This document shows, piece by piece, positions 1-64,000 of a stretch of DNA of 64,000 bases. Each line of letters begins with the position of its first letter. Position 1 is the stretch's first letter. The stretch comes from Butyribacter intestini (GTDB taxonomy: Bacteria > Bacillota > Clostridia > Lachnospirales > Lachnospiraceae). Below the pieces are notes generated by a model. The model did not search any database and was not told the origin of the DNA. It saw nothing but the letters and a program-made list of their open reading frames with translations. The stretch spans positions 562,303 to 626,302 of the forward strand of contig LLKB01000005.1 of NCBI GenBank assembly GCA_001414325.1, in the 5' to 3' direction. The position numbers and the translations under genes are program-made.

Positions 1-18
1 GCCCATGGCGCGCAAACA

Positions 19-49
19 TAAAACAGAACTGTTAAACAGTTCTGTTTTA
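19..49. terminator. Hairpin terminator of the ArsR-type regulator
   Basis: A near-perfect palindrome (arms aaacagaactg / cagttctgttt, extended by two pairs on each side) lies 15 bases beyond the regulator's stop codon. In the minus direction the 3' arm ends in a short U run. It probably terminates the regulator transcript and could work in both directions. Confidence 0.7.
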
Positions 50-63
50 CATTTATATTATAT

Positions 64-993
64 TTAAATCTCATCCTCTGTCATAGGTGTATAGCTGATG
101 GCTACATTAATATCCTGACCATAATTTCCAAATGACTTTCCAAACAATGTAAGACCACCCTTATGCGTGGCATTTTCATCCACACCGAGTTTAAATCTTA
201 TATTGCTTCTGTAATCAAAATTAAAATCATTTATCGTAACATCCGAAATCTTAAGACCATCTATAAATGTGCCTTTTCTGTTTATAACAAGAAGTTTTAA
301 AAGTCCGTACTGATTCCAGTTTTCAGGCCACCATGTCGGTGTGAAAAGCCCTTTAACATCACCAAAATCTCCAGGTGATGTCCAGCATCCCAGCGGTTTA
401 TCATTAAGATAAAACTCTATGTCAGACGGCCAGTCACTGTTTACTCCCGGTGCTTCTGAACTAAGCTCCATTGTGATTGATATCTGTGTAATCTTCTGAA
501 ATCCAGGAATAAAATTTGGAATAACATACTCTACAAAACCATTTGTAAACCAGAGTATCTCAGCATTGTATCTGTCAGGATGCTCAAAGTACCTTGCATC
601 ATCAACCTCGCCGATAAGTGCCTTGCTTGATGCAAGACCACATGTAGGTGTAATATCATAGTTTGAATAATGACCTATCTTTACTTCCGTATTATAAACA
701 TTCTCATCCCCAACCTGTTTTTCAAGGTCAATTATTATCCTGTCCCAGTGAACTGAGCATATCTTCTGATTGCCATGCACTACCGACTCTGCCGATGTTG
801 TAATAAGTCCACAGCTCTCAAGTTTTTTGATATGTCCCGTAAGTGCTCCATTTGTTATATTCAGCCTTGCTGCCAGATCTTTCATACTCATATTGCTGTT
901 TTCGAGCAATATATTTAATATCTGTATTCTGACATCGGAGCCAAGTGCTTTGAATATTTCTATTCCGTCGTCCAATGATGTTATATGTAACAA
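64..993 (-). CDS. ArsR-type HTH transcriptional regulator with large C-terminal domain
   Basis: Predicted DNA-binding regulator of 309 aa. Residues 8-85 form a winged helix of the ArsR type (FKALGSDVRIQILNIL, then NGALTGHIKKLESCGLI as recognition helix and wing). The remaining ~220 residues are a beta-rich domain of unknown function containing ENWNQYGLL and aromatic patches; I infer that it senses a ligand, possibly a sugar. The start codon is TTG (plus-strand caa at 991-993), preceded by AGAGGTTG at a suitable distance. The gene is divergent from the GH127 gene across 744 bases, which suggests that it controls arabinoside degradation. The inverted repeat at 1137-1164 is a candidate operator. 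The HTH call is firm; the sugar role is inferred from context. Confidence 0.8.
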   Translation of the reverse strand: MLHITSLDDGIEIFKALGSDVRIQILNILLENSNMSMKDLAARLNITNGALTGHIKKLESCGLITTSAESVVHGNQKICSVHWDRIIIDLEKQVGDENVYNTEVKIGHYSNYDITPTCGLASSKALIGEVDDARYFEHPDRYNAEILWFTNGFVEYVIPNFIPGFQKITQISITMELSSEAPGVNSDWPSDIEFYLNDKPLGCWTSPGDFGDVKGLFTPTWWPENWNQYGLLKLLVINRKGTFIDGLKISDVTINDFNFDYRSNIRFKLGVDENATHKGGLTLFGKSFGNYGQDINVAISYTPMTEDEI

Positions 994-1136
994 TTTTTCA
1001 ACCTCTTTTCCCTTAGATATCTTTTATAAAATTAAATTAGAGGCAAAAAATATTTTACCACTAACTTACGCATCTCAAAATAACAAAACAACTCTTTTTA
1101 TATGATTCTCTTACATTTTTATTTTATATACGCCTA

Positions 1137-1164
1137 AAATAGTCAATGTATTATATGACTATTT
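1137..1164. promoter_or_regulatory. Inverted repeat, candidate operator of the ArsR-type regulator
   Basis: Perfect 9-bp inverted repeat AAATAGTCA / TGACTATTT with a 10-bp spacer, about 145 bases upstream of the regulator. The core ATAGTCAA also appears at the promoter of the large transport operon near 21512. The assignment is inferred from position and symmetry only. Confidence 0.4.
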
Positions 1165-1283
1165 TTTAATGTTTTTAACAAAAAAATTCAATTTTTTACA
1201 TAAATTATATAACATTTTTCATAAACATTATACATAATAAACTGAAATTAGTCAAACAAAAACTAAAATGTTTTAGATTTTCA

Positions 1284-1465
1284 GTAACAGTTCAGCACAA
1301 AAAAGATAATTGGCAATAAAGAAGCTTGCTTATTTTATTGTTTATTATCTTTTTTGGGTAGAATAGCCTTTCATTTATAAATGAAATAAACTTAAGCTGC
1401 ATAGCAGCGGCTGACAGCTCGCTGGCAGGTTTATGAATTTATTAAATGCAAGGCTGAACTGTTAC
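1284..1465 (+). mobile_element. MITE copy 1 (IS66-like ends), full length
   Basis: 182-bp non-coding element with ends GTAACAGTTCAGC and GGCTGAACTGTTAC. It is flanked by GATTTTCA (1276-1283) and GATTTTTA (1466-1473), an 8-bp duplication with one mismatch. The interior has a long hairpin around GAAGCTTGCTT, an AT-rich palindrome after GCCTTTCATTT, and a GCAGCGGCTGACAG segment. GTAA ends with 8-bp duplications are the known signature of the IS66 family. No open frame is present. The rest of the 994-1737 gap is AT-rich promoter DNA. Confidence 0.85.
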
Positions 1466-1655
1466 GATTTTTACATTTTCACAAAAAAGTACACTTATCA
1501 ACATTTTTCGTCAAGGTGAAATAAATACACTAAATATAACATTTTACACTTGTCTTTCAATCTATTTTTAGATATAATTAAATTACTTTAATGTATATTA
1601 AAATATGTAGCATTTTTATGTTTTACACATCTTTTTAATATTAAGCACAATATTT

Positions 1656-1721
1656 ACATATGCCGACTGAACCATAGCTGTCAGCATATGTCATTAACGA
1701 TTTATGGAGCTTATATGCTCC
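1656..1721 (+). promoter_or_regulatory. Leader hairpins before the GH127 gene
   Basis: Two inverted repeats precede the start codon: ACATATGC / GCATATGT at 1656-1691, with inner CTGA/TCAG pairing, and GGAGC / GCTCC at 1706-1721, only six bases before the ribosome site GAGGA. They could form mRNA structures affecting translation. No defined riboswitch class was recognised. Confidence 0.4.
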
Positions 1722-1737
1722 GGAAACGAGGAATAGT

Positions 1738-3729
1738 ATGAGAACAAAAAAATTAAACTTACTGCCATTAAAAGCACTTAATGTTGATGATTTTTTCTGG
1801 AACAAATACACCGGACTTGTCACTAAAGAAATCATCCCTTACCAGTGGAAAGCACTCAACGATGAAGTAGCTGACGCAGAGCCAAGCTACTGTATCGACA
1901 ACTTTAAAGTTGCTGCAGGACTTAAAGAAGGTACATTTCACGGCTGGGTATTTCAGGATACCGACCTTGCCAAATGGCTTGAAGCCGTTGCCTACTCCCT
2001 CTCCTATGAACCTAATGAGGTACTTGAAAAACTTGCTGATGACGCAATAGACCTTGTAGGAAAAGCACAGCAGGAAAATGGTTATATCAATACCCACTTT
2101 TCTATCCTGCATCCGGGCAAGCAGTATTGTAACCTCAAAGAGGGACATGAACTTTACACCACAGGACATTTTATAGAAGCTGCGATAGCTTATTATGAGG
2201 TAACCGGAAAAGATAAATTTTTAAACATAATGAAGAAAAACGCAGACCTTATCTGCGAAGTATTCCACACTGAAAAATATAAAAATGCAGTTCCGGGGCA
2301 CGAAGAAATAGAACTTGCACTTATGAAACTCGCCGATGTCACGGGGGATGATAAATACTCAGACATGGCAAAAGATTTTGTAGACAGACGCGGTACAGAA
2401 CCTAATTATCTGTTTAATGAAAGCAAAAACGAGGATTTCATAGATGTATGGCACGACCCAAATCCTTACATTAACGAATATGGTCAGAACCATCTTCCTG
2501 TAAGAAAACAGAAAACGGCAGAAGGACACGCCGTAAGAGCCACATATCTCTACTGTGCAATGGCTGATATAGCACAGAAATATCAGGATGAGTCACTCTT
2601 TGAAGCCTGCGAAAACCTCTACAACAATATTATCAACAAGAGAATGTATATAACAGGCGGCATCGGAAGTTCAGGAGTAATGGAACGCTTTACTACGGAT
2701 TATGACCTTCCAAACGATACAAACTATTCGGAAAGCTGTGCTTCAATAGGACTTGCTCTCTTCTGCCGCCGCATGGCTCAGATAACCGGAGACAGTAAAT
2801 ATATAGACACAATGGAACTTGCACTTATGAATACCGTACTTGCAGGTATCGCAATGGACGGAAAGAGTTTCTTCTATGTTAATCCGCTTGAAGTATGGCC
2901 TGATAACTGTATTCCGGCAACTGATAAAAACCATGTAAAACCTGTACGACAGAAATGGTTCGGCTGTGCGTGCTGCCCTCCTAATATCGCAAGAACATTG
3001 AGTTCTCTAGGCGAATATCTTTTCATGCAGAGTGATGACGGACTCTTTATAAATATGTTTGCAGGCGGTGAATATAAGACAACAGCACTCGGTGGCTTTA
3101 AAAAGCTTGATATACATACAAAATTCCCATTTGACGGAAAAATCTCCATATCAATATCAGATATTCCTGATGCAGTCGTAACAACCGAGAACTCCGAGGC
3201 CAACAAAAAACTCTATATCAGAATACCTTCATATGCACATAATTTCACAATAAAAATTAACGGCAGTGACATAACTGATTACCGCACTGAAAACGGTTAT
3301 GCAGTCCTCTCAAAAGCTGACATAGCATCAGCATGGCGTGGAACTGATATAGAGATAAACTTTGAAATGCCGGCACACTTTGTATATGCAAATCCAAAAG
3401 TTCGTGCAGATGCAGGCAAGGCAGCCATCAAAAAAGGTCCTCTTGTTTACTGTGCAGAACAGGTAGACAACGGAGAAAACATTTCATCAATCATGGTAGA
3501 TATAACAAAACCGATAAGCGAATATTGGGATGAGAATACACTTGGTGGAATAACAGTCATCAAAGCACACGGAAAGACCATCAAAAATCCTGAACAGTAC
3601 GACGACGAAGCACTCTACTCAGATACACCTGCAGAGCTTGGCTATAAAGAGATAACATATGTTCCTTATGCAAACTGGGGCAACAGAGGTGCCGGAGAAA
3701 TGTACACATGGCTCAGGAGATTTTGCTAA
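1738..3729 (+). CDS. GH127 beta-L-arabinofuranosidase
   Basis: Retaining glycosidase releasing beta-linked L-arabinofuranose from arabino-oligosaccharides. The 663 aa match the ~660 aa of the family (HypBA1 type, DUF1680). The catalytic set is in register with that enzyme: Glu316 (general acid/base), Glu332 and Cys334 in SESCAS, and Cys412-Cys413 in CACCPPN, i.e. the zinc-bound cysteine nucleophile site; the 16-residue gap between the two glutamates is conserved. No signal peptide, so it is cytoplasmic and acts on imported oligosaccharides. The ATG at 1738 follows GAGGA with a 5-base spacer. It is the only plus-strand gene in the left part, divergent from the ArsR-type regulator, and ends before a strong hairpin. 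Identification is confident; exact linkage specificity is inferred from the family. Confidence 0.93.
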   Translation: MRTKKLNLLPLKALNVDDFFWNKYTGLVTKEIIPYQWKALNDEVADAEPSYCIDNFKVAAGLKEGTFHGWVFQDTDLAKWLEAVAYSLSYEPNEVLEKLADDAIDLVGKAQQENGYINTHFSILHPGKQYCNLKEGHELYTTGHFIEAAIAYYEVTGKDKFLNIMKKNADLICEVFHTEKYKNAVPGHEEIELALMKLADVTGDDKYSDMAKDFVDRRGTEPNYLFNESKNEDFIDVWHDPNPYINEYGQNHLPVRKQKTAEGHAVRATYLYCAMADIAQKYQDESLFEACENLYNNIINKRMYITGGIGSSGVMERFTTDYDLPNDTNYSESCASIGLALFCRRMAQITGDSKYIDTMELALMNTVLAGIAMDGKSFFYVNPLEVWPDNCIPATDKNHVKPVRQKWFGCACCPPNIARTLSSLGEYLFMQSDDGLFINMFAGGEYKTTALGGFKKLDIHTKFPFDGKISISISDIPDAVVTTENSEANKKLYIRIPSYAHNFTIKINGSDITDYRTENGYAVLSKADIASAWRGTDIEINFEMPAHFVYANPKVRADAGKAAIKKGPLVYCAEQVDNGENISSIMVDITKPISEYWDENTLGGITVIKAHGKTIKNPEQYDDEALYSDTPAELGYKEITYVPYANWGNRGAGEMYTWLRRFC

Positions 3730-3798
3730 ACCTTTGAATAATATATAAATGTTTGGGCGTAATATCAAAAAAATAATATAGCTTTATATCAATATACA

Positions 3799-3845
3799 AA
3801 AGCCGTTTTGGAGAATGATTTTTAATAATTCTCCAAAACGGCTTT
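3799..3845. terminator. Strong hairpin between converging genes
   Basis: An 18-bp perfect stem (3799-3816 with 3828-3845) and 11-base loop lies between the GH127 gene and the minus-strand transposase remnant. It probably ends transcripts from both sides. Confidence 0.75.
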
Positions 3846-3931
3846 GCTGTAATAATTATAATTTGGAATTTTATAAAAGTATCTGCTGCAACATATCATC
3901 AAAAATATTTTATATGCATCTTTTAAAAAAT

Positions 3932-4576
3932 TTAAGAAATTATTTCCACAATCTTTTCTATATCACTTCCCGTTATTTCTGCTATCTGCTCTATAGTAAG
4001 ATTAGCTTTATACATATTTTTGATAATTTCCTTTTCCTTTTCGTTCTGTTTCTTTTGAAAAGCAAGCACTTTGTTGCTAAGTTCAGTATTCTCTACTCTC
4101 AGTTCCTCATTCTCACCTTTGAGTTCATCCACCATATACTTTACAGTATTTTCATCCAATATTCTTAAAGCTTCTGAATACATATTAAACACCTCCTCCG
4201 GTTTTACAAGATATTCTACCATCTCAATATATATTTCTTCGAGCCACGGATATTTTTCAATATTTCTATCTATCTTTTCTATATCATCCGTCACAAAAAG
4301 TGACAGCCACGCATTTACATTTTTTCTTGTATTATTTCCTATATCATTACTTAAATAATATTCGCTTTTCTTAAACTCGTCAAGTGCAATTATATAACAT
4401 TCCTGATACATTTCCATATCAAGTCCGGTATCAAATTTCATCTTTCCCTTATGCAGATATGCACCTTTTAAATTCTCCGATTTACAGATTGTGGGTGAAT
4501 TTTCGTATATTACTATCGTTATTACTTTGTTGAGGTCTTTATATGTAAAATAATTACCTTTTTCTGATTTTTTCTT
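3932..4576 (-). pseudogene. C-terminal remnant of a PD-(D/E)XK nuclease family transposase
   Basis: An intact reading frame from 4441 gives 169 aa, but translation upstream in the same frame continues recognisable family sequence to about 4576: TYKDLNKVITIVIYENSP, then GAYLHKGKM, running into FDTGLDMEMYQECYIIALD. A TAA at 4577-4579 closes the frame. The catalytic N-terminal half is missing, so the gene is truncated. The C-terminal part has the usual EALRILDENTVKYM segment, a charged coiled coil, and an ending ANLTIEQIAEITG that resembles a small HTH. The family (Rpn-like, PDDEXK) is common in Lachnospiraceae and is linked to DNA mobility. A 128-bp palindromic element sits exactly at the broken end. 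Confidence 0.75.
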
Positions 4577-4600
4577 TTACATACCTCGATGTACAGATAA

Positions 4601-4728
4601 ACAGGACTTATATATGTTTGGCAAGCGGCATTTCAAACTCGCCGGCACTTGCGCACCGTATTTAGGTGCGTTAGCTGCGTGTTTGTTATAGCGCAAGCGT
4701 GCCGCCTAAAAACATATATAAGTCCTGT
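4601..4728. repeat. Long-stem palindromic element, copy 1
   Basis: 19-bp perfect terminal inverted repeats (acaggacttatatatgttt at 4601-4619 and its complement at 4710-4728) enclose an interior with further pairing (GGCACTTGCGC with GCGCAAGCGTGCC). The whole element can fold as one long hairpin. It borders the truncated transposase remnant. It resembles the element at 35020-35166 in design and in the core cgccggcac. Confidence 0.65.
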
Positions 4729-4757
4729 TTGTCGTCACTCCCCCAAGAAAAAGTCCC

Positions 4758-5000
4758 CTACCAAAATTTATGCGGACATCTCCCCACTTTCGCCGCAGCC
4801 CTAAGCTCTACATAACATCCGCAAGCACCACAAGTCCCAGCATTAAGCAGATCACATTCTTTGCAGACTGCCAGCCTCTCCTCGTATTTTTTATCTGATA
4901 CACGGTCTATCTCTTTTATACCTTTTTTATATTTTTCTATCATTTTTGCATCTTCTTCTGCCATTTCACGAAGAAAACATTTTTTACATATATGTGCCAT
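4758..5000 (-). CDS. Small cysteine-rich protein (DUF6171-like)
   Basis: 80-aa soluble protein with metal-binding spacing: HICKKCFLRE at the start, then CKECDLLNAGTCGACGC, and a final RCPHKFW. This matches my recollection of the DUF6171 family of small zinc-ribbon-like proteins in Clostridia; its function is unknown. A longer frame begins at 5036, but the ATG at 5000 is preferred because GAGGG lies five bases before it and the motif starts there. It lies downstream of the GH51 gene, separated by a hairpin, so it may be expressed by read-through or on its own. Confidence 0.75.
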   Translation of the reverse strand: MAHICKKCFLREMAEEDAKMIEKYKKGIKEIDRVSDKKYEERLAVCKECDLLNAGTCGACGCYVELRAAAKVGRCPHKFW

Positions 5001-5022
5001 AATAACCCTCATTATATAAGTC

Positions 5023-5058
5023 AAGTCATGCCCCACAGTTTACTGCGAGGCATGACCT
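5023..5058 (-). terminator. Hairpin between GH51 gene and DUF6171-like gene
   Basis: GTCATGCC (5025-5032) and GGCATGAC (5049-5056) form a stem that continues inward (CGCAGT with ACTGTG). It lies just after the GH51 stop codon. The U-run behind it is weak, so termination may be partial. Confidence 0.55.
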
Positions 5059-5077
5059 GATTTCGTTTATTTTTAAT

Positions 5078-6583
5078 TTATTTCTGTACTCTTATCTCTA
5101 CTACCGAATTTGCCGGAAGCTTTGCTACGATATTTCCGTTTTTAACTTCATAATCAGCAAAGTCTTTTTCTACTACTTCCTCAGGTGCTTCAAATGTATT
5201 GTGAGCGTGCATATCACTGTTTGTTACTATGCGTGACTCTGCCACTTTGTACTCACCGTTTGAAAGCTGTATCTCCACTTCCTCTGCCGCTTCTATTGAG
5301 AGGTTGTTGAGTGTGATAGTGATAACTCCGTCTTTATCTTTTGATACTGACTCTGTTACTTTTGGCACCTTCCACTCATCAGGACCAATCTCGTCTATTC
5401 CTGTCACACTGCTCTCAAGGAGTTTTGCTCCCTGATGATGTCTATACATATGCATTACATGATATGTAGGTGTCTTTATCATCTTGTCGCCCTCTGTAAG
5501 AAGCACTGACTGGAGTACATTTACCATCTGTGCAAGTGCTGCTATCTTTACCCTGTCACTGTGCTTATTAAATATATTAAGCGTAATTCCTGCGATAAGG
5601 GCATCCCTTACAGTGTTCTGCTGATACAAAAATCCCGGATTTGTTCCAGGCTCACAAGTGTACCATGCCCCCCACTCATCAACACACATTCCTACTTTTT
5701 TCTCAGGGTCATACTTATCCATGATAGTTCCATGTCTTGTTATAAGCTCATCCATATGAAGTGCCTTGTTAAGCGTCTTATACCATACATCACCGTCAAA
5801 GTCCGTTGAACTTCCCTTTATCTCCCATCCTTCCGGATGCACATAATAATGAAGTGAGAGATAATCCATAAATCCATGTGCCCACTCTGCATGGCTGAAA
5901 CAGGTCTTCATAACACCCTCAGTCCAGAAATAATCATCGACATTTGCACCACAGCAGACTTTCTTTATAGGTTTTTCAGGGTCATAGTTTCTAACATATG
6001 TCTGATAACGGCGGTACTCATTTGCATAAAACTCAGGAGTCATATTTCCGCCACAGCCCCAGTTTTCATTGCCGACACCAAAGAAATCAACATTCCACGG
6101 CTCCTCATGTCCATTCTCTTTTCTGAGATCTGCCATAGGTGATATACCGTTAAATGTCATATATTCAACCCATTCTGACATTTCCTGTACCGTTCCGCTT
6201 CCGAGATTTCCATTTACATAAGTCTTGCAGCCTAACTGACGGCAAAGTTCCATAAACTCATGTGTTCCGAAGCTGTTGTCCTCGACAACCCCGCCCCAGT
6301 GGGTATTTATCATTTTCTTTCTCGTCTCTTTTGGTCCGATACCATCTTTCCAATGATACTCATCCGCAAAGCATCCGCCGGGCCAGCGAAGCATTGGCAC
6401 TTTAAGTTCCTTTAATGCCTCAACTACATCTGTACGCATACCGTTTACATTAGGTATGTCAGAATTTTCTCCTACATAAATTCCCTCATAGATACATCTT
6501 CCGAGGTGCTCTGAAAAATGACCGTAAATTTCAGGTTCGATCGTGCTTAATTCTTTGTTTTCATTAATTATAAGTTTTGCCAT
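5078..6583 (-). CDS. abfA: GH51 alpha-L-arabinofuranosidase
   Basis: 501-aa intracellular exo-enzyme that removes alpha-L-arabinofuranosyl residues from arabinan and arabinoxylan oligomers. The length is typical of bacterial GH51. Family landmarks: EIYGHFSEHLGRCIYEG near the N-terminus, MLRWPGGCF, Glu173 in GVGNENWG as the predicted acid/base and Glu303 in CVDEWGAWY as the predicted nucleophile. No signal peptide. It follows the GH43 gene by 12 bases and is clearly co-transcribed from the promoter at 7619-7647. With GH127 and GH43 it gives the cell both alpha- and beta-arabinofuranosidase capacity. The gene name follows common use for this enzyme. Confidence 0.95.
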   Translation of the reverse strand: MAKLIINENKELSTIEPEIYGHFSEHLGRCIYEGIYVGENSDIPNVNGMRTDVVEALKELKVPMLRWPGGCFADEYHWKDGIGPKETRKKMINTHWGGVVEDNSFGTHEFMELCRQLGCKTYVNGNLGSGTVQEMSEWVEYMTFNGISPMADLRKENGHEEPWNVDFFGVGNENWGCGGNMTPEFYANEYRRYQTYVRNYDPEKPIKKVCCGANVDDYFWTEGVMKTCFSHAEWAHGFMDYLSLHYYVHPEGWEIKGSSTDFDGDVWYKTLNKALHMDELITRHGTIMDKYDPEKKVGMCVDEWGAWYTCEPGTNPGFLYQQNTVRDALIAGITLNIFNKHSDRVKIAALAQMVNVLQSVLLTEGDKMIKTPTYHVMHMYRHHQGAKLLESSVTGIDEIGPDEWKVPKVTESVSKDKDGVITITLNNLSIEAAEEVEIQLSNGEYKVAESRIVTNSDMHAHNTFEAPEEVVEKDFADYEVKNGNIVAKLPANSVVEIRVQK

Positions 6584-6595
6584 ACTATTCCTCCA

Positions 6596-7552
6596 TCAGT
6601 CTTTATAAGAAAATACCGGTCTTCCATCCTCGTTCCAGCGAAGCTTCATAAGCATTGCGTGTCTGTTAGGATTGTAAAGAGGATCTCCCTCTATCTCAGC
6701 TTCTTTTCTTGCATGATATACCATAACATCATTTCCGTCTTCATCTACTGTAAATGAGTTATGTCCCGGTCCGTATATCTCAAGTTCTTCATTGGTCTTG
6801 AGAACCGGGTATCTCTCTTTCTTCCATGATAATGGATCGAGTACATCTGAATTTTCATCAGCCGTAAGCATACCCATACAATAATTTACACCTGTGTCAC
6901 TTGCCGAATATGTAAGGAAAATCTTTCCGTCATGTTTGATAACTGCCGGTCCCTCATTTACCCAGAAACCATGACGCTCCCAGTCATAATCCGGTGTTGT
7001 GAGAAGTACCTGAACCGTCTTAAGCTTATATCCCGACTCCATCTCAGCAATGTAAAGATTAGAAATCTGTGGACCTACACTTACTTTTTCAGCCCATACA
7101 TAATAATATTTTCCTTTGTTTTCAAAGATAGTAGCATCAAGTGAAAATGCTTCAAATGAGAATATATCATCATCTGCTCTTTGCATTTTTCCTCTCTCTA
7201 TCCATTCATCATTTATAGGATCATCACCCTGACACTCAAGCACATATGGACGAATATTCCAAATATTTTCTGCTTCTCCTGCCGCAAAATAGATATACCA
7301 CTTTCCGAAAAGATAATGAAGCTCCGGAGCCCATATATGTTTGCTCATAATTCCACTCTCATGCTTTTTCCATACTACAACTTCCTCCGCATCTTTAAGA
7401 CCGTCAAGAGTTTTTGAGCGTCTGAGTGCGATACAGTCATAACTTGGAATAGATGCCGTAAAATAATACCAGCCATCCTTTTTGCATACAAATGGATCTG
7501 CTCTCTGCAATATCCACGGTTCATTGTACTTAAGTTCTTTGTTTTCTGCCAT
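6596..7552 (-). CDS. GH43 alpha-L-arabinofuranosidase (intracellular)
   Basis: 318-aa five-bladed beta-propeller glycosidase without signal peptide. The three family acids are visible: Asp19 in RADPFV (base), Asp139 in SLDATIF (pKa modulator) and Glu200 in VNEGPA (acid). Single-domain enzymes of this size usually act as exo-alpha-1,5-arabinofuranosidases on imported oligomers; the subfamily cannot be fixed by eye and a xylosidase activity is possible. It is the first gene of a two-gene operon with GH51. The ATG at 7552 has an AGGAGAAAACAA leader. Confidence 0.88.
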   Translation of the reverse strand: MAENKELKYNEPWILQRADPFVCKKDGWYYFTASIPSYDCIALRRSKTLDGLKDAEEVVVWKKHESGIMSKHIWAPELHYLFGKWYIYFAAGEAENIWNIRPYVLECQGDDPINDEWIERGKMQRADDDIFSFEAFSLDATIFENKGKYYYVWAEKVSVGPQISNLYIAEMESGYKLKTVQVLLTTPDYDWERHGFWVNEGPAVIKHDGKIFLTYSASDTGVNYCMGMLTADENSDVLDPLSWKKERYPVLKTNEELEIYGPGHNSFTVDEDGNDVMVYHARKEAEIEGDPLYNPNRHAMLMKLRWNEDGRPVFSYKD

Positions 7553-7618
7553 TTGTTTTCTCCTTTTCCTTTATTGATTTTATTTTAAATTTTACTAAAG
7601 TATTTTAATATCAATTAA

Positions 7619-7647
7619 ATTATACCTTAAATTATACGATTTGACAA
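7619..7647 (-). promoter_or_regulatory. Sigma-A promoter of the GH43-GH51 operon
   Basis: On the minus strand, TTGTCA (7642-7647) and TATAAT (7619-7624) are 17 bases apart. The predicted start of transcription is about 60 bases before the GH43 start codon. A MITE copy lies directly upstream. Confidence 0.7.
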
Positions 7648-7675
7648 CCATTTTTGTTATTTTTTTAATAAATTT

Positions 7676-7857
7676 GTAACAGTTCAGCCATAAAAAATAA
7701 TTGACAATACTTGAGCTTGCTCATTGTATTGTTGATTATCTTTTTATGGTAGAATAGCCTTTCATTTCTGAAATGAAATAAACCAAAGCTGCGAAGCAGC
7801 GACTGACAGCTTGCTGGCAGGTTTATGAATTGAGGAAATAAAAGGCTGAACTGTTAC
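7676..7857 (+). mobile_element. MITE copy 2 (IS66-like ends), full length
   Basis: 182 bp, the same length as copy 1, with perfect 14-bp ends GTAACAGTTCAGCC / GGCTGAACTGTTAC and a perfect 8-bp duplication ATAAATTT on both sides (7668-7675 and 7858-7865). The interior shows the same hairpin around GAGCTTGCTC and the same GCAGCGACTGACAGC segment. It is the clearest copy in the window. It fills most of the 7553-8035 gap. Confidence 0.9.
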
Positions 7858-7910
7858 ATAAATTTATGTCTTTATATATACAAATATTTTATTATTTTTA
7901 TATAGAAAAG

Positions 7911-7965
7911 AGCAAAAACAGCATTTTGCTCCTGGTGCCCCACTACTTTACGAACATTTTCCTAT
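7911..7965 (-). repeat. 54-nt downstream repeat, copy A
   Basis: Contains a GCAAAA / TTTTGC mini-hairpin and the block CCCACTACTTTACG followed by CATTTTCCTAT. A second copy is at 62422-62475. Both lie just beyond the terminator of a minus-strand gene. No coding frame is apparent; function unknown. Confidence 0.6.
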
Positions 7966-7970
7966 AACAC

Positions 7971-8008
7971 AAAAAAGAGGAGAAACCTTTCGGAATCTCC
8001 TCTTTTTT
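7971..8008 (-). terminator. Terminator of the sugar-binding protein gene
   Basis: A 13-bp perfect stem (aaaaaagaggaga with its complement) and a run of six U in the minus direction, 27 bases after the stop codon of the binding-protein gene. This is a canonical intrinsic terminator and the likely end of the large transport operon. Confidence 0.85.
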
Positions 8009-8035
8009 ATATTCGCTTTAAATTCAAAAACTTAA

Positions 8036-9604
8036 TTATTTATTAGCTTTTTCCATCTTCTCATACTTAGCGATGTCAGCATCTGAAAGAACATTATAAC
8101 CGCTCTTTCCGAAGTATTTAAGCATTGCTTTTGCATGATACCAGTTAGCTTTTCTTGTTGCTTCGTCTACATAATCAGCAGCTTTCTTTTCTCCGCTGTC
8201 AACTTTGTTATGAATATCAATCTTGTTGAAGTACTCATTACAATAGTTCCAGTATCCTGCAATACTTGTCCATCCGTATGGGATAGGCTGCATACAACTT
8301 GCAAAGTATTCTTTCCAAAGTTTAACATGCTCATCATCCATACCCTTGCAATACATCTTGATATAATCATTCCAGATGTCTGAATTTGTTGTGATAGGTG
8401 CAGGCATAACATCATATTTAAGTGCAAGACCCTTAGAGTTCTTCTGGCTCTCATCATTGTAAAGCTCAATTCTTGTCTTCCATCCATCCTGACCAAAACT
8501 CATGAACTTAAGAAGCTCATATGCTTCACGAGGATACTTACAAGATGTTGTAACACCACCAAAGTCGATAGTTGCGATTGAATGATGGTCTTTTGAAGCA
8601 TCATCCTTACTTACTGCAGGAATTACATAAGGTACGATATCAAGGTTATATTTCTGGAATGCTTTTGTAGCCCATGTTCCCTGATATGTCCAGAATGCTT
8701 CTGTAAAGAGTGCTACATGGCTTGAAGCTCCACACCATGCATCGAAGTCACCCATCCAGCTTTCCATGTCAAGTGTCTGTGTCTGAGGTGCGATATATCC
8801 ACCCTGTTTAAGTTCTGCAAACTGCTGCTCACCTTTAGCCCATGCTGTAAGGTCAAACTGTGTTCCGTCAAAACCGAACTCACCCTGAACTGTCTGCTTA
8901 GCAGCAATTCCATAGTATGAATCAAGTCTGTTGTAGTAACCACATCCATAATAAGCCATACCATCTGATGACTTCTTAACTGTAGTATCCTTGATAAGCT
9001 TAATCATGTCATCCCATGTCCAGTTTCTTGAAGGTGTTTTAACATTAAGTGTTGATAATACATTTCTGTCAACATACATAACACCAGGGAAGAATTTAAC
9101 AGGTACTGCATATCTCTTTTCTGTTCCGTAACATCCAAGTCCGCAGTCATTAACTGTTGATGCAACTTCCTTTGTCTCAGGATCAGAATTCCAATATGAT
9201 GAAATATCCATCACAAGTCTGTTATTAAGTGCAAAATCTGCATCTGAGAACATAATTACATCAGGTGCTTCCTTATTTGATACCATTGTAAGTAATGAAT
9301 CATTGTACTTAGCAACATTCTGATATTTAACATTTACCTTAATATTTGGATAAATCTTCATGAAACGCTTTGCAAGATACTTAACTGTTTCATCCTGATC
9401 AAAGTGATAATATGTAAGCTCAATCTTATCACTTGTAATATCCTTTGCTTTCTTATACTTGATTCCATCAATAGTTGTTTCATCATATTTTCCGGAAACA
9501 TCCTTTGCACTATTTTTTGAAACGGAACCGCCATTACTTCCACAAGCTGTCATACCTACTACCATAGATGCGGCGAGCAGAAGTGCCATAAGTTTTTTCC
9601 TCAT
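8036..9604 (-). CDS. Sugar ABC transporter substrate-binding lipoprotein (family 1)
   Basis: 522-aa lipoprotein: charged MRKKL start, hydrophobic segment and lipobox GMTAC-GS near residue 21. The mature part has the family 1 solute-binding fold (ELTYYHFDQDETVKYLAKRFMKIYPNIKVNVKY..., PDVIMFSDADFALNNRLVMDIS). It presumably captures an oligosaccharide, probably arabino-oligosaccharide given its neighbours, and passes it to the MalF/MalG-type pair encoded just upstream. It lies 465 bases after the permeases; that gap holds repeats but no clear terminator that must block read-through, so it may be co-transcribed or have its own promoter. Ribosome site AGGAGG. Substrate is inferred. Confidence 0.88.
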   Translation of the reverse strand: MRKKLMALLLAASMVVGMTACGSNGGSVSKNSAKDVSGKYDETTIDGIKYKKAKDITSDKIELTYYHFDQDETVKYLAKRFMKIYPNIKVNVKYQNVAKYNDSLLTMVSNKEAPDVIMFSDADFALNNRLVMDISSYWNSDPETKEVASTVNDCGLGCYGTEKRYAVPVKFFPGVMYVDRNVLSTLNVKTPSRNWTWDDMIKLIKDTTVKKSSDGMAYYGCGYYNRLDSYYGIAAKQTVQGEFGFDGTQFDLTAWAKGEQQFAELKQGGYIAPQTQTLDMESWMGDFDAWCGASSHVALFTEAFWTYQGTWATKAFQKYNLDIVPYVIPAVSKDDASKDHHSIATIDFGGVTTSCKYPREAYELLKFMSFGQDGWKTRIELYNDESQKNSKGLALKYDVMPAPITTNSDIWNDYIKMYCKGMDDEHVKLWKEYFASCMQPIPYGWTSIAGYWNYCNEYFNKIDIHNKVDSGEKKAADYVDEATRKANWYHAKAMLKYFGKSGYNVLSDADIAKYEKMEKANK

Positions 9605-9805
9605 AGTTTTCCTCCTTAATATTTAGATAACTTTGTAGTTCATTTTATGTTGTATATTATATCACACTTTTTTCACAAATGCTATAGTTTTTTGTGAAAT
9701 ATTTTAACTTTTTATGAAGTCATTTACAATTTATACATTTTTATTCACAAAAAACACAAAAAATCACCAATGCAAAACTTACCATTAATGATTTTTTGTT
9801 TTAAA

Positions 9806-9878
9806 GTAACAGTTTATCTATAAAAAGATAATTTACAAAACAGCCTTTCATTTCAAAAATGAAAGGCTGAACTGTTAC
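9806..9878 (+). mobile_element. MITE copy 3, internally deleted
   Basis: 73-bp derivative with both ends (GTAACAG ... GGCTGAACTGTTAC). Only the left part and the palindrome GCCTTTCATTTC-AAAAATGAAAGGC remain; the right module is gone. No obvious 8-bp duplication. It lies within the transport operon, between permease and binding-protein genes. Confidence 0.75.
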
Positions 9879-10014
9879 TTTCTACTTAATCCGAGCAAAT
9901 TCGTGTAACTACTCTGCTTTGCGAAGTTTCTACTTCTTGGGCTGCGTTCGTTGCAGCCTTAGAAATACTCTTCTCAAAGCTAAATCATGTTACTTCTTGC
10001 TTAATCCGAGCAAA
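9874..10014. repeat. Structured segment flanked by 26-nt direct repeats
   Basis: Near-identical 26-mers (GTTACTT..., ending ACTTAATCCGAGCAAA or GCTTAATCCGAGCAAA) at 9874-9899 and 9989-10014 enclose about 90 bases. On the minus strand that stretch can nest GTAAC/GTTAC, CTTTG/CAAAG and GGCTG/CAGCC pairs. It partly overlaps MITE copy 3. Possibly an insertion or a folded RNA; function unknown. Confidence 0.45.
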
Positions 10015-10069
10015 AAAACTTGCATATATGGTTTTTTTGCAGAGTTAAATTGTTATACAATTTAACTCT
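10010..10069 (-). terminator. Tandem hairpins after the permease gene
   Basis: AGAGTTAAATTGT pairs with its complement (10041-10069) directly at the stop codon. It is followed in the minus direction by a gcaaaaaaac / gtttttttgc hairpin carrying a U7 run (10010-10040). These may give partial termination inside the operon, or stabilise the upstream mRNA. Confidence 0.5.
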
Positions 10070-11062
10070 TTATTCTCCTGTAATACCTGTTCTATCAATA
10101 CTCTCTACGAAGTATCTCTGGAGAACAAAATACATTACAAGCAATGGGAGTATGCTGAGCATTGTACCCGCCATGTTTATCGACTCATTTATACTTGTTA
10201 CGGCTGTTGTTGCAGTCTGTGCATAATCTGAGTAGTTTGATGCGAAGTCACCGAGCTTGATAACAAGTGATGACCAGCCCGATTTTGTCGTAACACCTGA
10301 TACATACATCTGTGTAAGGTATGACTCATTCCAGTACCATACAAATGAGAAAAGTGATACTGTAATGATAGCAGGTGATGCAGATGGAAGTGATATTTTA
10401 AAGAATGACTTAAGATATCCTGCTCCATCAATCTGTGCAGCTTCGATAAGTACCTTTGGCACCTGTCTGAAGAACTGCCAGAATATCAATATAAATATCG
10501 GTGCATTTATACCCATTCCGAGGAGTGCCGGAAGTACAAATGACCAGATTGTTCCAAGAATACCCATGTTAGAATAAAGTACATATGTAGGTATCATTGT
10601 AATCTGACTTGGAAGAATAAATGTAAAGAGGATGATTCCAAGTACAACTTTCTTTCCAGGGAACTCGAAACGGGCAAGTCCGTATCCGATTACAGAACAC
10701 GAAAGAAGATTACAAAGTGTAGGTGCACCGGCAATTATTATACTCTGTCCGAAAGACTTCCAGAAATCCATACTCTGAGCTGCCTGTTTATAGTTGTCTA
10801 AATTTAACTTTGACGGTATCCAGTTGATTGAAGAATCAAGCAGGTCATCAAGTGTCATGAAACTCTGGCTCACCATATAAAGAATAGGATAAATATATAT
10901 AAATCCGATACAGATGAGGAGTGCATATATAACAAATACCTTTAAGAATCCTTCTTTCTCTTTGGAGCCTAAAAGGAATTTGTGTAACTTTTCTTTTGTA
11001 AATTTTGGCTGTGTTGATACAACTGCCGTACTAGGCTGCTGCTTTTGCGTTCTTCTTGGCAT
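10070..11062 (-). CDS. Carbohydrate ABC transporter permease, MalG type
   Basis: 330-aa inner-membrane subunit with six predicted helices after a ~35-residue polar N-terminus. The ATPase-contact EAA loop is clear near residue 207 (EAAQIDGAGYLKSFFKISLP). It pairs with the MalF-type protein encoded upstream; the two frames overlap by 32 bases, and AGGAGG lies nine bases before the ATG at 11062, supporting that start. No ATPase gene is present in the operon, so this importer probably uses a shared MsmX/MsmK-type ATPase encoded elsewhere. Substrate likely an arabino-oligosaccharide by context. Confidence 0.9.
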   Translation of the reverse strand: MPRRTQKQQPSTAVVSTQPKFTKEKLHKFLLGSKEKEGFLKVFVIYALLICIGFIYIYPILYMVSQSFMTLDDLLDSSINWIPSKLNLDNYKQAAQSMDFWKSFGQSIIIAGAPTLCNLLSCSVIGYGLARFEFPGKKVVLGIILFTFILPSQITMIPTYVLYSNMGILGTIWSFVLPALLGMGINAPIFILIFWQFFRQVPKVLIEAAQIDGAGYLKSFFKISLPSASPAIITVSLFSFVWYWNESYLTQMYVSGVTTKSGWSSLVIKLGDFASNYSDYAQTATTAVTSINESINMAGTMLSILPLLVMYFVLQRYFVESIDRTGITGE

Positions 11063-12083
11063 TTCTTGCGCTCCTCCTTTCTATCTTCTTAAGCTGACGC
11101 TGTTCTTTCTTGTGGGCTTTCTTCGCTCTCTTAACCTGTTTCTCATATACATCTTTCTTAGCTAAGAATACAAGTGAGAACAGACCTACAATAAGGAGAA
11201 CTACCACTGAATACAACCACGCCATCGCTGATGCATATCCATAACCCTTTTCTTCTGTTCCAGAGAACATTGCTGTCTTTATCAGTCCTATAATCGAGTT
11301 CTGATCGTTGTTTGAAATAAATACTATGGTATATACAATATTTAAAAGTATCATTGGCTTGATATTTGGAAGTGTTATCTTCCAGAAACATTCCCATCCT
11401 GAACCACCATCGATCTTTGCAGCTTCATACATTGATCTGTCAATCTTCTGTAATGCTGAGAGGAATATAAGTATCTGCACACCTGAATACCAGAGTATTG
11501 TTACCATATTCTCAAAAAGTTTTGAAATAGGTGTTGCAAGTGCAGCAGGCATAAATCCTTTTATTGCCTCTGTTATTGCCTGTGTATCGATAGATGTGAT
11601 ACTTCCTGCTCCCTGGGCATTTAACATTCCAAGGATAGGACCACTTACGATGATAACCGGAAGGAAAAAGATAAGTCTGAAGAATCCCTTACCTTTTATC
11701 TTCTGATTAAGCATCATAGATATAATAAGTGCAAACACGACTATAATAGGTACTGATATAACAGTTGATACCACATAGTCTATAAGATTTGTAACAAAGT
11801 CCGACTCTGATAAGAGTATCTGGGTAAAGTTCCCGTAACCTACAAAGTTAAAATTCATACCAAGTGGTGTGATGCTGATATTATTTAATGCATACCTGAA
11901 CGATGTGATCAATGGGTAAGCTAAGAATAAAATCGCACCGACTATCCATGGCGATATAAACAGTACACCGGTAATCGCATCTCTCTTCGCAAGTTTTCCG
12001 GGTTTAGCACCTTTCTTTAACTGCTTTAACTGCTCTTTCTCTTCTTTTGTCATTTTCTTTTTCTTCTTCATTTCTTCACTCAT
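11031..12083 (-). CDS. Sugar ABC transporter permease, MalF type
   Basis: 350-aa membrane protein, six predicted helices, EAA loop at residue 220 (EAAKIDGGSGWECFWKITLP). Both cytoplasmic tails are unusually basic: a lysine-rich N-terminus (residues 1-35) and about 40 Lys/Arg/Ala residues at the C-terminus. It partners the MalG-type protein that follows. The start codon overlaps the previous gene's stop (ATGA at 12080-12083), indicating translational coupling with the DUF5696-like protein. Confidence 0.9.
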   Translation of the reverse strand: MSEEMKKKKKMTKEEKEQLKQLKKGAKPGKLAKRDAITGVLFISPWIVGAILFLAYPLITSFRYALNNISITPLGMNFNFVGYGNFTQILLSESDFVTNLIDYVVSTVISVPIIVVFALIISMMLNQKIKGKGFFRLIFFLPVIIVSGPILGMLNAQGAGSITSIDTQAITEAIKGFMPAALATPISKLFENMVTILWYSGVQILIFLSALQKIDRSMYEAAKIDGGSGWECFWKITLPNIKPMILLNIVYTIVFISNNDQNSIIGLIKTAMFSGTEEKGYGYASAMAWLYSVVVLLIVGLFSLVFLAKKDVYEKQVKRAKKAHKKEQRQLKKIERRSARNAKKNAKAAA

Positions 12084-14425
12084 TCAGTCTCACCTGCCTT
12101 ATACGAATATGACATAGCCCCGACCTTTACACCATCTACCGTTCTTGAAACGCTTGTATAGTTTACATAGATCTTTGTGCCATTGTCGTAAGTTACTACT
12201 GTAACTCCATTGTTAAGTTTCTCGTGTTTCTTAATAACCGAACCCTTTGTAACCTCATTAAGTTTTCTTAAATCCTTGTCATACTTAACGATAGTGTCCT
12301 TATATGTCTTGTACTCCGTACTGTAAAGATCTGACGAGTTCGTATATATAAGGTCTGATGAATTTTCATATGTCACATAGAATGACGGATAAACACCGGC
12401 TTCGACCATCTGTAAAAGGAATTCCTGTTTATTTGCTTCAAAGTTTACATAATTTGAATACATTGGGATAATTCCCTTAAGTACCATTGAAAGGAAAGGT
12501 ATCTCCTCATCAACATACATATAATCTGATGAGCCAAGAGGCATATCAAGAAATGCATTTGTATCTTTCCAAAGGTAAGATACAGGCTGTTCAAGTACAA
12601 GATTTGTTTTCTTTGCTACATCGCCGATAAGCTTTGTATTGTCATTTGCAGTGTCATTTCTTGTATAGAACTTTCCTTTAAGGCTATAAGAAAAGATTGT
12701 ATTACTAAGTCCTGCTATTGCAAGATTCTTCACTCCGTCATCTGTATATGAAGAAACTAACTCACTAAGGTCTTCATTGGCTTTTGATGGAGTAAGATAA
12801 TAGAAAGTATCATATACTTCTTTCTTTTCTTCCTCTTTAAATGTTCTCTTGTTGACCTGCTTTATCATATCATATGTAAGCTTGTTTGTTGACGGGTTAA
12901 GTCTTAATGCATCATTGTAAAGATACAACTGATAATTGTCTTTTGCGGAATCTTTTATAAGTTTTGTAAGCTTACCTGTTCCGCCAATATGTCTGTCAGC
13001 TTTATACTTTGTGACAGGCACATTATAAAGACCGCCTTTCTGCCATCCCTTATACATTGATATAAGACTTGCAACTCCGTTTTTCTTTAACTCTCCAAAT
13101 ATGTCAGAGATATTTTCTGTTGTTGTCATTGTGACAGCTCTTGTCCCTACAAGGAATTCTTCTCTGTCTGTTCCAAGGAAATCAACTCTTGTGTTGTATG
13201 AGTCGTCTTTCTTTGTGACAAGACCATTGTCGAGAAGATAATTGCGGTACTTTGCTGCCATTGCAGAATAGTTTGCGTCATCACCTGAAAGCATCATATA
13301 TCTTACTGTCATATCCATGTGAGTGCGTTTTTCTTCTGCTTTTGTAACCGTACCTGAATTTGAATTGTTAAGAGGCTGAACATAAATATCTCTCAACTTA
13401 AATTTTGCAAAACAACGGTTATAATTTACCATAACTCCGTTTGGATGAGCCTCAATGCTCGCACGCTTGTCACCGCTTTCTACTACTGCGATATATCCAA
13501 GCTGCTGTTTTGTATGAGCCATACCAAAGATTGGTGCGATGACTTCATTTGCATCTTCTACCATATCAATCTTATCCCAGAGATAAGTCTTTACTTCAGA
13601 ATCATCAAATCCGGCATCACTTCCGTAAATGTTCTGAGAAAATCCCGTTGTATATCTTCCCTCTTTATTGTCAAGATTGATAAGTGCTCCGTTTCCATCA
13701 GGAATAAGCATATATCCTTCTTCGTCATCAAGATATGTATATCCCATGAGAGGGAAGAGACTTATTGTTGAAATATAAATACCATCTGCATCTTCTTTGA
13801 TAGATTTATCCGGAACAGATACTACTACATCTTCACCGTCAAGTTTTACATTTACTGAAAGCCCAAACTGATATTCATCAAAATAAATATCTGCCGTAAA
13901 TCCATCTGACTCTTTGTTTACATTTATCGTATTCTGGTTATTTATAAGATCAACCTGGTATGTATTCTTTGCATCTTTGATGGCATTGATAACAATACCT
14001 GATTTCATATAACCGTTCCATACGCTGTTACTGTTTCCATCATCCTTCTCATCACTAAGTGTAGACTCCATGATTTTTCCTGTCTTCTTATTCTGAAGCA
14101 TTATTGAAAGACGAGGCTCATATAAAAACATTTTATATGTGTCGTTCTCGGCTACAAGTTTGTAATCTTTAAGTGTTATCCATTTTGACTTGTCAACCTT
14201 ACCTACGGCACCATCCTGAACAACTTCACCGTCACTTTTAATCTTGTTTTTATTCTCCTCTTCTTTCTTTTGTGAAGAGGCATCCGTTGAACTTGTCGCA
14301 TCTGATGTGCTTGTTGCATCATTGTCAGAATCAACACCGGTCGCATGTGACATAACCGGTACCGCTGCGACTAAAAGTGCCAATGCACTAACTATTGCTA
14401 TGATTTTTTTCTTATTCTTAGCCAA
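12080..14425 (-). CDS. Secreted DUF5696-like protein of the transport operon
   Basis: About 781 aa. A longer frame opens at 14488, but its first 21 codons lie inside the upstream gene. The better start is TTG at 14425, preceded by GAGAGGTGG and followed at once by a typical signal peptide (AKNKKKIIAIVSALALL ... SHA), overlapping the previous stop by eight bases. A low-complexity Ser/Thr/Asp linker follows. The mature part resembles DUF5696 proteins that accompany sugar importers in Clostridia and Paenibacillus; no enzymatic motif was recognised with confidence. It is translationally coupled to the MalF-type permease. A cell-surface glycan-binding or hydrolytic role is a guess from context. 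Confidence 0.7.
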   Translation of the reverse strand: MAKNKKKIIAIVSALALLVAAVPVMSHATGVDSDNDATSTSDATSSTDASSQKKEEENKNKIKSDGEVVQDGAVGKVDKSKWITLKDYKLVAENDTYKMFLYEPRLSIMLQNKKTGKIMESTLSDEKDDGNSNSVWNGYMKSGIVINAIKDAKNTYQVDLINNQNTINVNKESDGFTADIYFDEYQFGLSVNVKLDGEDVVVSVPDKSIKEDADGIYISTISLFPLMGYTYLDDEEGYMLIPDGNGALINLDNKEGRYTTGFSQNIYGSDAGFDDSEVKTYLWDKIDMVEDANEVIAPIFGMAHTKQQLGYIAVVESGDKRASIEAHPNGVMVNYNRCFAKFKLRDIYVQPLNNSNSGTVTKAEEKRTHMDMTVRYMMLSGDDANYSAMAAKYRNYLLDNGLVTKKDDSYNTRVDFLGTDREEFLVGTRAVTMTTTENISDIFGELKKNGVASLISMYKGWQKGGLYNVPVTKYKADRHIGGTGKLTKLIKDSAKDNYQLYLYNDALRLNPSTNKLTYDMIKQVNKRTFKEEEKKEVYDTFYYLTPSKANEDLSELVSSYTDDGVKNLAIAGLSNTIFSYSLKGKFYTRNDTANDNTKLIGDVAKKTNLVLEQPVSYLWKDTNAFLDMPLGSSDYMYVDEEIPFLSMVLKGIIPMYSNYVNFEANKQEFLLQMVEAGVYPSFYVTYENSSDLIYTNSSDLYSTEYKTYKDTIVKYDKDLRKLNEVTKGSVIKKHEKLNNGVTVVTYDNGTKIYVNYTSVSRTVDGVKVGAMSYSYKAGETE

Positions 14426-16481
14426 ATCGGTACACCACCTCTCCAAATACGGCACTAATAAACTCAAATACCTGAGCCCATAATACATAAATTATGAATA
14501 TGAGGAGTGCCATAATCAAAATTGTAAATATTGTTATACAGATAACCTTGGCTGTTTCCTTTGCCGTGTAATTATTTACTTCTTTTATGCCAAGTATCAC
14601 AAGTACAATTACCCATCCGTAAATTACATACTGAAGAAGTGTGATAAGGAACTGCTCATTAGTTGTAAGTATATGTGTCAATATGAAACTAAATGGTATA
14701 TATACTACATATGGAAGAAGTGAATAGCAGAAGTATGTATAAATCTTCTTTATCGTACCTTCACCTTCATTTATAGTACATACAAGATAGTTACATAATG
14801 TAATGGCTGCCATTACAATGACAATCTTTCCAATATCTGAGAAAATCTCATATCTTCCTTCTCTTACTGTTTTCTGTAAGAAACCGCAGAGATATTTGTT
14901 GATTACATACTCTATCATAAATACAAGAAGTATAAATGACGGTGCAGACCATGATGCCCTGCCCTCTCTTGCGATTCCGTATGAACCATCAATAGGATGT
15001 TTCATAAAATATTTTGAATAGCATACATTAGCGACAAATGTCTTTTGCTTGAAGTTTGCAATAGCTGCTTTAGGTTTTGCGAGAATACCCTTCTTTTTAT
15101 CAAGAGATTTCACAATCTTAAATGCTGCCCACAATGCAACTATTATCACAAGTGCTGCTACAATATTGTCTTTAAGCCACTCATTTCGTATTTCCCAGAA
15201 AGCATCTGAATATCCTTCATAATCTTTTGCAAGTCTTGCATATTTAAGTGCCATGTCGTAATTTTCTTCCTGGAAGTATGCACGACCCATAGCCTTATTT
15301 GCATAATCAAACATACTGTTCATCTGAAGAACCTGCTGCAATGGTTTCTTACTTTCCGTATAATGACCTTTTGAATAAAGGTAAAGTGCCTTATGCAAAA
15401 GCTGTGTAAATTCTGATGGCTCATAAACCTGAATCTGCTTTTTATCAGAGTCGAGTACATATATATTGTCCTTAGAATCTACCTGAATACTTGTAACCTG
15501 CGTTGAAAGACCAACCCTCTGCGTACCATCATCAGTACCACCGAATACATAGAGAAGTTCACCCTGTTTGTTGTACTCGTAGATGTAACCCTGTGATGAT
15601 GCAACATAGATGTTATCATGGTTACCTGTTGTAACTGCCGCCGGTGATTCATCATAATCACTCACACCGCCTTTTATAAGGTTTGTACCTGCGATGTTAA
15701 GTCTTTTAAGAGACATATTCTCATCACCACGTGTTACCGTGTAGATAAGTCCTTTCGTATCTATCGAAAGGTTATCAGGTGTTGATGGCATATTACTTAC
15801 CATCTTTGCTCTCTGCTCATCAGTAAGGATAGCGCGATAGATAATAGTCTGAAGACTCACTGATGCATAGTTTGTACCAAAGTATCCAAGGAATGTTCCA
15901 CCTTCTTCCGGCGAAATCTCGACGATACCGTTTGTATTTGACTGACATACGATATACATAACACCTGCATCATTTACAACTATCTTCTGCGGCAGGAAGT
16001 CAAGTCCCTCACCATAAAGCGGACTATCCGGCTTTGTGTACTTGTTTAAAACTTTTCCGTTCTGATCAAAAACAAAAACCGCTTTTCCATCTTTATCAGC
16101 CACATAAATCTTTTTGTCGGAAGTTACAAATACACCCATTGGTGTTTTTAACTTTCCTTTACCGATAATGTTTAATAACTTTCCGTCTGCTGTACCAACC
16201 AGGATACGCCCATGACCTGTGTCAGCAACATATATCGTGCCGTCAGAAGTTATGTACATATCACTTGGATTGCTCATAAATTCATTGCCGAATTTTATGA
16301 GTGTCTTTTGTGCAAGGTACGCTGTCTGTGTTTCCATCGTCCGTCCATAACCGTCATTTGTAAATGTACGATATGGTGTGTTTGCAGAAACACTTACGGA
16401 ATTTAATCCTGTTGACAGCGTTATTACGAATGCCAAGAGCAATACAGAAACAATCTTAAATAAATTTTTATTCTTTTTCAT
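14418..16481 (-). CDS. NHL-propeller / TPR / Yip1-type membrane protein
   Basis: 687 aa with four parts. A signal peptide or anchor occupies residues 1-33. About six NHL-type propeller blades follow to ~350 (TIYVADTGHGRILVG, KIYVADKDGKAVFVF, NIYVLDSDKKQIQVYEP). A short TPR-like helical stretch comes next (ALYLYSKGHYTESKKPLQQVL, AYFQEENYDMALKYARLA). Last is a transmembrane helix near 440 and a Yip1-like bundle of about five helices. The propeller should face outside. It sits between the two importer modules and is probably an accessory or sensory component; no biochemical role is known to me. GGAGGAGAAGG precedes the ATG at 16481. Confidence 0.75.
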   Translation of the reverse strand: MKKNKNLFKIVSVLLLAFVITLSTGLNSVSVSANTPYRTFTNDGYGRTMETQTAYLAQKTLIKFGNEFMSNPSDMYITSDGTIYVADTGHGRILVGTADGKLLNIIGKGKLKTPMGVFVTSDKKIYVADKDGKAVFVFDQNGKVLNKYTKPDSPLYGEGLDFLPQKIVVNDAGVMYIVCQSNTNGIVEISPEEGGTFLGYFGTNYASVSLQTIIYRAILTDEQRAKMVSNMPSTPDNLSIDTKGLIYTVTRGDENMSLKRLNIAGTNLIKGGVSDYDESPAAVTTGNHDNIYVASSQGYIYEYNKQGELLYVFGGTDDGTQRVGLSTQVTSIQVDSKDNIYVLDSDKKQIQVYEPSEFTQLLHKALYLYSKGHYTESKKPLQQVLQMNSMFDYANKAMGRAYFQEENYDMALKYARLAKDYEGYSDAFWEIRNEWLKDNIVAALVIIVALWAAFKIVKSLDKKKGILAKPKAAIANFKQKTFVANVCYSKYFMKHPIDGSYGIAREGRASWSAPSFILLVFMIEYVINKYLCGFLQKTVREGRYEIFSDIGKIVIVMAAITLCNYLVCTINEGEGTIKKIYTYFCYSLLPYVVYIPFSFILTHILTTNEQFLITLLQYVIYGWVIVLVILGIKEVNNYTAKETAKVICITIFTILIMALLIFIIYVLWAQVFEFISAVFGEVVYRFG

Positions 16482-16513
16482 AATGTCTGTTCCTTCTCCT
16501 CCTCTAGCTTCAT

Positions 16514-17383
16514 TTACTTGATACCTGAATGTGCCATTGTATTCATGACATTGTTCTGAAGTATGATAAATAACACGAGGTTAGGAACAAACAATATAAG
16601 TGAGGCTGCCGCCGCCATACCCTGACCGGAGACTGTGTTATTTACATTGACAAGTGAGTTCATATAGAAAGTCAATGTTTTCATACTGTCATCATTTACA
16701 TAGTAGTTTGATGTTTCCATGTTTACCCATACCTGCTGGAAAACAAGGATTGCTGCTGTTGCAATAGCCGGTTTTATCATCGGAATAATGATTTTTCTGT
16801 AAACCGTCCAGTCTGTTGCACCGTCAATGTAAGCTGCTTCGATAAGTGAATCAGGAACCTGCTCCACGAACTGCTTAACAAGGAAAAGTGCTACCGGATA
16901 AGCAAGCAATGGTAAGATATGTGCCCATATGCTGTCGATAAGTCCTACTTTACAGATAACAAGGTATCTTGGAATAAGAACTGCTGTTGCAACAAACATA
17001 AGAGCAAGCTGGTTTATATTCATCATAAGCTGTCTGCCCTTGAATTTTAACTTTGCAAGAGCAAATGCCGCAAATGTTGTAAACAGAAGTGACAATCCTA
17101 CTGTCAGTCCCGTAACCAGTAAACTGTTAAATACATAACGGCTGAGTGGAACACCTGCCGTACGGCTGAACTTTATCAGCTTTGTGAAGTTTTCAAGTGT
17201 TGCATTTCTTACAAAGAATGTAGGCGGGAATGCAAACAACTCATCCATCGGCTTAAACGCATGGTTTGCAATAAACACGATTGGTAGTGCCATGAATATT
17301 ACGAGAGGTAATAATATGGCGATAATCTTAATCTGTCCTCTTTCAAACTTTTGAGGATTAATTCTCTTGCCTTTATATGCCAT
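16514..17383 (-). CDS. Carbohydrate ABC transporter permease, MalG type (second pair)
   Basis: 289-aa six-helix permease. EAA loop around residue 182 (EAAYIDGATDWTVYRKIIIP). It forms the second permease pair with the MalF-type protein encoded 18 bases upstream, and belongs with the 1008-aa binding protein at the head of the operon. GAGGAGGAAAAAAG precedes the ATG. As with the other pair, no ATPase is encoded nearby. Confidence 0.9.
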   Translation of the reverse strand: MAYKGKRINPQKFERGQIKIIAILLPLVIFMALPIVFIANHAFKPMDELFAFPPTFFVRNATLENFTKLIKFSRTAGVPLSRYVFNSLLVTGLTVGLSLLFTTFAAFALAKLKFKGRQLMMNINQLALMFVATAVLIPRYLVICKVGLIDSIWAHILPLLAYPVALFLVKQFVEQVPDSLIEAAYIDGATDWTVYRKIIIPMIKPAIATAAILVFQQVWVNMETSNYYVNDDSMKTLTFYMNSLVNVNNTVSGQGMAAAASLILFVPNLVLFIILQNNVMNTMAHSGIK

Positions 17384-17401
17384 TTCTTTTTTCCTCCTCT
17401 T

Positions 17402-18355
17402 TTAAAAATCGTCTTTTTCCGTCAAAAGTGCATTTGCCGCTTTCGAGAATATCTGAACGATTAATAATAATACAACTGAAACTGCTGCCGCATAACCCAT
17501 CTCGTATCTTAAGAAACCGTAATCTTCTATATGGTTTACAATAAGCTGTGCCGCATATCCGGGTGACGGATTACCGGTAAGCTGTGTAGATATAAGACCA
17601 TTCTGGAACGCATTTACGATTGCCATAACCGCTGCGAACAACATCTGAGGTTTCATCTGAGGAATTGTTATGTATATCATTTCCTGGAAACGATTCTTGA
17701 TTCCATCAATAGCTGCTGCTTCATAAAGTTCTTCATTTGAGTTTAAGATACCTGCTATCATTGAGAGGAAACCTACACCCATTGAAGACCATAGACCTAT
17801 GATAATAACTATAGGTAAAAGGTATTTTGTATTTACAAGCCATATGATAGGTTCGTCTATAAGACCGAGGTTCATAAGCCATGCATTCAAAAGACCTGTC
17901 TGGTCACCTGAGAAGATAACCTTCCAGAGAACTGTCATCGCAACACCTGCTGTCATACTCGGTGAGTATAAGATAAGGGCAAATATAGTTCTTGGAACTT
18001 TTGTAAGGTTACAAAGTGCCCATGCAAGCACGAAGGATAAAATATATCCTCCGATACCTACAACAACCGCATACAATACGGTATTTGGCAATACATACTG
18101 CATAAATACTTCATCACTTGTAATAAGTGTAATGTAATTCAAAAATCCTACAAATTTTGGGAACTGAATCGCATTAAAGTTTGTGAATGAAAGTACAACC
18201 GCTAATACTGTCGGAAGTAATATGAATACCACAAACATAAGAGCATATGGCAGCATAAAGAGATAACCGTTTGTGTTTGAATTTTCTCTTTTTCTAATGC
18301 CGGTTTTCTTCTTACCGGGCTTTCTAACTAATTTTTCTTTATTTTCGTTAGCCAT
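17402..18355 (-). CDS. Sugar ABC transporter permease, MalF type (second pair)
   Basis: 317-aa permease with a basic N-terminal tail, six predicted helices and an EAA loop ([21 protein letters not shown]). A longer frame begins at 18406, overlapping the binding-protein gene, but the ATG at 18355 (MANENKEK) fits better: GGAGGG lies 12 bases upstream and the extra 17 residues look non-native. It forms a heterodimer with the MalG-type protein that follows. Confidence 0.88.
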
Positions 18356-18380
18356 ATTCTTTCTCATCCCTCCGATTATA

Positions 18381-21300
18381 TTATTCGTCATCATCTGTTC
18401 TGCCAAGCAGTTTCTTTACAGATTCATAAGTCGGAATTTTATAATCTTTTATTACTTTGCCATCACTGTCACTATATCCGAATTCCTCAAGTTTTCTTTC
18501 AAACTCGTGGTTTACGGTCTTAACCGCTTTGTCTATACGCGTCTGCTCGTTATCACCGTTTACGGCAATATCATTAAATGTATTACTCATCTCTCGTTCG
18601 AGGAGATATGTACCCGGAACTCTCGCAACATCCTTAACATTCTTTGCTGTCTCTTCAACAATCTTCTTTGTATCAGAATTTATAGGAAGCTGTGCAAACG
18701 CTTTTGTATTTGCCGTAGGCCAGATATATTCACCACCATATGTAATCTGAATAGTCTGTCCAAACTCTGCCTGTGTCTCTGTTGAAGACCACCATTTAAC
18801 AAATTCCCATGCCTTTTTCTGTCTCTCAGAATTGCTCTTAAAGATAACACTGCTCTCAGCACATCCACAGACTGAACGGTCAATAGTTCCGTCTGATTTC
18901 TGAGTACCTGGGATAAGTGCAACTTTCCAAGAACTTGAAAGTTCAGGAGCTGCATTTGTAAGCATATTAAATGTTGCATAATCCGCAATTCCGATAGGCA
19001 TATCACCATTTCTGAAATGCTGATAGAAGTTATCAACATTGACAGGCATATTATAAACAGTAAACAAATCCGTAAGTTTTGTAAATCCGTTTACCGACTT
19101 CTCATTTCCGATTGCCGTGCCGTTGGCTGCCGTCTTAGCATAGAGTGAACCACCATTCTGCACGATAAGAGGTGTAGTACCATGGAAGTTTCTCATAAGA
19201 GTCATACCTGCTGTCGGATAATAGAAATTCAAACCTCTCATCTGAAGTTTTGGAAGCATATCTATTACATCATCCATAGTCTTCGGAATTTCAAGATTAA
19301 GTTTTTCAAGAACATCTGTCCTATAGAACAATACCCAGAAGTTCATTGTCTCCGGCATTGAATAAATACCATCATTTATTGAACCTGTCATAAAGAATCC
19401 CGGCTCATAACCATCTGTCGATTCTTTAAAATCATCATACTGTGCCATATTGACAAGTGCACCTCTGATACCAAGCTCATAAGGAATCGTGTAGTTGATA
19501 CCTGTCGCAACATCAGGTGCATTTCCCGATGAATTCGAAAGTACAAGTTTGTACTGGTCAGGCATGATACTTATATCAACATTGATTCCCGTCTTTGGTG
19601 TGAACTTTTCATCAATCATTTTCTGCATAATCTGCACATACTGGCTTGAACGGTTTACCCAGACCTGTATATGATCGCTGTTTGTATTCTTTGTTGAGTA
19701 AGCCTGGTCAGTAAATGATGCCACAAATCTTGAAATATTCATCGCACAAGACTTAAAAAAGCCCGGCTTCGATGGAAGTTTTGCTCCATCCTGATAAATG
19801 TAAATCCTGTCTATTGCAAGATCGTTTGCAATAAGGTTATCAATCGTTGTTGCAAGATAATGGTTTACTGAGTTTGAGCTTGTTGACAACTCGTCTATAC
19901 GATATGGAATCGAATCAGGACTGTCTGCAAGACTCTTCAACTGCTTTGCTGCGATAAGAAGCGATGACATAACAGCTACATTCTTGTCACTGTCGCTCCA
20001 CTTAACAGCACTCTTTTCAAGCTTTGTAAGTCTGTCTGAATAACTGTAAAGTGTCTTTTCCAGATTTGGAATATACTTTGAAAGCTTGAGGTCACGATAC
20101 TTATCAGCATTTGTACCGGCAACCTTTGTAATCTCAAGTGCAAGGTCATTTACATCTGACATTACTTCATCAATCTCTTCCATAATATATGAAATAGGAT
20201 TCATGCTTATGGTATAAGAAATCGTATGTTTTCCTGCTTCGAGATGTACACTTAAATCCTCACCTTTTGAATCCTGCATGGTAGCTGTTTTATACTTTGT
20301 AGTATAAGCCATGCTGTAATCTTTAAATGCACTGTTTGGAACTTTTCCATCGATTGCAACATCACAAAATACAGGGAAGTCTGTTTTTTCTGACTGACGA
20401 TAGTTTGCTGCAATCTTATAATTTCCGGCTGTCTTAACTTCAAATTCATATGTTACTTTCCGACCTGCCGTACTGAATGAATCAGAATCAAGCGTATTTA
20501 ACACCGTATCTTTAGCCTGATATGGATCAACACTTGTATCATACTCGGCAACGCCGTGAATAGCTGAATCATTTGTTGTCGTATAATCTTCACCCTGAAT
20601 CGTAATAAGTTCTTTTCCATCTGCTTTGTCAGAAGAACCTTTATATTCTTCAACAGCTGCAGGTGCCTCAAGGAAGATATTTCCTAAAAGGAAGTTTCCT
20701 TCGTCAACACTAAGTTCAATGGAATGTTTTCCTTTTGTAAGCTGAACTTTAAGCGGATCTGAATGGCGATAACTTGAATCCATCAGATATTTGTTTTCCC
20801 ACTGTATCTGCTTATTTGGAATTGTAACCGCTTCATTATCATATCTGTCATATGACGGTTCATCACTTAATTTCCAGGTTGTCTCAAACTCAAGACTTCG
20901 ACATTCGTAAAACGGATAATCTCCGTCTACTTTCATCTTCATTGAAACCGGAAGTATTGATTCATCATATGAAAGATAATCAAAATTCATATAATAAAGA
21001 CCGTCCTCCGGAACCTCAAAATCAAGTGTTACTTTTTTACCACTTGTCAAATCAAGAACTTTATTATTTTTTTCATAGCCTTTAACTTTAGTAGTAAGAT
21101 AACTTTTGCTGTTTCCCGTAACAGAACTGTCTACCGGTATCGAAACCGCTTCACCGGTATAATCAGACAATTTATATTTTTTGCTGATATTTGTATAAAT
21201 CGTTGATATTCTCTCACTGGAATACTCTTCAGATGTCACTGATGACTTACTGTCTGAATCCGAACTTTCAGTTTTTGAGCCTGATGTACTATCGTCACTT

Positions 21301-21407
21301 ACATCTTTCGCAAAACTTCTGAGAGTTGCAGACCCAAGTGCCATTGACACGATAAGTCCGACAGCAACTGTCTTTTTAAACTTACCTCCAATTTTTTTGT
21401 GCCGCAT
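18381..21407 (-). CDS. Multidomain extracellular solute-binding protein, no lipobox
   Basis: 1008 aa, first gene of the large operon. Residues 1-34 are a Sec-type signal peptide without a cysteine lipobox, then a Ser/Asp-rich linker. Two beta-sandwich, CBM-like domains follow (~85-250 and ~265-405, the second resembling carbohydrate-binding modules: [27 protein letters not shown]), then a helical region (~408-535). From ~577 there is a family 1 solute-binding fold ([30 protein letters not shown]). It is about twice the usual size. Without lipid anchor it may be held by its own glycan-binding modules or by the permeases. It has its own promoter (21476-21504). The binding-protein call is firm, the module assignment tentative. 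Confidence 0.8.
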
Positions 21408-21475
21408 AACTTCCTCCTTAAATTGTTTCTTGCTTAAGTATTTTTATATTTTCATAAATTACTTTAGTTTATTTT

Positions 21476-21517
21476 ATAATACTATGATTTTGAACAAAAG
21501 TCAATGCCAATCATAGT
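21476..21517 (-). promoter_or_regulatory. Promoter and candidate operator of the large transport operon
   Basis: On the minus strand TTGACT (21499-21504) and TATTAT (21476-21481) are 17 bases apart. A perfect 9-bp inverted repeat, ACTATGATT (21481-21489) and AATCATAGT (21509-21517), brackets the -35 box and is a good candidate operator. The rest of the 21408-21913 gap is very AT-rich without other clear features. Confidence 0.65.
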
Positions 21518-21835
21518 CAAATTGTTGTATATTTCTTTCACCTTGATAACAAATTTCAGCCACTTTTTAGCAATATGCACATAAAACCCACTTGACAACA
21601 GTACCATTCTTAATACACCTTGCACAATACAATTTCTAAATTTGTCCTAAAATAAAACATTTAGAAACAACTAAACAAAATTTGATTTATTTTACAATTA
21701 TCTCAATCATAAAATTTCAATAAACTTTTTTATACTAAAAATAATTTTTATTATAAAAAATCATGAAAAAAGATATATATATTCTGATATTTTAAAACGC
21801 ATTTTCATTATATGCCAAATTTGTTTACCGCCAAA

Positions 21836-21866
21836 AAAATTCCGGATATATCTCATCCGGAATTTT
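21836..21866 (-). terminator. Terminator of the GH43 lipoprotein / small membrane protein operon
   Basis: A 12-bp stem (aaaattccggat with atccggaatttt) followed by seven U in the minus direction, 48 bases beyond the stop codon of the small membrane protein. Confidence 0.85.
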
Positions 21867-21879
21867 GAATTCATTAATT

Positions 21880-21894
21880 GTAACAGTTAAGCCA
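21880..21894 (+). mobile_element. Solo end of the IS66-like MITE
   Basis: GTAACAGTTAAGCC matches the MITE left end with one mismatch; the following bases (ataacata) resemble the left module weakly. No right end is present. It is a relic or a one-ended fragment. Confidence 0.45.
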
Positions 21895-21913
21895 TAACAT
21901 AAGCCCTCTACGC

Positions 21914-22159
21914 TCATCTCACCCATTTCTTAATCTGAAATCCGAGATAAACCACCGAAGTTATTATCATAAGTACAAATGAATATTTTAGTATGGAGTC
22001 AAATGTTACATGCCATACATTGAGAAGCACAAGTGAAGCAATCAGAAGCACCACCAGCCAATAGCCAAAAGATGCCGCTGTCACAAACACCCACGCAGCC
22101 ACGCTCTTACTCACATCTATTATCTGTCGTTTCAACTTTGCATCAATTTTCTTTGCCAT
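21914..22159 (-). CDS. Small membrane protein, two predicted helices
   Basis: 81 aa. A basic N-terminus is followed by two hydrophobic segments (AAWVFVTAASFGYWLVVLLIASLVLL and ILKYSFVLMIITSVVYLGF) and a basic end (KKWVR). No family was recognised. GGAGGAAAGGCAG precedes the ATG, and the gene starts 20 bases after the GH43 lipoprotein gene, so it is part of that operon. It could be an accessory to surface arabinan processing, but this is only context. Confidence 0.7.
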   Translation of the reverse strand: MAKKIDAKLKRQIIDVSKSVAAWVFVTAASFGYWLVVLLIASLVLLNVWHVTFDSILKYSFVLMIITSVVYLGFQIKKWVR

Positions 22160-22179
22160 CTGCCTTTCCTCCGTTGCTT

Positions 22180-23811
22180 CTATTTATAATACTTTACTCC
22201 CCAAAGGCTCTTATTCTTACCTACCGCTGAGAATGTCATACACTTTGTGCCTGCCTCATCTTTCATATCACAGAACACGCCCTTAAACTCTTCGTCGTCA
22301 TACTTTATCGTAACATAGTATGTACCATCCTTAACAGTCCATATCCCTTTTATGTCTTTTCCAAACACACTGCCCTTATCAGTAAAGATAAGTTTAAACG
22401 GCTTTGCTATCTCACCGTCTACCGTTGTGTCCTGGTCTACAACATAATAATCTCCGATAATCTTTTCATTATCATAACCTTTTTCAGAAACCGTCTCGCC
22501 GTCTGTCGCATAAGGCAGCATACATGGCCAGCCGTCTTCATTAAGAAGATACTGATGCACTCTCGGCTCATGAGCCTCTGTTCCATCATCAAATCTTGTA
22601 TGGTTTACGATATATCTCTTTCCATCACTATCTATAAGTGCTGAGTTATGCCCCGTTGCCTTATATGCCTTTTCAAGACTAGGGAGCATATAGTTTCCTG
22701 AAAGTTTAAGACCAAAAAATGATTCATCACCTGAGTCCGGCTTTGGTGTATTTCCTTTCATATCCACATAAGGTCCGTCAACTTTCTTTGAGCGGAAAGC
22801 TCTTATCTGATAACCGCCGTCACTTGTAAGTGAACCATACGATACAAACAGATAATAATAACCGGCTTCTTTATCATACTCAATCCACGGTCCCTCTATC
22901 GCTACATGACCGCCGCCGATAAGTCTCTTTCCAAAATATGCGTCAACATTATTTTTCTCATCAGCTTTAGGATGAATGACTTTCCCCGTATTCTCATCAA
23001 TCTCAAGCAGGAAGATACCGCCTGACCATGAGCCGTAGACCATCCACATCTTTCCGTCCTCATCATAAAATGTAGTAGGGTCGATGGCATTAGGACACTC
23101 ATTATAATTGTATTCCTCAAAGTCGCCACCGTTACTTGTTATGTAATGTTTCTTTGCATAATCTTCAGTCACATAATCACAGACATCCGTATCCTTAAGA
23201 GTATCCGAAGTAAATCCCGAATAGATAAGAGCACCTTTCCACTCAAACGGTCCCTCCGGAGAATCAGAAGTTCCATAGCACAGATTTGATGCATTCCATG
23301 TTGATGATGTGCAATAATACATGAAATATTTCTTTAACTTCTTATTATATACAACATCAGGTGCCCATACATGAGTTCCATTGTCATCAGTAGGAATAGC
23401 ACTGAACGCTCCACCTGAATACTTAAACGCTTTCTCATTTGTCAACAGGTTTTTATATACCTGATTGTCCGTTGTGTATCCGTCACCGATACTTGTCCAG
23501 TTTCTAAGATCAGTTGACTTTGCAGTAGACATATGCGAGCCATAAATATAATATGTATCATCAACCTTTAATATAGAAGGATCATGGACACTTACACCTG
23601 CATCTATGGATGCCTTTTTTATGCCGTCATATTTCACCGTATAATCAGGCTTTAATTCTTTTTCCTCTTTTTCAAGTGCTTTCATATCAATCTTTCCTCC
23701 GTTTGATGTCGATGAATTTTTTGAACTGCTGCAGCCACCTGCCAATATTGCGGTACTGCATATAGCTATGCAAGTACCTAAGCTCACAAGCTTTTTACTT
23801 AAATTTCTCAT
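22180..23811 (-). CDS. Surface GH43 lipoprotein, arabinan endo-1,5-arabinosidase-like
   Basis: 543 aa. The lipoprotein signal peptide has its cysteine at residue 27 (ILAGG-C), then a Ser/Lys linker. The GH43 propeller carries the three acids Asp77 (VHDPSI), Asp244 (NAIDPTTF) and Glu306 (AIEGPW). The extended loops and the C-terminal beta domain (~450-543, YYVVDQDTT ... GKNKSLWGVKYYK) resemble endo-arabinanases of the GH43_4/5 type. Predicted role: cut arabinan at the cell surface to make oligomers for the importers encoded beside it. Exo activity or a different arabinan specificity cannot be excluded. GGAGG precedes the ATG. Confidence 0.85.
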   Translation of the reverse strand: MRNLSKKLVSLGTCIAICSTAILAGGCSSSKNSSTSNGGKIDMKALEKEEKELKPDYTVKYDGIKKASIDAGVSVHDPSILKVDDTYYIYGSHMSTAKSTDLRNWTSIGDGYTTDNQVYKNLLTNEKAFKYSGGAFSAIPTDDNGTHVWAPDVVYNKKLKKYFMYYCTSSTWNASNLCYGTSDSPEGPFEWKGALIYSGFTSDTLKDTDVCDYVTEDYAKKHYITSNGGDFEEYNYNECPNAIDPTTFYDEDGKMWMVYGSWSGGIFLLEIDENTGKVIHPKADEKNNVDAYFGKRLIGGGHVAIEGPWIEYDKEAGYYYLFVSYGSLTSDGGYQIRAFRSKKVDGPYVDMKGNTPKPDSGDESFFGLKLSGNYMLPSLEKAYKATGHNSALIDSDGKRYIVNHTRFDDGTEAHEPRVHQYLLNEDGWPCMLPYATDGETVSEKGYDNEKIIGDYYVVDQDTTVDGEIAKPFKLIFTDKGSVFGKDIKGIWTVKDGTYYVTIKYDDEEFKGVFCDMKDEAGTKCMTFSAVGKNKSLWGVKYYK

Positions 23812-24019
23812 ACTTACCTCCGATAAAAAATCTCCAAAATCGTGTACCTTTTCTGCATATTTTAGTTTTTCATCTTTTTCTTTTCCACTTCTGTACTGTC
23901 ATCCGTGGATAATTGTTATATTTGACAAAAGCTTAAAATAATTTACACTTTTATATAGTTAAATATAACAAACATCTGACTGAAAAGCAAGTGAAAAATG
24001 TAAATGAACACAACAAAAT

Positions 24020-24096
24020 GTAACATTCAAGCCTTCCATTTATTACATTCATAAACCTGCCGGTAAACTGTAAGCCGCTGCTGTACAGCAGACTTA
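24020..24096 (-). mobile_element. MITE right-half fragment (inverted)
   Basis: Read on the minus strand it matches the right module of the IS66-like MITE: GCTGTACAGCAGCGGC..., GGCAGGTTTATGAATG, ending AAGGCTTGAATGTTAC. The left half is missing. It abuts the stop codon of the BMP-type gene. Confidence 0.65.
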
Positions 24097-25299
24097 TCAC
24101 TCCTCTTTCATTTTTTCAATAGTGATAACATCGTCAAGAACATAGCTAAAAGACGGTGACGATGAATTTGCATTTTCTTTATACGGAGTATTAAGATTTA
24201 TCTTATCATTCCGGTCAAATACACTTACACCGGTAAAAGGACCTGAAAACACTTCCAGTTTTCCCTTTTCAATTTTTTCTATAGTGTCCTCCACCATCTC
24301 CTTTGTTCCTTTTGGCACTATTGCTTCGTTTATATCAAGTATCCTTACCCAGCCTTTATCAATCCCTGCCATGGCATCCTGCTTATAGGTACGGCCGTCA
24401 ATACATTCTTCTATCTTTTTATCATGCAATAAAGCATATACCGACTGCTCAAAATAGCTTGAATAATCCACACAGCAGCTTACAAGCGATCTTGTCGGTG
24501 CAATATCTGTCATACTCTGATTGTACCCTACATGATATACCGGTATATCCCTCTGAGCATTTTCACATATAGCTGCCGGTCCGACCGTATCTGAATGTTG
24601 TGATATAACAACACAATCCTCATCAACCAGCTCTTTTGCCGCCTGTTTTTCCGTAGAATAGCTCGACCAGGTATTTGTGTACTTCACTGTCATGACAGCT
24701 TCCGGTACTACTGACCTGACACCGAGATAAAATGATGTATATCCCGATATTACTTCCGGCAGCGGAAATGCCGCCACATAACCGACTTTTGCCTGCTCCT
24801 TTGTAATAATATTTTCATCTATCATCTGCTTTATCTTCATTCCGGCTACTTTTCCACACACATATCTGCCCTGATATATCTCTCCAAAACAGTTATGATA
24901 ATTTGACAAAACCGGCTTTTCATTTGCATTATCTCCTGTAGGTACGCAGAATTGTATATTCGGATATTTTTTTGCCACTGCCTTGACATCCGGTCCATAA
25001 CCATAGCTCGCCGCAATTATATAATCACACCCACCGTCGATAAGCTCCTGCAAAGGTTTTTCAATCTGCCCCTCTGTCACATTGTATGTCGTAACACATT
25101 CTATCCGGTCACCATACACCTCCTTGATATGATTTCTTGCCTTTATAAAATTGTTTGTATAAGGTGTAATCTCATCACCTACAAAAATAAAACCAACCTT
25201 AATATGTTTTTCTTCCGTTTTTGTAAGATTATGTATTCCAAACAAACATAAAGTCATGACAATACAGGTTATCAGGCATAATGCGTATCTTTTTTTCAT
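24097..25299 (-). CDS. BMP-family (PnrA/Med-like) binding protein
   Basis: 400 aa, N-terminal hydrophobic segment (CLITCIVMTLCLFGI) and a periplasmic-binding fold of the BMP family: VGFIFVGDEITPYTNNFIKAR at the start, DYIIAASYGYGP, VGYVAAFPLPEVISGY, SQHSDTVGPAAICENA. Such proteins usually bind nucleosides, purines or related small molecules for ABC importers. There is no clear lipobox and no importer genes nearby. It is translationally coupled (ATGA overlap at 25296-25299) to the HD-GYP membrane protein, which suggests that the ligand-loaded protein may signal to that receptor rather than feed a transporter. The family is clear, the ligand unknown. Confidence 0.8.
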   Translation of the reverse strand: MKKRYALCLITCIVMTLCLFGIHNLTKTEEKHIKVGFIFVGDEITPYTNNFIKARNHIKEVYGDRIECVTTYNVTEGQIEKPLQELIDGGCDYIIAASYGYGPDVKAVAKKYPNIQFCVPTGDNANEKPVLSNYHNCFGEIYQGRYVCGKVAGMKIKQMIDENIITKEQAKVGYVAAFPLPEVISGYTSFYLGVRSVVPEAVMTVKYTNTWSSYSTEKQAAKELVDEDCVVISQHSDTVGPAAICENAQRDIPVYHVGYNQSMTDIAPTRSLVSCCVDYSSYFEQSVYALLHDKKIEECIDGRTYKQDAMAGIDKGWVRILDINEAIVPKGTKEMVEDTIEKIEKGKLEVFSGPFTGVSVFDRNDKINLNTPYKENANSSSPSFSYVLDDVITIEKMKEE

Positions 25300-28200
25300 T
25301 CTTCCGTTTCTCCTTTTGATCTTGCGTATAAACTTTCCACATCAATGATACCTTCATCCATAAGTGACAACATTATCTTAACCAGTTTCGGGTCAAACTG
25401 TGTACCACTGCAGCGTTTTAATTCGTTTGTCACATAATCAATGTCAAGCTGCTTTCGATATACACGGTTTGCCGTCATCGCATCAAACGCATCCGCAATA
25501 CCGATAATGCGTGCTTCAATAGGAATATCCTCACCTTTTAGTCCGTAACAGTAACCTGTCCCGTCATACTTTTCATGATGATACAATGCTCCTATATTTA
25601 CATTATCTATCAGCGTGAAATCCTTTAATATATCAGCACCCAGCGTTACATGAGTTTTCATTATCTTATATTCTTCATCTGTGAGTTTCGCCGGCTTATT
25701 TAATATCGCATCAGGTATTCCAATCTTTCCTATATCATGAAGTAACGCCATCTTGCGGAGATTTTCACATTTTTCATCAGAAAAACCAAGTCTTTTTGCT
25801 ATCGCAACCGAATACTCTGATACCCTGTATGAATGTTGACTTGTATTGGAGTCTTTTGCATCAACGGTGCGTGCGATTGAGAGAATCGTTTCATTGCTCA
25901 TCTTAATCTGTTTCTTTGCATATTCGAGTTCGAGCTTCTGTTTAAGCATTGTCCTCTGCATACAGGTTCTCGTAATAAACCATGTAAGCCATATAAGCAC
26001 AAGCCCTGCTATGATACAGATATAAAGCCTGAACCACCAATATTGATACATTTCATTCTCTTTATCAATAATATAACTTCCTGATTCTATAACATTTCCA
26101 TCATAGCCGTCTAAAATTGATATTTTAAACACATATCTTCCGGTTTTTAAATCAGTATATGTTATCTTATTAAACTCACTTAACAGACAGGTTCGCCTCT
26201 TTGTGTCGTGTCCTTCTAACTTAACACTTATATACGGATCTTTCACAGAATAATTTAATATCTCCGGTGCAAATGTAATCTGTCTTGAATCTGCCGACAT
26301 CTTTAATGTATCTATACGGTCTATTGCCACCTTTGCGCCATCAATCTCAACATAATTCATAATCATACGGTATGAATCATCACCCTTACTGCCGTCTGAC
26401 ATATTTACCTTTACCACACCTGTATCACAGCAAAGATACAAAGCACCACTTTCCCTGCATGGCCATGAATTTGCAACCAGTGATGCTCTAAGACCATGTT
26501 TTGAATTTATCAGCAGATAATCACTTCTCACATTTTTAATCAGTTCCTTTATCTTTGCCTCATAGATTCCCGCACTGCCAAGCACCCAGCAGATTCCATT
26601 CTTATTGCATACTATATCATAATTATTGCTGTACGGAAATTTATCAAGACTCTTTACCTTACCGTCTTTAGACATATAACAAAGACCATTGCTTGTAACA
26701 ATAAACATTCCGCCATAGACCGTCTCACTAACCATACGCAAAACTACATCCGATGACAATCCGTCTTTTTTTGTTATCTGCGTCACTTTGCCGTTTTTGT
26801 CAATTTTAGTTATTCCGCCACCATCCGAACCAACATAACACGCGTCTTTATGCTCCAGCAGACATAACGACTTTTCATTGAGCATACCATCCTTTGAGTC
26901 AAGAACATTTACAACTCTGTCCCCCGACATAATTGCAACGCCGTAATCTCCTGCAATCATAATCCTGCCATCACTACATTCGATTATATTTCTAAACCGC
27001 ATCCCCGGTATTCCCTGTTTATCAGTGAAATTTTTAATGTCATACCCGCCATTTTTATTTATTGTAACTTTATATATTCCCATTTCTGTTGTGGCTATCC
27101 ACAATGTATTTTTGCTGTCTGCTTTCAAACATCTTATCCTGACATTTTGAAGCCTTTTTGTAAGCTGATTACTTACTTTTTTTCTTCCCTTAACAGCGAC
27201 CAGACCGTCATCGGTACCGCAAAAAAGTATGCCGTCCCACTTTTCCGTAGAATTTACAACCGCCGTCATACCAATATTTTGAAATACCTCCTCAAACGAG
27301 GACTTACACATTTCAAGAAGTCCTAGTCTTGACGAACTAAACCATAAATTTCCCTGATAATCAACAAGCATACTGTCAATCGAACTGTTAAAATTGTTTG
27401 TATTTATCTTGTGATAACTGCCGTTTTTACCCAGAACTGCCACACCTGTATCTGAGCACACAAACATCTTATCATTATCCGCCTGATAAAAGTAATTTAT
27501 AGATTCAAAACCACTTATCCTGATTTTATCTTTAAGTTTAAGCTTTTTTGATTCCATATCAAATATGTATATCGAATTTCCGGTCGTACCAATATATAAC
27601 TGACCGGCTTTTGAAAAACAAACTTCATTGCAATCCTTAAATTTTCTGACAGCTTTCGGAGTATTTATAAGTTTGCCATCACTTATCCAAAACATTTCTC
27701 CCCTCTCAGTTACACCGGCAACATTTCCATTATCATCAGCAGTCATTGACACCACATTTTTTATGTTTTTAAATGTTTTTGTCACCTTGACTCCTCCGCT
27801 AAGAGATACTACCGATAATGCCTCTGAAGTTCCAATATAATAATTTCCATGTGAATCACATACTATCTTCTTTACTGAATTTGAAAGAAGTCCGTTTTGG
27901 TCATCCACCACATTAACGGCATCCTCATTGATAAAAATAGTAACACCATTATCATTGGTTCCAACCCACAATCTTCCCTCTTCATCAACATACAGGCAAT
28001 TTACACTTTTGACCGAACTAATATCCTGAAAACAGACAAATTTCACTCCATCATACTTAAAAAGCCCCGCATAAGTGCCTATCCAAAGCTTTCCATCCTT
28101 TGTCTGGGCTATATCATTAGCCTCACCTGATAAAAGCCCTTCATCCTTTGAATACTGCGTCTGTATATAGGAATTGTATTCCGAATTATTATTTTCTGAA

Positions 28201-28916
28201 TTTGCTTTTGATACTTTCCCTGCTTTTGTCTCTGATGTATATCCTGCTTTTGAAGTCTGCACTGACTTATTTTGTGCCGCCGCTGTCTTGTCTGTTTTTC
28301 CGCAGCAAACTCCTGCCATGACTACAGCTAAAATGATTATTTGTGTTATTGTTTTAAATCTTTTGTTGAGTTTTTTTCTGATATAATGAGCAATTTTGAG
28401 TAATAAATACATTATCTCTACAGTCAGCATCTTATCCATAAATTCCACACAAAACTGACCTGCTATATAAGAAATAAATTTGGGCAGTCCCTTGTCAACA
28501 CACAGCAGCATAACCTGATTTCCCCATACATTACTTATATTGCCACTATATAACAATGCGTTTACCATAACTGCCATAACAGTCGAAAACAATGCAAGCC
28601 CCATACCTAAAGTCATCGTCGTAAACTGTTTGTCAAAGACTCTCTTTTTTGAATAAATCCCCACAATAATCCCAAGCATACTTCCGACAACACAATATAT
28701 CAATTCCTGTTCAACAAATATTCCATAAATAATATTGTTGGTAAATCCAACAAAAGCACCACAGACGGGACCGTATAAATATGCGACCAAAAAAGTTCCT
28801 ATCGAGTCAGTCCACACCGGCAATACAAACTTTACGGCAAATTCCCTGCCTAAAATATCAATCAGCAATGCCGCTACAGTTGCAAAAATTATCATGTATT
28901 CTTTTTTATTTTTCAT
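25296..28916 (-). CDS. Membrane receptor: TM bundle, beta-propeller, HD-GYP phosphodiesterase
   Basis: 1206 aa. Residues 1-185 are about six helices resembling an ECF-transporter S component or related membrane sensor (GTFLVAYLYGPVCGAFVGFTNN). One more helix near 195 is followed by an extracytoplasmic two-component-regulator-type propeller (~245-830, repeats such as GKLWIGTYAGLFKYDG, NTLWIATTEMGIYKV) and a Y_Y_Y-like sandwich. A helix near 975, a short coiled coil and a cytoplasmic HD-GYP domain (H1028 onward) complete it: His1060-Asp1061 in LLHDIGKIG and HHEKYDGTGY at ~1113. HD-GYP domains hydrolyse cyclic-di-GMP. This looks like a one-piece receptor linking an external signal to c-di-GMP, beside flagellin and csrA. 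Confidence 0.85.
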   Translation of the reverse strand: MKNKKEYMIIFATVAALLIDILGREFAVKFVLPVWTDSIGTFLVAYLYGPVCGAFVGFTNNIIYGIFVEQELIYCVVGSMLGIIVGIYSKKRVFDKQFTTMTLGMGLALFSTVMAVMVNALLYSGNISNVWGNQVMLLCVDKGLPKFISYIAGQFCVEFMDKMLTVEIMYLLLKIAHYIRKKLNKRFKTITQIIILAVVMAGVCCGKTDKTAAAQNKSVQTSKAGYTSETKAGKVSKANSENNNSEYNSYIQTQYSKDEGLLSGEANDIAQTKDGKLWIGTYAGLFKYDGVKFVCFQDISSVKSVNCLYVDEEGRLWVGTNDNGVTIFINEDAVNVVDDQNGLLSNSVKKIVCDSHGNYYIGTSEALSVVSLSGGVKVTKTFKNIKNVVSMTADDNGNVAGVTERGEMFWISDGKLINTPKAVRKFKDCNEVCFSKAGQLYIGTTGNSIYIFDMESKKLKLKDKIRISGFESINYFYQADNDKMFVCSDTGVAVLGKNGSYHKINTNNFNSSIDSMLVDYQGNLWFSSSRLGLLEMCKSSFEEVFQNIGMTAVVNSTEKWDGILFCGTDDGLVAVKGRKKVSNQLTKRLQNVRIRCLKADSKNTLWIATTEMGIYKVTINKNGGYDIKNFTDKQGIPGMRFRNIIECSDGRIMIAGDYGVAIMSGDRVVNVLDSKDGMLNEKSLCLLEHKDACYVGSDGGGITKIDKNGKVTQITKKDGLSSDVVLRMVSETVYGGMFIVTSNGLCYMSKDGKVKSLDKFPYSNNYDIVCNKNGICWVLGSAGIYEAKIKELIKNVRSDYLLINSKHGLRASLVANSWPCRESGALYLCCDTGVVKVNMSDGSKGDDSYRMIMNYVEIDGAKVAIDRIDTLKMSADSRQITFAPEILNYSVKDPYISVKLEGHDTKRRTCLLSEFNKITYTDLKTGRYVFKISILDGYDGNVIESGSYIIDKENEMYQYWWFRLYICIIAGLVLIWLTWFITRTCMQRTMLKQKLELEYAKKQIKMSNETILSIARTVDAKDSNTSQHSYRVSEYSVAIAKRLGFSDEKCENLRKMALLHDIGKIGIPDAILNKPAKLTDEEYKIMKTHVTLGADILKDFTLIDNVNIGALYHHEKYDGTGYCYGLKGEDIPIEARIIGIADAFDAMTANRVYRKQLDIDYVTNELKRCSGTQFDPKLVKIMLSLMDEGIIDVESLYARSKGETEE

Positions 28917-29091
28917 TTACTATTCTCCTCAGATTAAATCACTGTTCCCCGTCGTTTTCCGCAAAAGAGATAACCTTTTTTCCTCTGCTTCTCTCGTAAG
29001 TTTTTCTTTCCATTGATACTCCTAGTTTTAATAATGATAATATATATGCAGAAAAGTTTCAAGTTTTTGACATATTTCGAGCTTTTATTTT

Positions 29092-29165
29092 GTAACAGTA
29101 AAACCTGCCATTTATAACCCTGCCGGTAAACTGTCAGCCGCTGCTACGCAGCTTATGTTTACCTC
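29092..29165 (-). mobile_element. MITE right-half fragment (inverted)
   Basis: Read on the minus strand it matches the MITE right module (TAAACATAAGCTGCGTAGC, GCGGCTGACAG, GGCAGGGTTATAAATGG) and ends ACTGTTAC. The left module is absent. It lies between the HD-GYP gene and the flagellin terminator, within the 28917-29377 gap. Confidence 0.65.
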
Positions 29166-29216
29166 ATGTAATAATATCTGAATGTGCGTTTGACATTATA
29201 TATTTTTCTATATACC

Positions 29217-29268
29217 AAAAATCGCTGCAGAATATCTGATACTACTATGATATTCCACAGCGATTTTT
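29217..29268 (-). terminator. Flagellin gene terminator
   Basis: A 20-bp stem with two mismatches (aaaaatcgctg... with ...cagcgattttt), about 110 bases after the fliC stop codon and followed by U5. It is the first strong hairpin behind the gene. Confidence 0.8.
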
Positions 29269-29319
29269 TACTTTGCATGAAACAGCTTATTTTTATCTAA
29301 GCTTATGAAAACGATACCA

Positions 29320-29366
29320 CGGATTGCCCCATTGCTACGCAATTTTCACAATCCCGCAAACACCTC
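29320..29366 (-). repeat. 47-nt double-hairpin repeat, copy in the fliC 3' region
   Basis: On the minus strand it starts GAGGTGTTTGC and can fold as GGATTG ... CAATCC enclosing ATTGC-gta-GCAAT. It is 42/47 identical to a copy in the araR leader at 60265-60311; one substitution pair keeps the outer stem. It lies between the fliC stop and its terminator. Confidence 0.6.
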
Positions 29367-29377
29367 ATATCATTTCA

Positions 29378-31015
29378 TTACTGAAGAAGTGAAAGTACAC
29401 CCTGGTTAGACTGATTAGCCTGTGCAAGCATAGACTGACCTGCCTGTAAAAGAATGTTATTCTTGCTGTATGCAACCATTTCTTCAGCCATATCTGTATC
29501 ACGGATACGAGACTCTGATGTCTGAGTATTCTCAGCAGCTGTATCAAGATTTGCTATTGTATGCTCAAGACGGTTCTGAACAGCACCGAGTTTACTTCTC
29601 TGTGCAGATACTTTCTTGATAGCTGCATCAATAGTTGTAGTAGCCTTCTGAGCACTTGACTGAGTAGCAAGGTCAACTTTACCGCCATCAACTCCAAGAG
29701 ATGCTGCACTCATATCATCAATACCAAAGTTCATTGTCTGACCTTCGTTTGCACCAATCTGAAGTGTCATGCCACCATTAGCTGCTGTCTTAGTAGCAGA
29801 TGCATCAAGACCAAGTTTCTTAGCAGTTTCGCCTGTTCCAAAATCTGAAAATGAAACAGAACCACTTTCGCTATTTACCACAAGACGACCATCTTTAGAA
29901 ACATCAACAGTTACATTATTTAACTTATCAGCTTCATCTCTACCAGTATTATATTTGGTGATTGCATTATTGATTGATGTCTGTAATCCAGTTGCAACAG
30001 CTGACATATCACTTCCATTAGCCACTGCTGCTGGTGTTACTACCAATGACTGTCCATTGATATTCATATAAAACAGCTCTGTAGCAGCTACATCTTCACC
30101 ACTATACTTTGTTGTACCTGTAGTAGCGGCAACATCTCCTAAAGTCTTGCCTATTACGGTGTCTGTATTACTACCACCGTCAATATCAATTTTAGAATCA
30201 GTTCCTTCTGAACCTGATTTGATATTAAAGCTTGCTACACCACCTGTTACAGATGATTTTACAGTAACATGTGATACTCCAAGTCCGCTATTGTCAATAG
30301 CCTCATTGATCTTATCCTGCATGATTGTAGCAGCTTTGCTTGCTTTTGAACTATCTGACCCTCCTGTCCAGTCCTGTTTTAATGCAGCTTTTTCTTCATT
30401 TGTAAGAGTAGTCCAGTCTACAGTAATTTCTGCACCATCAATCTTTATAGTTTCTTTTGCAAAGAAAGTACCATCTACTGCATCAGATGTTCTTTTACCT
30501 GCTGTCATGCCTGTTTCTGCTGCTTTTAAGTTTGATATCTGACTTCCTATTGTCTGGTTGGAGCCCTTTGATACACCCTGTGGTCCAGCCAAAGAACCAT
30601 CAAGAAGCTTCATTGTATTAAACTCTGTTGTGCTTGAGATTCTTGTAAGCTCGTCCTGAAGCTGGCTGATTTCCTTCTGTACTGCCTCACGGTCATCATC
30701 TGTCTCTGTACCGTTTGATGCCTGTACTGAAAGTTCTCTCATTCTCTGAAGAATTGAGTGTGATTCATTTAATGCACCTTCTGCTGTCTGTATAAGTGAG
30801 ATACCATCCTGTGCATTGTCAGATGCTTTGTTTAAGCCACGAATCTGGCTTCTCATCTTCTCGGAAATAGAAAGTCCTGCCGCATCATCTGCTGCACGGT
30901 TAATCTTATAACCTGAAGAAAGTTTTTCTGTTGATTTTGCAAGTGAACTATTTGTTATTCCTAACATTCTGTTAGCGTTCATTGCTGACATATTGTGCTG
31001 TACTATCATTGCCAT
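29378..31015 (-). CDS. fliC: Flagellin
   Basis: 545-aa filament subunit. The longer frame from 31048 adds 11 residues, but GGAGG lies eight bases before the ATG at 31015 and the protein then begins [19 protein letters not shown], the standard flagellin start. D0/D1 domains are conserved at both ends ([23 protein letters not shown]; end [17 protein letters not shown]). The middle (~145-400) is a variable Thr/Ser/Gly-rich surface domain. It is exported by the flagellar type III system and lacks a signal peptide. csrA lies 289 bases upstream, and the leader has a hairpin fitting CsrA control. A recombinase switch lies further upstream. Confidence 0.96.
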
Positions 31016-31023
31016 AATAATTA

Positions 31024-31065
31024 CCTCCGTGTTTTTCCTACGCTCCAAATCCGTTTGTGAGCGTA
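31024..31065 (-). promoter_or_regulatory. Predicted CsrA-binding leader of fliC
   Basis: On the minus strand a 7-bp hairpin (TACGCTC with GAGCGTA, 31039-31065) has a 13-base loop holding a GGA; another GGA lies at the foot of the stem, one follows, and the last is in the GGAGG ribosome site (31024-31028). Loop GGA plus Shine-Dalgarno GGA is the known arrangement of CsrA sites in the Bacillus hag leader. Confidence 0.65.
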
Positions 31066-31303
31066 TTGTGAAATTTGTTTTGTATTTTTATTTATAATAA
31101 AATCAATGCACGATGCCGCTGTATCATTTTCGATTAATAAAACTCTGAAAAATCCACACTGTCTTATCTGAAAAATATAAGACATTATCATCTGTTCACC
31201 GATTTATTATCAAAGCCATGCGGATATACGCAATCCGCTTTGCTGCTTGTCCATAAATACAGTCGCTTTGCGGACTGTCAACGCAAAAACAGCTTCTAAA
31301 ATT

Positions 31304-31537
31304 TTATTTTTTGCGATATTTTTCAGGATGCTCTTTTTCTTCATAGTAAGAAGGAAAAGAGCACTCTATTCCGTTTTCTTTCATATGTTTTTTAAGAGCT
31401 TTGCTTCTGACTATATTCACATCCTTCGGTGCATCTATCATTATCCTGTGATGATTTCCTGAACCACCGAGAAAAATAATCTTTACATTATCTCCAACCA
31501 TGAGATACTCTTTGTTTTCAACTGAAAGCCTTAACAT
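31304..31537 (-). CDS. csrA: Carbon storage regulator CsrA
   Basis: 77-aa RNA-binding translational regulator. It has MLRLSVENKEYLMVGDNVKI and IDAPKDVNIVRSKAL, with Leu4 and Arg44 of the RNA-binding face conserved; position 6, often Arg, is Val. The usual length is 60-75. In flagellated Firmicutes CsrA represses flagellin translation and is titrated by FliW; no fliW lies in this window. The gene is directly upstream of fliC on the same strand. GGAGG precedes the ATG. An extended -10 (TGGTATAAA, plus-strand 31627-31635) about 90 bases upstream is a possible promoter. Confidence 0.9.
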   Translation of the reverse strand: MLRLSVENKEYLMVGDNVKIIFLGGSGNHHRIMIDAPKDVNIVRSKALKKHMKENGIECSFPSYYEEKEHPEKYRKK

Positions 31538-31840
31538 TTGTATTACCTCCCTGTATTTTATTTACGGCAGTTTTTTTAGCTGCTATTTCATATCACATTT
31601 TTATTTCTCAGCCTGTCTTTTATTGATTTATACCAGTACGACAAAAAGTAAATCTTTAATATATTGAGCTTGAATGTACTTTTGAGAGTGCGTGCTTATT
31701 CAATGCATCAATTATTTGTTGTCCTGACACTACATATGTAGTTTTTAGCAATAATTTTTAACAAACTGAATTAAAATAAATATTTAACGAAATACTATTT
31801 ATAACCGAAAACTGCTATATCCTTGCCTTGTAATCGAAAA

Positions 31841-31866
31841 TGTAACAGAATGGATAATGTGTTACA
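31841..31866 (+). repeat. Predicted recombination site, left copy
   Basis: Arms TGTAACAG and GTGTTACA (7 of 8 symmetric) around the 10-bp spacer AATGGATAAT. The spacer is the exact reverse complement of that in the right copy, so the two sites are in inverted orientation. Two arms around a short asymmetric core is the normal layout of tyrosine-recombinase sites. Confidence 0.75.
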
Positions 31867-32225
31867 TTTTTTTACTTTTATGAAAACTTTATTTGAAAAT
31901 ATTTTTTATGAAATATGTGATTTTAGTTAGAACACATGATAAAAGCTGAAATTATTATTATAAAATAATGTGACTAAGAATCTATTAGAAGAATTTTGAT
32001 GATGTATTAAATCTGAATACAAGATTTTTACATTACAAACAGACACAAAACTTTTATGCACAATTACGGTTTACACCTGCAATACGGCAATAATGTTATT
32101 TGTGCCCGTATGAAATTTTTTGTTTTCTTTGCTGATAGTTTTATTAAGTATGCATTTGAGCATCTCTAAACATAACCTATAACCCAACTGCCACATTGAT
32201 ACAAATTTTAAGCCTCTTTGTTGCA

Positions 32226-32825
32226 CTATAGATTTACAAGACAAAAGACTTCGTCCCTGTCATCCTGGTCTATCCCCAGATACCTTGTTGTTATTTTATA
32301 TGACGAATGATTATAGATACTGGTAAGCAATGCCGGTGACACTCCTTTTTTCCAGGCATGATACCCAAATGTTTTTCTGAGCGAATGGCAGCTCACCTTT
32401 TGGCTGAGCAGACATTTTTTTGCTGCGGATGATATTATGCGAAATGCCTGAATCCTGCTGATAGGCTTATTTTCTGATTTCTGACCCAGAAAAATAAATT
32501 GTTCCATCACCTCACATAAATTTTCTTTCTTTTCAAAAATTTCTTTTAAATATGATGCCAATGCTTCTTTTAAATTATCATTTATAAAAATAATTGTTTT
32601 TTTTCCTGTTTTTTTCTCTTTTACATCAATATGAGATTTGAAAGACAGCAGACTTTCATTATATACATCTTTCCAGCGAAGTTTTAAAATATCAGAAATA
32701 CGCAAAGCGGTATTAAGTCCGCATACAATAAGAAGATAATTTCTTTTATTTGGCTTAATATCGCAATAATATTTCTTAATCTTATCTAATTCCACAATAT
32801 CACGAATAGGCTGAGTAAGTTCCAT
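32226..32825 (-). CDS. Small tyrosine recombinase, FimB/FimE-like DNA invertase
   Basis: 199 aa, the size of fimbrial phase-switch recombinases: it is essentially a catalytic domain. The catalytic residues are visible: Arg42 (TALRISD), His147 and Arg150 (CHSLRKT), His173 (NHSSYK) and the nucleophile Tyr182 (TRYLGI). The ATG at 32825 is chosen because AAGGATGG precedes it; a TTG at 32846 in frame lacks a ribosome site. The gene lies inside a pair of inverted sites (31841-31866, 32944-32969), which are its likely substrate. Its promoter is also inside. The recombinase call is firm; the inverting function is inferred from site geometry. Confidence 0.88.
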   Translation of the reverse strand: MELTQPIRDIVELDKIKKYYCDIKPNKRNYLLIVCGLNTALRISDILKLRWKDVYNESLLSFKSHIDVKEKKTGKKTIIFINDNLKEALASYLKEIFEKKENLCEVMEQFIFLGQKSENKPISRIQAFRIISSAAKKCLLSQKVSCHSLRKTFGYHAWKKGVSPALLTSIYNHSSYKITTRYLGIDQDDRDEVFCLVNL

Positions 32826-32852
32826 TTCAATAATCCATCCTTTCAATTATTT

Positions 32853-32881
32853 TTTATAGCTGAGTTATTAACAATTTTCAA
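32853..32881 (-). promoter_or_regulatory. Promoter of the recombinase gene
   Basis: On the minus strand TTGAAA (32876-32881) and TATAAA (32853-32858) are exactly 17 bases apart, about 30 bases before the ATG. It lies within the predicted invertible segment and would move with it. Confidence 0.65.
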
Positions 32882-32943
32882 AAATTTCAAAAAAAAGCTA
32901 AAGTATCCAATCTGACTGCCGATAAATGTTATGTAAACAAAAA

Positions 32944-32969
32944 TGTAACACATTATCCATTGTGTTACA
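32944..32969 (-). repeat. Predicted recombination site, right copy
   Basis: Perfect arms TGTAACAC / GTGTTACA around spacer ATTATCCATT, the reverse complement of the left spacer. Together with the flanking A/T the two sites agree at 29 of 30 positions in inverted orientation. Confidence 0.75.
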
Positions 32970-33044
32970 TTTTTTATTTTCAATATTCATACACAGCTCT
33001 CTACTTTTTAAATTATAGCACACTTACAGATAATCCCAGTAACA

Positions 33045-33095
33045 AAAAAAGCCACATTGCAAATATAAAAATTATATTTACAATGTGGCTTTTTT
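33045..33095. terminator. Bidirectional terminator after aspS
   Basis: Stem aaaaaagccacattg (33045-33059) with its complement (33081-33095), extended inward by AT pairs, with A/U runs on both sides. It terminates aspS in the minus direction and shields the recombinase switch from it. Confidence 0.85.
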
Positions 33096-33218
33096 CTGTT
33101 TATCTACTTTATACACTCCATGCTGCTATGCTTCTGCACAACACAAAACAAGAGTGTAATAAATATTTTTTTAGAAACCAGTTGTTTTACTCAAAATTGC
33201 ATAACTGCATAATCATAT

Positions 33219-34970
33219 TTACTGTCTTACTTTTATATGCACTTCTCTAAGCTGCTGCTCGCTTACTTCGTTTGGTGCACCACACATAAGATCCTGTGCA
33301 TTTCCGTTCATCGGGAATGGTATTATCTCACGGATGTTTTCCTCGTTGCGAAGAAGCATTATCATACGGTCTACTCCCGGTGCCATTCCTGCGTGTGGTG
33401 GTGCTCCAAACTGGAATGCATTGTAGAGTGCTCCGAATTTTTCCTTTAAGTCTTCCTCTGTATAGCCTGCGATTTCAAATGCCTTAACCATTATGTCGAG
33501 GTCATGGTTGCGGACTGCTCCTGATGAAAGCTCGATACCGTTACATACAATGTCATACTGGTATGCAAGGATTTCTGACGGCTCTTTTGTGTTTAATGCT
33601 TCAAGTCCGCCCTGTGGCATTGAGAATGGATTGTGAGTAAAGATATATTTCTTCTCCTCATTGTCATACTCATACATTGGGAAGTCGTTTATATAGCAAA
33701 ATCTGTAGCTGTTCTTCTCGATAAGGTCAAGTCTGTTTCCAAGCTCTGTACGAATCTGTCCTGCATAAAGAGCTGCCTGTGCTTCTCTGTCTGCGATAAA
33801 GAAGATTGTATCTCCCGGTGTAAGTCCTGCTATATCAGCAATTTCCTGTTTCATGTCATCAGGAATAAATTTGTCGATAGGTCCCTTATATGACTTATCT
33901 TCAAGAACTTCAAGATAACCAAGTCCGCCCATTCCGATAGACTGTGCAAATTTGAGAAGTTTCTCATGCTGTCCCTTTGAAAGTTTTGCATGGACATTTA
34001 TCGCACGGACTGTCTTTCCATGGAACGGCTTAAATGTGCATCTCTGGAAGAAATCTGTAACATCGACAATGCGGAGCGGATTTCTAAGGTCAGGCTTGTC
34101 TGAACCAAACTCAAGCATTGCCTGTTTGTAGCTGATGATAGGATACGGTGCCTGTGTAACTTCATATCCCTCAGGTGCAAATTTCTCGAATGCTGCCGTG
34201 AGGACTTCCTCACCAACCTTAAATACATCTTCCTGTGTTGCAAAACTCATCTCAAAATCGAGCTGGTAGAACTCTCCCGGTGAACGGTCTGCTCTCGCAT
34301 CCTCATCTCTGAAACAAGGTGCTATCTGGAAATACTTGTCAAAACCTGACACCATAAGAAGCTGCTTGTACTGCTGTGGTGCCTGTGGCAATGCATAAAA
34401 TTTACCTTTGAATTTGCGTGATGGCACGATATAATCTCTTGCACCCTCAGGTGATGAAGCACAAAGGATAGGTGTCTGAATTTCTAAAAATCCCATGTCT
34501 GTCATCTTCTGACGAAGAAAACTTATAACATTTGATCTAAAAATCATATTGTCACGAACCTTTGCATTTCTAAGGTCAAGATAACGGTATTTAAGACGAA
34601 CATCCTCTCTTGTCTCTTTTGATGTCATAATCTCAAAAGGAAGCTGTCTGTAAACTCTGCCAAGAACTTCTACCTTGTGTGCTTCAAGCTCGATAGTTCC
34701 TGTAGGTATCTTTGGATTGTATGTCTCCTCATCTCTGTGCTCTACGACACCCTCAACTGAGATACAGTCCTCTTTGCTTATACCATCGAGAAGTTTTGTG
34801 TCACGCATAACAACCTGCATAACACCGTACATATCCCTAAGGTCAACAAATGATACACCGCCGTGGTCACGGATATTTTCTACCCATCCGGCAAGTCTTA
34901 ATGTTTCACCGACATTGCTCTCGCCAATGTCGTTTAATGTTTTGTCACGATAAATGTTTCCTACGTTCAT
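33219..34970 (-). CDS. aspS: Aspartate--tRNA ligase
   Basis: 583-aa class II synthetase of the bacterial type with the GAD insertion. N-terminal OB-fold anticodon domain (LRLAGWVENIRDHGGVSFVDLRD), catalytic motif 2 (FRDEDARADRSPGEFYQLDFEMSF) and motif 3 (GMAPGVDRMIMLL). ATG at 34970 with GGAGG. A T-box leader lies upstream, separated by a palindromic element. Its specifier codon reads AAC, so expression may answer to uncharged tRNA-Asn. This would fit a non-discriminating enzyme that makes Asp-tRNA-Asn for GatCAB. Discrimination cannot be judged from the protein by eye. Confidence 0.96.
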   Translation of the reverse strand: MNVGNIYRDKTLNDIGESNVGETLRLAGWVENIRDHGGVSFVDLRDMYGVMQVVMRDTKLLDGISKEDCISVEGVVEHRDEETYNPKIPTGTIELEAHKVEVLGRVYRQLPFEIMTSKETREDVRLKYRYLDLRNAKVRDNMIFRSNVISFLRQKMTDMGFLEIQTPILCASSPEGARDYIVPSRKFKGKFYALPQAPQQYKQLLMVSGFDKYFQIAPCFRDEDARADRSPGEFYQLDFEMSFATQEDVFKVGEEVLTAAFEKFAPEGYEVTQAPYPIISYKQAMLEFGSDKPDLRNPLRIVDVTDFFQRCTFKPFHGKTVRAINVHAKLSKGQHEKLLKFAQSIGMGGLGYLEVLEDKSYKGPIDKFIPDDMKQEIADIAGLTPGDTIFFIADREAQAALYAGQIRTELGNRLDLIEKNSYRFCYINDFPMYEYDNEEKKYIFTHNPFSMPQGGLEALNTKEPSEILAYQYDIVCNGIELSSGAVRNHDLDIMVKAFEIAGYTEEDLKEKFGALYNAFQFGAPPHAGMAPGVDRMIMLLRNEENIREIIPFPMNGNAQDLMCGAPNEVSEQQLREVHIKVRQ

Positions 34971-35019
34971 TTTTACCTCCTAAAAAACAGGTCTTTGCAA
35001 AACTTACTTTACTCTTTGA

Positions 35020-35166
35020 TGCCTGTACAGATACAATATATAATACCGCCGGCACGCTCCCGCTATATTGTCACCGGTAGCAGTACATAAGTCAGCCAAA
35101 AACGCTGACTAAGTGCTGACGGCGACAAAATGCCGTCTAACATTATTTATTGTATCTGTACAGGCA
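35020..35166. repeat. Long-stem palindromic element, copy 2
   Basis: 147 bp with perfect 20-bp ends (tgcctgtacagatacaata and complement) plus further pairing, enclosed in an outer repeat TTTGCAAAACT / AGTTTTGCAAA (34994-35004, 35184-35194). It is inserted between the T-box terminator and aspS. The interior shares cgccggcac with the element at 4601-4728. Confidence 0.65.
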
Positions 35167-35290
35167 GATTAAATTTAAAAAATAGTTTTGCAAATAACTA
35201 AATAGTTCAGACAGTATATAAATCAGACAGGGATAAAGAGCCGCTTGCGACTCTTTCGTACTTGAGCGGAATGCACATCCTCACGGAGTG

Positions 35291-35335
35291 TTTTTTATGT
35301 TATAGGAAACGAAAAGTTTCCTATAACATAAAAAA
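35291..35335 (-). promoter_or_regulatory. 20-bp perfect hairpin after the T-box terminator
   Basis: ttttttatgttataggaaac pairs with its full complement across the loop gaaaa. One arm includes the U-run of the T-box terminator. It may serve as a second terminator or as a processing or stability element for aspS mRNA. Confidence 0.5.
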
Positions 35336-35660
35336 GTCCGCCCCAAACTAAAAAGTTCAGGACGAACATATTATTGTCCGCGGTACCACCCGAATTACTG
35401 TCTTGTCAGTCACTCATATGCTGTCTGTCGTGCAGCTTACGGCTCCCCTACTGACAAACTTTATATACAGTATGAAACCATATCAATACAATACTTATGT
35501 CCGATAATGATTTCAATCTGCTGCATACGGCAGGCTGTGTTCAGTTCGCTGCTGATAGAGTGTTATTCACATGAATTCACTTTGCGAAGCTCTCACCGTC
35601 CTTCACTCGCTTTGAACGATAAATCATGCTACTTCTCTCCGTCGTCGCATTTGCATAACT
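35336..35660 (-). promoter_or_regulatory. T-box riboswitch upstream of aspS, Asn specifier
   Basis: On the minus strand: the AGTA motif (35630-35633) and, opposite it, GAA-U-AAC-A giving the specifier AAC at 35562-35564; GGTGAGAGC of the distal stem I; the universal antiterminator GGGTGGTACCGCGG (35378-35391); and a 13-bp terminator with wobble pairs (35336-35367) plus U6. No GAC or GAT occurs at the specifier position. It is read as responding to tRNA-Asn. The discriminator-pairing base in TGGT is U, which is not ideal for G73. Confidence 0.85.
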
Positions 35661-35666
35661 AAGTTG

Positions 35667-35696
35667 ATTATATAATGGTGGCTGGGGAATTGTCAA
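35667..35696 (-). promoter_or_regulatory. Sigma-A promoter of the T-box/aspS transcript
   Basis: TTGACA (35691-35696) and TATAAT (35667-35672) on the minus strand, both consensus hexamers, with an 18-base spacer. It lies right before stem I of the T-box. Confidence 0.8.
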
Positions 35697-35706
35697 TGAT
35701 TTTTTC

Positions 35707-35808
35707 GTTTCATAAATGAAAGGCTATTCCGCCCCGAAAAACAAGTCAATAATACATTAAGCAAGCTCATGTATTATTGACTTATCTTTTTTGGGGCTGA
35801 ACTGTTAC
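35707..35808 (-). mobile_element. MITE left-half fragment (inverted)
   Basis: Read on the minus strand: GTAACAGTTCAGCC, a long hairpin around GAGCTTGC, then GAATAGCCTTTCATTT(A)TGAAA, as in full copies 1 and 2. The right module is missing. It ends 11 bases upstream of the aspS promoter. Confidence 0.75.
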
Positions 35809-35823
35809 TTCCTATCTTTCATC

Positions 35824-36408
35824 TTATATCCCAAACTGTCCCCTGACCTCATCAAAAGTTTTTACAGACTCCATATTTTCATGTGGCTCACACAACATCT
35901 TATCCATAGTTACCGTATCAAACCACCTGCCAAATTTGTAACCACTGTATGTGAGTCTGCCCGAAAGTTTATATCCCATATTTTCATGAAAATGCACACT
36001 TCTGTAAACATCGTTGTCCGCTTCTGTCATAGGCGGTGTGATAAGTGCGATTGCTTTTACAAACCCCTGTGCCTTTAAGATTTCCTCAAGATATGAATAC
36101 AGTTTTCTGCCAACACCGTTTCCCCTAAAATTATTGTCAAGATATATAGTCGTCTCCGCATCCCAGCTATATGCAGCTCTCGGATGGTACTTGCCTGCAT
36201 AAGCATATCCGATGATTTCTCCATCTGACTCAGCAACAATATAGGGATGTGTTTCAAGCGTGTGCGAAATTCTTTGTTTAAATTCATCAAGCAACGGCAC
36301 TTCATACTCATAAGTGATTGCTGTTTCTTTTACATAATAACTGTATATCTCAAGTAATCTTGCAGCATCTTCTATCTTAACCGCTCTTATATTTATCTGT
36401 GAGTTCAT
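35824..36408 (-). CDS. GNAT N-acetyltransferase, phosphinothricin-acetyltransferase-like
   Basis: 194-aa acetyl-CoA-dependent acetyltransferase. It begins NIRAVKIEDAARLLEIYSYYVKETAITYEYEVP, has the acetyl-CoA loop NNFRGNGVGRKLYSYLEEIL and ends with GRWFDTVTMDKML, as in the Pat/YwnH group acting on small amine substrates. The substrate is unknown. The ATG at 36408 is preferred to 36423, because GGAGAAAAG gives normal spacing. It follows the DUF1703 gene closely and may share its transcript. Confidence 0.85.
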   Translation of the reverse strand: MNSQINIRAVKIEDAARLLEIYSYYVKETAITYEYEVPLLDEFKQRISHTLETHPYIVAESDGEIIGYAYAGKYHPRAAYSWDAETTIYLDNNFRGNGVGRKLYSYLEEILKAQGFVKAIALITPPMTEADNDVYRSVHFHENMGYKLSGRLTYSGYKFGRWFDTVTMDKMLCEPHENMESVKTFDEVRGQFGI

Positions 36409-36430
36409 TTTTCTTTTCTCCATATGCCCA

Positions 36431-38122
36431 TCACCCTATAAGCACTTTTTTCCCCTCAAATGCAAATCCATAATGCCTTATTCTTTCTTTTTCTATACCA
36501 AGTGCTAAGATTTCTTCATCATATCTTTTTTCTTCTATCTGCTTATGTGCTACCGCAACAGTATCTGCAAGACTTTTTTCTTCATCACTGTCATGCACTT
36601 TAAATTCAATAACAATTGCCGGCAATCTTTTATTCTCAATATTGCATGGCAGCATTATTATGTCATATCTTCCAAATCCACTTTCCCTGTTTGATTTTAT
36701 CGCATAATCCTCTCTCTGACCGACCATCAGCCCTAATACAAAGCCATGGTAAAATCTTTCCGGCTCGATATATTCTGACGGTCTATTTCCAACATCAAAA
36801 TAACTAAATGTCGCCAAAGCGATTTTATTCATATAATAATTCATTGCTTTTATATCACCATTCAATAAAGCATCAACAAATTCATCTGATGCCCCATTCG
36901 TTCTTCCAAACCAGCCTTTTATCAATTTCTGAAACATAACACGGACTTCTAAGTTTGTAAGACTCAGTTCATATTTCTGCTCTCCTGTGCTTACACAAAT
37001 GTCCATGCTGTCTACTTTCAGATAACCACTTGCCAATAAAAGACTCCATATCGCATCCTCGTCGTTATCTAATTGGTCAAACACTATCTGTTCATCAATT
37101 CCAACCGTTATATATTCTCCATTTAAAAGTTTTTCCATGGCTTTCTTTATTTTCGGCGAACCTCTTTGAATAAGTTTGCCAACAAGACTATTAGAACTTG
37201 TGTCCGCCCAATATGTCTTAAATTCTTTCTTGTCAAGATAATTTGTAATCGACCACGGATTATATATATCCTTGTGCTTTCCAAATGTAAAACCGTCATA
37301 CCACAGCTTCACATCATCCTTTTTCTCCGACAAACCTGCCTCATCCAATGCCGCAAAAACTTCATTTTCTGTAAAGCCAAAACTTGTATTATATTCGTCA
37401 TTTGTAGTTGTAATCACATTAAGATTGTTTAAGTCTGAAAAAATACTTTCTTTGGATACTCTTGTAATCCCCGTCATTATTGCCCTGTCAAGATACGGAT
37501 TTGTTTTAAAAGTTGAGTTAAAAAAACTTCGTATAAATCCAACCATATCATTCCAATATCCACCAACATACGCTTCTTGTAAAGGCGTATCATATTCATC
37601 TATAAGAATGATAACTTTTTTTCCATAGTATCTTTCCATATATCCAGCTAAAAGTTTTATGGCATCCACAACTCCTATAGAGTTCATATTTGCTTTCACA
37701 TTGACAAATTGCTCTTTCTCATTGTCACTAAGCAAATCTCCTTTAAGAAGATAACGATTAGCCTCATATATTTCTGAAACAAGACTACATATACGATATT
37801 TTGCATTTTCTAATTTTGTTTCTTTTACAGATGCAAAGCTAATAAATATCACCGGATATGTCCCCTGAAGCTGCCTGTATTTTTCATCATTCCATATTGA
37901 TAATCCTTCAAACAAATCACTTCTGCCTGCATATTTGTTTGAGAAAAAACATTCTAACATACTCATATTCAATGTTTTTCCAAATCTTCTCGGACGGGTG
38001 ATAAGTGTTACATCATCCTGTGACTCCCACCATTCTTTTATAAAATATGTTTTGTCTACATAAAAACAGCCTGATTTTATTAACGATTCATAATCCTGTT
38101 TTCCTATACTTACTTTGCGCAT
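36431..38122 (-). CDS. DUF1703-type protein: AAA-like ATPase with PD-(D/E)XK domain
   Basis: 563 aa. N-terminal AAA-like ATPase with a P-loop of the form RPRRFGKT (residues 43-50) and Walker B VIILIDEYDTP. The middle is helical. The C-terminal ~100 residues form a PD-(D/E)XK nuclease-like domain (GRYDIIMLP ... AIVIEFKVHD, then an active-site-like Lys/Gln region). The two-domain family is abundant, often in many copies, in Lachnospiraceae and Bacteroidetes; its role is not established, and links to mobile DNA or defence have been suggested. ATG at 38122 begins MRKVSIGKQDYESLI, the usual start. The flanks show no mobile-element ends. Confidence 0.85.
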   Translation of the reverse strand: MRKVSIGKQDYESLIKSGCFYVDKTYFIKEWWESQDDVTLITRPRRFGKTLNMSMLECFFSNKYAGRSDLFEGLSIWNDEKYRQLQGTYPVIFISFASVKETKLENAKYRICSLVSEIYEANRYLLKGDLLSDNEKEQFVNVKANMNSIGVVDAIKLLAGYMERYYGKKVIILIDEYDTPLQEAYVGGYWNDMVGFIRSFFNSTFKTNPYLDRAIMTGITRVSKESIFSDLNNLNVITTTNDEYNTSFGFTENEVFAALDEAGLSEKKDDVKLWYDGFTFGKHKDIYNPWSITNYLDKKEFKTYWADTSSNSLVGKLIQRGSPKIKKAMEKLLNGEYITVGIDEQIVFDQLDNDEDAIWSLLLASGYLKVDSMDICVSTGEQKYELSLTNLEVRVMFQKLIKGWFGRTNGASDEFVDALLNGDIKAMNYYMNKIALATFSYFDVGNRPSEYIEPERFYHGFVLGLMVGQREDYAIKSNRESGFGRYDIIMLPCNIENKRLPAIVIEFKVHDSDEEKSLADTVAVAHKQIEEKRYDEEILALGIEKERIRHYGFAFEGKKVLIG

Positions 38123-38209
38123 AAACTTTCCCCCTCAATATAATAAAAAACAAACACCCAATACGATGCATCGAATTTTTAACTGTAACTATATTCCATT
38201 ATAAACGCC

Positions 38210-38241
38210 AACAGAGAGTTCCGCAAGCGGAACTCTCTGTT
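38210..38241 (-). terminator. metE terminator
   Basis: A 15-bp perfect stem (aacagagagttccgc and complement) with a two-base loop, 44 bases after the metE stop. The U-run is weak in both directions, but the stem is strong. Confidence 0.7.
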
Positions 38242-38284
38242 AGTTTTATCTTCGACCTCACATACACTATGCCATTGCAATCAA

Positions 38285-40558
38285 TTATTGTGCTTTTTCC
38301 CTTATCTTCTTCGCCGCACAAACCATATTTCTAAGGCTTGCGTCCGACTCTTTCATTCCTCTTGTCTTTAATCCGCAGTCAGGATTTACCCAGAGTTTAT
38401 CACTGTCTATTTTTGTAAGCATTATCTTTAATACATTGGTTATCTCCTCAACTGACGGAACTCTCGGTGAATGAATGTCATATACTCCCGGTCCTACTTC
38501 TGTCTCAAAATTATTTTCTCTGAGCGAGTCGAGTATCAAAAGGTCTGAGCGTGACGCTTCAAATGTGATAACATCCGCATCCATATCGTCAATTGCCGGG
38601 ATTATGTCTGTAAATTCACTGTAACACATATGTGTATGTATCTGTGTTTCAGGCTTTACACCACTGTGGGTAAGACGGAATGCAGGTATCGCAAAATCGA
38701 GATATTCCTTATACCAGTCAGTTTTTCTAAGCGGAAGTTTTTCTCTTAAAGCCGCTTCATCTATCTGTATAACTTTGATGCCGTTTGCTTCAAGGTCGAG
38801 CACTTCATCTCTTATTGCTAATGCAATCTGTGATATTGAGTCTTTTATTGAAATATCTTCTCTTGGGAATGACCAGTTAAGTATCGTAACAGGTCCCGTG
38901 AGCATACCTTTCATAATCTTCTTTGTGAGTGACTGTGCATAAACCGACCATTCTACTGTTATAGGTTTATTTCTATATACATCTCCCCATATAATAGGTG
39001 GTTTCACGCATCTTGTACCATAGGACTGCACCCACGCTTTCTGTGTGAACAAAAATCCGCCGAGTGACTCACCAAAATATTCTACCATGTCATTTCGCTC
39101 ATACTCACCGTGAACAAGTACATCAATGCCTATTTCTTCCTGCCATTTTACACATTCGGCAATTTTTTTCTTATTAAAATCAACATATTCCTGCTCTGTC
39201 TTTTCCCCTCTCTTAAATGCTGAACGGTTTGCTTTCACATCTTTTGTCTGAGGAAATGATCCTATCGTGGTTGTCGGGAACTTCGGAAGTTTAAATTCTT
39301 CTTTCTGAATTTTCTGACGCTCACTTCTCTTTGGAAGTCTTACATAATCGGACTCACATACTTTAGAAAGACGATTTCTTACATCTTTATTTGTGCAATC
39401 CCTGCTGCCACTGAAAAGCTTATGATTTTTCTCAAATATCTCATATTCAGCATAATTTTTACTGTCAGCAAGTTTTCCAAGTTCACTAAGTTCAACAAGT
39501 TTCTCCTTTGCAAATGAAAAATAAGCCGTATATTCTTTTGAAAGTTTTTCTTCATTTTCCAATGTATATGGCACATGAAGAAGTGAACATGATGTTGATA
39601 TTACTGTATCAATGCCCTTTTCTCTCAGCCCACTTAACACTTTTAATGTCTTATCATAATGATTTTTCCAGATATTCTTGCCGTTTACAACTCCGGCAAA
39701 AAGTACCTTATCTTTTGGAAAACCGTATTTAGAAACAAGGTCACAAGTCTGCTTTCCCTCAATGAAATCAAGACCTATTCCCGCAAACGGCATCTTTATG
39801 ACTTCCTCATAAATATCACGAATATCCCCAAAATAAGTTTGTAATAAAACTTTCGTATCTGTTTCAACAGCAAGCAGTTCATCATAAATCTGATGGAATA
39901 ATGCCTTGTCACTATCATTCATATCAAGTACAAGTGCCGGCTCGTCAAACTGTACCCATGCTATCTGCTTTTTACCGCAAGTCTGTAACAGTTCTTTATA
40001 TGCCGCTATGATGTCACCTACATAATCTTTTTCAGATTTATTTCCCGTATATCTGCAAAGTTTTAACATTGTGTACGCACCTGTGAGCATCGGCTTTGTT
40101 TTGATGCCAAGTTCATCTGCCTCTGCATACTCATTCCAAAGTTTGTCACCCGACAATTTTATCTTCGTGTCATCCTCTGTCTCAGGCACTATATAATGAT
40201 AGTTTGTGTTAAACCATTTTTTCATCGCAAGTGCTTTTACATCACCGTGTTCTCCCTGATAACCTCTTGCCATTGCAAAATATGTATCAATTTCCGACAA
40301 ATCAAGTTCTTTGTATCTTTTAGGAATTATATTTAACAATACTGCCGTGTCAAGCACGGTGTCATAAAACGAAAAATCATTGCTTGAAATAAAATCAATT
40401 CCTGCATTTTTCTGCATATTCCAATGTGTTTTTCTAAGTTCTTTTGCTGTTTCTTTAAGCTGCTCCTCACTAATCTCTTTTCTAAAATATTTTTCCGAAG
40501 CAAATTTAAGTTCTCTTAATGTTCCGATTCTCGGGAAACCTATAACTGATGTTTTCAT
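38285..40558 (-). CDS. metE: Cobalamin-independent methionine synthase
   Basis: 757-aa enzyme that moves a methyl group from 5-methyltetrahydropteroyl-triglutamate to homocysteine. Length is typical. It begins TSVIGFPRIGTLRELKFASEKYF. The C-terminal zinc site is visible in IHTHMCYSEF (His, Cys), a Glu in ITFEASRSD and the Cys in VNPDCGLKTRGM. A MET-box-like palindrome lies ~150 bases upstream and a LysR gene lies beyond it on the same strand, which suggests activation by that regulator under methionine limitation. No SAM or cobalamin riboswitch is seen in the 354-base gap. Confidence 0.97.
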   Translation of the reverse strand: MKTSVIGFPRIGTLRELKFASEKYFRKEISEEQLKETAKELRKTHWNMQKNAGIDFISSNDFSFYDTVLDTAVLLNIIPKRYKELDLSEIDTYFAMARGYQGEHGDVKALAMKKWFNTNYHYIVPETEDDTKIKLSGDKLWNEYAEADELGIKTKPMLTGAYTMLKLCRYTGNKSEKDYVGDIIAAYKELLQTCGKKQIAWVQFDEPALVLDMNDSDKALFHQIYDELLAVETDTKVLLQTYFGDIRDIYEEVIKMPFAGIGLDFIEGKQTCDLVSKYGFPKDKVLFAGVVNGKNIWKNHYDKTLKVLSGLREKGIDTVISTSCSLLHVPYTLENEEKLSKEYTAYFSFAKEKLVELSELGKLADSKNYAEYEIFEKNHKLFSGSRDCTNKDVRNRLSKVCESDYVRLPKRSERQKIQKEEFKLPKFPTTTIGSFPQTKDVKANRSAFKRGEKTEQEYVDFNKKKIAECVKWQEEIGIDVLVHGEYERNDMVEYFGESLGGFLFTQKAWVQSYGTRCVKPPIIWGDVYRNKPITVEWSVYAQSLTKKIMKGMLTGPVTILNWSFPREDISIKDSISQIALAIRDEVLDLEANGIKVIQIDEAALREKLPLRKTDWYKEYLDFAIPAFRLTHSGVKPETQIHTHMCYSEFTDIIPAIDDMDADVITFEASRSDLLILDSLRENNFETEVGPGVYDIHSPRVPSVEEITNVLKIMLTKIDSDKLWVNPDCGLKTRGMKESDASLRNMVCAAKKIREKAQ

Positions 40559-40657
40559 CTCAACCCTCCATTTTTGTATTAATGTTTTTTGCTTTTCAAC
40601 TTTTCCTAATTTTAATAAAAACTAATTTTTACTATTTCTTATTTCAAAAACAAATTC

Positions 40658-40663
40658 ATTATA
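40658..40663 (-). promoter_or_regulatory. Possible -10 box of metE
   Basis: TATAAT on the minus strand about 95 bases before the metE start, without a convincing -35 box. The MET-box lies ~50 bases further upstream, where a LysR-type activator would sit. Confidence 0.4.
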
Positions 40664-40709
40664 ATTAAATTTCCGCCAATCGTATAATACATAAAAAAAC
40701 AGGTTAGCC

Positions 40710-40724
40710 ATAGTTTAAAACTAT
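40710..40724 (-). promoter_or_regulatory. MET-box-like LysR operator of metE
   Basis: The perfect palindrome ATAGTTTAAAACTAT, followed by A on the plus strand, fits the streptococcal MtaR/MetR MET-box TATAGTTTNAAACTATA and the LysR T-N11-A rule. Position relative to the putative -10 is right for an activator site. Confidence 0.65.
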
Positions 40725-40835
40725 ATCAAAAAAATCTTACTCCATTCCACTAAAATTTTTAAATATCAATATAAATAACATTTTACAAACATAAACATGA
40801 TAGATATAATCATATTTTTTTCAAATAGCTGCATC

Positions 40836-40873
40836 AAAAAAGCCCTACTCTATTTTCAAAAAAGAATAAAGCT
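40836..40873 (-). terminator. Terminator of the LysR gene
   Basis: agccctactct (40841-40851) pairs with agaataaagct (40863-40873), three pairs being G-U, followed by U6 in the minus direction, 40 bases beyond the LysR stop. It separates the regulator from metE. Confidence 0.6.
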
Positions 40874-40912
40874 CTTAATTTTAACAGCAAACAATAGTCA
40901 TAATCGGTTCTG

Positions 40913-41824
40913 TTACTTTCCTGACATTGTTAAGTATTTCCCAAGCGACTCCAGATAAGTTTCCCCAAGTCTGCTTAACATCCCTTTCTTATGCATAATA
41001 TAACCGATACGCATATCTCCCTCATCCGCAAGCGGAACAGCTATAATATCCTTACCATTTAGCTTCTTGTCTATCACGCCACTGCAAACGGTATATCCGT
41101 TTAGTCCTATCAGCAGGTTAAAAAGCGTTGCCCGGTCTCTTACCCGTATATTTTTCTTTCTCTCCGATGCTGAAAAGATTTCCTCTGAAAAATAAAATGA
41201 ATTGTGCTCACCCTGTTCAAATGAGAGATACGGATACATCTCAAGCTCATCATTTGTTATTATCGTTTTTTCTGCGAGCGGATGCTTTCTGCTTATAAAT
41301 ACATGAGGCTTTGCAATAAACAACTGCGTAAATTTAAGTTCATTCGATTTCAGTATCTTATTTATGACCGTTTCATTAAAGTCATTTAAAAATAAAATTC
41401 CAAGCTCACTCCTCATTTTGGCAACATCCTCGATTATCTCATAGGTCTGTGTCTCCCTCAATGAAAAATCATACTCATCCTGACCATACTTTTTGATAAG
41501 GTCTACGAATGCATTTACTGCAAATGAATAATGCTGGGTTGATACACAGAACTGTTTTTTACCGCCTGCATTTTTCTTATATTTATCCTCAAGTATTGCC
41601 GCCTGCTCCAATACCTGTCTGGCATATCCCAAAAAGTCCCCGCCCTCTTTTGTGATATTTATGCCTTTATTAGTTCTGTTAAAGATAACAATGTTCATTT
41701 CTTTTTCAAGTTCATGTATCGCACTTGTGAGACTTGGCTGCGAGATATACAATCTGTTTGCTGCCTCGGTAATCGTACCGGTCTCGGCCACTATTGTCAC
41801 ATATTTTAACTGCTGTAATGTCAA
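40913..41824 (-). CDS. LysR-type regulator, probable methionine regulator (MetR/MtaR-like)
   Basis: 303 aa. Winged HTH at residues 1-60 (LQQLKYVTIVAETGTITEAANRLYISQPSLTSAIHELEKEM) and a C-terminal effector fold of two subdomains. The start codon is TTG at 41824, with AGAGGG six bases before it. It lies upstream of metE on the same strand with a MET-box between them, so I infer control of metE; homocysteine is the usual co-effector in this group. A cysteine-type regulator is the main alternative. Confidence 0.82.
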   Translation of the reverse strand: MTLQQLKYVTIVAETGTITEAANRLYISQPSLTSAIHELEKEMNIVIFNRTNKGINITKEGGDFLGYARQVLEQAAILEDKYKKNAGGKKQFCVSTQHYSFAVNAFVDLIKKYGQDEYDFSLRETQTYEIIEDVAKMRSELGILFLNDFNETVINKILKSNELKFTQLFIAKPHVFISRKHPLAEKTIITNDELEMYPYLSFEQGEHNSFYFSEEIFSASERKKNIRVRDRATLFNLLIGLNGYTVCSGVIDKKLNGKDIIAVPLADEGDMRIGYIMHKKGMLSRLGETYLESLGKYLTMSGK

Positions 41825-41927
41825 TTTTTTCCCTCTCTCAATTTAAAGGTACTCTCGGTATCTTATCTATTCTGCTATTGGTCGCACTTTAACTATAAAC
41901 AATAATTATGTTCTTTATTACACTATA

Positions 41928-43289
41928 TCATAATTGTATCAGAAAAATATACGCAAGACCATAATAAGTTACAACTGCCACAAGATCATTTACCGTTGTG
42001 ATAAGTGGTCCTGATGCTACTGCCGGGTCAATCTTTATTTTATGGAAGAACATCGGAATCACCGTTCCGACCATGCTTGATATTACCATCGCAGCCAAAA
42101 GTGAAATTCCGACACAGCCTGAGATTGCAAATGCTCCAATCCAGCCATATCCTTTGAAGAAATGGATGTATGCACCAAGCAGCGTGAGTGCCATTATGCC
42201 AAGTATTCCGCCGTTTACAAGTCCTACTTTCATTTCTTTTACAAGTAAAAACAATTTCTGTCTGCCCGTAAGATTTTCATCCATCAATACACGGATTGTA
42301 ACGGCTAGTGACTGTGTTCCAACATTTCCTGCCATATCAAGCACAAGTGACTGGAAACATATAACTATCGGAAGTACCGCTACCACGCTTTCAAACATCC
42401 CAACGACCGATGATACTAAAACACCCAAAAACAAAAGTATAACAAGCCACGGCAGTCTCTTTTTCATACTCTGCACAGTTGTTTCTTTTAAGTCCTCCTC
42501 AGCGGTAAGACCTGCCAGCTTAGCATAATCTTCACCCATCTCATCGTCTACAATATCTACTATATCTTCTGATGTTATTACACCTAGCAGCCTTTTATCC
42601 TCCGACAATACCGGGATAGAATCCTCCGAATAATCGACAATATTTTCTATACAGTTATCGAGCAGTTCGTGGTCTGTCACATACGGATAAGAATGTATAA
42701 CTATCTCTTCAAGGTCATCATTTTCTCTCGCTATGATAAGGTCTTTTAAATCTATTGCTCCGGCAAACCTCTCTGACTCATCCTCAACATATATAGTCAT
42801 GATATTATCGTTATCACCTGCCTGACGGACAAGCTCTCTCATTGCCTGTCTTACGGAAAGACCTTTCTTTATACAAACATAATTTGTCGTCATATATCTG
42901 CCGATTTCTTCCTCATCATAGGAAAGAAGCATTTTTACATCAGCAACGGCATCTGCATCAAGCCTTTTTACAATCTCACTCTTTTTCTTCGTGTCAAGTT
43001 TTTCAAGAATTTCGACTGCATCATCCGAATCCATAAAAGAAATTATGCTTGCTGCATTTTCTATAGAAATTTCATCCAGATACTTTTCCGGTTCTTCAAA
43101 ATACGCAAATACTTCAGCAACCTTCTGAAATCCGAACAGCTTATATATTTTCTTTCGTTCCTCTGTTGTAAGCAATGATATTATATCTGCTATATCATTT
43201 TCATGGTAATTTGACAATAATTCTAAAATATCATTGTCATTTTTGTGATCTCTTATAAGTTTTATTATATCTGAATATCTTCTTTTCAT
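41928..43289 (-). CDS. mgtE: Magnesium transporter MgtE
   Basis: 453 aa with the standard layout: N-terminal helical superfamily domain (~1-130, VAEVFAYFEEPEKYLDEISIENAASIISFMDSDDAVEIL), two CBS domains (~135-255), then five membrane helices (~285-453) with GNVGTQSLAVTIRVL and the pore-region segments. The N and CBS domains gate the channel by cytosolic Mg2+. The ATG at 43289 follows GGAGGTAACAG. Upstream lie a 34-codon reading frame and an intrinsic terminator, suggesting attenuation. The M-box riboswitch common before Mg2+ transporters was not found. Confidence 0.95.
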   Translation of the reverse strand: MKRRYSDIIKLIRDHKNDNDILELLSNYHENDIADIISLLTTEERKKIYKLFGFQKVAEVFAYFEEPEKYLDEISIENAASIISFMDSDDAVEILEKLDTKKKSEIVKRLDADAVADVKMLLSYDEEEIGRYMTTNYVCIKKGLSVRQAMRELVRQAGDNDNIMTIYVEDESERFAGAIDLKDLIIARENDDLEEIVIHSYPYVTDHELLDNCIENIVDYSEDSIPVLSEDKRLLGVITSEDIVDIVDDEMGEDYAKLAGLTAEEDLKETTVQSMKKRLPWLVILLFLGVLVSSVVGMFESVVAVLPIVICFQSLVLDMAGNVGTQSLAVTIRVLMDENLTGRQKLFLLVKEMKVGLVNGGILGIMALTLLGAYIHFFKGYGWIGAFAISGCVGISLLAAMVISSMVGTVIPMFFHKIKIDPAVASGPLITTVNDLVAVVTYYGLAYIFLIQL

Positions 43290-43313
43290 GTCTGTTACCT
43301 CCGTTTGCTATAC

Positions 43314-43341
43314 AAAAAAAGCACCTCTAAACAGTGCTTTT
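43314..43341 (-). terminator. Intrinsic terminator in the mgtE leader
   Basis: AAAAGCAC (43334-43341 on plus as gtgctttt) pairs with GTGCTTTT (43317-43324 as aaaagcac), loop ~9 bases, then U7 in the minus direction. It ends ~25 bases before the mgtE start. Its 5' arm AAAAGCACTG can alternatively pair with CAGTGTTTT inside the upstream reading frame (plus 43437-43445), with one bulge. Confidence 0.75.
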
Positions 43342-43378
43342 AACGGAACAGACTATTTTAATAATAATATTAAATGCA

Positions 43379-43483
43379 TCATTTATAAACATGGCTGAAT
43401 TTTTCATGTAACAGCCATGCCACTTGTTCACGATATAAAACACTGTTGTTACTACTTCGTCCAAAACTGTCATTACTGTCCAT
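43379..43483 (-). CDS. 34-aa upstream ORF, candidate leader peptide of mgtE
   Basis: Starts ATG at 43481-43483 after an excellent site GGAGGTGAG (43488-43496) and reads MDSNDSFGRSSNNSVL, then YREQVAWLLHEKFSHVYK, stop TGA. Its 3' third contains a perfect 8-bp hairpin CATGGCTG / CAGCCATG in the mRNA. Terminator and mgtE follow. The setting (uORF, alternative pairing, terminator, transporter) suggests a transcription attenuator whose translation senses something. It has no run of one codon, so a classical amino-acid attenuator is unlikely. Not annotated in any family I know. Confidence 0.65.
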   Translation of the reverse strand: MDSNDSFGRSSNNSVLYREQVAWLLHEKFSHVYK

Positions 43484-43781
43484 GAAACTCACCTCCATAT
43501 ATTTTCTTAAAATCATTTTTCTCAAATTTTCCAACACACTATAACACCATAAAATTATTTTTGCAACCCTTTTATTTCAAAAAAGACATTTTTTACAATA
43601 ATTTTACATTTATGTATATGTAAATTATTATACAAAAACAGAACTTGTATCCGCTATTTAAAATCATATATTTATAATCTTATCATAAACATAAAATTTA
43701 TATCGAAACACAAGTCCTGCTTTTATCTGTTATTTAATTTTTAATTAAAACCTGCCGTATATTACAATGGCTTGCATTATT

Positions 43782-45509
43782 CTATTTAAGGATAAATTTA
43801 CCGATAAGTCCTTTCAATGTATCAGCCTGTGCAGAAAGCTCCTCGCTTGTTGCAGATGTTTCCTCTGCTGCCGCTGAGTTAGACTGTACAACCTCTGATA
43901 TTTGGTTTACACCAAGCTCTGCCTGTTCCATAGCTTCTGCCTGCATTTTAGAATCCTCACTAAGCTGCTTTGAAGTTTCTGCTATACTCTCGATACCATC
44001 TATAACAATCTTAAGTGTCTCTTCTGCATTTTTGCTTGCTGTATTACCTTCATCAATTTCTTTCAATGCTCCCTCAATAAGCTCACGCGTACTTACCGCT
44101 GATGCCGCACTCTGCTCTGCAAGTGTTCTTATCTCATCAGCCACTACTGCAAAACCTTTACCTGCCTCACCTGCTCTTGCAGCTTCAATAGATGCATTCA
44201 ATGAAAGAAGGTTTGTCTGTGATGCAATATCCTCTATCTGTGCTGTAATATTTTCAATCTGTTTTGATGTATCTGTGATGCGTTTCATTGCAACTGCAAG
44301 GTCTTTCATCTGCTGACGACCTTCATCTGCCTGTCTTGCATATTCCTTTGCCTGCTGATGTGACTCATCAAGATTCTTTGAACTCTGCTCTGCACTTGCT
44401 GTGATATTGGCAATAGTTGATGTAAGCTCCTCAACTGCTCCTGCCTGATCTGTAGCACCTTCTGCAAGTGCCTGTGCCGACTGTGCAAGGTTGTCTGAAC
44501 CTGCTGATACCTGTATTGATGCATCATCAACATTTTGAAGTGTATCTATCATCTGGTCACGAAGATCTCTCATGGCTACAAGGATATCATTAAATGTTCC
44601 CTGATAAAGCTCTCTGCATCCTGACTGAACCATAAAGTTTCCTCTTGACATACTTCCAAGAATATTTTCTATATCTTTTATTATCTTTTTAAGGTCTTCT
44701 GACATTCCTTCAGAATCATTTATCATCTGATTAAATTCATCATCATAATCACTCTTTGGAAATGGTGAATCAAAATCTCCTTCAGTAAACTTTGTAAGAC
44801 GCTCAGATGTTGAACGAAGAATTACCTGCATACCCTCGGCAAACTTCTCGCTTCTTCTTGTTGACTGGATTCTTGCAACTACCATAACGATGATAACAAT
44901 AACCACTGAAGCTATCTCAAGAAAAGTAAGCATTACCTTTGTGCTGTTTCCCTGTGTAACCTCATGATCCATGAGAGATACCATTTCTTTGTATATCTCA
45001 TCATACTTAGGTGAAAGTTCATTTATTTCACGCTTCTGTGCATCTGCTGAAAGCTTTGAATCCGTCGTAGCACCCTCTGAAACTATCTTATCTGCCAATG
45101 TCCAATACTCCTGTGAAAGAGATGACGCTGACTCATACAGACTTTTTTCCTTATTTGTGTGAAGATTACTCTCGATTGATTTAAAGTATGTATCAAATTT
45201 TTCTTTTCTCTGCTTATACATATCCTGCTGATCTTTAATAGCACTCTCATCCAGATAACCGATAGTTGCCCTTACCGAGCTTTGTGAACCTGCAAGTACC
45301 GTCAGGGCTTTTCCTATATCACCCTGTATAAAACCATAACTTTGTAATGCATTGCTATACTGTGTACCTACTATCAGTAAAGCAATTATTGCAACAATCG
45401 CTGCAATGCTTGTTAGGTTAGTTGCGTAAGTTACATTTTTCTTTAACCTGTACTTTACACTCTGTTTTTCCTTAATTTCATTTGTGTTCTGACTGTTTTT
45501 TTCTTCCAT
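43782..45509 (-). CDS. Methyl-accepting chemotaxis protein
   Basis: 575 aa. A cytoplasmic N-terminal stretch (~30 residues) is followed by helix 1 (~35-55), an extracellular four-helix-bundle type sensor (~56-190), helix 2 (~195-215), HAMP (~216-300, with a second HAMP-like segment) and the signalling domain. The kinase-contact hairpin tip is clear: [43 protein letters not shown]. The ligand is unknown. It fits the motile lifestyle implied by fliC. It is probably monocistronic; GGAGTG precedes the ATG. Confidence 0.95.
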
Positions 45510-45596
45510 AAATATTCACTCCTTGTATTTTATTTTGCTCTTTAATCATAAAAAGTGCAACGCCCGTGCTACTATACGAGTATTTTTCTGTGTAGG

Positions 45597-45646
45597 AAAA
45601 AGCTGTTACTTAAGTTGTTTCCTTAACACTTAAGTAACAGCTTTTT
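45597..45646 (-). terminator. Terminator of the degV gene
   Basis: An 18-bp stem (aaaaagctgttacttaag and complement) with U5 in the minus direction, ~180 bases after degV and before the chemotaxis gene. The arm holds the sequence CTGTTAC, a chance likeness to MITE ends. The rest of the 45510-45826 gap is AT-rich spacer. Confidence 0.75.
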
Positions 45647-45826
45647 TGATATTTTTATTATACCACCCAGAACAAAAATATCAATCCTGCTAATCTCCCG
45701 AATACCGTTAATTTACAGCATATGACTATAAAATTGATTAAAAATCAATTTAGCAGAAGAAAATTTACAAGGTATTCAAGTCACTGCACTATATACTGAT
45801 ATATCTGTTAATAACGCAAAAAAATA

Positions 45827-46726
45827 TTATAACCGGATCTTCTTTATAAGCCCCGCACCTATCGCATAAGGGCCTGTGTGTACACATATCGTAGCTCCTA
45901 TGTGGGCGATATCTGTTTCTCCTTTATAGCCAAGCCCTCGCATAACCTCGTCAAACTCTTTTTTATATTCAAGTCCTTCCTCTCTGTCATATCCATATCC
46001 CACCCTATAAACATAGTTATTAGGATCTTCACCATTTTCAGCAAAATAATTTTTTAACAGCTCATAAGTTTTTGCTATTGATTTTTTACGGCTTCTGGCA
46101 ATTCCTGATGCATCTATCGAGCCGTCTTTAAGCGTTATTATCGGTTTTAAGTTAAGTGCACTCGAAGCAACGCTTGCCACTTTTCCTATTCTTCCACCAT
46201 GTTTAAGATAATCTGTATTTCCCACAGTAAAGAATATCCGTCCTGTTGAAAGATACTCCATTGATGTAAGTTTTTCTACTGCTTCATCATAAGTAGCTCC
46301 GGACTGTTTCAGCTTTGCTGCCTGAATTACATAAAGTCCCTGAAGTACGGTTGCCCCAAGTGAATTGATAACGGTTATCTTTGCATCAGGATACTCTTCG
46401 CAGACAATTTCTTTTGCATTGCAAGCTGAATTGTACGAGCCGCTTAATGAAGTAGTAATGCATATACAGATAACCGCTCTGCCCTCCCTTGCATGAGGAG
46501 TAAATGCATCCACATAATTCTGAACCGAAGGAAGTGATGTTTTAGGATACTGCTTAGGGAAATCCACCATTTTCCTGTAAACATCATCTATCGCTATCTC
46601 CTCAACTTCTTTCTGATAATTTTCCTCATCAAATGATATATAAAAAGGTACTACCTCTATGTCATATTTTTCTCTTAAACTCTGCTCAAGATCACATGAG
46701 CTGTCGCTGATTAACTGATAATCCAT
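45827..46726 (-). CDS. DegV family fatty-acid-binding protein
   Basis: 299 aa. DegV fold: YQLISDSSCDLEQSLREKYDIEVVPFYISFDEENY at the start, KTSLPSVQNYVDAF, ITTSLSGSYNSA and TDYLKHGGRIGKVAS, ending HTGPYAIGAGLIKK. Family members (FakB) bind a fatty acid and present it to the kinase FakA; no fakA lies nearby. GGAGG is six bases before the ATG. Identification is firm, ligand class by analogy. Confidence 0.92.
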   Translation of the reverse strand: MDYQLISDSSCDLEQSLREKYDIEVVPFYISFDEENYQKEVEEIAIDDVYRKMVDFPKQYPKTSLPSVQNYVDAFTPHAREGRAVICICITTSLSGSYNSACNAKEIVCEEYPDAKITVINSLGATVLQGLYVIQAAKLKQSGATYDEAVEKLTSMEYLSTGRIFFTVGNTDYLKHGGRIGKVASVASSALNLKPIITLKDGSIDASGIARSRKKSIAKTYELLKNYFAENGEDPNNYVYRVGYGYDREEGLEYKKEFDEVMRGLGYKGETDIAHIGATICVHTGPYAIGAGLIKKIRL

Positions 46727-47003
46727 GGCAAATCCTCCGTCTTTTAATCTGCTGCTGTTTAAATTTAGACTCGAACAGTAACAAATATATCTTTCTATGA
46801 TACCGGTCGGTATTTTCTATTTCTAAATATCTTTGTGCCAACCTCTATCTTATGTAGTTTTCATTACTACATTGTACCATATTCATGACGATTGTCAACC
46901 GATTGCAGGCTTTTTTACCTATTTACCGATACAACTCATTTCCCGTCCTGCCGACTGAAAACTTACCCTATGTTATTTAGCTTTAAGCCGGCAGGTAAGT
47001 ACA

Positions 47004-50000
47004 CTAGCTGTTAAAGCTGCTGCCGCATTTTGGACAAATATTTCCATCCCTAAATACATGACCACAGCGATAGCAGCACTTTACCTTGTGTTCCTGTTTT
47101 GACATATACTTAATACTTCTTGACTCCGGCTTTAATTTAAGATAATCAACAAATGATGTCAGCACTTCCGCCAGGTTTTTTTCATCATTTTTACTGAGAG
47201 TGCACGGCATCTTTATACAGCCTTTCTCCATATGTAACATCACAAGTCCATTTTTTTGAGAAAATATGCCGTTTATTTTTTTTACATCTACTGAGCCTGA
47301 TTTTATAAAACCCTTGTAGAATATATGATCAGGTGTGACTATAAAGCCCTCTTTTCCACTGCCAAACAGCGAAGAATCACATATTATGATGGGATACTCA
47401 TATTTTTCTGCCGCATATGCGTATGTACTTATTGCAACTTTAACAAATGAAGATTCTTTGTCATTACTTTCTCCATCTCTCATTTTTCTTATATCATAAA
47501 AATGAATTTTTGATGTATTGGATATTTTTCCGTCAAGTTCACGCTTCAGTTTTCTTACAAGAAGTTCACATTCCTCCGTCTTTAATGCTGTAAGTTTCTT
47601 GTCTATAAGCTGCAGCATATTTGATTTAAGTTCAGGCAGAAAAATTCCCTCCTCTATCTCTTTTATCGCCTTGAGTCCCTCGTCAAATGTTATGTACTCA
47701 GGATTTGGACATATACCTCTGAGTTTTGCCTCATCCATAGCATATACACGCTTTCTCAGTCCCTCGACAAATCTGTCCGAATTTCGTTTCTCATACTCTC
47801 CGTTCTTTATCTTTTCCATCACATCGAGCAATTCATTTCTGTTATTTCTGTCAACACCCTCTACAAGCTTATTTAATTCATCAAACTCAACTTTATCACG
47901 CTTTGTATCAACAATCTTGATATACGGACTAACATCTATCTCCATGTAAGTCATCAGTTTTTCTTTTGTTCTTTTATATCTGTCAAAGTTTATATTTTCC
48001 GGAAGATGAGATACTATATACTCTACCTCTTTTTTTGCCGCCGTTTTACACATTTTTGTAAGTACATCCAAACAATGAAGTTTTTTCTGCTCCTCACCTT
48101 CTGACCTTTTAACCTTTTTTATATACTCAATTATCTCTGAATATTTTGCCGTCCTGCCCATATCTATAAGCACATCATAGAGTGACGGACACCTTATCAC
48201 CTTGTCAGTGCCACCCTCATTATATCTTTGTTCTACAGTTCCTGTATTATCCCCTGCTTTTTCTTTTTCAATACCGTTTTCTGAATTTGCAGCATAATTA
48301 GCTTTTTCTCCGTCACTATTAGAAACTACCCTGTCCTCTCCACTTTCAATACTATTTTCCAAACCGCCGTTTAATATGTCTTTTTTTGTGCCATCACTTA
48401 TATTCTCATTGTAATAACCATCTCCCGCAGTAATATTTTCGCCGGCTATATCGTTTTTGCCTAAATTACTTCCATCTTTTTTATTATCTGCTTCTGCCTT
48501 ATTTTTCTGTAATCCGTCTTCTAAATTTAAACCACTATTTGTATTATCTTCGACTCCATAATCTCTTTCGGATACTTTATTTTTCTCCTCCTGTTCGTTT
48601 ACTGCCGCCTCCAAAAAATTGTAATATTCACTGATGTTTTGGTAAACCTGTAACACATCTTTAATATTATCACTAATATTGTCATCTCCATCATATTTAT
48701 TATTTCCTGCCTCTTTGGCTCGTAAACTCGCTTCCAGTTTTCTTCTTTCTTCTGCTTCTTTCCTAATCTCGTTAATTTTCTTTTTTCTTATCTTCTCACG
48801 ATATTCAAGTTCCTGCTCTATTGTCGCATAAAATTTCTCTTTCTCATAGTCAGAAAAGAACCCCTCATCCATCTTTGTGATTAGCGTCTCAAGTTCATAA
48901 TTAGCGAGATGTTCAATATCTTGGCATACCTCACTAAGTCTTTTCTCACCCCTGGAAAGCTCCCTTTTATAATCAGATTGATACACATTGAAGTGGCAAT
49001 TTGCCGTCTTTGCACCTTTTCTTCCTAAAAGCAGTGCATAATCTCTCGCCGCATACTCATCGTTATCAAAATCAAGTATGTATATATCCCCCTCTTTAAG
49101 AAGTCTGTCCGGGCTTGGCGTATAAAATGTTTTGCAATTATCACAGGTATATGCTCTCGCAATATAGACCTTTCCCTCTTCAGTATCTATAACATACTCT
49201 TTTCCGCTAGGGAAAACAACCATATGAAGAAATTCCCCACATTTCGGACACTTATATGGAACCATGTAAAAATTATTTCCTATCCTGTGCGAATTTGCAT
49301 ATTCTTCATCAAATTTTTCCTTTTTAAAATCGTAACTTCCGATAATCCATCTAATACTGTGCCAAAGACCTGCTTTTGTCCTTATACCTCTTTCCGGATT
49401 TATATTAACTATACGCCCATCCTTCGTATACCCCTTATATATTTCTGCACCTCCGTCATCTTGCAAAATATTTTTCCCCGTGTCTTTATCTTCAATACTT
49501 CCTTCTAACTTTTCCAAAAACTCTCTATCTTCACGCTGTTCTTCAATATGTTCAATACATTTTTCCATCGCATCTTCAAAAGTAATCTGAATTTCGTCGT
49601 TGAAAAATTTCATGCTCGTCTTAGTAAAATATGTTTGAACATCTATCTCCTTAAAAATCTGCGAAAACAAAGCAGCGAGCACCATATAGTCCTTCTCAAC
49701 ATTAATTCCCTTTATTGCTCCCCATTTTACGAAAGGATATAACATCATATTTATTATGTTTGTGAGAAGTATATTATCTTTTATCTCAAATGCTTTGGCA
49801 GAGTCAAGAGAAAATTCCTCAATATCTGAATAAACCCTCCTTGAGCTGAGTTCAAAATACATAGAACGAAGTCTGCCGACAAGTATCATCGCATTTTTTC
49901 TTATTACAATATCACCATTCCACTCCACACGCTCTTTCTTAGATGTTATCACGCTCTGATAAACCTTTATTATCTCATTATTTGCTTTAATGTAAACCAT
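47004..50000 (-). CDS. Large protein with two zinc ribbons, function unknown
   Basis: 998 aa from the ATG at 50000 (GGGG seven bases upstream; an in-frame TTG or ATG at 50030 is less likely). The first ~170 residues are a mixed helical domain. A zinc-ribbon follows with CPKCGE (Cys251, Cys254) and CDNC (Cys286, Cys289), then a long charged coiled-coil stretch (~330-480), an Asn/Asp/Gly-rich linker (~480-600), another helical domain (~610-850), a PH-like beta domain (GFIVTPDHIFYKGFIKSGSVDVKKI) and a C-terminal zinc ribbon CYRCGHVF ... CPKCGSSF. No enzyme motif, signal peptide or membrane helix was seen. It is flanked by housekeeping genes. I do not recognise the family. Confidence 0.8.
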   Translation of the reverse strand: MVYIKANNEIIKVYQSVITSKKERVEWNGDIVIRKNAMILVGRLRSMYFELSSRRVYSDIEEFSLDSAKAFEIKDNILLTNIINMMLYPFVKWGAIKGINVEKDYMVLAALFSQIFKEIDVQTYFTKTSMKFFNDEIQITFEDAMEKCIEHIEEQREDREFLEKLEGSIEDKDTGKNILQDDGGAEIYKGYTKDGRIVNINPERGIRTKAGLWHSIRWIIGSYDFKKEKFDEEYANSHRIGNNFYMVPYKCPKCGEFLHMVVFPSGKEYVIDTEEGKVYIARAYTCDNCKTFYTPSPDRLLKEGDIYILDFDNDEYAARDYALLLGRKGAKTANCHFNVYQSDYKRELSRGEKRLSEVCQDIEHLANYELETLITKMDEGFFSDYEKEKFYATIEQELEYREKIRKKKINEIRKEAEERRKLEASLRAKEAGNNKYDGDDNISDNIKDVLQVYQNISEYYNFLEAAVNEQEEKNKVSERDYGVEDNTNSGLNLEDGLQKNKAEADNKKDGSNLGKNDIAGENITAGDGYYNENISDGTKKDILNGGLENSIESGEDRVVSNSDGEKANYAANSENGIEKEKAGDNTGTVEQRYNEGGTDKVIRCPSLYDVLIDMGRTAKYSEIIEYIKKVKRSEGEEQKKLHCLDVLTKMCKTAAKKEVEYIVSHLPENINFDRYKRTKEKLMTYMEIDVSPYIKIVDTKRDKVEFDELNKLVEGVDRNNRNELLDVMEKIKNGEYEKRNSDRFVEGLRKRVYAMDEAKLRGICPNPEYITFDEGLKAIKEIEEGIFLPELKSNMLQLIDKKLTALKTEECELLVRKLKRELDGKISNTSKIHFYDIRKMRDGESNDKESSFVKVAISTYAYAAEKYEYPIIICDSSLFGSGKEGFIVTPDHIFYKGFIKSGSVDVKKINGIFSQKNGLVMLHMEKGCIKMPCTLSKNDEKNLAEVLTSFVDYLKLKPESRSIKYMSKQEHKVKCCYRCGHVFRDGNICPKCGSSFNS

Positions 50001-50084
50001 ATCTATACCCCTTTCTCTTCCATCCTGCAATCTATATATTTATACTATTTAAAATTTCGGTTTTTTTCTCAAATTCCTTTACAT

Positions 50085-50891
50085 CTAATTAACATTATTT
50101 ATTATTTCCTTAAGTGTCTTTGCAAGCCCGTCCTCGTCATTGCTGTCTGTTGTGATAATATCCGCAACTGCTTTTACATCATCTGTTCCATTGCACATAC
50201 ACACACCGGTTCCACAATCTCTCACCATTTCAAGGTCATTTGTTGTATCACCAAAAGCCACAACCTGTGATATATCATATCCGTATTTTTCACAATAATA
50301 TCTGATACCGTAAACTTTTGACAGCTTAGGGTGGACAAATTCAAACATATCAGCCTGCGATTTAAATGCACGGTATTTTTCAGATTTATGCTCCTCATAA
50401 AACTTTTCAACTGACTCCATTTTTTCAGGTGGAGTGCTTAACACTAATTTACTCTGAGGTGTCGTAACTTCTTTTTTCATATCACATAAATGTATGCCAA
50501 GATGATTGTTTCTTGCGGCTCTCTCTATTGTCGAGTCATTTCTTGCCGCATAACAGTCCTCCCCCTGATACACATACGGATTTAAGTCAAACTGCTCATA
50601 CTCATCGATTATCTCAAATATCGTATCAACATCAAGTTTATAAAAATCCTTTTTCTCTTTGTCCTCCACATCAAAAAGTTCTGCACCGTTTGATGCAATC
50701 ATAAACTGAATTATGTCAGAAATACCGAGGTTTTCAACTGTTCTCTTTACACCTATTATCGGCCGGCCCGACGCAATCCCGATACGCATACCTCTCTTTT
50801 TCATATCACGCAAAACATTTTTTGTATATTCGGTCACTTTCTTATCATCATTTAAAAGTGTCCCGTCCATATCCATAACTATAACTTTCAT
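50085..50891 (-). CDS. HAD-superfamily Cof-type phosphatase
   Basis: 268 aa. Motif I VIVMDMDGTLLNDD, motif II IASGRP, motif IV FGDTTNDLEMV with the conserved lysine in KLSKVYGI; a C2-type cap lies between. These enzymes dephosphorylate sugar phosphates, FMN or related metabolites; the substrate cannot be told. GGAGG precedes the ATG. It is 54 bases before the zinc-ribbon gene and may be co-transcribed with it. Confidence 0.92.
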   Translation of the reverse strand: MKVIVMDMDGTLLNDDKKVTEYTKNVLRDMKKRGMRIGIASGRPIIGVKRTVENLGISDIIQFMIASNGAELFDVEDKEKKDFYKLDVDTIFEIIDEYEQFDLNPYVYQGEDCYAARNDSTIERAARNNHLGIHLCDMKKEVTTPQSKLVLSTPPEKMESVEKFYEEHKSEKYRAFKSQADMFEFVHPKLSKVYGIRYYCEKYGYDISQVVAFGDTTNDLEMVRDCGTGVCMCNGTDDVKAVADIITTDSNDEDGLAKTLKEIINNVN

Positions 50892-51105
50892 TTTATCCTC
50901 CGTTTTTTAACAATGTGCTCTCTAAATCTTCTGAACGAAGAATTTCGAGATGGATTTTTGATATACAATGACATTTTCGCAATACATACAAAGTATGTAT
51001 GCGTACACGGTGTTACAATGAGAAAATGGAAACAGTATATCGGAAATCCAGCCGAAATGACTCGTTTTGAGGAGATACCGAGAGTACATACCAGCTCACA
51101 AAAAT

Positions 51106-51182
51106 AAGAGCTGCAATATCAATATCAAGCTGTCCAATATTATAATATAATATCACGACTTTAATATCAATATGCAGCTCTT
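51106..51182 (-). terminator. Long inverted repeat behind the araB-like gene
   Basis: AAGAGCTGCA (51106-51115) and TGCAGCTCTT (51173-51182) enclose an AT-rich loop with TAATATT-type inner pairing. It lies 78 bases after the kinase stop and is its likely terminator. The rest of 50892-51259 shows no convincing gene. Confidence 0.5.
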
Positions 51183-51259
51183 ACCACTATTCACTCACAA
51201 ACCTGACATCTGCCGCCATGCCTGTTAGTAAATTTAAGATTATATTTTATAAGGTTTTG

Positions 51260-52855
51260 CTATCTTGTATTTTCGAGATTTTCTACTGCTGCCCTCTCGA
51301 TTGCAAGACACTTTGTATATTTCTCGATAAATTCATCAAATCCTTTTACATCCTCAGGGTCAGGTTCTACAACCTCACCGTGCTGGTTTGCAAATACTTC
51401 ATTGCTTAAATAATCCTGAAGTGACTGTCCGTCTTTCTTGTTTACCATATATGATGCAAGAATTGCAATTCCCCATGCTCCACCTTCGCCTGCTGTCTCC
51501 ATTACAGATACAGGAGTGTTGATGGCACCTGCAAGAATTTTCTGACCTACACCTTTTATAGTAAAGTATCCGCCATGACCAAAGATGGAGTCAACCTCAA
51601 CTTTTTCCTCTTTAAAGAGAATGTCAAGACCTGTCTTTAATGCACCGAGTGCCGTGTAGAGCTGAACTCTCATAAGGTTTGGAAGATTGAATTTTGCATT
51701 TGTCTCTCTTACGAGTAACGGACGACCTTCTTCAAATCCTGTTACATGCTCACCTGAGAAGTAGTTATAAGCAACGATTCCACCGCCGTCTTTTTCTGCA
51801 AGTAATGCCTGTTTAAATAACTTATCAAAGATTTCCTCAGGAGCTACTTCTATTCCCATGAGTTTTGAATACTCGCTAAAGAGGTCAACCCATGCGTTTA
51901 TCTCTGATGTACAGTTGTTACAATGTACCATTGCTACTGCATCTCCTACAGGAGTTGTAACCATATCAATCTGTCTGTAAGCTTTTTTAAGTCTGTTTTC
52001 AAGAACTATCATTGCAAATACTGATGTTCCTGCTGAAACATTACCTGTTCTTACCTCAATACTATTTGTTGCCACCATTCCTGTTCCGGCATCACCTTCC
52101 GGAGGGCAAACTCTTGTACCAGCCTGAAGTTTTCCTGAAACATCAAGTTTCTTTGCTCCCTCTTCCGTAAGGACACCTGCATCTTCACCGGCTGAGAGAA
52201 CACCCGGAAGAATATCTTTAATTTTCCATGCAAATCCTTCCGGAGCAACAAGTTCATCAAACTGACCAAGCATCTTCTCGTCATAATCACCTGTTGTGCT
52301 GTCGATAGGGAACATTCCTGATGCATCACCTACACCGAGGACTTTCTTTCCTGTAAGCTGCCAGTGGATATATCCTGCCAGCGTTGTAAAGAAATTTACA
52401 TCTTTAACATGAGCTTCTTTATTTAAGACTGCCTGATAAAGATGTGCAATACTCCATCTCTGTGGAATATTGAAATCAAATACCTCAGTAAGCTTGTCAC
52501 TAGCTTCAGAAGTGATAGTATTTCTCCATGTTCTAAATGGTACTAAAAGAGTATCATCTTTATCAAATGCCATATATCCGTGCATCATTGCACTAAATCC
52601 CATAGCACCGATTTTTGTTATCTCTGCGTCATATTTTTCTTTAACTGTTGCGGCAAGTTTGCTGTAGCAGTCCTGAAGTCCTGACCAGATGTCATCAAGG
52701 CTGTATGTCCATACACCGTTCTCATATTTGTTTTCCCATTTGTGTCCGCTTGTAGCAATGAGATTGTTGTTTTCGTCGATAAGAACTGCCTTTATCTTTG
52801 TTGAACCAAACTCAATACCAAGAGCTGTCTTTCCACTTTCAATTATATCTTTCAT
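51260..52855 (-). CDS. araB: FGGY-family carbohydrate kinase, probable L-ribulokinase
   Basis: 531 aa with the sugar-kinase fold: [17 protein letters not shown] (phosphate 1), [13 protein letters not shown], an Asp in [14 protein letters not shown] and [10 protein letters not shown] (adenosine/phosphate 2). It begins 176 bases after araA on the same strand, near araR and a sugar importer, which points to phosphorylation of L-ribulose. It does not closely follow the enteric AraB sequence, so the assignment rests on context; xylulokinase-like activity is the alternative. GGAGGAGAAAAG precedes the ATG. No araD was found in the window to complete the pathway. Confidence 0.8.
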
Positions 52856-53031
52856 TAACTTTTCTCCTCCTGCTTTTATGATGTTTTATTTGTCTGTTTG
52901 TCATAATTTATATGGTATTTACCTACTGATGCTGCGTATTGCTTTTTTTGTACTGCAGCACATTATTTTTACTTCTGCACACATTTTATGTGCATAGCGT
53001 GCATTATAATATATTTCACACTATCTGCTCT

Positions 53032-54525
53032 CTAACGGTAAACAATATCACCGAGCATAAGATCTCTCTTGAAATCTCTGATATTTGTATCTTTATTTAT
53101 AACGACTGCTTCTATTCCCATCATTGCTGCCCAGTCACACATCTGCTCAGCAGTAAGGTCATATGTAAATGCCGTGTGATGTGCACCACCTGCAAGTATC
53201 CATGCTTCTGCTCCTGTATAAAGGTCCGGTTCAGGTGTCCAGAAGTTTGTTGCAGTAGGAAGCTTAGGCATAGGCTTCTCTGTCTGCTTGCACTCTACAT
53301 CGTTTATGATAAGTCTGAAACGGTTTCCGAGGTCGATAAGTGATGTTGCGATACCGTGGCCGTTCTTCGATGTAAATACAAGTCTTGCCGGATCTTCTCT
53401 GTCGCCCATTGAAAGAGGCTGGCACTTAATCTGGATAGGACCCTCTGAGATTGACGGACAAATCTCAAGCATATGAGCTTCAAGTATTCCCTCTTTACCC
53501 GGTACGAGATTATATGTATAATCTTCAAGCATCGATGTTCCTTTTGCATCTTTCATGCCTGCTGTCATGACTTTCATAAGGCGAACCATTGCTGCAACTT
53601 TCCAGTCACCCTCTGCTCCAAATCCGTAACCTTTTTCCATAAGTCTCTGGATAGCAAGTCCCGGAAGCTGCTTAAGTGCACCGAGGTCTCCAAAATGTGT
53701 TACGATTGCCTGATAATTTTTTTCTTTTAAAAATCTCTCAAAACCGATTTCTATCTGAGCCTGTACTGCCACATGTTTTCTAAATTCTGCAGGATCTCTG
53801 CCCTCAAGAAGAATATCATACTTATCATAATATTCATCGACGAGTGCATTTGTATCTGACTCTGAAACTGCTGCTACCGCATCTGCGATCTCATTTACCG
53901 GATAAGCATCTACTTCCCAGCCAAATTTAAGCTGAGCCTCTACCTTGTCACCCTCTGTAACAGCAACATTTCTCATGTTGTCAGCTACACGCATAACTCT
54001 GATATGGCTGCTCTCAACAACACCGACTGCCGTTCTCATCCATGAACCAATCTTTTCCTGTACTTTCTCATCTGACCAATGTCCGACAACAACCTTACGC
54101 TCAATCTTCATGCGTGATACGATATGACCGTACTCTCTATCACCATGTGCTGCCTGATTTTCATTCATGAAATCCATGTCTATCGTGTCATATGGGATTT
54201 CCATATTGAACTGTGTATGCAGATGAAGTAAAGGTTTTCTGTACTCCTGAAGTCCTAATATCCATGATTTTGCAGGTGAGAATGTGTGCATCCATGTGAT
54301 AACACCTGCACAATCAGGGTCATTATTTGCATCGTTAAATGTTTTTCTTATAAGTTCATTTGTAATAAGAGTTGGTTTTAACACAACCTCAAAAGGAAGT
54401 TTTCCTGAAGCATTTAAAGCCTCCACAATCTGTTTTGAGTGAGCTGCTACATTTGCGAGACACTCATCACCATATAAATCCTGTGAACCGGTACAAAACC
54501 AAAATTTATAATTTCTTACTTCCAT
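53032..54525 (-). CDS. araA: L-arabinose isomerase
   Basis: 497 aa converting L-arabinose to L-ribulose. It begins NYKFWFCTGSQDLYGDE, with VITWMHTFSPAKSWILGL and LHTQFNMEIPYDTIDMDFMN, the GAEGDWKVAAM segment and GGAHHTAFTYDL near the end carrying the metal-binding histidines. Length is typical. It has its own promoter (54666-54694) and a strong leader hairpin (54577-54620). It is followed by the araB-like kinase. Confidence 0.97.
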   Translation of the reverse strand: MEVRNYKFWFCTGSQDLYGDECLANVAAHSKQIVEALNASGKLPFEVVLKPTLITNELIRKTFNDANNDPDCAGVITWMHTFSPAKSWILGLQEYRKPLLHLHTQFNMEIPYDTIDMDFMNENQAAHGDREYGHIVSRMKIERKVVVGHWSDEKVQEKIGSWMRTAVGVVESSHIRVMRVADNMRNVAVTEGDKVEAQLKFGWEVDAYPVNEIADAVAAVSESDTNALVDEYYDKYDILLEGRDPAEFRKHVAVQAQIEIGFERFLKEKNYQAIVTHFGDLGALKQLPGLAIQRLMEKGYGFGAEGDWKVAAMVRLMKVMTAGMKDAKGTSMLEDYTYNLVPGKEGILEAHMLEICPSISEGPIQIKCQPLSMGDREDPARLVFTSKNGHGIATSLIDLGNRFRLIINDVECKQTEKPMPKLPTATNFWTPEPDLYTGAEAWILAGGAHHTAFTYDLTAEQMCDWAAMMGIEAVVINKDTNIRDFKRDLMLGDIVYR

Positions 54526-54576
54526 TCTACTTCTCCTTTTCCTCTCGATATTTTTTAATTTGTTTTAATGCAACAA

Positions 54577-54620
54577 CATCTGATGTTTCTGGCTGTTAAG
54601 TCTGCCAAAAACATCAGATG
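54577..54620 (-). promoter_or_regulatory. Strong hairpin in the araA leader
   Basis: CATCTGATGTTTTTGGC pairs with GCCAGAAACATCAGATG (17 pairs, one G-U) around a 10-base loop, in the 5' untranslated region. No U-run follows in the direction of araA, so it is not a normal terminator. Possible roles are mRNA stabilisation or a DNA operator. Confidence 0.6.
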
Positions 54621-54665
54621 ATATTTTTTCCTAAAATAATTTAGTTTTTTCTTAACACCATACTA

Positions 54666-54694
54666 ATAATACCTTAAAATAAACATTTAATCAA
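54666..54694 (-). promoter_or_regulatory. Sigma-A promoter of araA
   Basis: TTGATT (54689-54694) and TATTAT (54666-54671) on the minus strand, 17 bases apart. A 35-bp MITE remnant lies directly upstream. Confidence 0.65.
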
Positions 54695-54712
54695 GTAAAA
54701 TATGGTTTTTTA

Positions 54713-54747
54713 GTAACAGTTCAGCTATAAAAAGACTATTCTGTTAC
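54713..54747 (+). mobile_element. MITE copy reduced to 35 bp
   Basis: GTAACAGTTCAGCTATAAAA at the left and CTGTTAC at the right, with the interior deleted. The two ends can pair and may end transcription of the permease operon, whose last stop codon is 15 bases away. Confidence 0.6.
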
Positions 54748-54761
54748 TGTTTGTAAATTCA

Positions 54762-55781
54762 TCACTCTTTCTTTTTCTCTTTAACAAGTGCAAATACAGC
54801 CTGAAGAACTATGAAGAAGCAAAGCAGTGCTGATATTGCGATACTTGACCATGATGAAAGAAGTTTTCCGTTTGTATTTACAAGTGTATCAATAGTACCT
54901 TTGATAAGTACACCGAACAATGTACCGATAACATTTCCGACACCACCTGTAAGAAGCGTTCCACCGATTACTGATGAAGCGATGGCATCCATCTCCATGA
55001 ATTTTGCCTGTGCAACGAATCCACACATACTGTTCAGACAATATAATATTCCACCGATAGAGCAAAGCAATGAAGATAACATATACGCTTTCATCTTTGT
55101 CTTTTTAACATTTAATCCCATAAGTTTTGCTGATGATTCACTTCCACCTACAGCGTAAAGAGAACGGCCAAACTTTGTGAATTTAAGGATTATGAATGTT
55201 ATGACAACTACAAGCAGTGCGATGATAACAGGCATTCTGATGAAAGGGTTCATCATGACACCGTGTCTGTTAGTGTAACCGCCAAATGGAAGCTGAAGTT
55301 TCCAGTCTGCCCATTTTGCAAATGTTTCATTATTAATGTTTACCATATCAGTTGTGATAACGGCTATCATACCTCTTGCAAAGAACATACCTGCCATTGT
55401 TATAATAAATGGCTGGATGCCAAGCACACCGATAAGAAATCCCTGAACGGCACCAAACACAAGACCGATTATCAATACAACCGCTATAGCAACAGCCGGA
55501 CTCCATTTAAGATTTGTCATGCCGTATGCCATTACCATACAGTCAAGTCCAACAAGTGAACCTACCGAAATGTCGATACCTCCGGTAAGCATTACACAGG
55601 TCATACCGCAGGCTACACATATAAGACCTGCATTTGTTATAAGAAGATTTAACAATGTCTGGAAATGTCCGAAACCTTTATCTTCATATATAACACAACC
55701 TATTCCGTACATAACAATAAAAAGAACTATCGTAATGAGCAATAAAAGATTATTGCCTCCAATTTTTAATTTATTTTTCAT
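54762..55781 (-). CDS. Sugar ABC transporter permease, YjfF/RbsC type
   Basis: 339 aa, about eight to ten helices of the RbsC family. Typical segments are LICVACGMTCVMLTGGIDISVGSLVGLD and SSAKLMGLNVKKTKMKAYMLSSL (contact with ATPase), then GGTLLTGGVGNVIGTLFG. It is the second permease of a YtfQ-YtfR-YtfT-YjfF-like system and starts within the stop codon of the first permease gene. By context the substrate is L-arabinose or another furanose form; galactofuranose is the substrate of the E. coli relatives. Confidence 0.88.
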   Translation of the reverse strand: MKNKLKIGGNNLLLLITIVLFIVMYGIGCVIYEDKGFGHFQTLLNLLITNAGLICVACGMTCVMLTGGIDISVGSLVGLDCMVMAYGMTNLKWSPAVAIAVVLIIGLVFGAVQGFLIGVLGIQPFIITMAGMFFARGMIAVITTDMVNINNETFAKWADWKLQLPFGGYTNRHGVMMNPFIRMPVIIALLVVVITFIILKFTKFGRSLYAVGGSESSAKLMGLNVKKTKMKAYMLSSLLCSIGGILYCLNSMCGFVAQAKFMEMDAIASSVIGGTLLTGGVGNVIGTLFGVLIKGTIDTLVNTNGKLLSSWSSIAISALLCFFIVLQAVFALVKEKKKE

Positions 55782-56863
55782 TTCGCAACAGCCTCCCCTC
55801 CGGTAGCACCAGCTTTGCGTGCTTTTCTATTCTTCATATAACTCTGGATTGCAGGAGCCTGTATAACAACGATTATAACAATAACAATAGCTTTAATAAC
55901 AGGAGCCTGCTCAGTCTTTACACCGAAAGCAAGAAGCGTTGTAGAAAGTGCCTGTATCGTATATGCTCCGATGATAGAACCGGCAAGTGAGAATTTACCA
56001 CCCGCAAGACTGTTACCACCAAGTGCTACGGCAAGAATAGCATCCATTTCAAAATTAAGACCTATGTTGTTTGAGTCAGCCGAATAAATTCTCGATGATG
56101 CAACAGTTCCGGCAATACCTGCACCAAGACCACATATTACATAACATAAGAAAATGATAAGTCCTGAATTTATACCCATAATCCTTGCAGCCTTTGGATT
56201 TATACCAACAGCCTGTATATACATTCCCAGTGCCGTCTTTTTAAGAAGAAGCGTTGCAAGTATAACACATATAACCGCTACAAATATAGGTGTAGGTATC
56301 GGGCACTCCCAGCCTCCTATATGCCAGAAGTTTCCAAGATATTTATACTGTTTTACATGTACATATGTATTCTGGTTGTTGCTTACAACAAGACCTATGG
56401 CTCTTGCAGCCGTATAGAGTACAAGCGTCGCTACCATCGGCTGAACCTTAAGATTTGAAACCATAAAACCGTTGAAGCATCCGCAGACACCACCGATAAA
56501 GATTCCAAACAGTACACCGAAGATGATAGGCATCTTAACAGATGAAGCTGAGTTTACTCCATATCCTACAAGCGATGTACAACAGCAGGATGCAACAAGT
56601 GCCATTACCGAACCTACCGATATATCAGTACCCGCTGAAACAGCAATGGTAAGTGTCATTCCTATTGCAAGTATCGCAATCTCACTACCTCTGTTTGCAA
56701 TATCTATAAGTCTTCCATACAATACTCCGTTGTTTATTGAAATCTGTAAAAAACTTGGTGATTTGATAACATTCACAAGTATCACCACCAGCAGACACAC
56801 GGCAGGAAAAAACAATTTACTTCCCGTGCATTTTTTCCAAAACGAGTTCTTCTCCTTACTCAT
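55778..56863 (-). CDS. Sugar ABC transporter permease, YtfT/RbsC type
   Basis: 361 aa from the ATG at 56863 (GGGAGGTG six bases before; a frame from 56881 has a poorer site). RbsC-type permease: GSEIAILAIGMTLTIAVSAGTDISVGSVMAL, GINPKAARIMGINSGLIIF and VALGGNSLAGGKFSLAGSIIGAYTIQ. It overlaps the ATPase gene by eight bases. It forms the membrane channel together with the following permease. Confidence 0.88.
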   Translation of the reverse strand: MSKEKNSFWKKCTGSKLFFPAVCLLVVILVNVIKSPSFLQISINNGVLYGRLIDIANRGSEIAILAIGMTLTIAVSAGTDISVGSVMALVASCCCTSLVGYGVNSASSVKMPIIFGVLFGIFIGGVCGCFNGFMVSNLKVQPMVATLVLYTAARAIGLVVSNNQNTYVHVKQYKYLGNFWHIGGWECPIPTPIFVAVICVILATLLLKKTALGMYIQAVGINPKAARIMGINSGLIIFLCYVICGLGAGIAGTVASSRIYSADSNNIGLNFEMDAILAVALGGNSLAGGKFSLAGSIIGAYTIQALSTTLLAFGVKTEQAPVIKAIVIVIIVVIQAPAIQSYMKNRKARKAGATGGEAVAK

Positions 56864-58370
56864 CCTTGTCACCTCCCGCAATAGCTTTCATGATAGAATT
56901 CTGTGTCATTTCATCATCAATCTCTCCAACTTTGACACCGTCTCTTAAAACGACCATTCTATCACATGTTCTAAGCATTTCTTCAATCTCAGATGAGATA
57001 AATATTACAGCCTTGCCTTCTTTGGCAAGTTTGATTATAAGTTTCTGTATCTCTGTTTTTGTTCCTATATCAATACCTCTTGTAGGCTCATCGAGAATAA
57101 GAAAATCAGGATTTGTGGCAAGCCATCTACCGAGGATTACTTTCTGCTGGTTACCACCTGACAACTGGCTTATAGGAACTTCCATACTAGGTGTTTTAAC
57201 CTGTATTTCCTTTATATATTTGTCAGCAATCTTTTCCTGCTCTGATCTTGGCAGAAGTCTGAACATTCCACGCTTTGCCTGAACTGCAAGTATCATATTT
57301 TCCCTAATTGAAAGATCTGCAATAACACCTTCAGCCTTTCTGTCATCCGGCAAAAATCCCATGCCAAGCTTCATGGCATCTATAGGTGAATTTATTTTAG
57401 CTTCTTTTCCTTTTACTTTAAGAGTACCACTCTGCGATTTGTCGGCACCATAGATAACTCTGGCAAGTTCGCTTCGTCCTGAACCTAAAAGTCCGGTAAG
57501 ACCGATAACTTCTCCTTTGTGTATCACAAGATCGAAAGGTTTTATCTTTCCTTTGTGTCCAAGTCCTTTTGCATCAATGATAATCTCATCCTGTACCGAA
57601 CTCTCCGCCTCTTTAATAGAAGCTAAATCATCAAAGTTCTTACCCATCATCTTTGCAACAAGTTCTACTCTTGGAAGCTCTGCAACCGGATATTCTCCGA
57701 CCAGCTCACCATTTCTAAGAACGGTTATCATGTCACATACTGCATAAACCTGTTCAAGGAAATGTGTTACAAAGACAATTCCTACACCTTCTTTTTTCAA
57801 CCTAAGCATCATCTTGAACAGCTTCTCAACCTCGCTGTCATCAAGCGAAGATGTAGGCTCATCAAGAATAAGAACCTTTGAATCCATATCCACGGCTCTC
57901 GCAATGGCTACCATCTGTTGCAATGCAACCGAATAATTTTCAAGAGCAACAGTAACATCAATGTCTATATTAAGATCATCTACTATCTTCTGTGCCATCT
58001 TGTTCATCTTTTTCCATTGGATAAGTCCAAGAGCATTTCTTGGCTCTCTTCCTATAAAAAGATTTTCTGCAACCGTAAGGTTAGGACAGAGGTTTACTTC
58101 CTGATAAACTGTTGCGATTCCTTTTTCCTGTGCCTCCTGCGTTGAATGATTTACGACAGGTCCATCTATCCCGTCAACTCGTATCTCACCGGCTTCAAAG
58201 TCATATACACCTGTAAGTACCTTTATCAATGTCGATTTACCTGCACCATTCTCACCCATAAGGGCGTGTATCTCTCCTTTTCTAAGTGTAAAATCAACAC
58301 CGTTTAAAGCTTTTACTCCGGGAAATGTCTTGTTTATGCCACGCATGGTTAAAACTTCATTTTCCTTCAT
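56856..58370 (-). CDS. Sugar ABC transporter ATP-binding protein, YtfR/RbsA type
   Basis: 504 aa with two ABC domains. The first has GENGAGKSTLIKVLTG (Walker A) and VLILDEPTSSLDD; the second has GLLGSGRSELARVIYG, the signature QLSGGNQQKVILGRWL and FLILDEPTRGIDIGTK. As in RbsA/AraG proteins the second Walker A lacks the canonical lysine. Energises the importer with the two permeases that follow. AGGAGACGG precedes the ATG. Confidence 0.93.
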   Translation of the reverse strand: MKENEVLTMRGINKTFPGVKALNGVDFTLRKGEIHALMGENGAGKSTLIKVLTGVYDFEAGEIRVDGIDGPVVNHSTQEAQEKGIATVYQEVNLCPNLTVAENLFIGREPRNALGLIQWKKMNKMAQKIVDDLNIDIDVTVALENYSVALQQMVAIARAVDMDSKVLILDEPTSSLDDSEVEKLFKMMLRLKKEGVGIVFVTHFLEQVYAVCDMITVLRNGELVGEYPVAELPRVELVAKMMGKNFDDLASIKEAESSVQDEIIIDAKGLGHKGKIKPFDLVIHKGEVIGLTGLLGSGRSELARVIYGADKSQSGTLKVKGKEAKINSPIDAMKLGMGFLPDDRKAEGVIADLSIRENMILAVQAKRGMFRLLPRSEQEKIADKYIKEIQVKTPSMEVPISQLSGGNQQKVILGRWLATNPDFLILDEPTRGIDIGTKTEIQKLIIKLAKEGKAVIFISSEIEEMLRTCDRMVVLRDGVKVGEIDDEMTQNSIMKAIAGGDKDE

Positions 58371-58461
58371 CTACACCGTCTCCTTTCATGTCTTTTTTGA
58401 GAACATATGAAAATTTCAATATTCATATCTTCTTAAAAATTTTCATATATTTTCAAAATAA

Positions 58462-58542
58462 TAAGAGAATCCGGTTTTAGCACCTTAATTTTGTCTAAAC
58501 TGGTAATATTATACCGTCATGAATGCTGTTCGGATTCTCTTA
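58462..58542 (-). promoter_or_regulatory. Intra-operon inverted repeat between binding-protein and ATPase genes
   Basis: Perfect 12-bp arms TAAGAGAATCCG / CGGATTCTCTTA around a 57-base loop that has its own weaker pairing. It lies in the 268-base gap. Such hairpins often protect binding-protein mRNA or reduce read-through, giving more binding protein than ATPase. Confidence 0.5.
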
Positions 58543-58638
58543 CATTTTGTTTTATATGCTTAAATCAGTTCCTATACCTGCACCGTATTGTTCAAGCATC
58601 TGTTTACATAGTCAACACATTCAAATCGCAAACATATT

Positions 58639-59724
58639 TTAATATGCACGCTCTTTGAGAACTTTATCATCAACAACCGTCATAGTAATGTCTTTTCCTT
58701 CATCTGTCTTGAATGATGAAACTGTGTCATCACAAGCGAAGCATGCTTCATCAACATATACTTTCTGGCTGTCAGGTTTTCCACCGTCCTTAATCTTTTT
58801 GATGATGTCCTCTACATATGGAGCTGCAAGTGGGTTACACTCAAAGTCTGCATTGATAGAGCCTTCTTTTACATCCTTAAGACCTGCGTTTGTAGCATCA
58901 AATGAGATAATGATGATGTCTCCATCCTTGCCATATGTCTTACCTGCTGCCTTTAATGCATCGATAGCACCGAATGCTTCGTTATCATTCTGGCATACAA
59001 CTACATCAATATCTTTGTATGACTTAAGATAAGACTCCATGATCTTCTGACCACCATCCTGTGTGAAGTCACCGTCCTGCTCATCAAGAAGATTCCAGCC
59101 GTTTGCCTTAACATATTTGTTGAAACCTTTTGTACGACCAATCTGTGCTGAAGAACCATTTGTACCTGCGATAGTTACAATGTTTACTTTGTCTGTCTTC
59201 TTCTTAGCTTCAAGATATGCTTTAAGCCAAGCACCTGCTGACTCACCCTCTGCTGTGAAGTCTGAACCTACCCAAGCCGTGTAAAGACTTTCATCAGCTT
59301 TGATGTTACGGTCAATAACGAGTACCGGGATACCTGCATCTTTTGCTTCTTTTAATACCGTATCCCAACCGGTCTCAACAATAGGATCAATGATTATGTA
59401 GTCAACTTCCTGCTCAACGAAGTTTCTGACTGCCTCAAGCTGGTCTGCTGATTTGTTGTCACAATCAACAAATGAAAGATCATATCCATTTTCTTTAGAA
59501 AATGTTGAACGACAAGACTCTGTACTTGCTGTACGCCAGTCTGACTCATGACCAACCTGTGCAAAACCGATAGAGATAAGGTCGTTTGATTTTGATGAAC
59601 TTGAACTTGCATCTTTTGATCCTGAACTTGAACCTCCTGCTGACTCTCCTGATGATCCGCACGCTGTAAGTGAAAATACCATTGCTGCTGTAAGTGTTGC
59701 TACTAAAACTTTCTTCATTCTCAT
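58639..59724 (-). CDS. Sugar-binding lipoprotein, YtfQ type
   Basis: 361 aa. The lipoprotein signal peptide has lipobox SLTAC-GS at residue ~22, then a Ser-rich linker and a LacI-like binding fold: ISIGFAQVGHESDWRTASTESCR, VDYIIIDPIVETGWDTVLKEAKDAGIPVLVIDRNIK, ITIAGTNGSSAQIGRTKGFNKY. This is the pattern of YtfQ (galactofuranose) and L-arabinofuranose-binding relatives. It heads the importer operon from the promoter at 59781-59809, divergent from araR. GGAGG is eight bases before the ATG. Confidence 0.92.
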   Translation of the reverse strand: MRMKKVLVATLTAAMVFSLTACGSSGESAGGSSSGSKDASSSSSKSNDLISIGFAQVGHESDWRTASTESCRSTFSKENGYDLSFVDCDNKSADQLEAVRNFVEQEVDYIIIDPIVETGWDTVLKEAKDAGIPVLVIDRNIKADESLYTAWVGSDFTAEGESAGAWLKAYLEAKKKTDKVNIVTIAGTNGSSAQIGRTKGFNKYVKANGWNLLDEQDGDFTQDGGQKIMESYLKSYKDIDVVVCQNDNEAFGAIDALKAAGKTYGKDGDIIIISFDATNAGLKDVKEGSINADFECNPLAAPYVEDIIKKIKDGGKPDSQKVYVDEACFACDDTVSSFKTDEGKDITMTVVDDKVLKERAY

Positions 59725-59780
59725 AGCTTACTCCTCCTTTATTTCGATCGTTTTTATCAACGATTTATTTTATATATCAT

Positions 59781-59809
59781 ATATTAGTCAATATTAACAT
59801 AAAAGTCAA
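59781..59809 (-). promoter_or_regulatory. Promoter of the YtfQ-type importer operon
   Basis: TTGACT (59804-59809) and TAATAT (59781-59786) on the minus strand, 17 bases apart. Upstream, TTTTGTACAC, TTTTGCACA and TTTTGTGCAC motifs recur (59820-59940) and might be regulator half-sites, but none is a full dyad. Confidence 0.65.
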
Positions 59810-60103
59810 CCTTTTTTTACTTTTTTGTACACTTTTGTGCATTTTTTTGATAACAAATTATTTTTGGCATTGTTTTTTAAGATACATATTCACTATTTTG
59901 CACATATTTTCACTTTTATTTTGTGCACTTTTAAATTTTATCTGATTTTCATTTTTCGTTTTCGTTATAACCTATTTATGCATTTTGAATAAATAATATA
60001 TTTTTTTACACTCATTTTATATGAATTTCTCACACTTTTTCTAACATAATACAATCTCGATTATTAAATCTTAAAATTCAAATTTTATATATCATATTTT
60101 GTT

Positions 60104-60146
60104 ATTTATTTGTATTCTTCTTTCCACATAAAAAATACAAATAAAT
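60104..60146 (+). promoter_or_regulatory. AraR-like split operator before araR
   Basis: ATTTATTTGTATT (60104-60116) and its perfect complement AATACAAATAAAT (60134-60146) with a 17-base spacer. The half ATTTGTA resembles the Bacillus AraR operator half (ATTTGTAC). The right half touches the -35 box of araR, so binding should repress it. Confidence 0.55.
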
Positions 60147-60174
60147 TGCAAAACTCTATAATATGTAGTACAAT
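60146..60174 (+). promoter_or_regulatory. araR promoter
   Basis: TTGCAA (60146-60151) and TACAAT (60169-60174), spacer 17. The leader of about 165 bases carries two folded stretches. Confidence 0.65.
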
Positions 60175-60192
60175 GATGTCAGGGTCAAAAGC

Positions 60193-60228
60193 AGATAGCA
60201 ATGCATGTTTATATGCAAATTGCTATCT
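60193..60228 (+). promoter_or_regulatory. Hairpin in the araR leader
   Basis: AGATAGCAAT pairs with ATTGCTATCT, with inner GCAT/ATGC pairing; outer bases AGGGTCAAAAGC and GGCTTGCCCC may pair in part. No U-run follows. No known riboswitch was matched. Confidence 0.45.
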
Positions 60229-60264
60229 ACCGGCTTGCCCCACCAAACATCGACAATAAGAATG

Positions 60265-60311
60265 GAGGTGTTTGCAGGATCGCGAAAATTGCGTAGCAAT
60301 GAAGCAATCCG
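60265..60311 (+). repeat. 47-nt double-hairpin repeat, copy in the araR leader
   Basis: 42/47 identical to the repeat behind fliC (29320-29366, other strand). It starts GAGGTGTTTGC and can form a GGATCGC/GCAATCC outer stem with one mismatch and an ATTGC-gta-GCAAT inner hairpin. It lies just before the araR ribosome site. Confidence 0.6.
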
Positions 60312-60343
60312 GAGCATCAAGCACTAAACAGGAGGAGGCAGAT

Positions 60344-61411
60344 ATGCCAGCCAAATATTTAAAAATAGCAAACAAACTTCAGGAAGATATTTTTCAGGGT
60401 CTTTACAATGAAACCGGTTTTCTTCCTACCGAACTGGAAATTGCAGCAAGTAATAATGTCAGCAGACAGACTGCCAGAAACGCTCTTGCCGTCCTTGTAT
60501 CCAATGGTCTTATAGAGCGTCGTCAGGGCAGTGGTTCACGCATAGTAAAGCAAAAGAAAAATCCAAAAAGCAACAGCGTTGCCGTCGTTACTACTTATAT
60601 AAATGATTATATCTTTCCAAATGTGTTAAAAGATATACAGCACAGTCTAAGCAAAAAAAATTATGCTGTTTATGTGTATGCGACACAAAACAGAGTTGAC
60701 GAGGAACGAAAGATTTTACAAAAACTTTTACAATTAAACATTGACGGTCTTATCATGGAAGGGTCAAAGACCGCTCTGCCATCGCCAAATCTTGATCTTT
60801 ATCAGCAGTTTGAACAGCGTGACATTCCCATCATATTTATATATGGAAACTACCCTGCATTATCAGACCATGTTTCCATAACAGATGATAATATCGGCGG
60901 CGGATACCAGCTTACCAATTATCTAATAAATAAAGGCCATACAGACATTGCGGGAATTTTTAAAGTTGATGACCTTCAGGGACACGGCAGATACAGCGGC
61001 TATTTAAAAGCTCTTACCGAAGCAAATCTTCGTTTTTCCGATGACAATATCCTATGGTTTGACACTGTTTCGAGAGAACGGCTTTTAAGAAATGAAAATA
61101 ATTTTCTTGAGGGCTTTGTAAAAACCGTAGTTCCAAAATGCAGTGCTGTTGTGTGCTACAACGACGAGATAGCTTATTATCTCATACAACTGCTTATACA
61201 AAATGGTATAAATGTCCCAAATGATATTGCCGTAGTCAGTTTTGATAACAGCCAGTTAAGCGACCTGTCACCGATAAAGATAACCTCTCTTGCACACGGT
61301 ACAAGAAGAGTCGGACAGAAAGCGGCAATGCAGCTTCTAAATCTTATAAACAAAAAGGAAGTCCTCTCCGAAAGCGTCTCATGGACACTGGTTGAAAAAG
61401 AAACAAGTTAA
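60344..61411 (+). CDS. araR: Arabinose repressor AraR
   Basis: 355 aa. GntR-type winged helix at the N-terminus (KYLKIANKLQEDIFQGLYNETGFLPTELEIAASNNVSRQTARNALAVLVSNGLIERRQGSG) fused to a LacI-like effector domain, the AraR architecture. The junction segment TTYINDYIFPNV and GIFKVDDLQGHGRYSGY closely resemble Bacillus AraR. A longer frame starts at 60272, but its first 24 codons lie in a repeated hairpin, and GGAGGAGG before the ATG at 60344 sets the start. It is divergent from the importer operon and should repress it and probably itself; L-arabinose is the expected inducer. Confidence 0.93.
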   Translation: MPAKYLKIANKLQEDIFQGLYNETGFLPTELEIAASNNVSRQTARNALAVLVSNGLIERRQGSGSRIVKQKKNPKSNSVAVVTTYINDYIFPNVLKDIQHSLSKKNYAVYVYATQNRVDEERKILQKLLQLNIDGLIMEGSKTALPSPNLDLYQQFEQRDIPIIFIYGNYPALSDHVSITDDNIGGGYQLTNYLINKGHTDIAGIFKVDDLQGHGRYSGYLKALTEANLRFSDDNILWFDTVSRERLLRNENNFLEGFVKTVVPKCSAVVCYNDEIAYYLIQLLIQNGINVPNDIAVVSFDNSQLSDLSPIKITSLAHGTRRVGQKAAMQLLNLINKKEVLSESVSWTLVEKETS

Positions 61412-61456
61412 ATCCCAAAAAAGCAAATACTACTACAGAAATGGAGAACACTTATT

Positions 61457-62416
61457 ATGATAAAAAATAATATTATAAAGAAAATCACGGCACTTTCTGT
61501 TTCCTGTACCCTGTCTGTTGCATTACTCGCAGGATGCGGCAATTCAGATAACTCTCAAAAAGATACAACGGCAAAAGTTTCAGATAAAAAATCTGAGACA
61601 GCCACCCCCGCACCAGATACTTCTTCACCGGTATCAGATGTACCCGCAAAGAAAGTTTATACAGTAAAAAGTTATAATGTATATAATGAAAAAAATACAC
61701 TCGACCATTATTATAATTTTGATTACGAAAACAACAAGTTAAAAAAAATTGAAGGCTATGATAAAGAGGGACTCGGCATCACATACAAATCCGAAATTGA
61801 TGCTAACGACAATCTCACTTCTTTTTCAAGTTTTAACGCAAAAGGTGCAAAATCAGATTATTATAAAATGATACTTTTTGACAACGGTATGTTAAAATGC
61901 GAACACCATTATTCTCCAACCGATGAAGAATTGTATAAATACGATTATACTTACAATGACAATAAACAAATCGATACAAAAACCGGATATTCAAACGGAA
62001 CAAAAGAGTCGGGCAAATCCGGATATACATATGACCAAAAAGGTAATCTTATCCAGCAGACTAACTATTCAGTAAAAGGAAATGCATCATCATATGTAAG
62101 ATACAAATATCGCAAAGGCAGGATTATATTTGAAAAATATTCTTCAAAAGAAGGTAAGATATATTATATATATAAATACGGTTACAATAAAAAAGGACAG
62201 CTCATTTCAATTACAAACTACGACAATAAAAAATGTAAAAAACCTGTTTCAATCACAAAATATAAATACAACAAAAAGGGCCTAAAAACTGATGAATATC
62301 GTTATGACCCCAAAAACAAACTTGAAAAACATATAAATATCAAATATACTTCCATAAAAGTACATAATGATAATTTCTGGTACGGTGACTGGGTTTTAAA
62401 CCATATTTCTGAATAA
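61457..62416 (+). CDS. Lipoprotein with YD/RHS-like repeats
   Basis: 319 aa. The lipoprotein signal has lipobox LLAG-C at residue 27, then a Ser/Thr/Pro/Lys linker to ~70. The rest consists of about eight degenerate repeats of the form Y-x-Y-N-x-x-G-x-L-x-x-x-x-x-Y (YGYNKKGQLISITNYD, YTYDQKGNLIQQTNYS), like the antiparallel strands of RHS/YD proteins. It is likely a surface protein; function unknown. It begins 45 bases after araR with GGAG before the ATG, so co-transcription with araR is likely although no functional link is known. Confidence 0.8.
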   Translation: MIKNNIIKKITALSVSCTLSVALLAGCGNSDNSQKDTTAKVSDKKSETATPAPDTSSPVSDVPAKKVYTVKSYNVYNEKNTLDHYYNFDYENNKLKKIEGYDKEGLGITYKSEIDANDNLTSFSSFNAKGAKSDYYKMILFDNGMLKCEHHYSPTDEELYKYDYTYNDNKQIDTKTGYSNGTKESGKSGYTYDQKGNLIQQTNYSVKGNASSYVRYKYRKGRIIFEKYSSKEGKIYYIYKYGYNKKGQLISITNYDNKKCKKPVSITKYKYNKKGLKTDEYRYDPKNKLEKHINIKYTSIKVHNDNFWYGDWVLNHISE

Positions 62417-62421
62417 AAAAT

Positions 62422-62475
62422 GGCAAAATCAGCGTTTTGCTCTGACATCCCACTACTTTACGGGCATTTTCCTAT
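62422..62475 (-). repeat. 54-nt downstream repeat, copy B
   Basis: Second copy of the repeat at 7911-7965: GCAAAA-TCAGC-G-TTTTGC hairpin, then CCCACTACTTTACG and CATTTTCCTAT. Identity is about 85 percent with one gap. It lies between the YD-repeat lipoprotein and the shared terminator. Confidence 0.6.
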
Positions 62476-62484
62476 CCTTTAAAC

Positions 62485-62529
62485 AAAATAACGGTTCACG
62501 CTTAAAATCAAGATGTGAACCGTTATTTT
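62485..62529. terminator. Bidirectional terminator between lipoprotein gene and purC
   Basis: A 15-bp stem aaaataacggttcac and its complement with A/U runs on both sides, between convergent genes. Confidence 0.85.
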
Positions 62530-62561
62530 TATTATGTGTTTTAAAGAATCTTCTGATATAC

Positions 62562-63437
62562 TTATTTATCAAACTCTTTTCCGGTAAGAAGAAGATATGC
62601 TTCTTTGTACTTGTCAACAGTCTTTTCAACAACCTCGTCAGGAAGCTTATAATCGCTGTCAGGATTTTTCTTAAGCCAGTCCCTTACAAACTGCTTGTCA
62701 AATGATGGCTGTCCCTGTCCCGGCTTATAACCCTCTACCGGCCAGAATCTTGAACTGTCAGGTGTGAGCATCTCATCACCGAGAACTACATTTCCGTTCT
62801 CATCAAGACCAAACTCGAATTTTGTATCAGCTATGATGATACCTTTTTCTGCCGCATAATCTGCACATTTCTTATAAAGGCTGATAGTGCAATCCTTAAT
62901 CTGTTTTGCATAATCTGCACCTTTTCCGGGATAAAGCTTTTCAAGTATTTCTACTGACTGCTCAAATGTAATATGCTCATCATGGTCTCCAAGGTCTGCC
63001 TTTGTTGTCGGTGTATAGATAGGCTCAGGAAGTTTATCTGACTCTACAAGACCCTCAGGAAGCTTGATACCGCATACCGTACCATTTTCTTTGTAACTCT
63101 CCCAGCCACTTCCCGTAATATATCCACGAACAATACACTCTATAGGAAGCATATCGAGTTTCTTGCACATCATGCTGTTTCCGTCATATTTTTCATTCTG
63201 GAAAAACTCAGGCATATCTTTTACATCAACTGAAATCATATGGTTTGGAAGAATGTCCTTTGTGAAATCAAACCAAAACTTTGACATCTGTGTAAGTATT
63301 GCGCCCTTTTTTGTCACTTTATTCTTCAAGATAACATCAAATGCTGATATTCTGTCTGTAGCAACAATAATAAGGCTGTCGCCATTGTCATAAACCTCGC
63401 GTACTTTACCTTCTTTGATCGGTGAAAATTCCTTCAT
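62562..63437 (-). CDS. purC: Phosphoribosylaminoimidazole-succinocarboxamide synthase
   Basis: 291 aa. SAICAR synthetase of purine biosynthesis: KEGKVREVYDNGDSLIIVATDRISAFDVILKN at the N-terminus, MLPIECIVRGYITGSGWESY, IIADTKFEFGLDENG and LTPDSSRFWP. It is the longer (~290 aa) form rather than the ~237-aa one. It stands alone here, without other pur genes. GGAGG precedes the ATG. Confidence 0.97.
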   Translation of the reverse strand: MKEFSPIKEGKVREVYDNGDSLIIVATDRISAFDVILKNKVTKKGAILTQMSKFWFDFTKDILPNHMISVDVKDMPEFFQNEKYDGNSMMCKKLDMLPIECIVRGYITGSGWESYKENGTVCGIKLPEGLVESDKLPEPIYTPTTKADLGDHDEHITFEQSVEILEKLYPGKGADYAKQIKDCTISLYKKCADYAAEKGIIIADTKFEFGLDENGNVVLGDEMLTPDSSRFWPVEGYKPGQGQPSFDKQFVRDWLKKNPDSDYKLPDEVVEKTVDKYKEAYLLLTGKEFDK

Positions 63438-63701
63438 TGTGTATGTCCTCCATTTGTTTTGTGATTATTTGTAAAAATTGCTTTTCAACGATTTAATTAT
63501 TCTTAACAACCTGTTATCAAATATAAGTTTTTGCAACAACAGCTTATGTTTAAAAACATTTTGTCATTAGAAATAACTTATTTCTATTTTAGAATACAAA
63601 CTCCACTTTGTAAAGAGACAAAATCGCAACAATAAACATATCAAAAAAACTGTCTTTCATTTTCTTATTTCAAAAATCATCAAACAAGCTGTCAGCTATT
63701 A

Positions 63702-64000
63702 TCACGCATAACTAAAAAATCTTTCTAAAATTTTCTCCAGATATACTTGGTCATATATTCCCATAGTCTCCCTTGAAGAGTGCATCGCAAGAACAGGTAC
63801 ACCCACATCAAGCATCCTCATAGGAATATTTGCAACCGTTATTGTACCTAATGTACTTCCTCCCGGAATGTCTGAACGGTTCACAAACCTCTGGCACTTT
63901 ATATCATATCTGTCACACAAGCCTTTAACAATTCCTATGACAACCGGATCACTTGCATAGCGTTCTCCTGCCGAAGTCTTTATTCCAAATCCATGATTTA
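63702..64000 (-). CDS. M18 family aminopeptidase, C-terminal part (runs off the right edge)
   Basis: The frame stays open from the stop at 63702 to the window end and reads NHGFGIKTSAGERYASD ... NRSDIPGGSTLGTI ... LDVGVPVLAMHSSRETMG. This is the C-terminal metal-binding and active-site region of M18 (aspartyl aminopeptidase-like) zinc peptidases, which trim acidic N-terminal residues in the cytoplasm. About 99 of ~430 residues are inside the window; the start lies beyond 64000. Confidence 0.9.
   Translation of the reverse strand, partial: NHGFGIKTSAGERYASDPVVIGIVKGLCDRYDIKCQRFVNRSDIPGGSTLGTITVANIPMRMLDVGVPVLAMHSSRETMGIYDQVYLEKILERFFSYA

Follow-up and report, generated by a model that had tools for sequence, protein, structure and literature searches.

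The window (the whole stretch of Butyribacter intestini DNA analysed here, 64 kb long) holds a small tyrosine recombinase gene between two inverted sites, and the question that it raises is what an inversion at this place would control. The original prediction was a self-inverting cassette whose effect comes from the recombinase transcript, either by read-through into csrA-fliC or as antisense RNA toward aspS. We conclude that the cassette is probably a self-contained invertible promoter for the csrA-fliC operon, nearly always caught in the OFF orientation. At the level of sequence, this conclusion is founded on the paired sites, the position and polarity of a sigma28 promoter motif, the csrA-fliC partner, the OFF junction and one site-bounded inversion between species.

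In the proposed mechanism, the enclosed recombinase would act on the pair of inverted sites so that the 1.1-kb block is turned over. At one of its ends, the block would carry an outward promoter for sigma28, the flagellar sigma factor. In the ON orientation, this promoter would transcribe csrA2-fliC. In the OFF orientation, represented by the window, it would point away, and its transcript would meet a terminator-like distal site and flanks.

Recombinase and recombination sites

The cassette and its neighbours are laid out as follows.

29378..31015, − strand: fliC, flagellin, left of csrA2
31304..31537, − strand: csrA2, second, divergent CsrA-family gene (PF02599)
31841..31866, + strand: left (csrA-proximal) site, TGTAACAG-AATGGATAAT-GTGTTACA
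32226..32825, − strand: 199-aa tyrosine recombinase, counted from ATG (PF00589, E 7.9e-22)
32944..32969, + strand: right (csrA-distal) site, TGTAACAC-ATTATCCATT-GTGTTACA
33219-34970, − strand: aspS, right of the cassette, named from its sequence

The cassette is thus bordered by csrA and fliC on the left and by aspS on the right, all on the − strand. The recombinase matches PF00589 with 78.3 bits (cut-off 27.1), which is its only Pfam match at E 0.001. Residues R42, H147, R150, H173 and Y182, which we take to be the catalytic residues (R, H-x-x-R, H/W, Y), are invariant in 16 aligned relatives. The genome contains 15 PF00589 matches; the protein among them nearest to the cassette recombinase, C5:1318250, is 40% identical to it.

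Both sites are 26 bp long, with 8-bp arms that differ between left and right at one base. Given arms of this length, each 10-bp spacer is the exact reverse complement of the other, as originally predicted, and the inverted repeat around the sites extends over 40 nt with 93% complementarity. The arm pattern with up to 2 mismatches was found three times in the window, compared to 0.47 expected (at least 3 matches in 0 of 100 shuffles), and both sites match it with 0 mismatches. When all 12 contigs of the genome (3.6 Mb) were searched with at most 1 mismatch in the arms, the pattern was found at these two sites only, while a control pattern gave 1 match per strand. We therefore regard the two inverted, mirrored-arm sites as real and as unique genome-wide at this threshold; with the gene that they enclose, they support a cassette that would invert together with its own recombinase.

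Survey of related loci

Related recombinases were sought in 99 relatives, in 397 genomes of the family, and in relatives of two other centres (195 and 194 genomes, in overlapping sets); named genome contigs added 31 loci. Recombinase matches shorter than about 450 bases and exact duplicates were dropped. The resulting 130 distinct recombinases are the loci that were fetched, a portion of all matches in the 397-, 195- and 194-genome sets. Of these, 75 adjoin a divergent csrA, and 72 of the 75 csrA-linked rows fall within a single 78-row clade of the tree (support 98/88).

Similar site pairs flank many of the related recombinases. Spacers could be compared in 52 of the 75 csrA-linked loci; several of the loci for which the finder called no pair have sites visible by eye. 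The mean spacer identity within loci is 0.948, compared to 0.62 after permutation (maximum of 1000, 0.74); the within-locus value is inflated because the pairs were picked partly by match and the permutations omitted that step. Agreement is perfect in 31 of the 52 loci, among which there are 42 distinct spacers. Thus, the spacers vary between loci, yet match inside each locus.

A sigma28 promoter motif directed away from csrA-fliC

One element overlooked in the original prediction lies just inside the right site, with 18 bases in between.

32899..32925, + strand: sigma28-like promoter, TAAA-N16-CCGATAA, directed away from csrA-fliC

The motif fits the consensus given for Butyrivibrio sigma28 promoters, TAAA-N16-17-MCGATAa (PMC3720852). 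Since it reads toward aspS, the window represents the OFF orientation, even though the recombinase reads toward csrA. Flanking sequences were inspected for 18 cassettes, of which 16 are csrA-linked and one was seen with a single flank. The csrA-linked ones carry the motif just inside one site, and no sigma28 motif was seen in the other two (L053 and L049).

Across the 75 csrA-linked loci, with related loci counted as independent, an outward motif is present on the csrA-distal side in 67, compared to 5.4 expected from dinucleotide shuffles; for one further locus, that side is missing from the sequence. Inward motifs on the same side occur in 3 of the 75 (5.6 expected) and motifs facing csrA in 1 (L239; 1.4 expected), and only one of 69 loci has a motif between csrA and fliC. 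Among the recombinases not scored as csrA-linked, the outward motif occurs in 3 of 55. Two of these (L138 and L082) are on contigs cut near the cassette, and the start of a csrA is discernible by eye at the contig end of L138. More ON copies were sought in 15 genomes of one additional genus and 1 genome of a second; of the 7 new recombinase loci read, 5, all in another genus, are csrA-linked, and each of these is OFF.

The cassettes occur in two types. In type I (69 of the 75 csrA-linked loci), the motif is located at the recombinase gene's 3′ end, in the direction of the gene, whereas in type II it is located at the 5′ end, in the opposite direction. Type II comprises the window, L046, L144, L146, L152 and L150 (the last by position), as well as L279, L280 and L365, and in the tree it forms a clade of 7 (98/91) that includes L047, which is not csrA-linked. 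As the motif faces away from csrA in both types, it is the polarity of the promoter, and not that of the recombinase, that is kept.

This constancy bears on the original proposal that inversion acts through read-through from the recombinase into csrA-fliC, or antisense toward aspS. The proposal is favoured by the interval between recombinase and csrA in the window, in which no terminator-like site was found on the − strand. However, the recombinase of OFF type I copies reads away from csrA, its direction varies while the sigma28 motif keeps pointing outward at the csrA-distal end, and the distal neighbour differs among loci, aspS being close to the cassette in few. We consider this reading very improbable, and recombinase read-through as the main effect was rejected, since it is not the direction of the recombinase that is conserved.

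Even less probable is a stray recombinase of plasmid or phage type that acts on a resolution site of its own and has no part in flagellin regulation. Relatives below 60% identity were indeed found, in 1923 of the 72,556 plasmid records and in 160 of the 50,697 phage records, but the sites here are paired and inverted, linkage to csrA2-fliC recurs, mostly within the clade described above, and the promoter motif accompanies that linkage; this last association led us to reject the candidate. Only 2 of 82 loci from viral contigs or phage records have a csrA (L364 and L365, both human faecal fragments labelled as phage; flanks were inspected in six of the 82). L365 also has the OFF layout, and L364 is truncated by the end of its record.

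The OFF junction

An invertible promoter of the kind proposed would leave an OFF transcript running outward across the right site. Two elements are found there.

32939..32978, + strand: OFF junction, the site palindrome followed by T-rich DNA, terminator-like
33045..33095, strand not assigned: strong, terminator-like inverted repeat flanked on either side by T/A runs, located between the cassette and the end of aspS

The OFF junction was compared with a modelled ON junction in 49 of the 75 loci. The mean stem score is 6.4 for OFF and 1.7 for ON, the mean T-tail 11.1 and 3.7 of 18, and the mean folding energy −21.3 and −14.6 kcal/mol, with OFF more stable in 44 of the 49 loci; the corresponding p values (3e-8 to 1e-9) are not to be taken literally, since the loci are related. 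The OFF junction thus resembles a terminator, which the modelled ON junction in most cases does not. The window itself is a weak case for an OFF terminator. Its two junctions fold alike (−16.1 for OFF, −16.0 for modelled ON), the stem scores 7 for ON but 5 for OFF, and only the T-tail differs in the expected sense (13 for OFF, 6 for ON, of 18).

Orientation among relatives

The original prediction called for strains to be compared for both orientations. Of the 75 loci, 67 are OFF, one is ON (L239), and 7 could not be called (L089, L133, L145, L150, L151, L242 and L252), so that 74 are either not inverted or not callable; the single inverted copy comes from a comparison made between species. 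The site-to-site block of L239 (781 bases) aligns inverted to those of L230, L237, L240 and L244, while csrA-fliC aligns forward. The distal neighbourhood of L239 does not align with those of its relatives, and the inversion is therefore anchored on one outer side only. As the count of csrA-facing motifs is no higher than in shuffles, the ON case is carried solely by this inverted alignment. By eye, the csrA-side outer arm of L239 is degraded, and partly so in close relatives; L239 may thus be fixed ON. At another locus, L275, which lacks a recombinase, a sigma28 motif lies immediately ahead of a csrA2-fliC pair, an arrangement that looks as if it were fixed ON.

An active switch should be caught ON more often than once in 75, and these counts speak for a former switch, mostly locked OFF, in which inversion has become rare or been lost in the species and csrA2-fliC is silent or otherwise driven. 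Consistent with such decay, a site or the distal end is gone from some of the 75 loci, a site is lost or the recombinase broken in L133, L242 and L150, and one arm base differs between the two window sites. In opposition, the recombinase is intact with conserved catalytic residues, the site pairs are near-identical with spacers matched within loci, and both csrA and fliC are conserved. We judge a locked switch unlikely, and favour an invertible promoter with which cells would still switch.

Contig breaks near the cassette were counted in 74 loci, a set that includes L138, which is not one of the 75. Breaks number 7 on the distal side (1.5 expected) and 2 on the csrA side (1.5 expected), a weak sign of mixed orientations. 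In L053, which is not csrA-linked, a 137-nt outer flank is repeated in inverted form at the start of the contig and ends at the site (1-137 versus 915-1051); this could reflect either a sample of mixed orientations or a genuine duplication.

csrA2, fliC and the other flagellins

The csrA2 product matches PF02599 with 60.3 bits (cut-off 27), and falls below the NCBIfam CsrA equivalog cut-offs (39.8 of 73 and 30.5 of 70.1 bits); it is thus a divergent paralogue. Its arginine R43 (R44 counting the start) is common to all nine aligned sequences. The other csrA of the genome adjoins a gene read as fliW. Matches to csrA2 (E ≤ 1e-12) were found in 11 of 116 genomes, 10 of which have the recombinase; in the 11th (G024), the contig begins at the ribosome site of the recombinase, and a recombination site is present by eye. 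In L239, L230 and L237, csrA and the flagellin start are each matched twice in tandem downstream of the cassette, and one promoter may serve two csrA-fliC units.

The fliC leader contains a candidate target for CsrA.

31040..31064, − strand: predicted fliC-leader hairpin whose loop contains GGA, a candidate site for CsrA

Another GGA, near 31023-31028, coincides in part with the ribosome site. Such a GGA-loop hairpin is present in the fliC leader of 67 of 69 loci, compared to 20.5 expected from shuffles, and GGAGG at the fliC ribosome site in 68 of 69. A sigma70-like match (31213-31184, 10/12) between csrA and fliC suggests that fliC may have another promoter, although matches of this type are at chance level in the window (18, compared to 18.4 expected).

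The genome encodes three flagellins and a flgL-like match, told apart by eye. Flagellin C6:132012 is preceded by a sigma28 motif of its own, and its leader contains a GGA-loop hairpin; no sigma28 motif was seen by eye in roughly 440 bases upstream of flagellin C5:713047. Predicted CsrA sites are thus present in the leaders of both fliC and C6:132012, which qualifies the latter as a possible CsrA2 target. Tentatively, and with the balance somewhat against it, the cassette could be a two-phase flagellar antigen switch of the Salmonella type that evolved independently in gut Lachnospiraceae. The ON orientation would then yield the second flagellin and CsrA2, and CsrA2 would keep the housekeeping flagellin from being translated, exchanging one antigen for the other. 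As the leader of the switched fliC has the same kind of candidate site, CsrA2 may instead only balance its own flagellin.

The tie between a CsrA-family gene and flagellin, and the GGA-loop leader hairpin, recall the FliW-CsrA control of the B. subtilis type. Unlike in that system, the csrA here is a divergent additional copy, for which control by an invertible promoter is proposed.

Comparison with known systems

Judged by sequence alone, the cassette would follow a Hin-like plan, with inverted sites enclosing an invertase gene and a flagellin-operon promoter. The hin gene itself lies inside the Salmonella invertible segment, and the fljB promoter uses sigma28. The Salmonella H segment, flanked by the inverted sites hixL and hixR, likewise encloses the promoter of a flagellin operon, fljBA, with OFF and ON set by promoter direction (PMC3535392). 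The Salmonella operon combines flagellin with a regulator of flagellin expression, FljA (PMC3535392). Here, the flagellin is combined with CsrA2, a CsrA paralogue whose gene is the first of the operon. Hin is a serine recombinase (PMC3798978), in contrast to the tyrosine recombinase found here (PF00589), and the cassette does not belong to the Hin family. The original description of the arrangement as undescribed therefore needs to be divided: an invertase inside invertible DNA beside flagellin is the plan of Salmonella hin, while for the combination of a tyrosine recombinase with CsrA, no account was found among the titles, term counts and abstract starts of open-licence PubMed Central papers. 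If true, the problem that hin solves in Salmonella would have been solved a second time here, by unrelated enzymes.

The RecV gene of C. difficile is located away from its flagellar switch, and fimB and fimE, which encode small tyrosine recombinases of about 200 aa for promoter inversion, are outside their invertible switch. The cassette recombinase resembles FimB and FimE in size, and its similarity to the NCBIfam FimB/FimE-type models is weak (47.4 of 222 and 39 of 221 bits, far under the cut-offs). The RecV switch, also from a member of the Clostridia, is alike in that a tyrosine recombinase and inverted repeats control flagella (PMC7446863). However, it is a 154-bp element upstream of flgB that acts after transcription initiation via Rho (PMC7446863), compared to the 1.1-kb segment here, which has the recombinase and the promoter motif inside and lies beside csrA-fliC.

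Crohn's disease and chronic fatigue syndrome have both been the subject of work on antibodies to gut-bacterial flagellins (PMC11285207, PMC11580831). If a widespread and mostly OFF switch acts on some of these flagellin genes, possession of a flagellin gene would not equate to production of the antigen. Such a switch might also explain the commensal flagellin genes for which no promoter was found (PMC3720852).

Several related loci depart from the layout of the window. In L089, with csrA-fliC as neighbour, a sigma28 motif is seen by eye between two sites located ahead of the recombinase gene, possibly a small promoter inverter with the recombinase outside. In L091 and L092, which have no csrA nearby, a pair of inverted sites spaced by about 150 bp lies upstream of the recombinase; these are likely small inverters. 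In L047 (1132-4137), a recombinase of the window clade adjoins fliS-, fliD- and flaG-like genes; csrA and the sigma28 motif were not found there. By eye, related recombinases with inverted repeats in L049 and L153 are beside sugar-nucleotide or glycosyl-transfer-like genes. Elsewhere in the window, 35824-36423 encodes a GNAT acetyltransferase whose best NCBIfam match is the ArsN1 arsinothricin resistance family (149 of 210 bits, below the cut-off).
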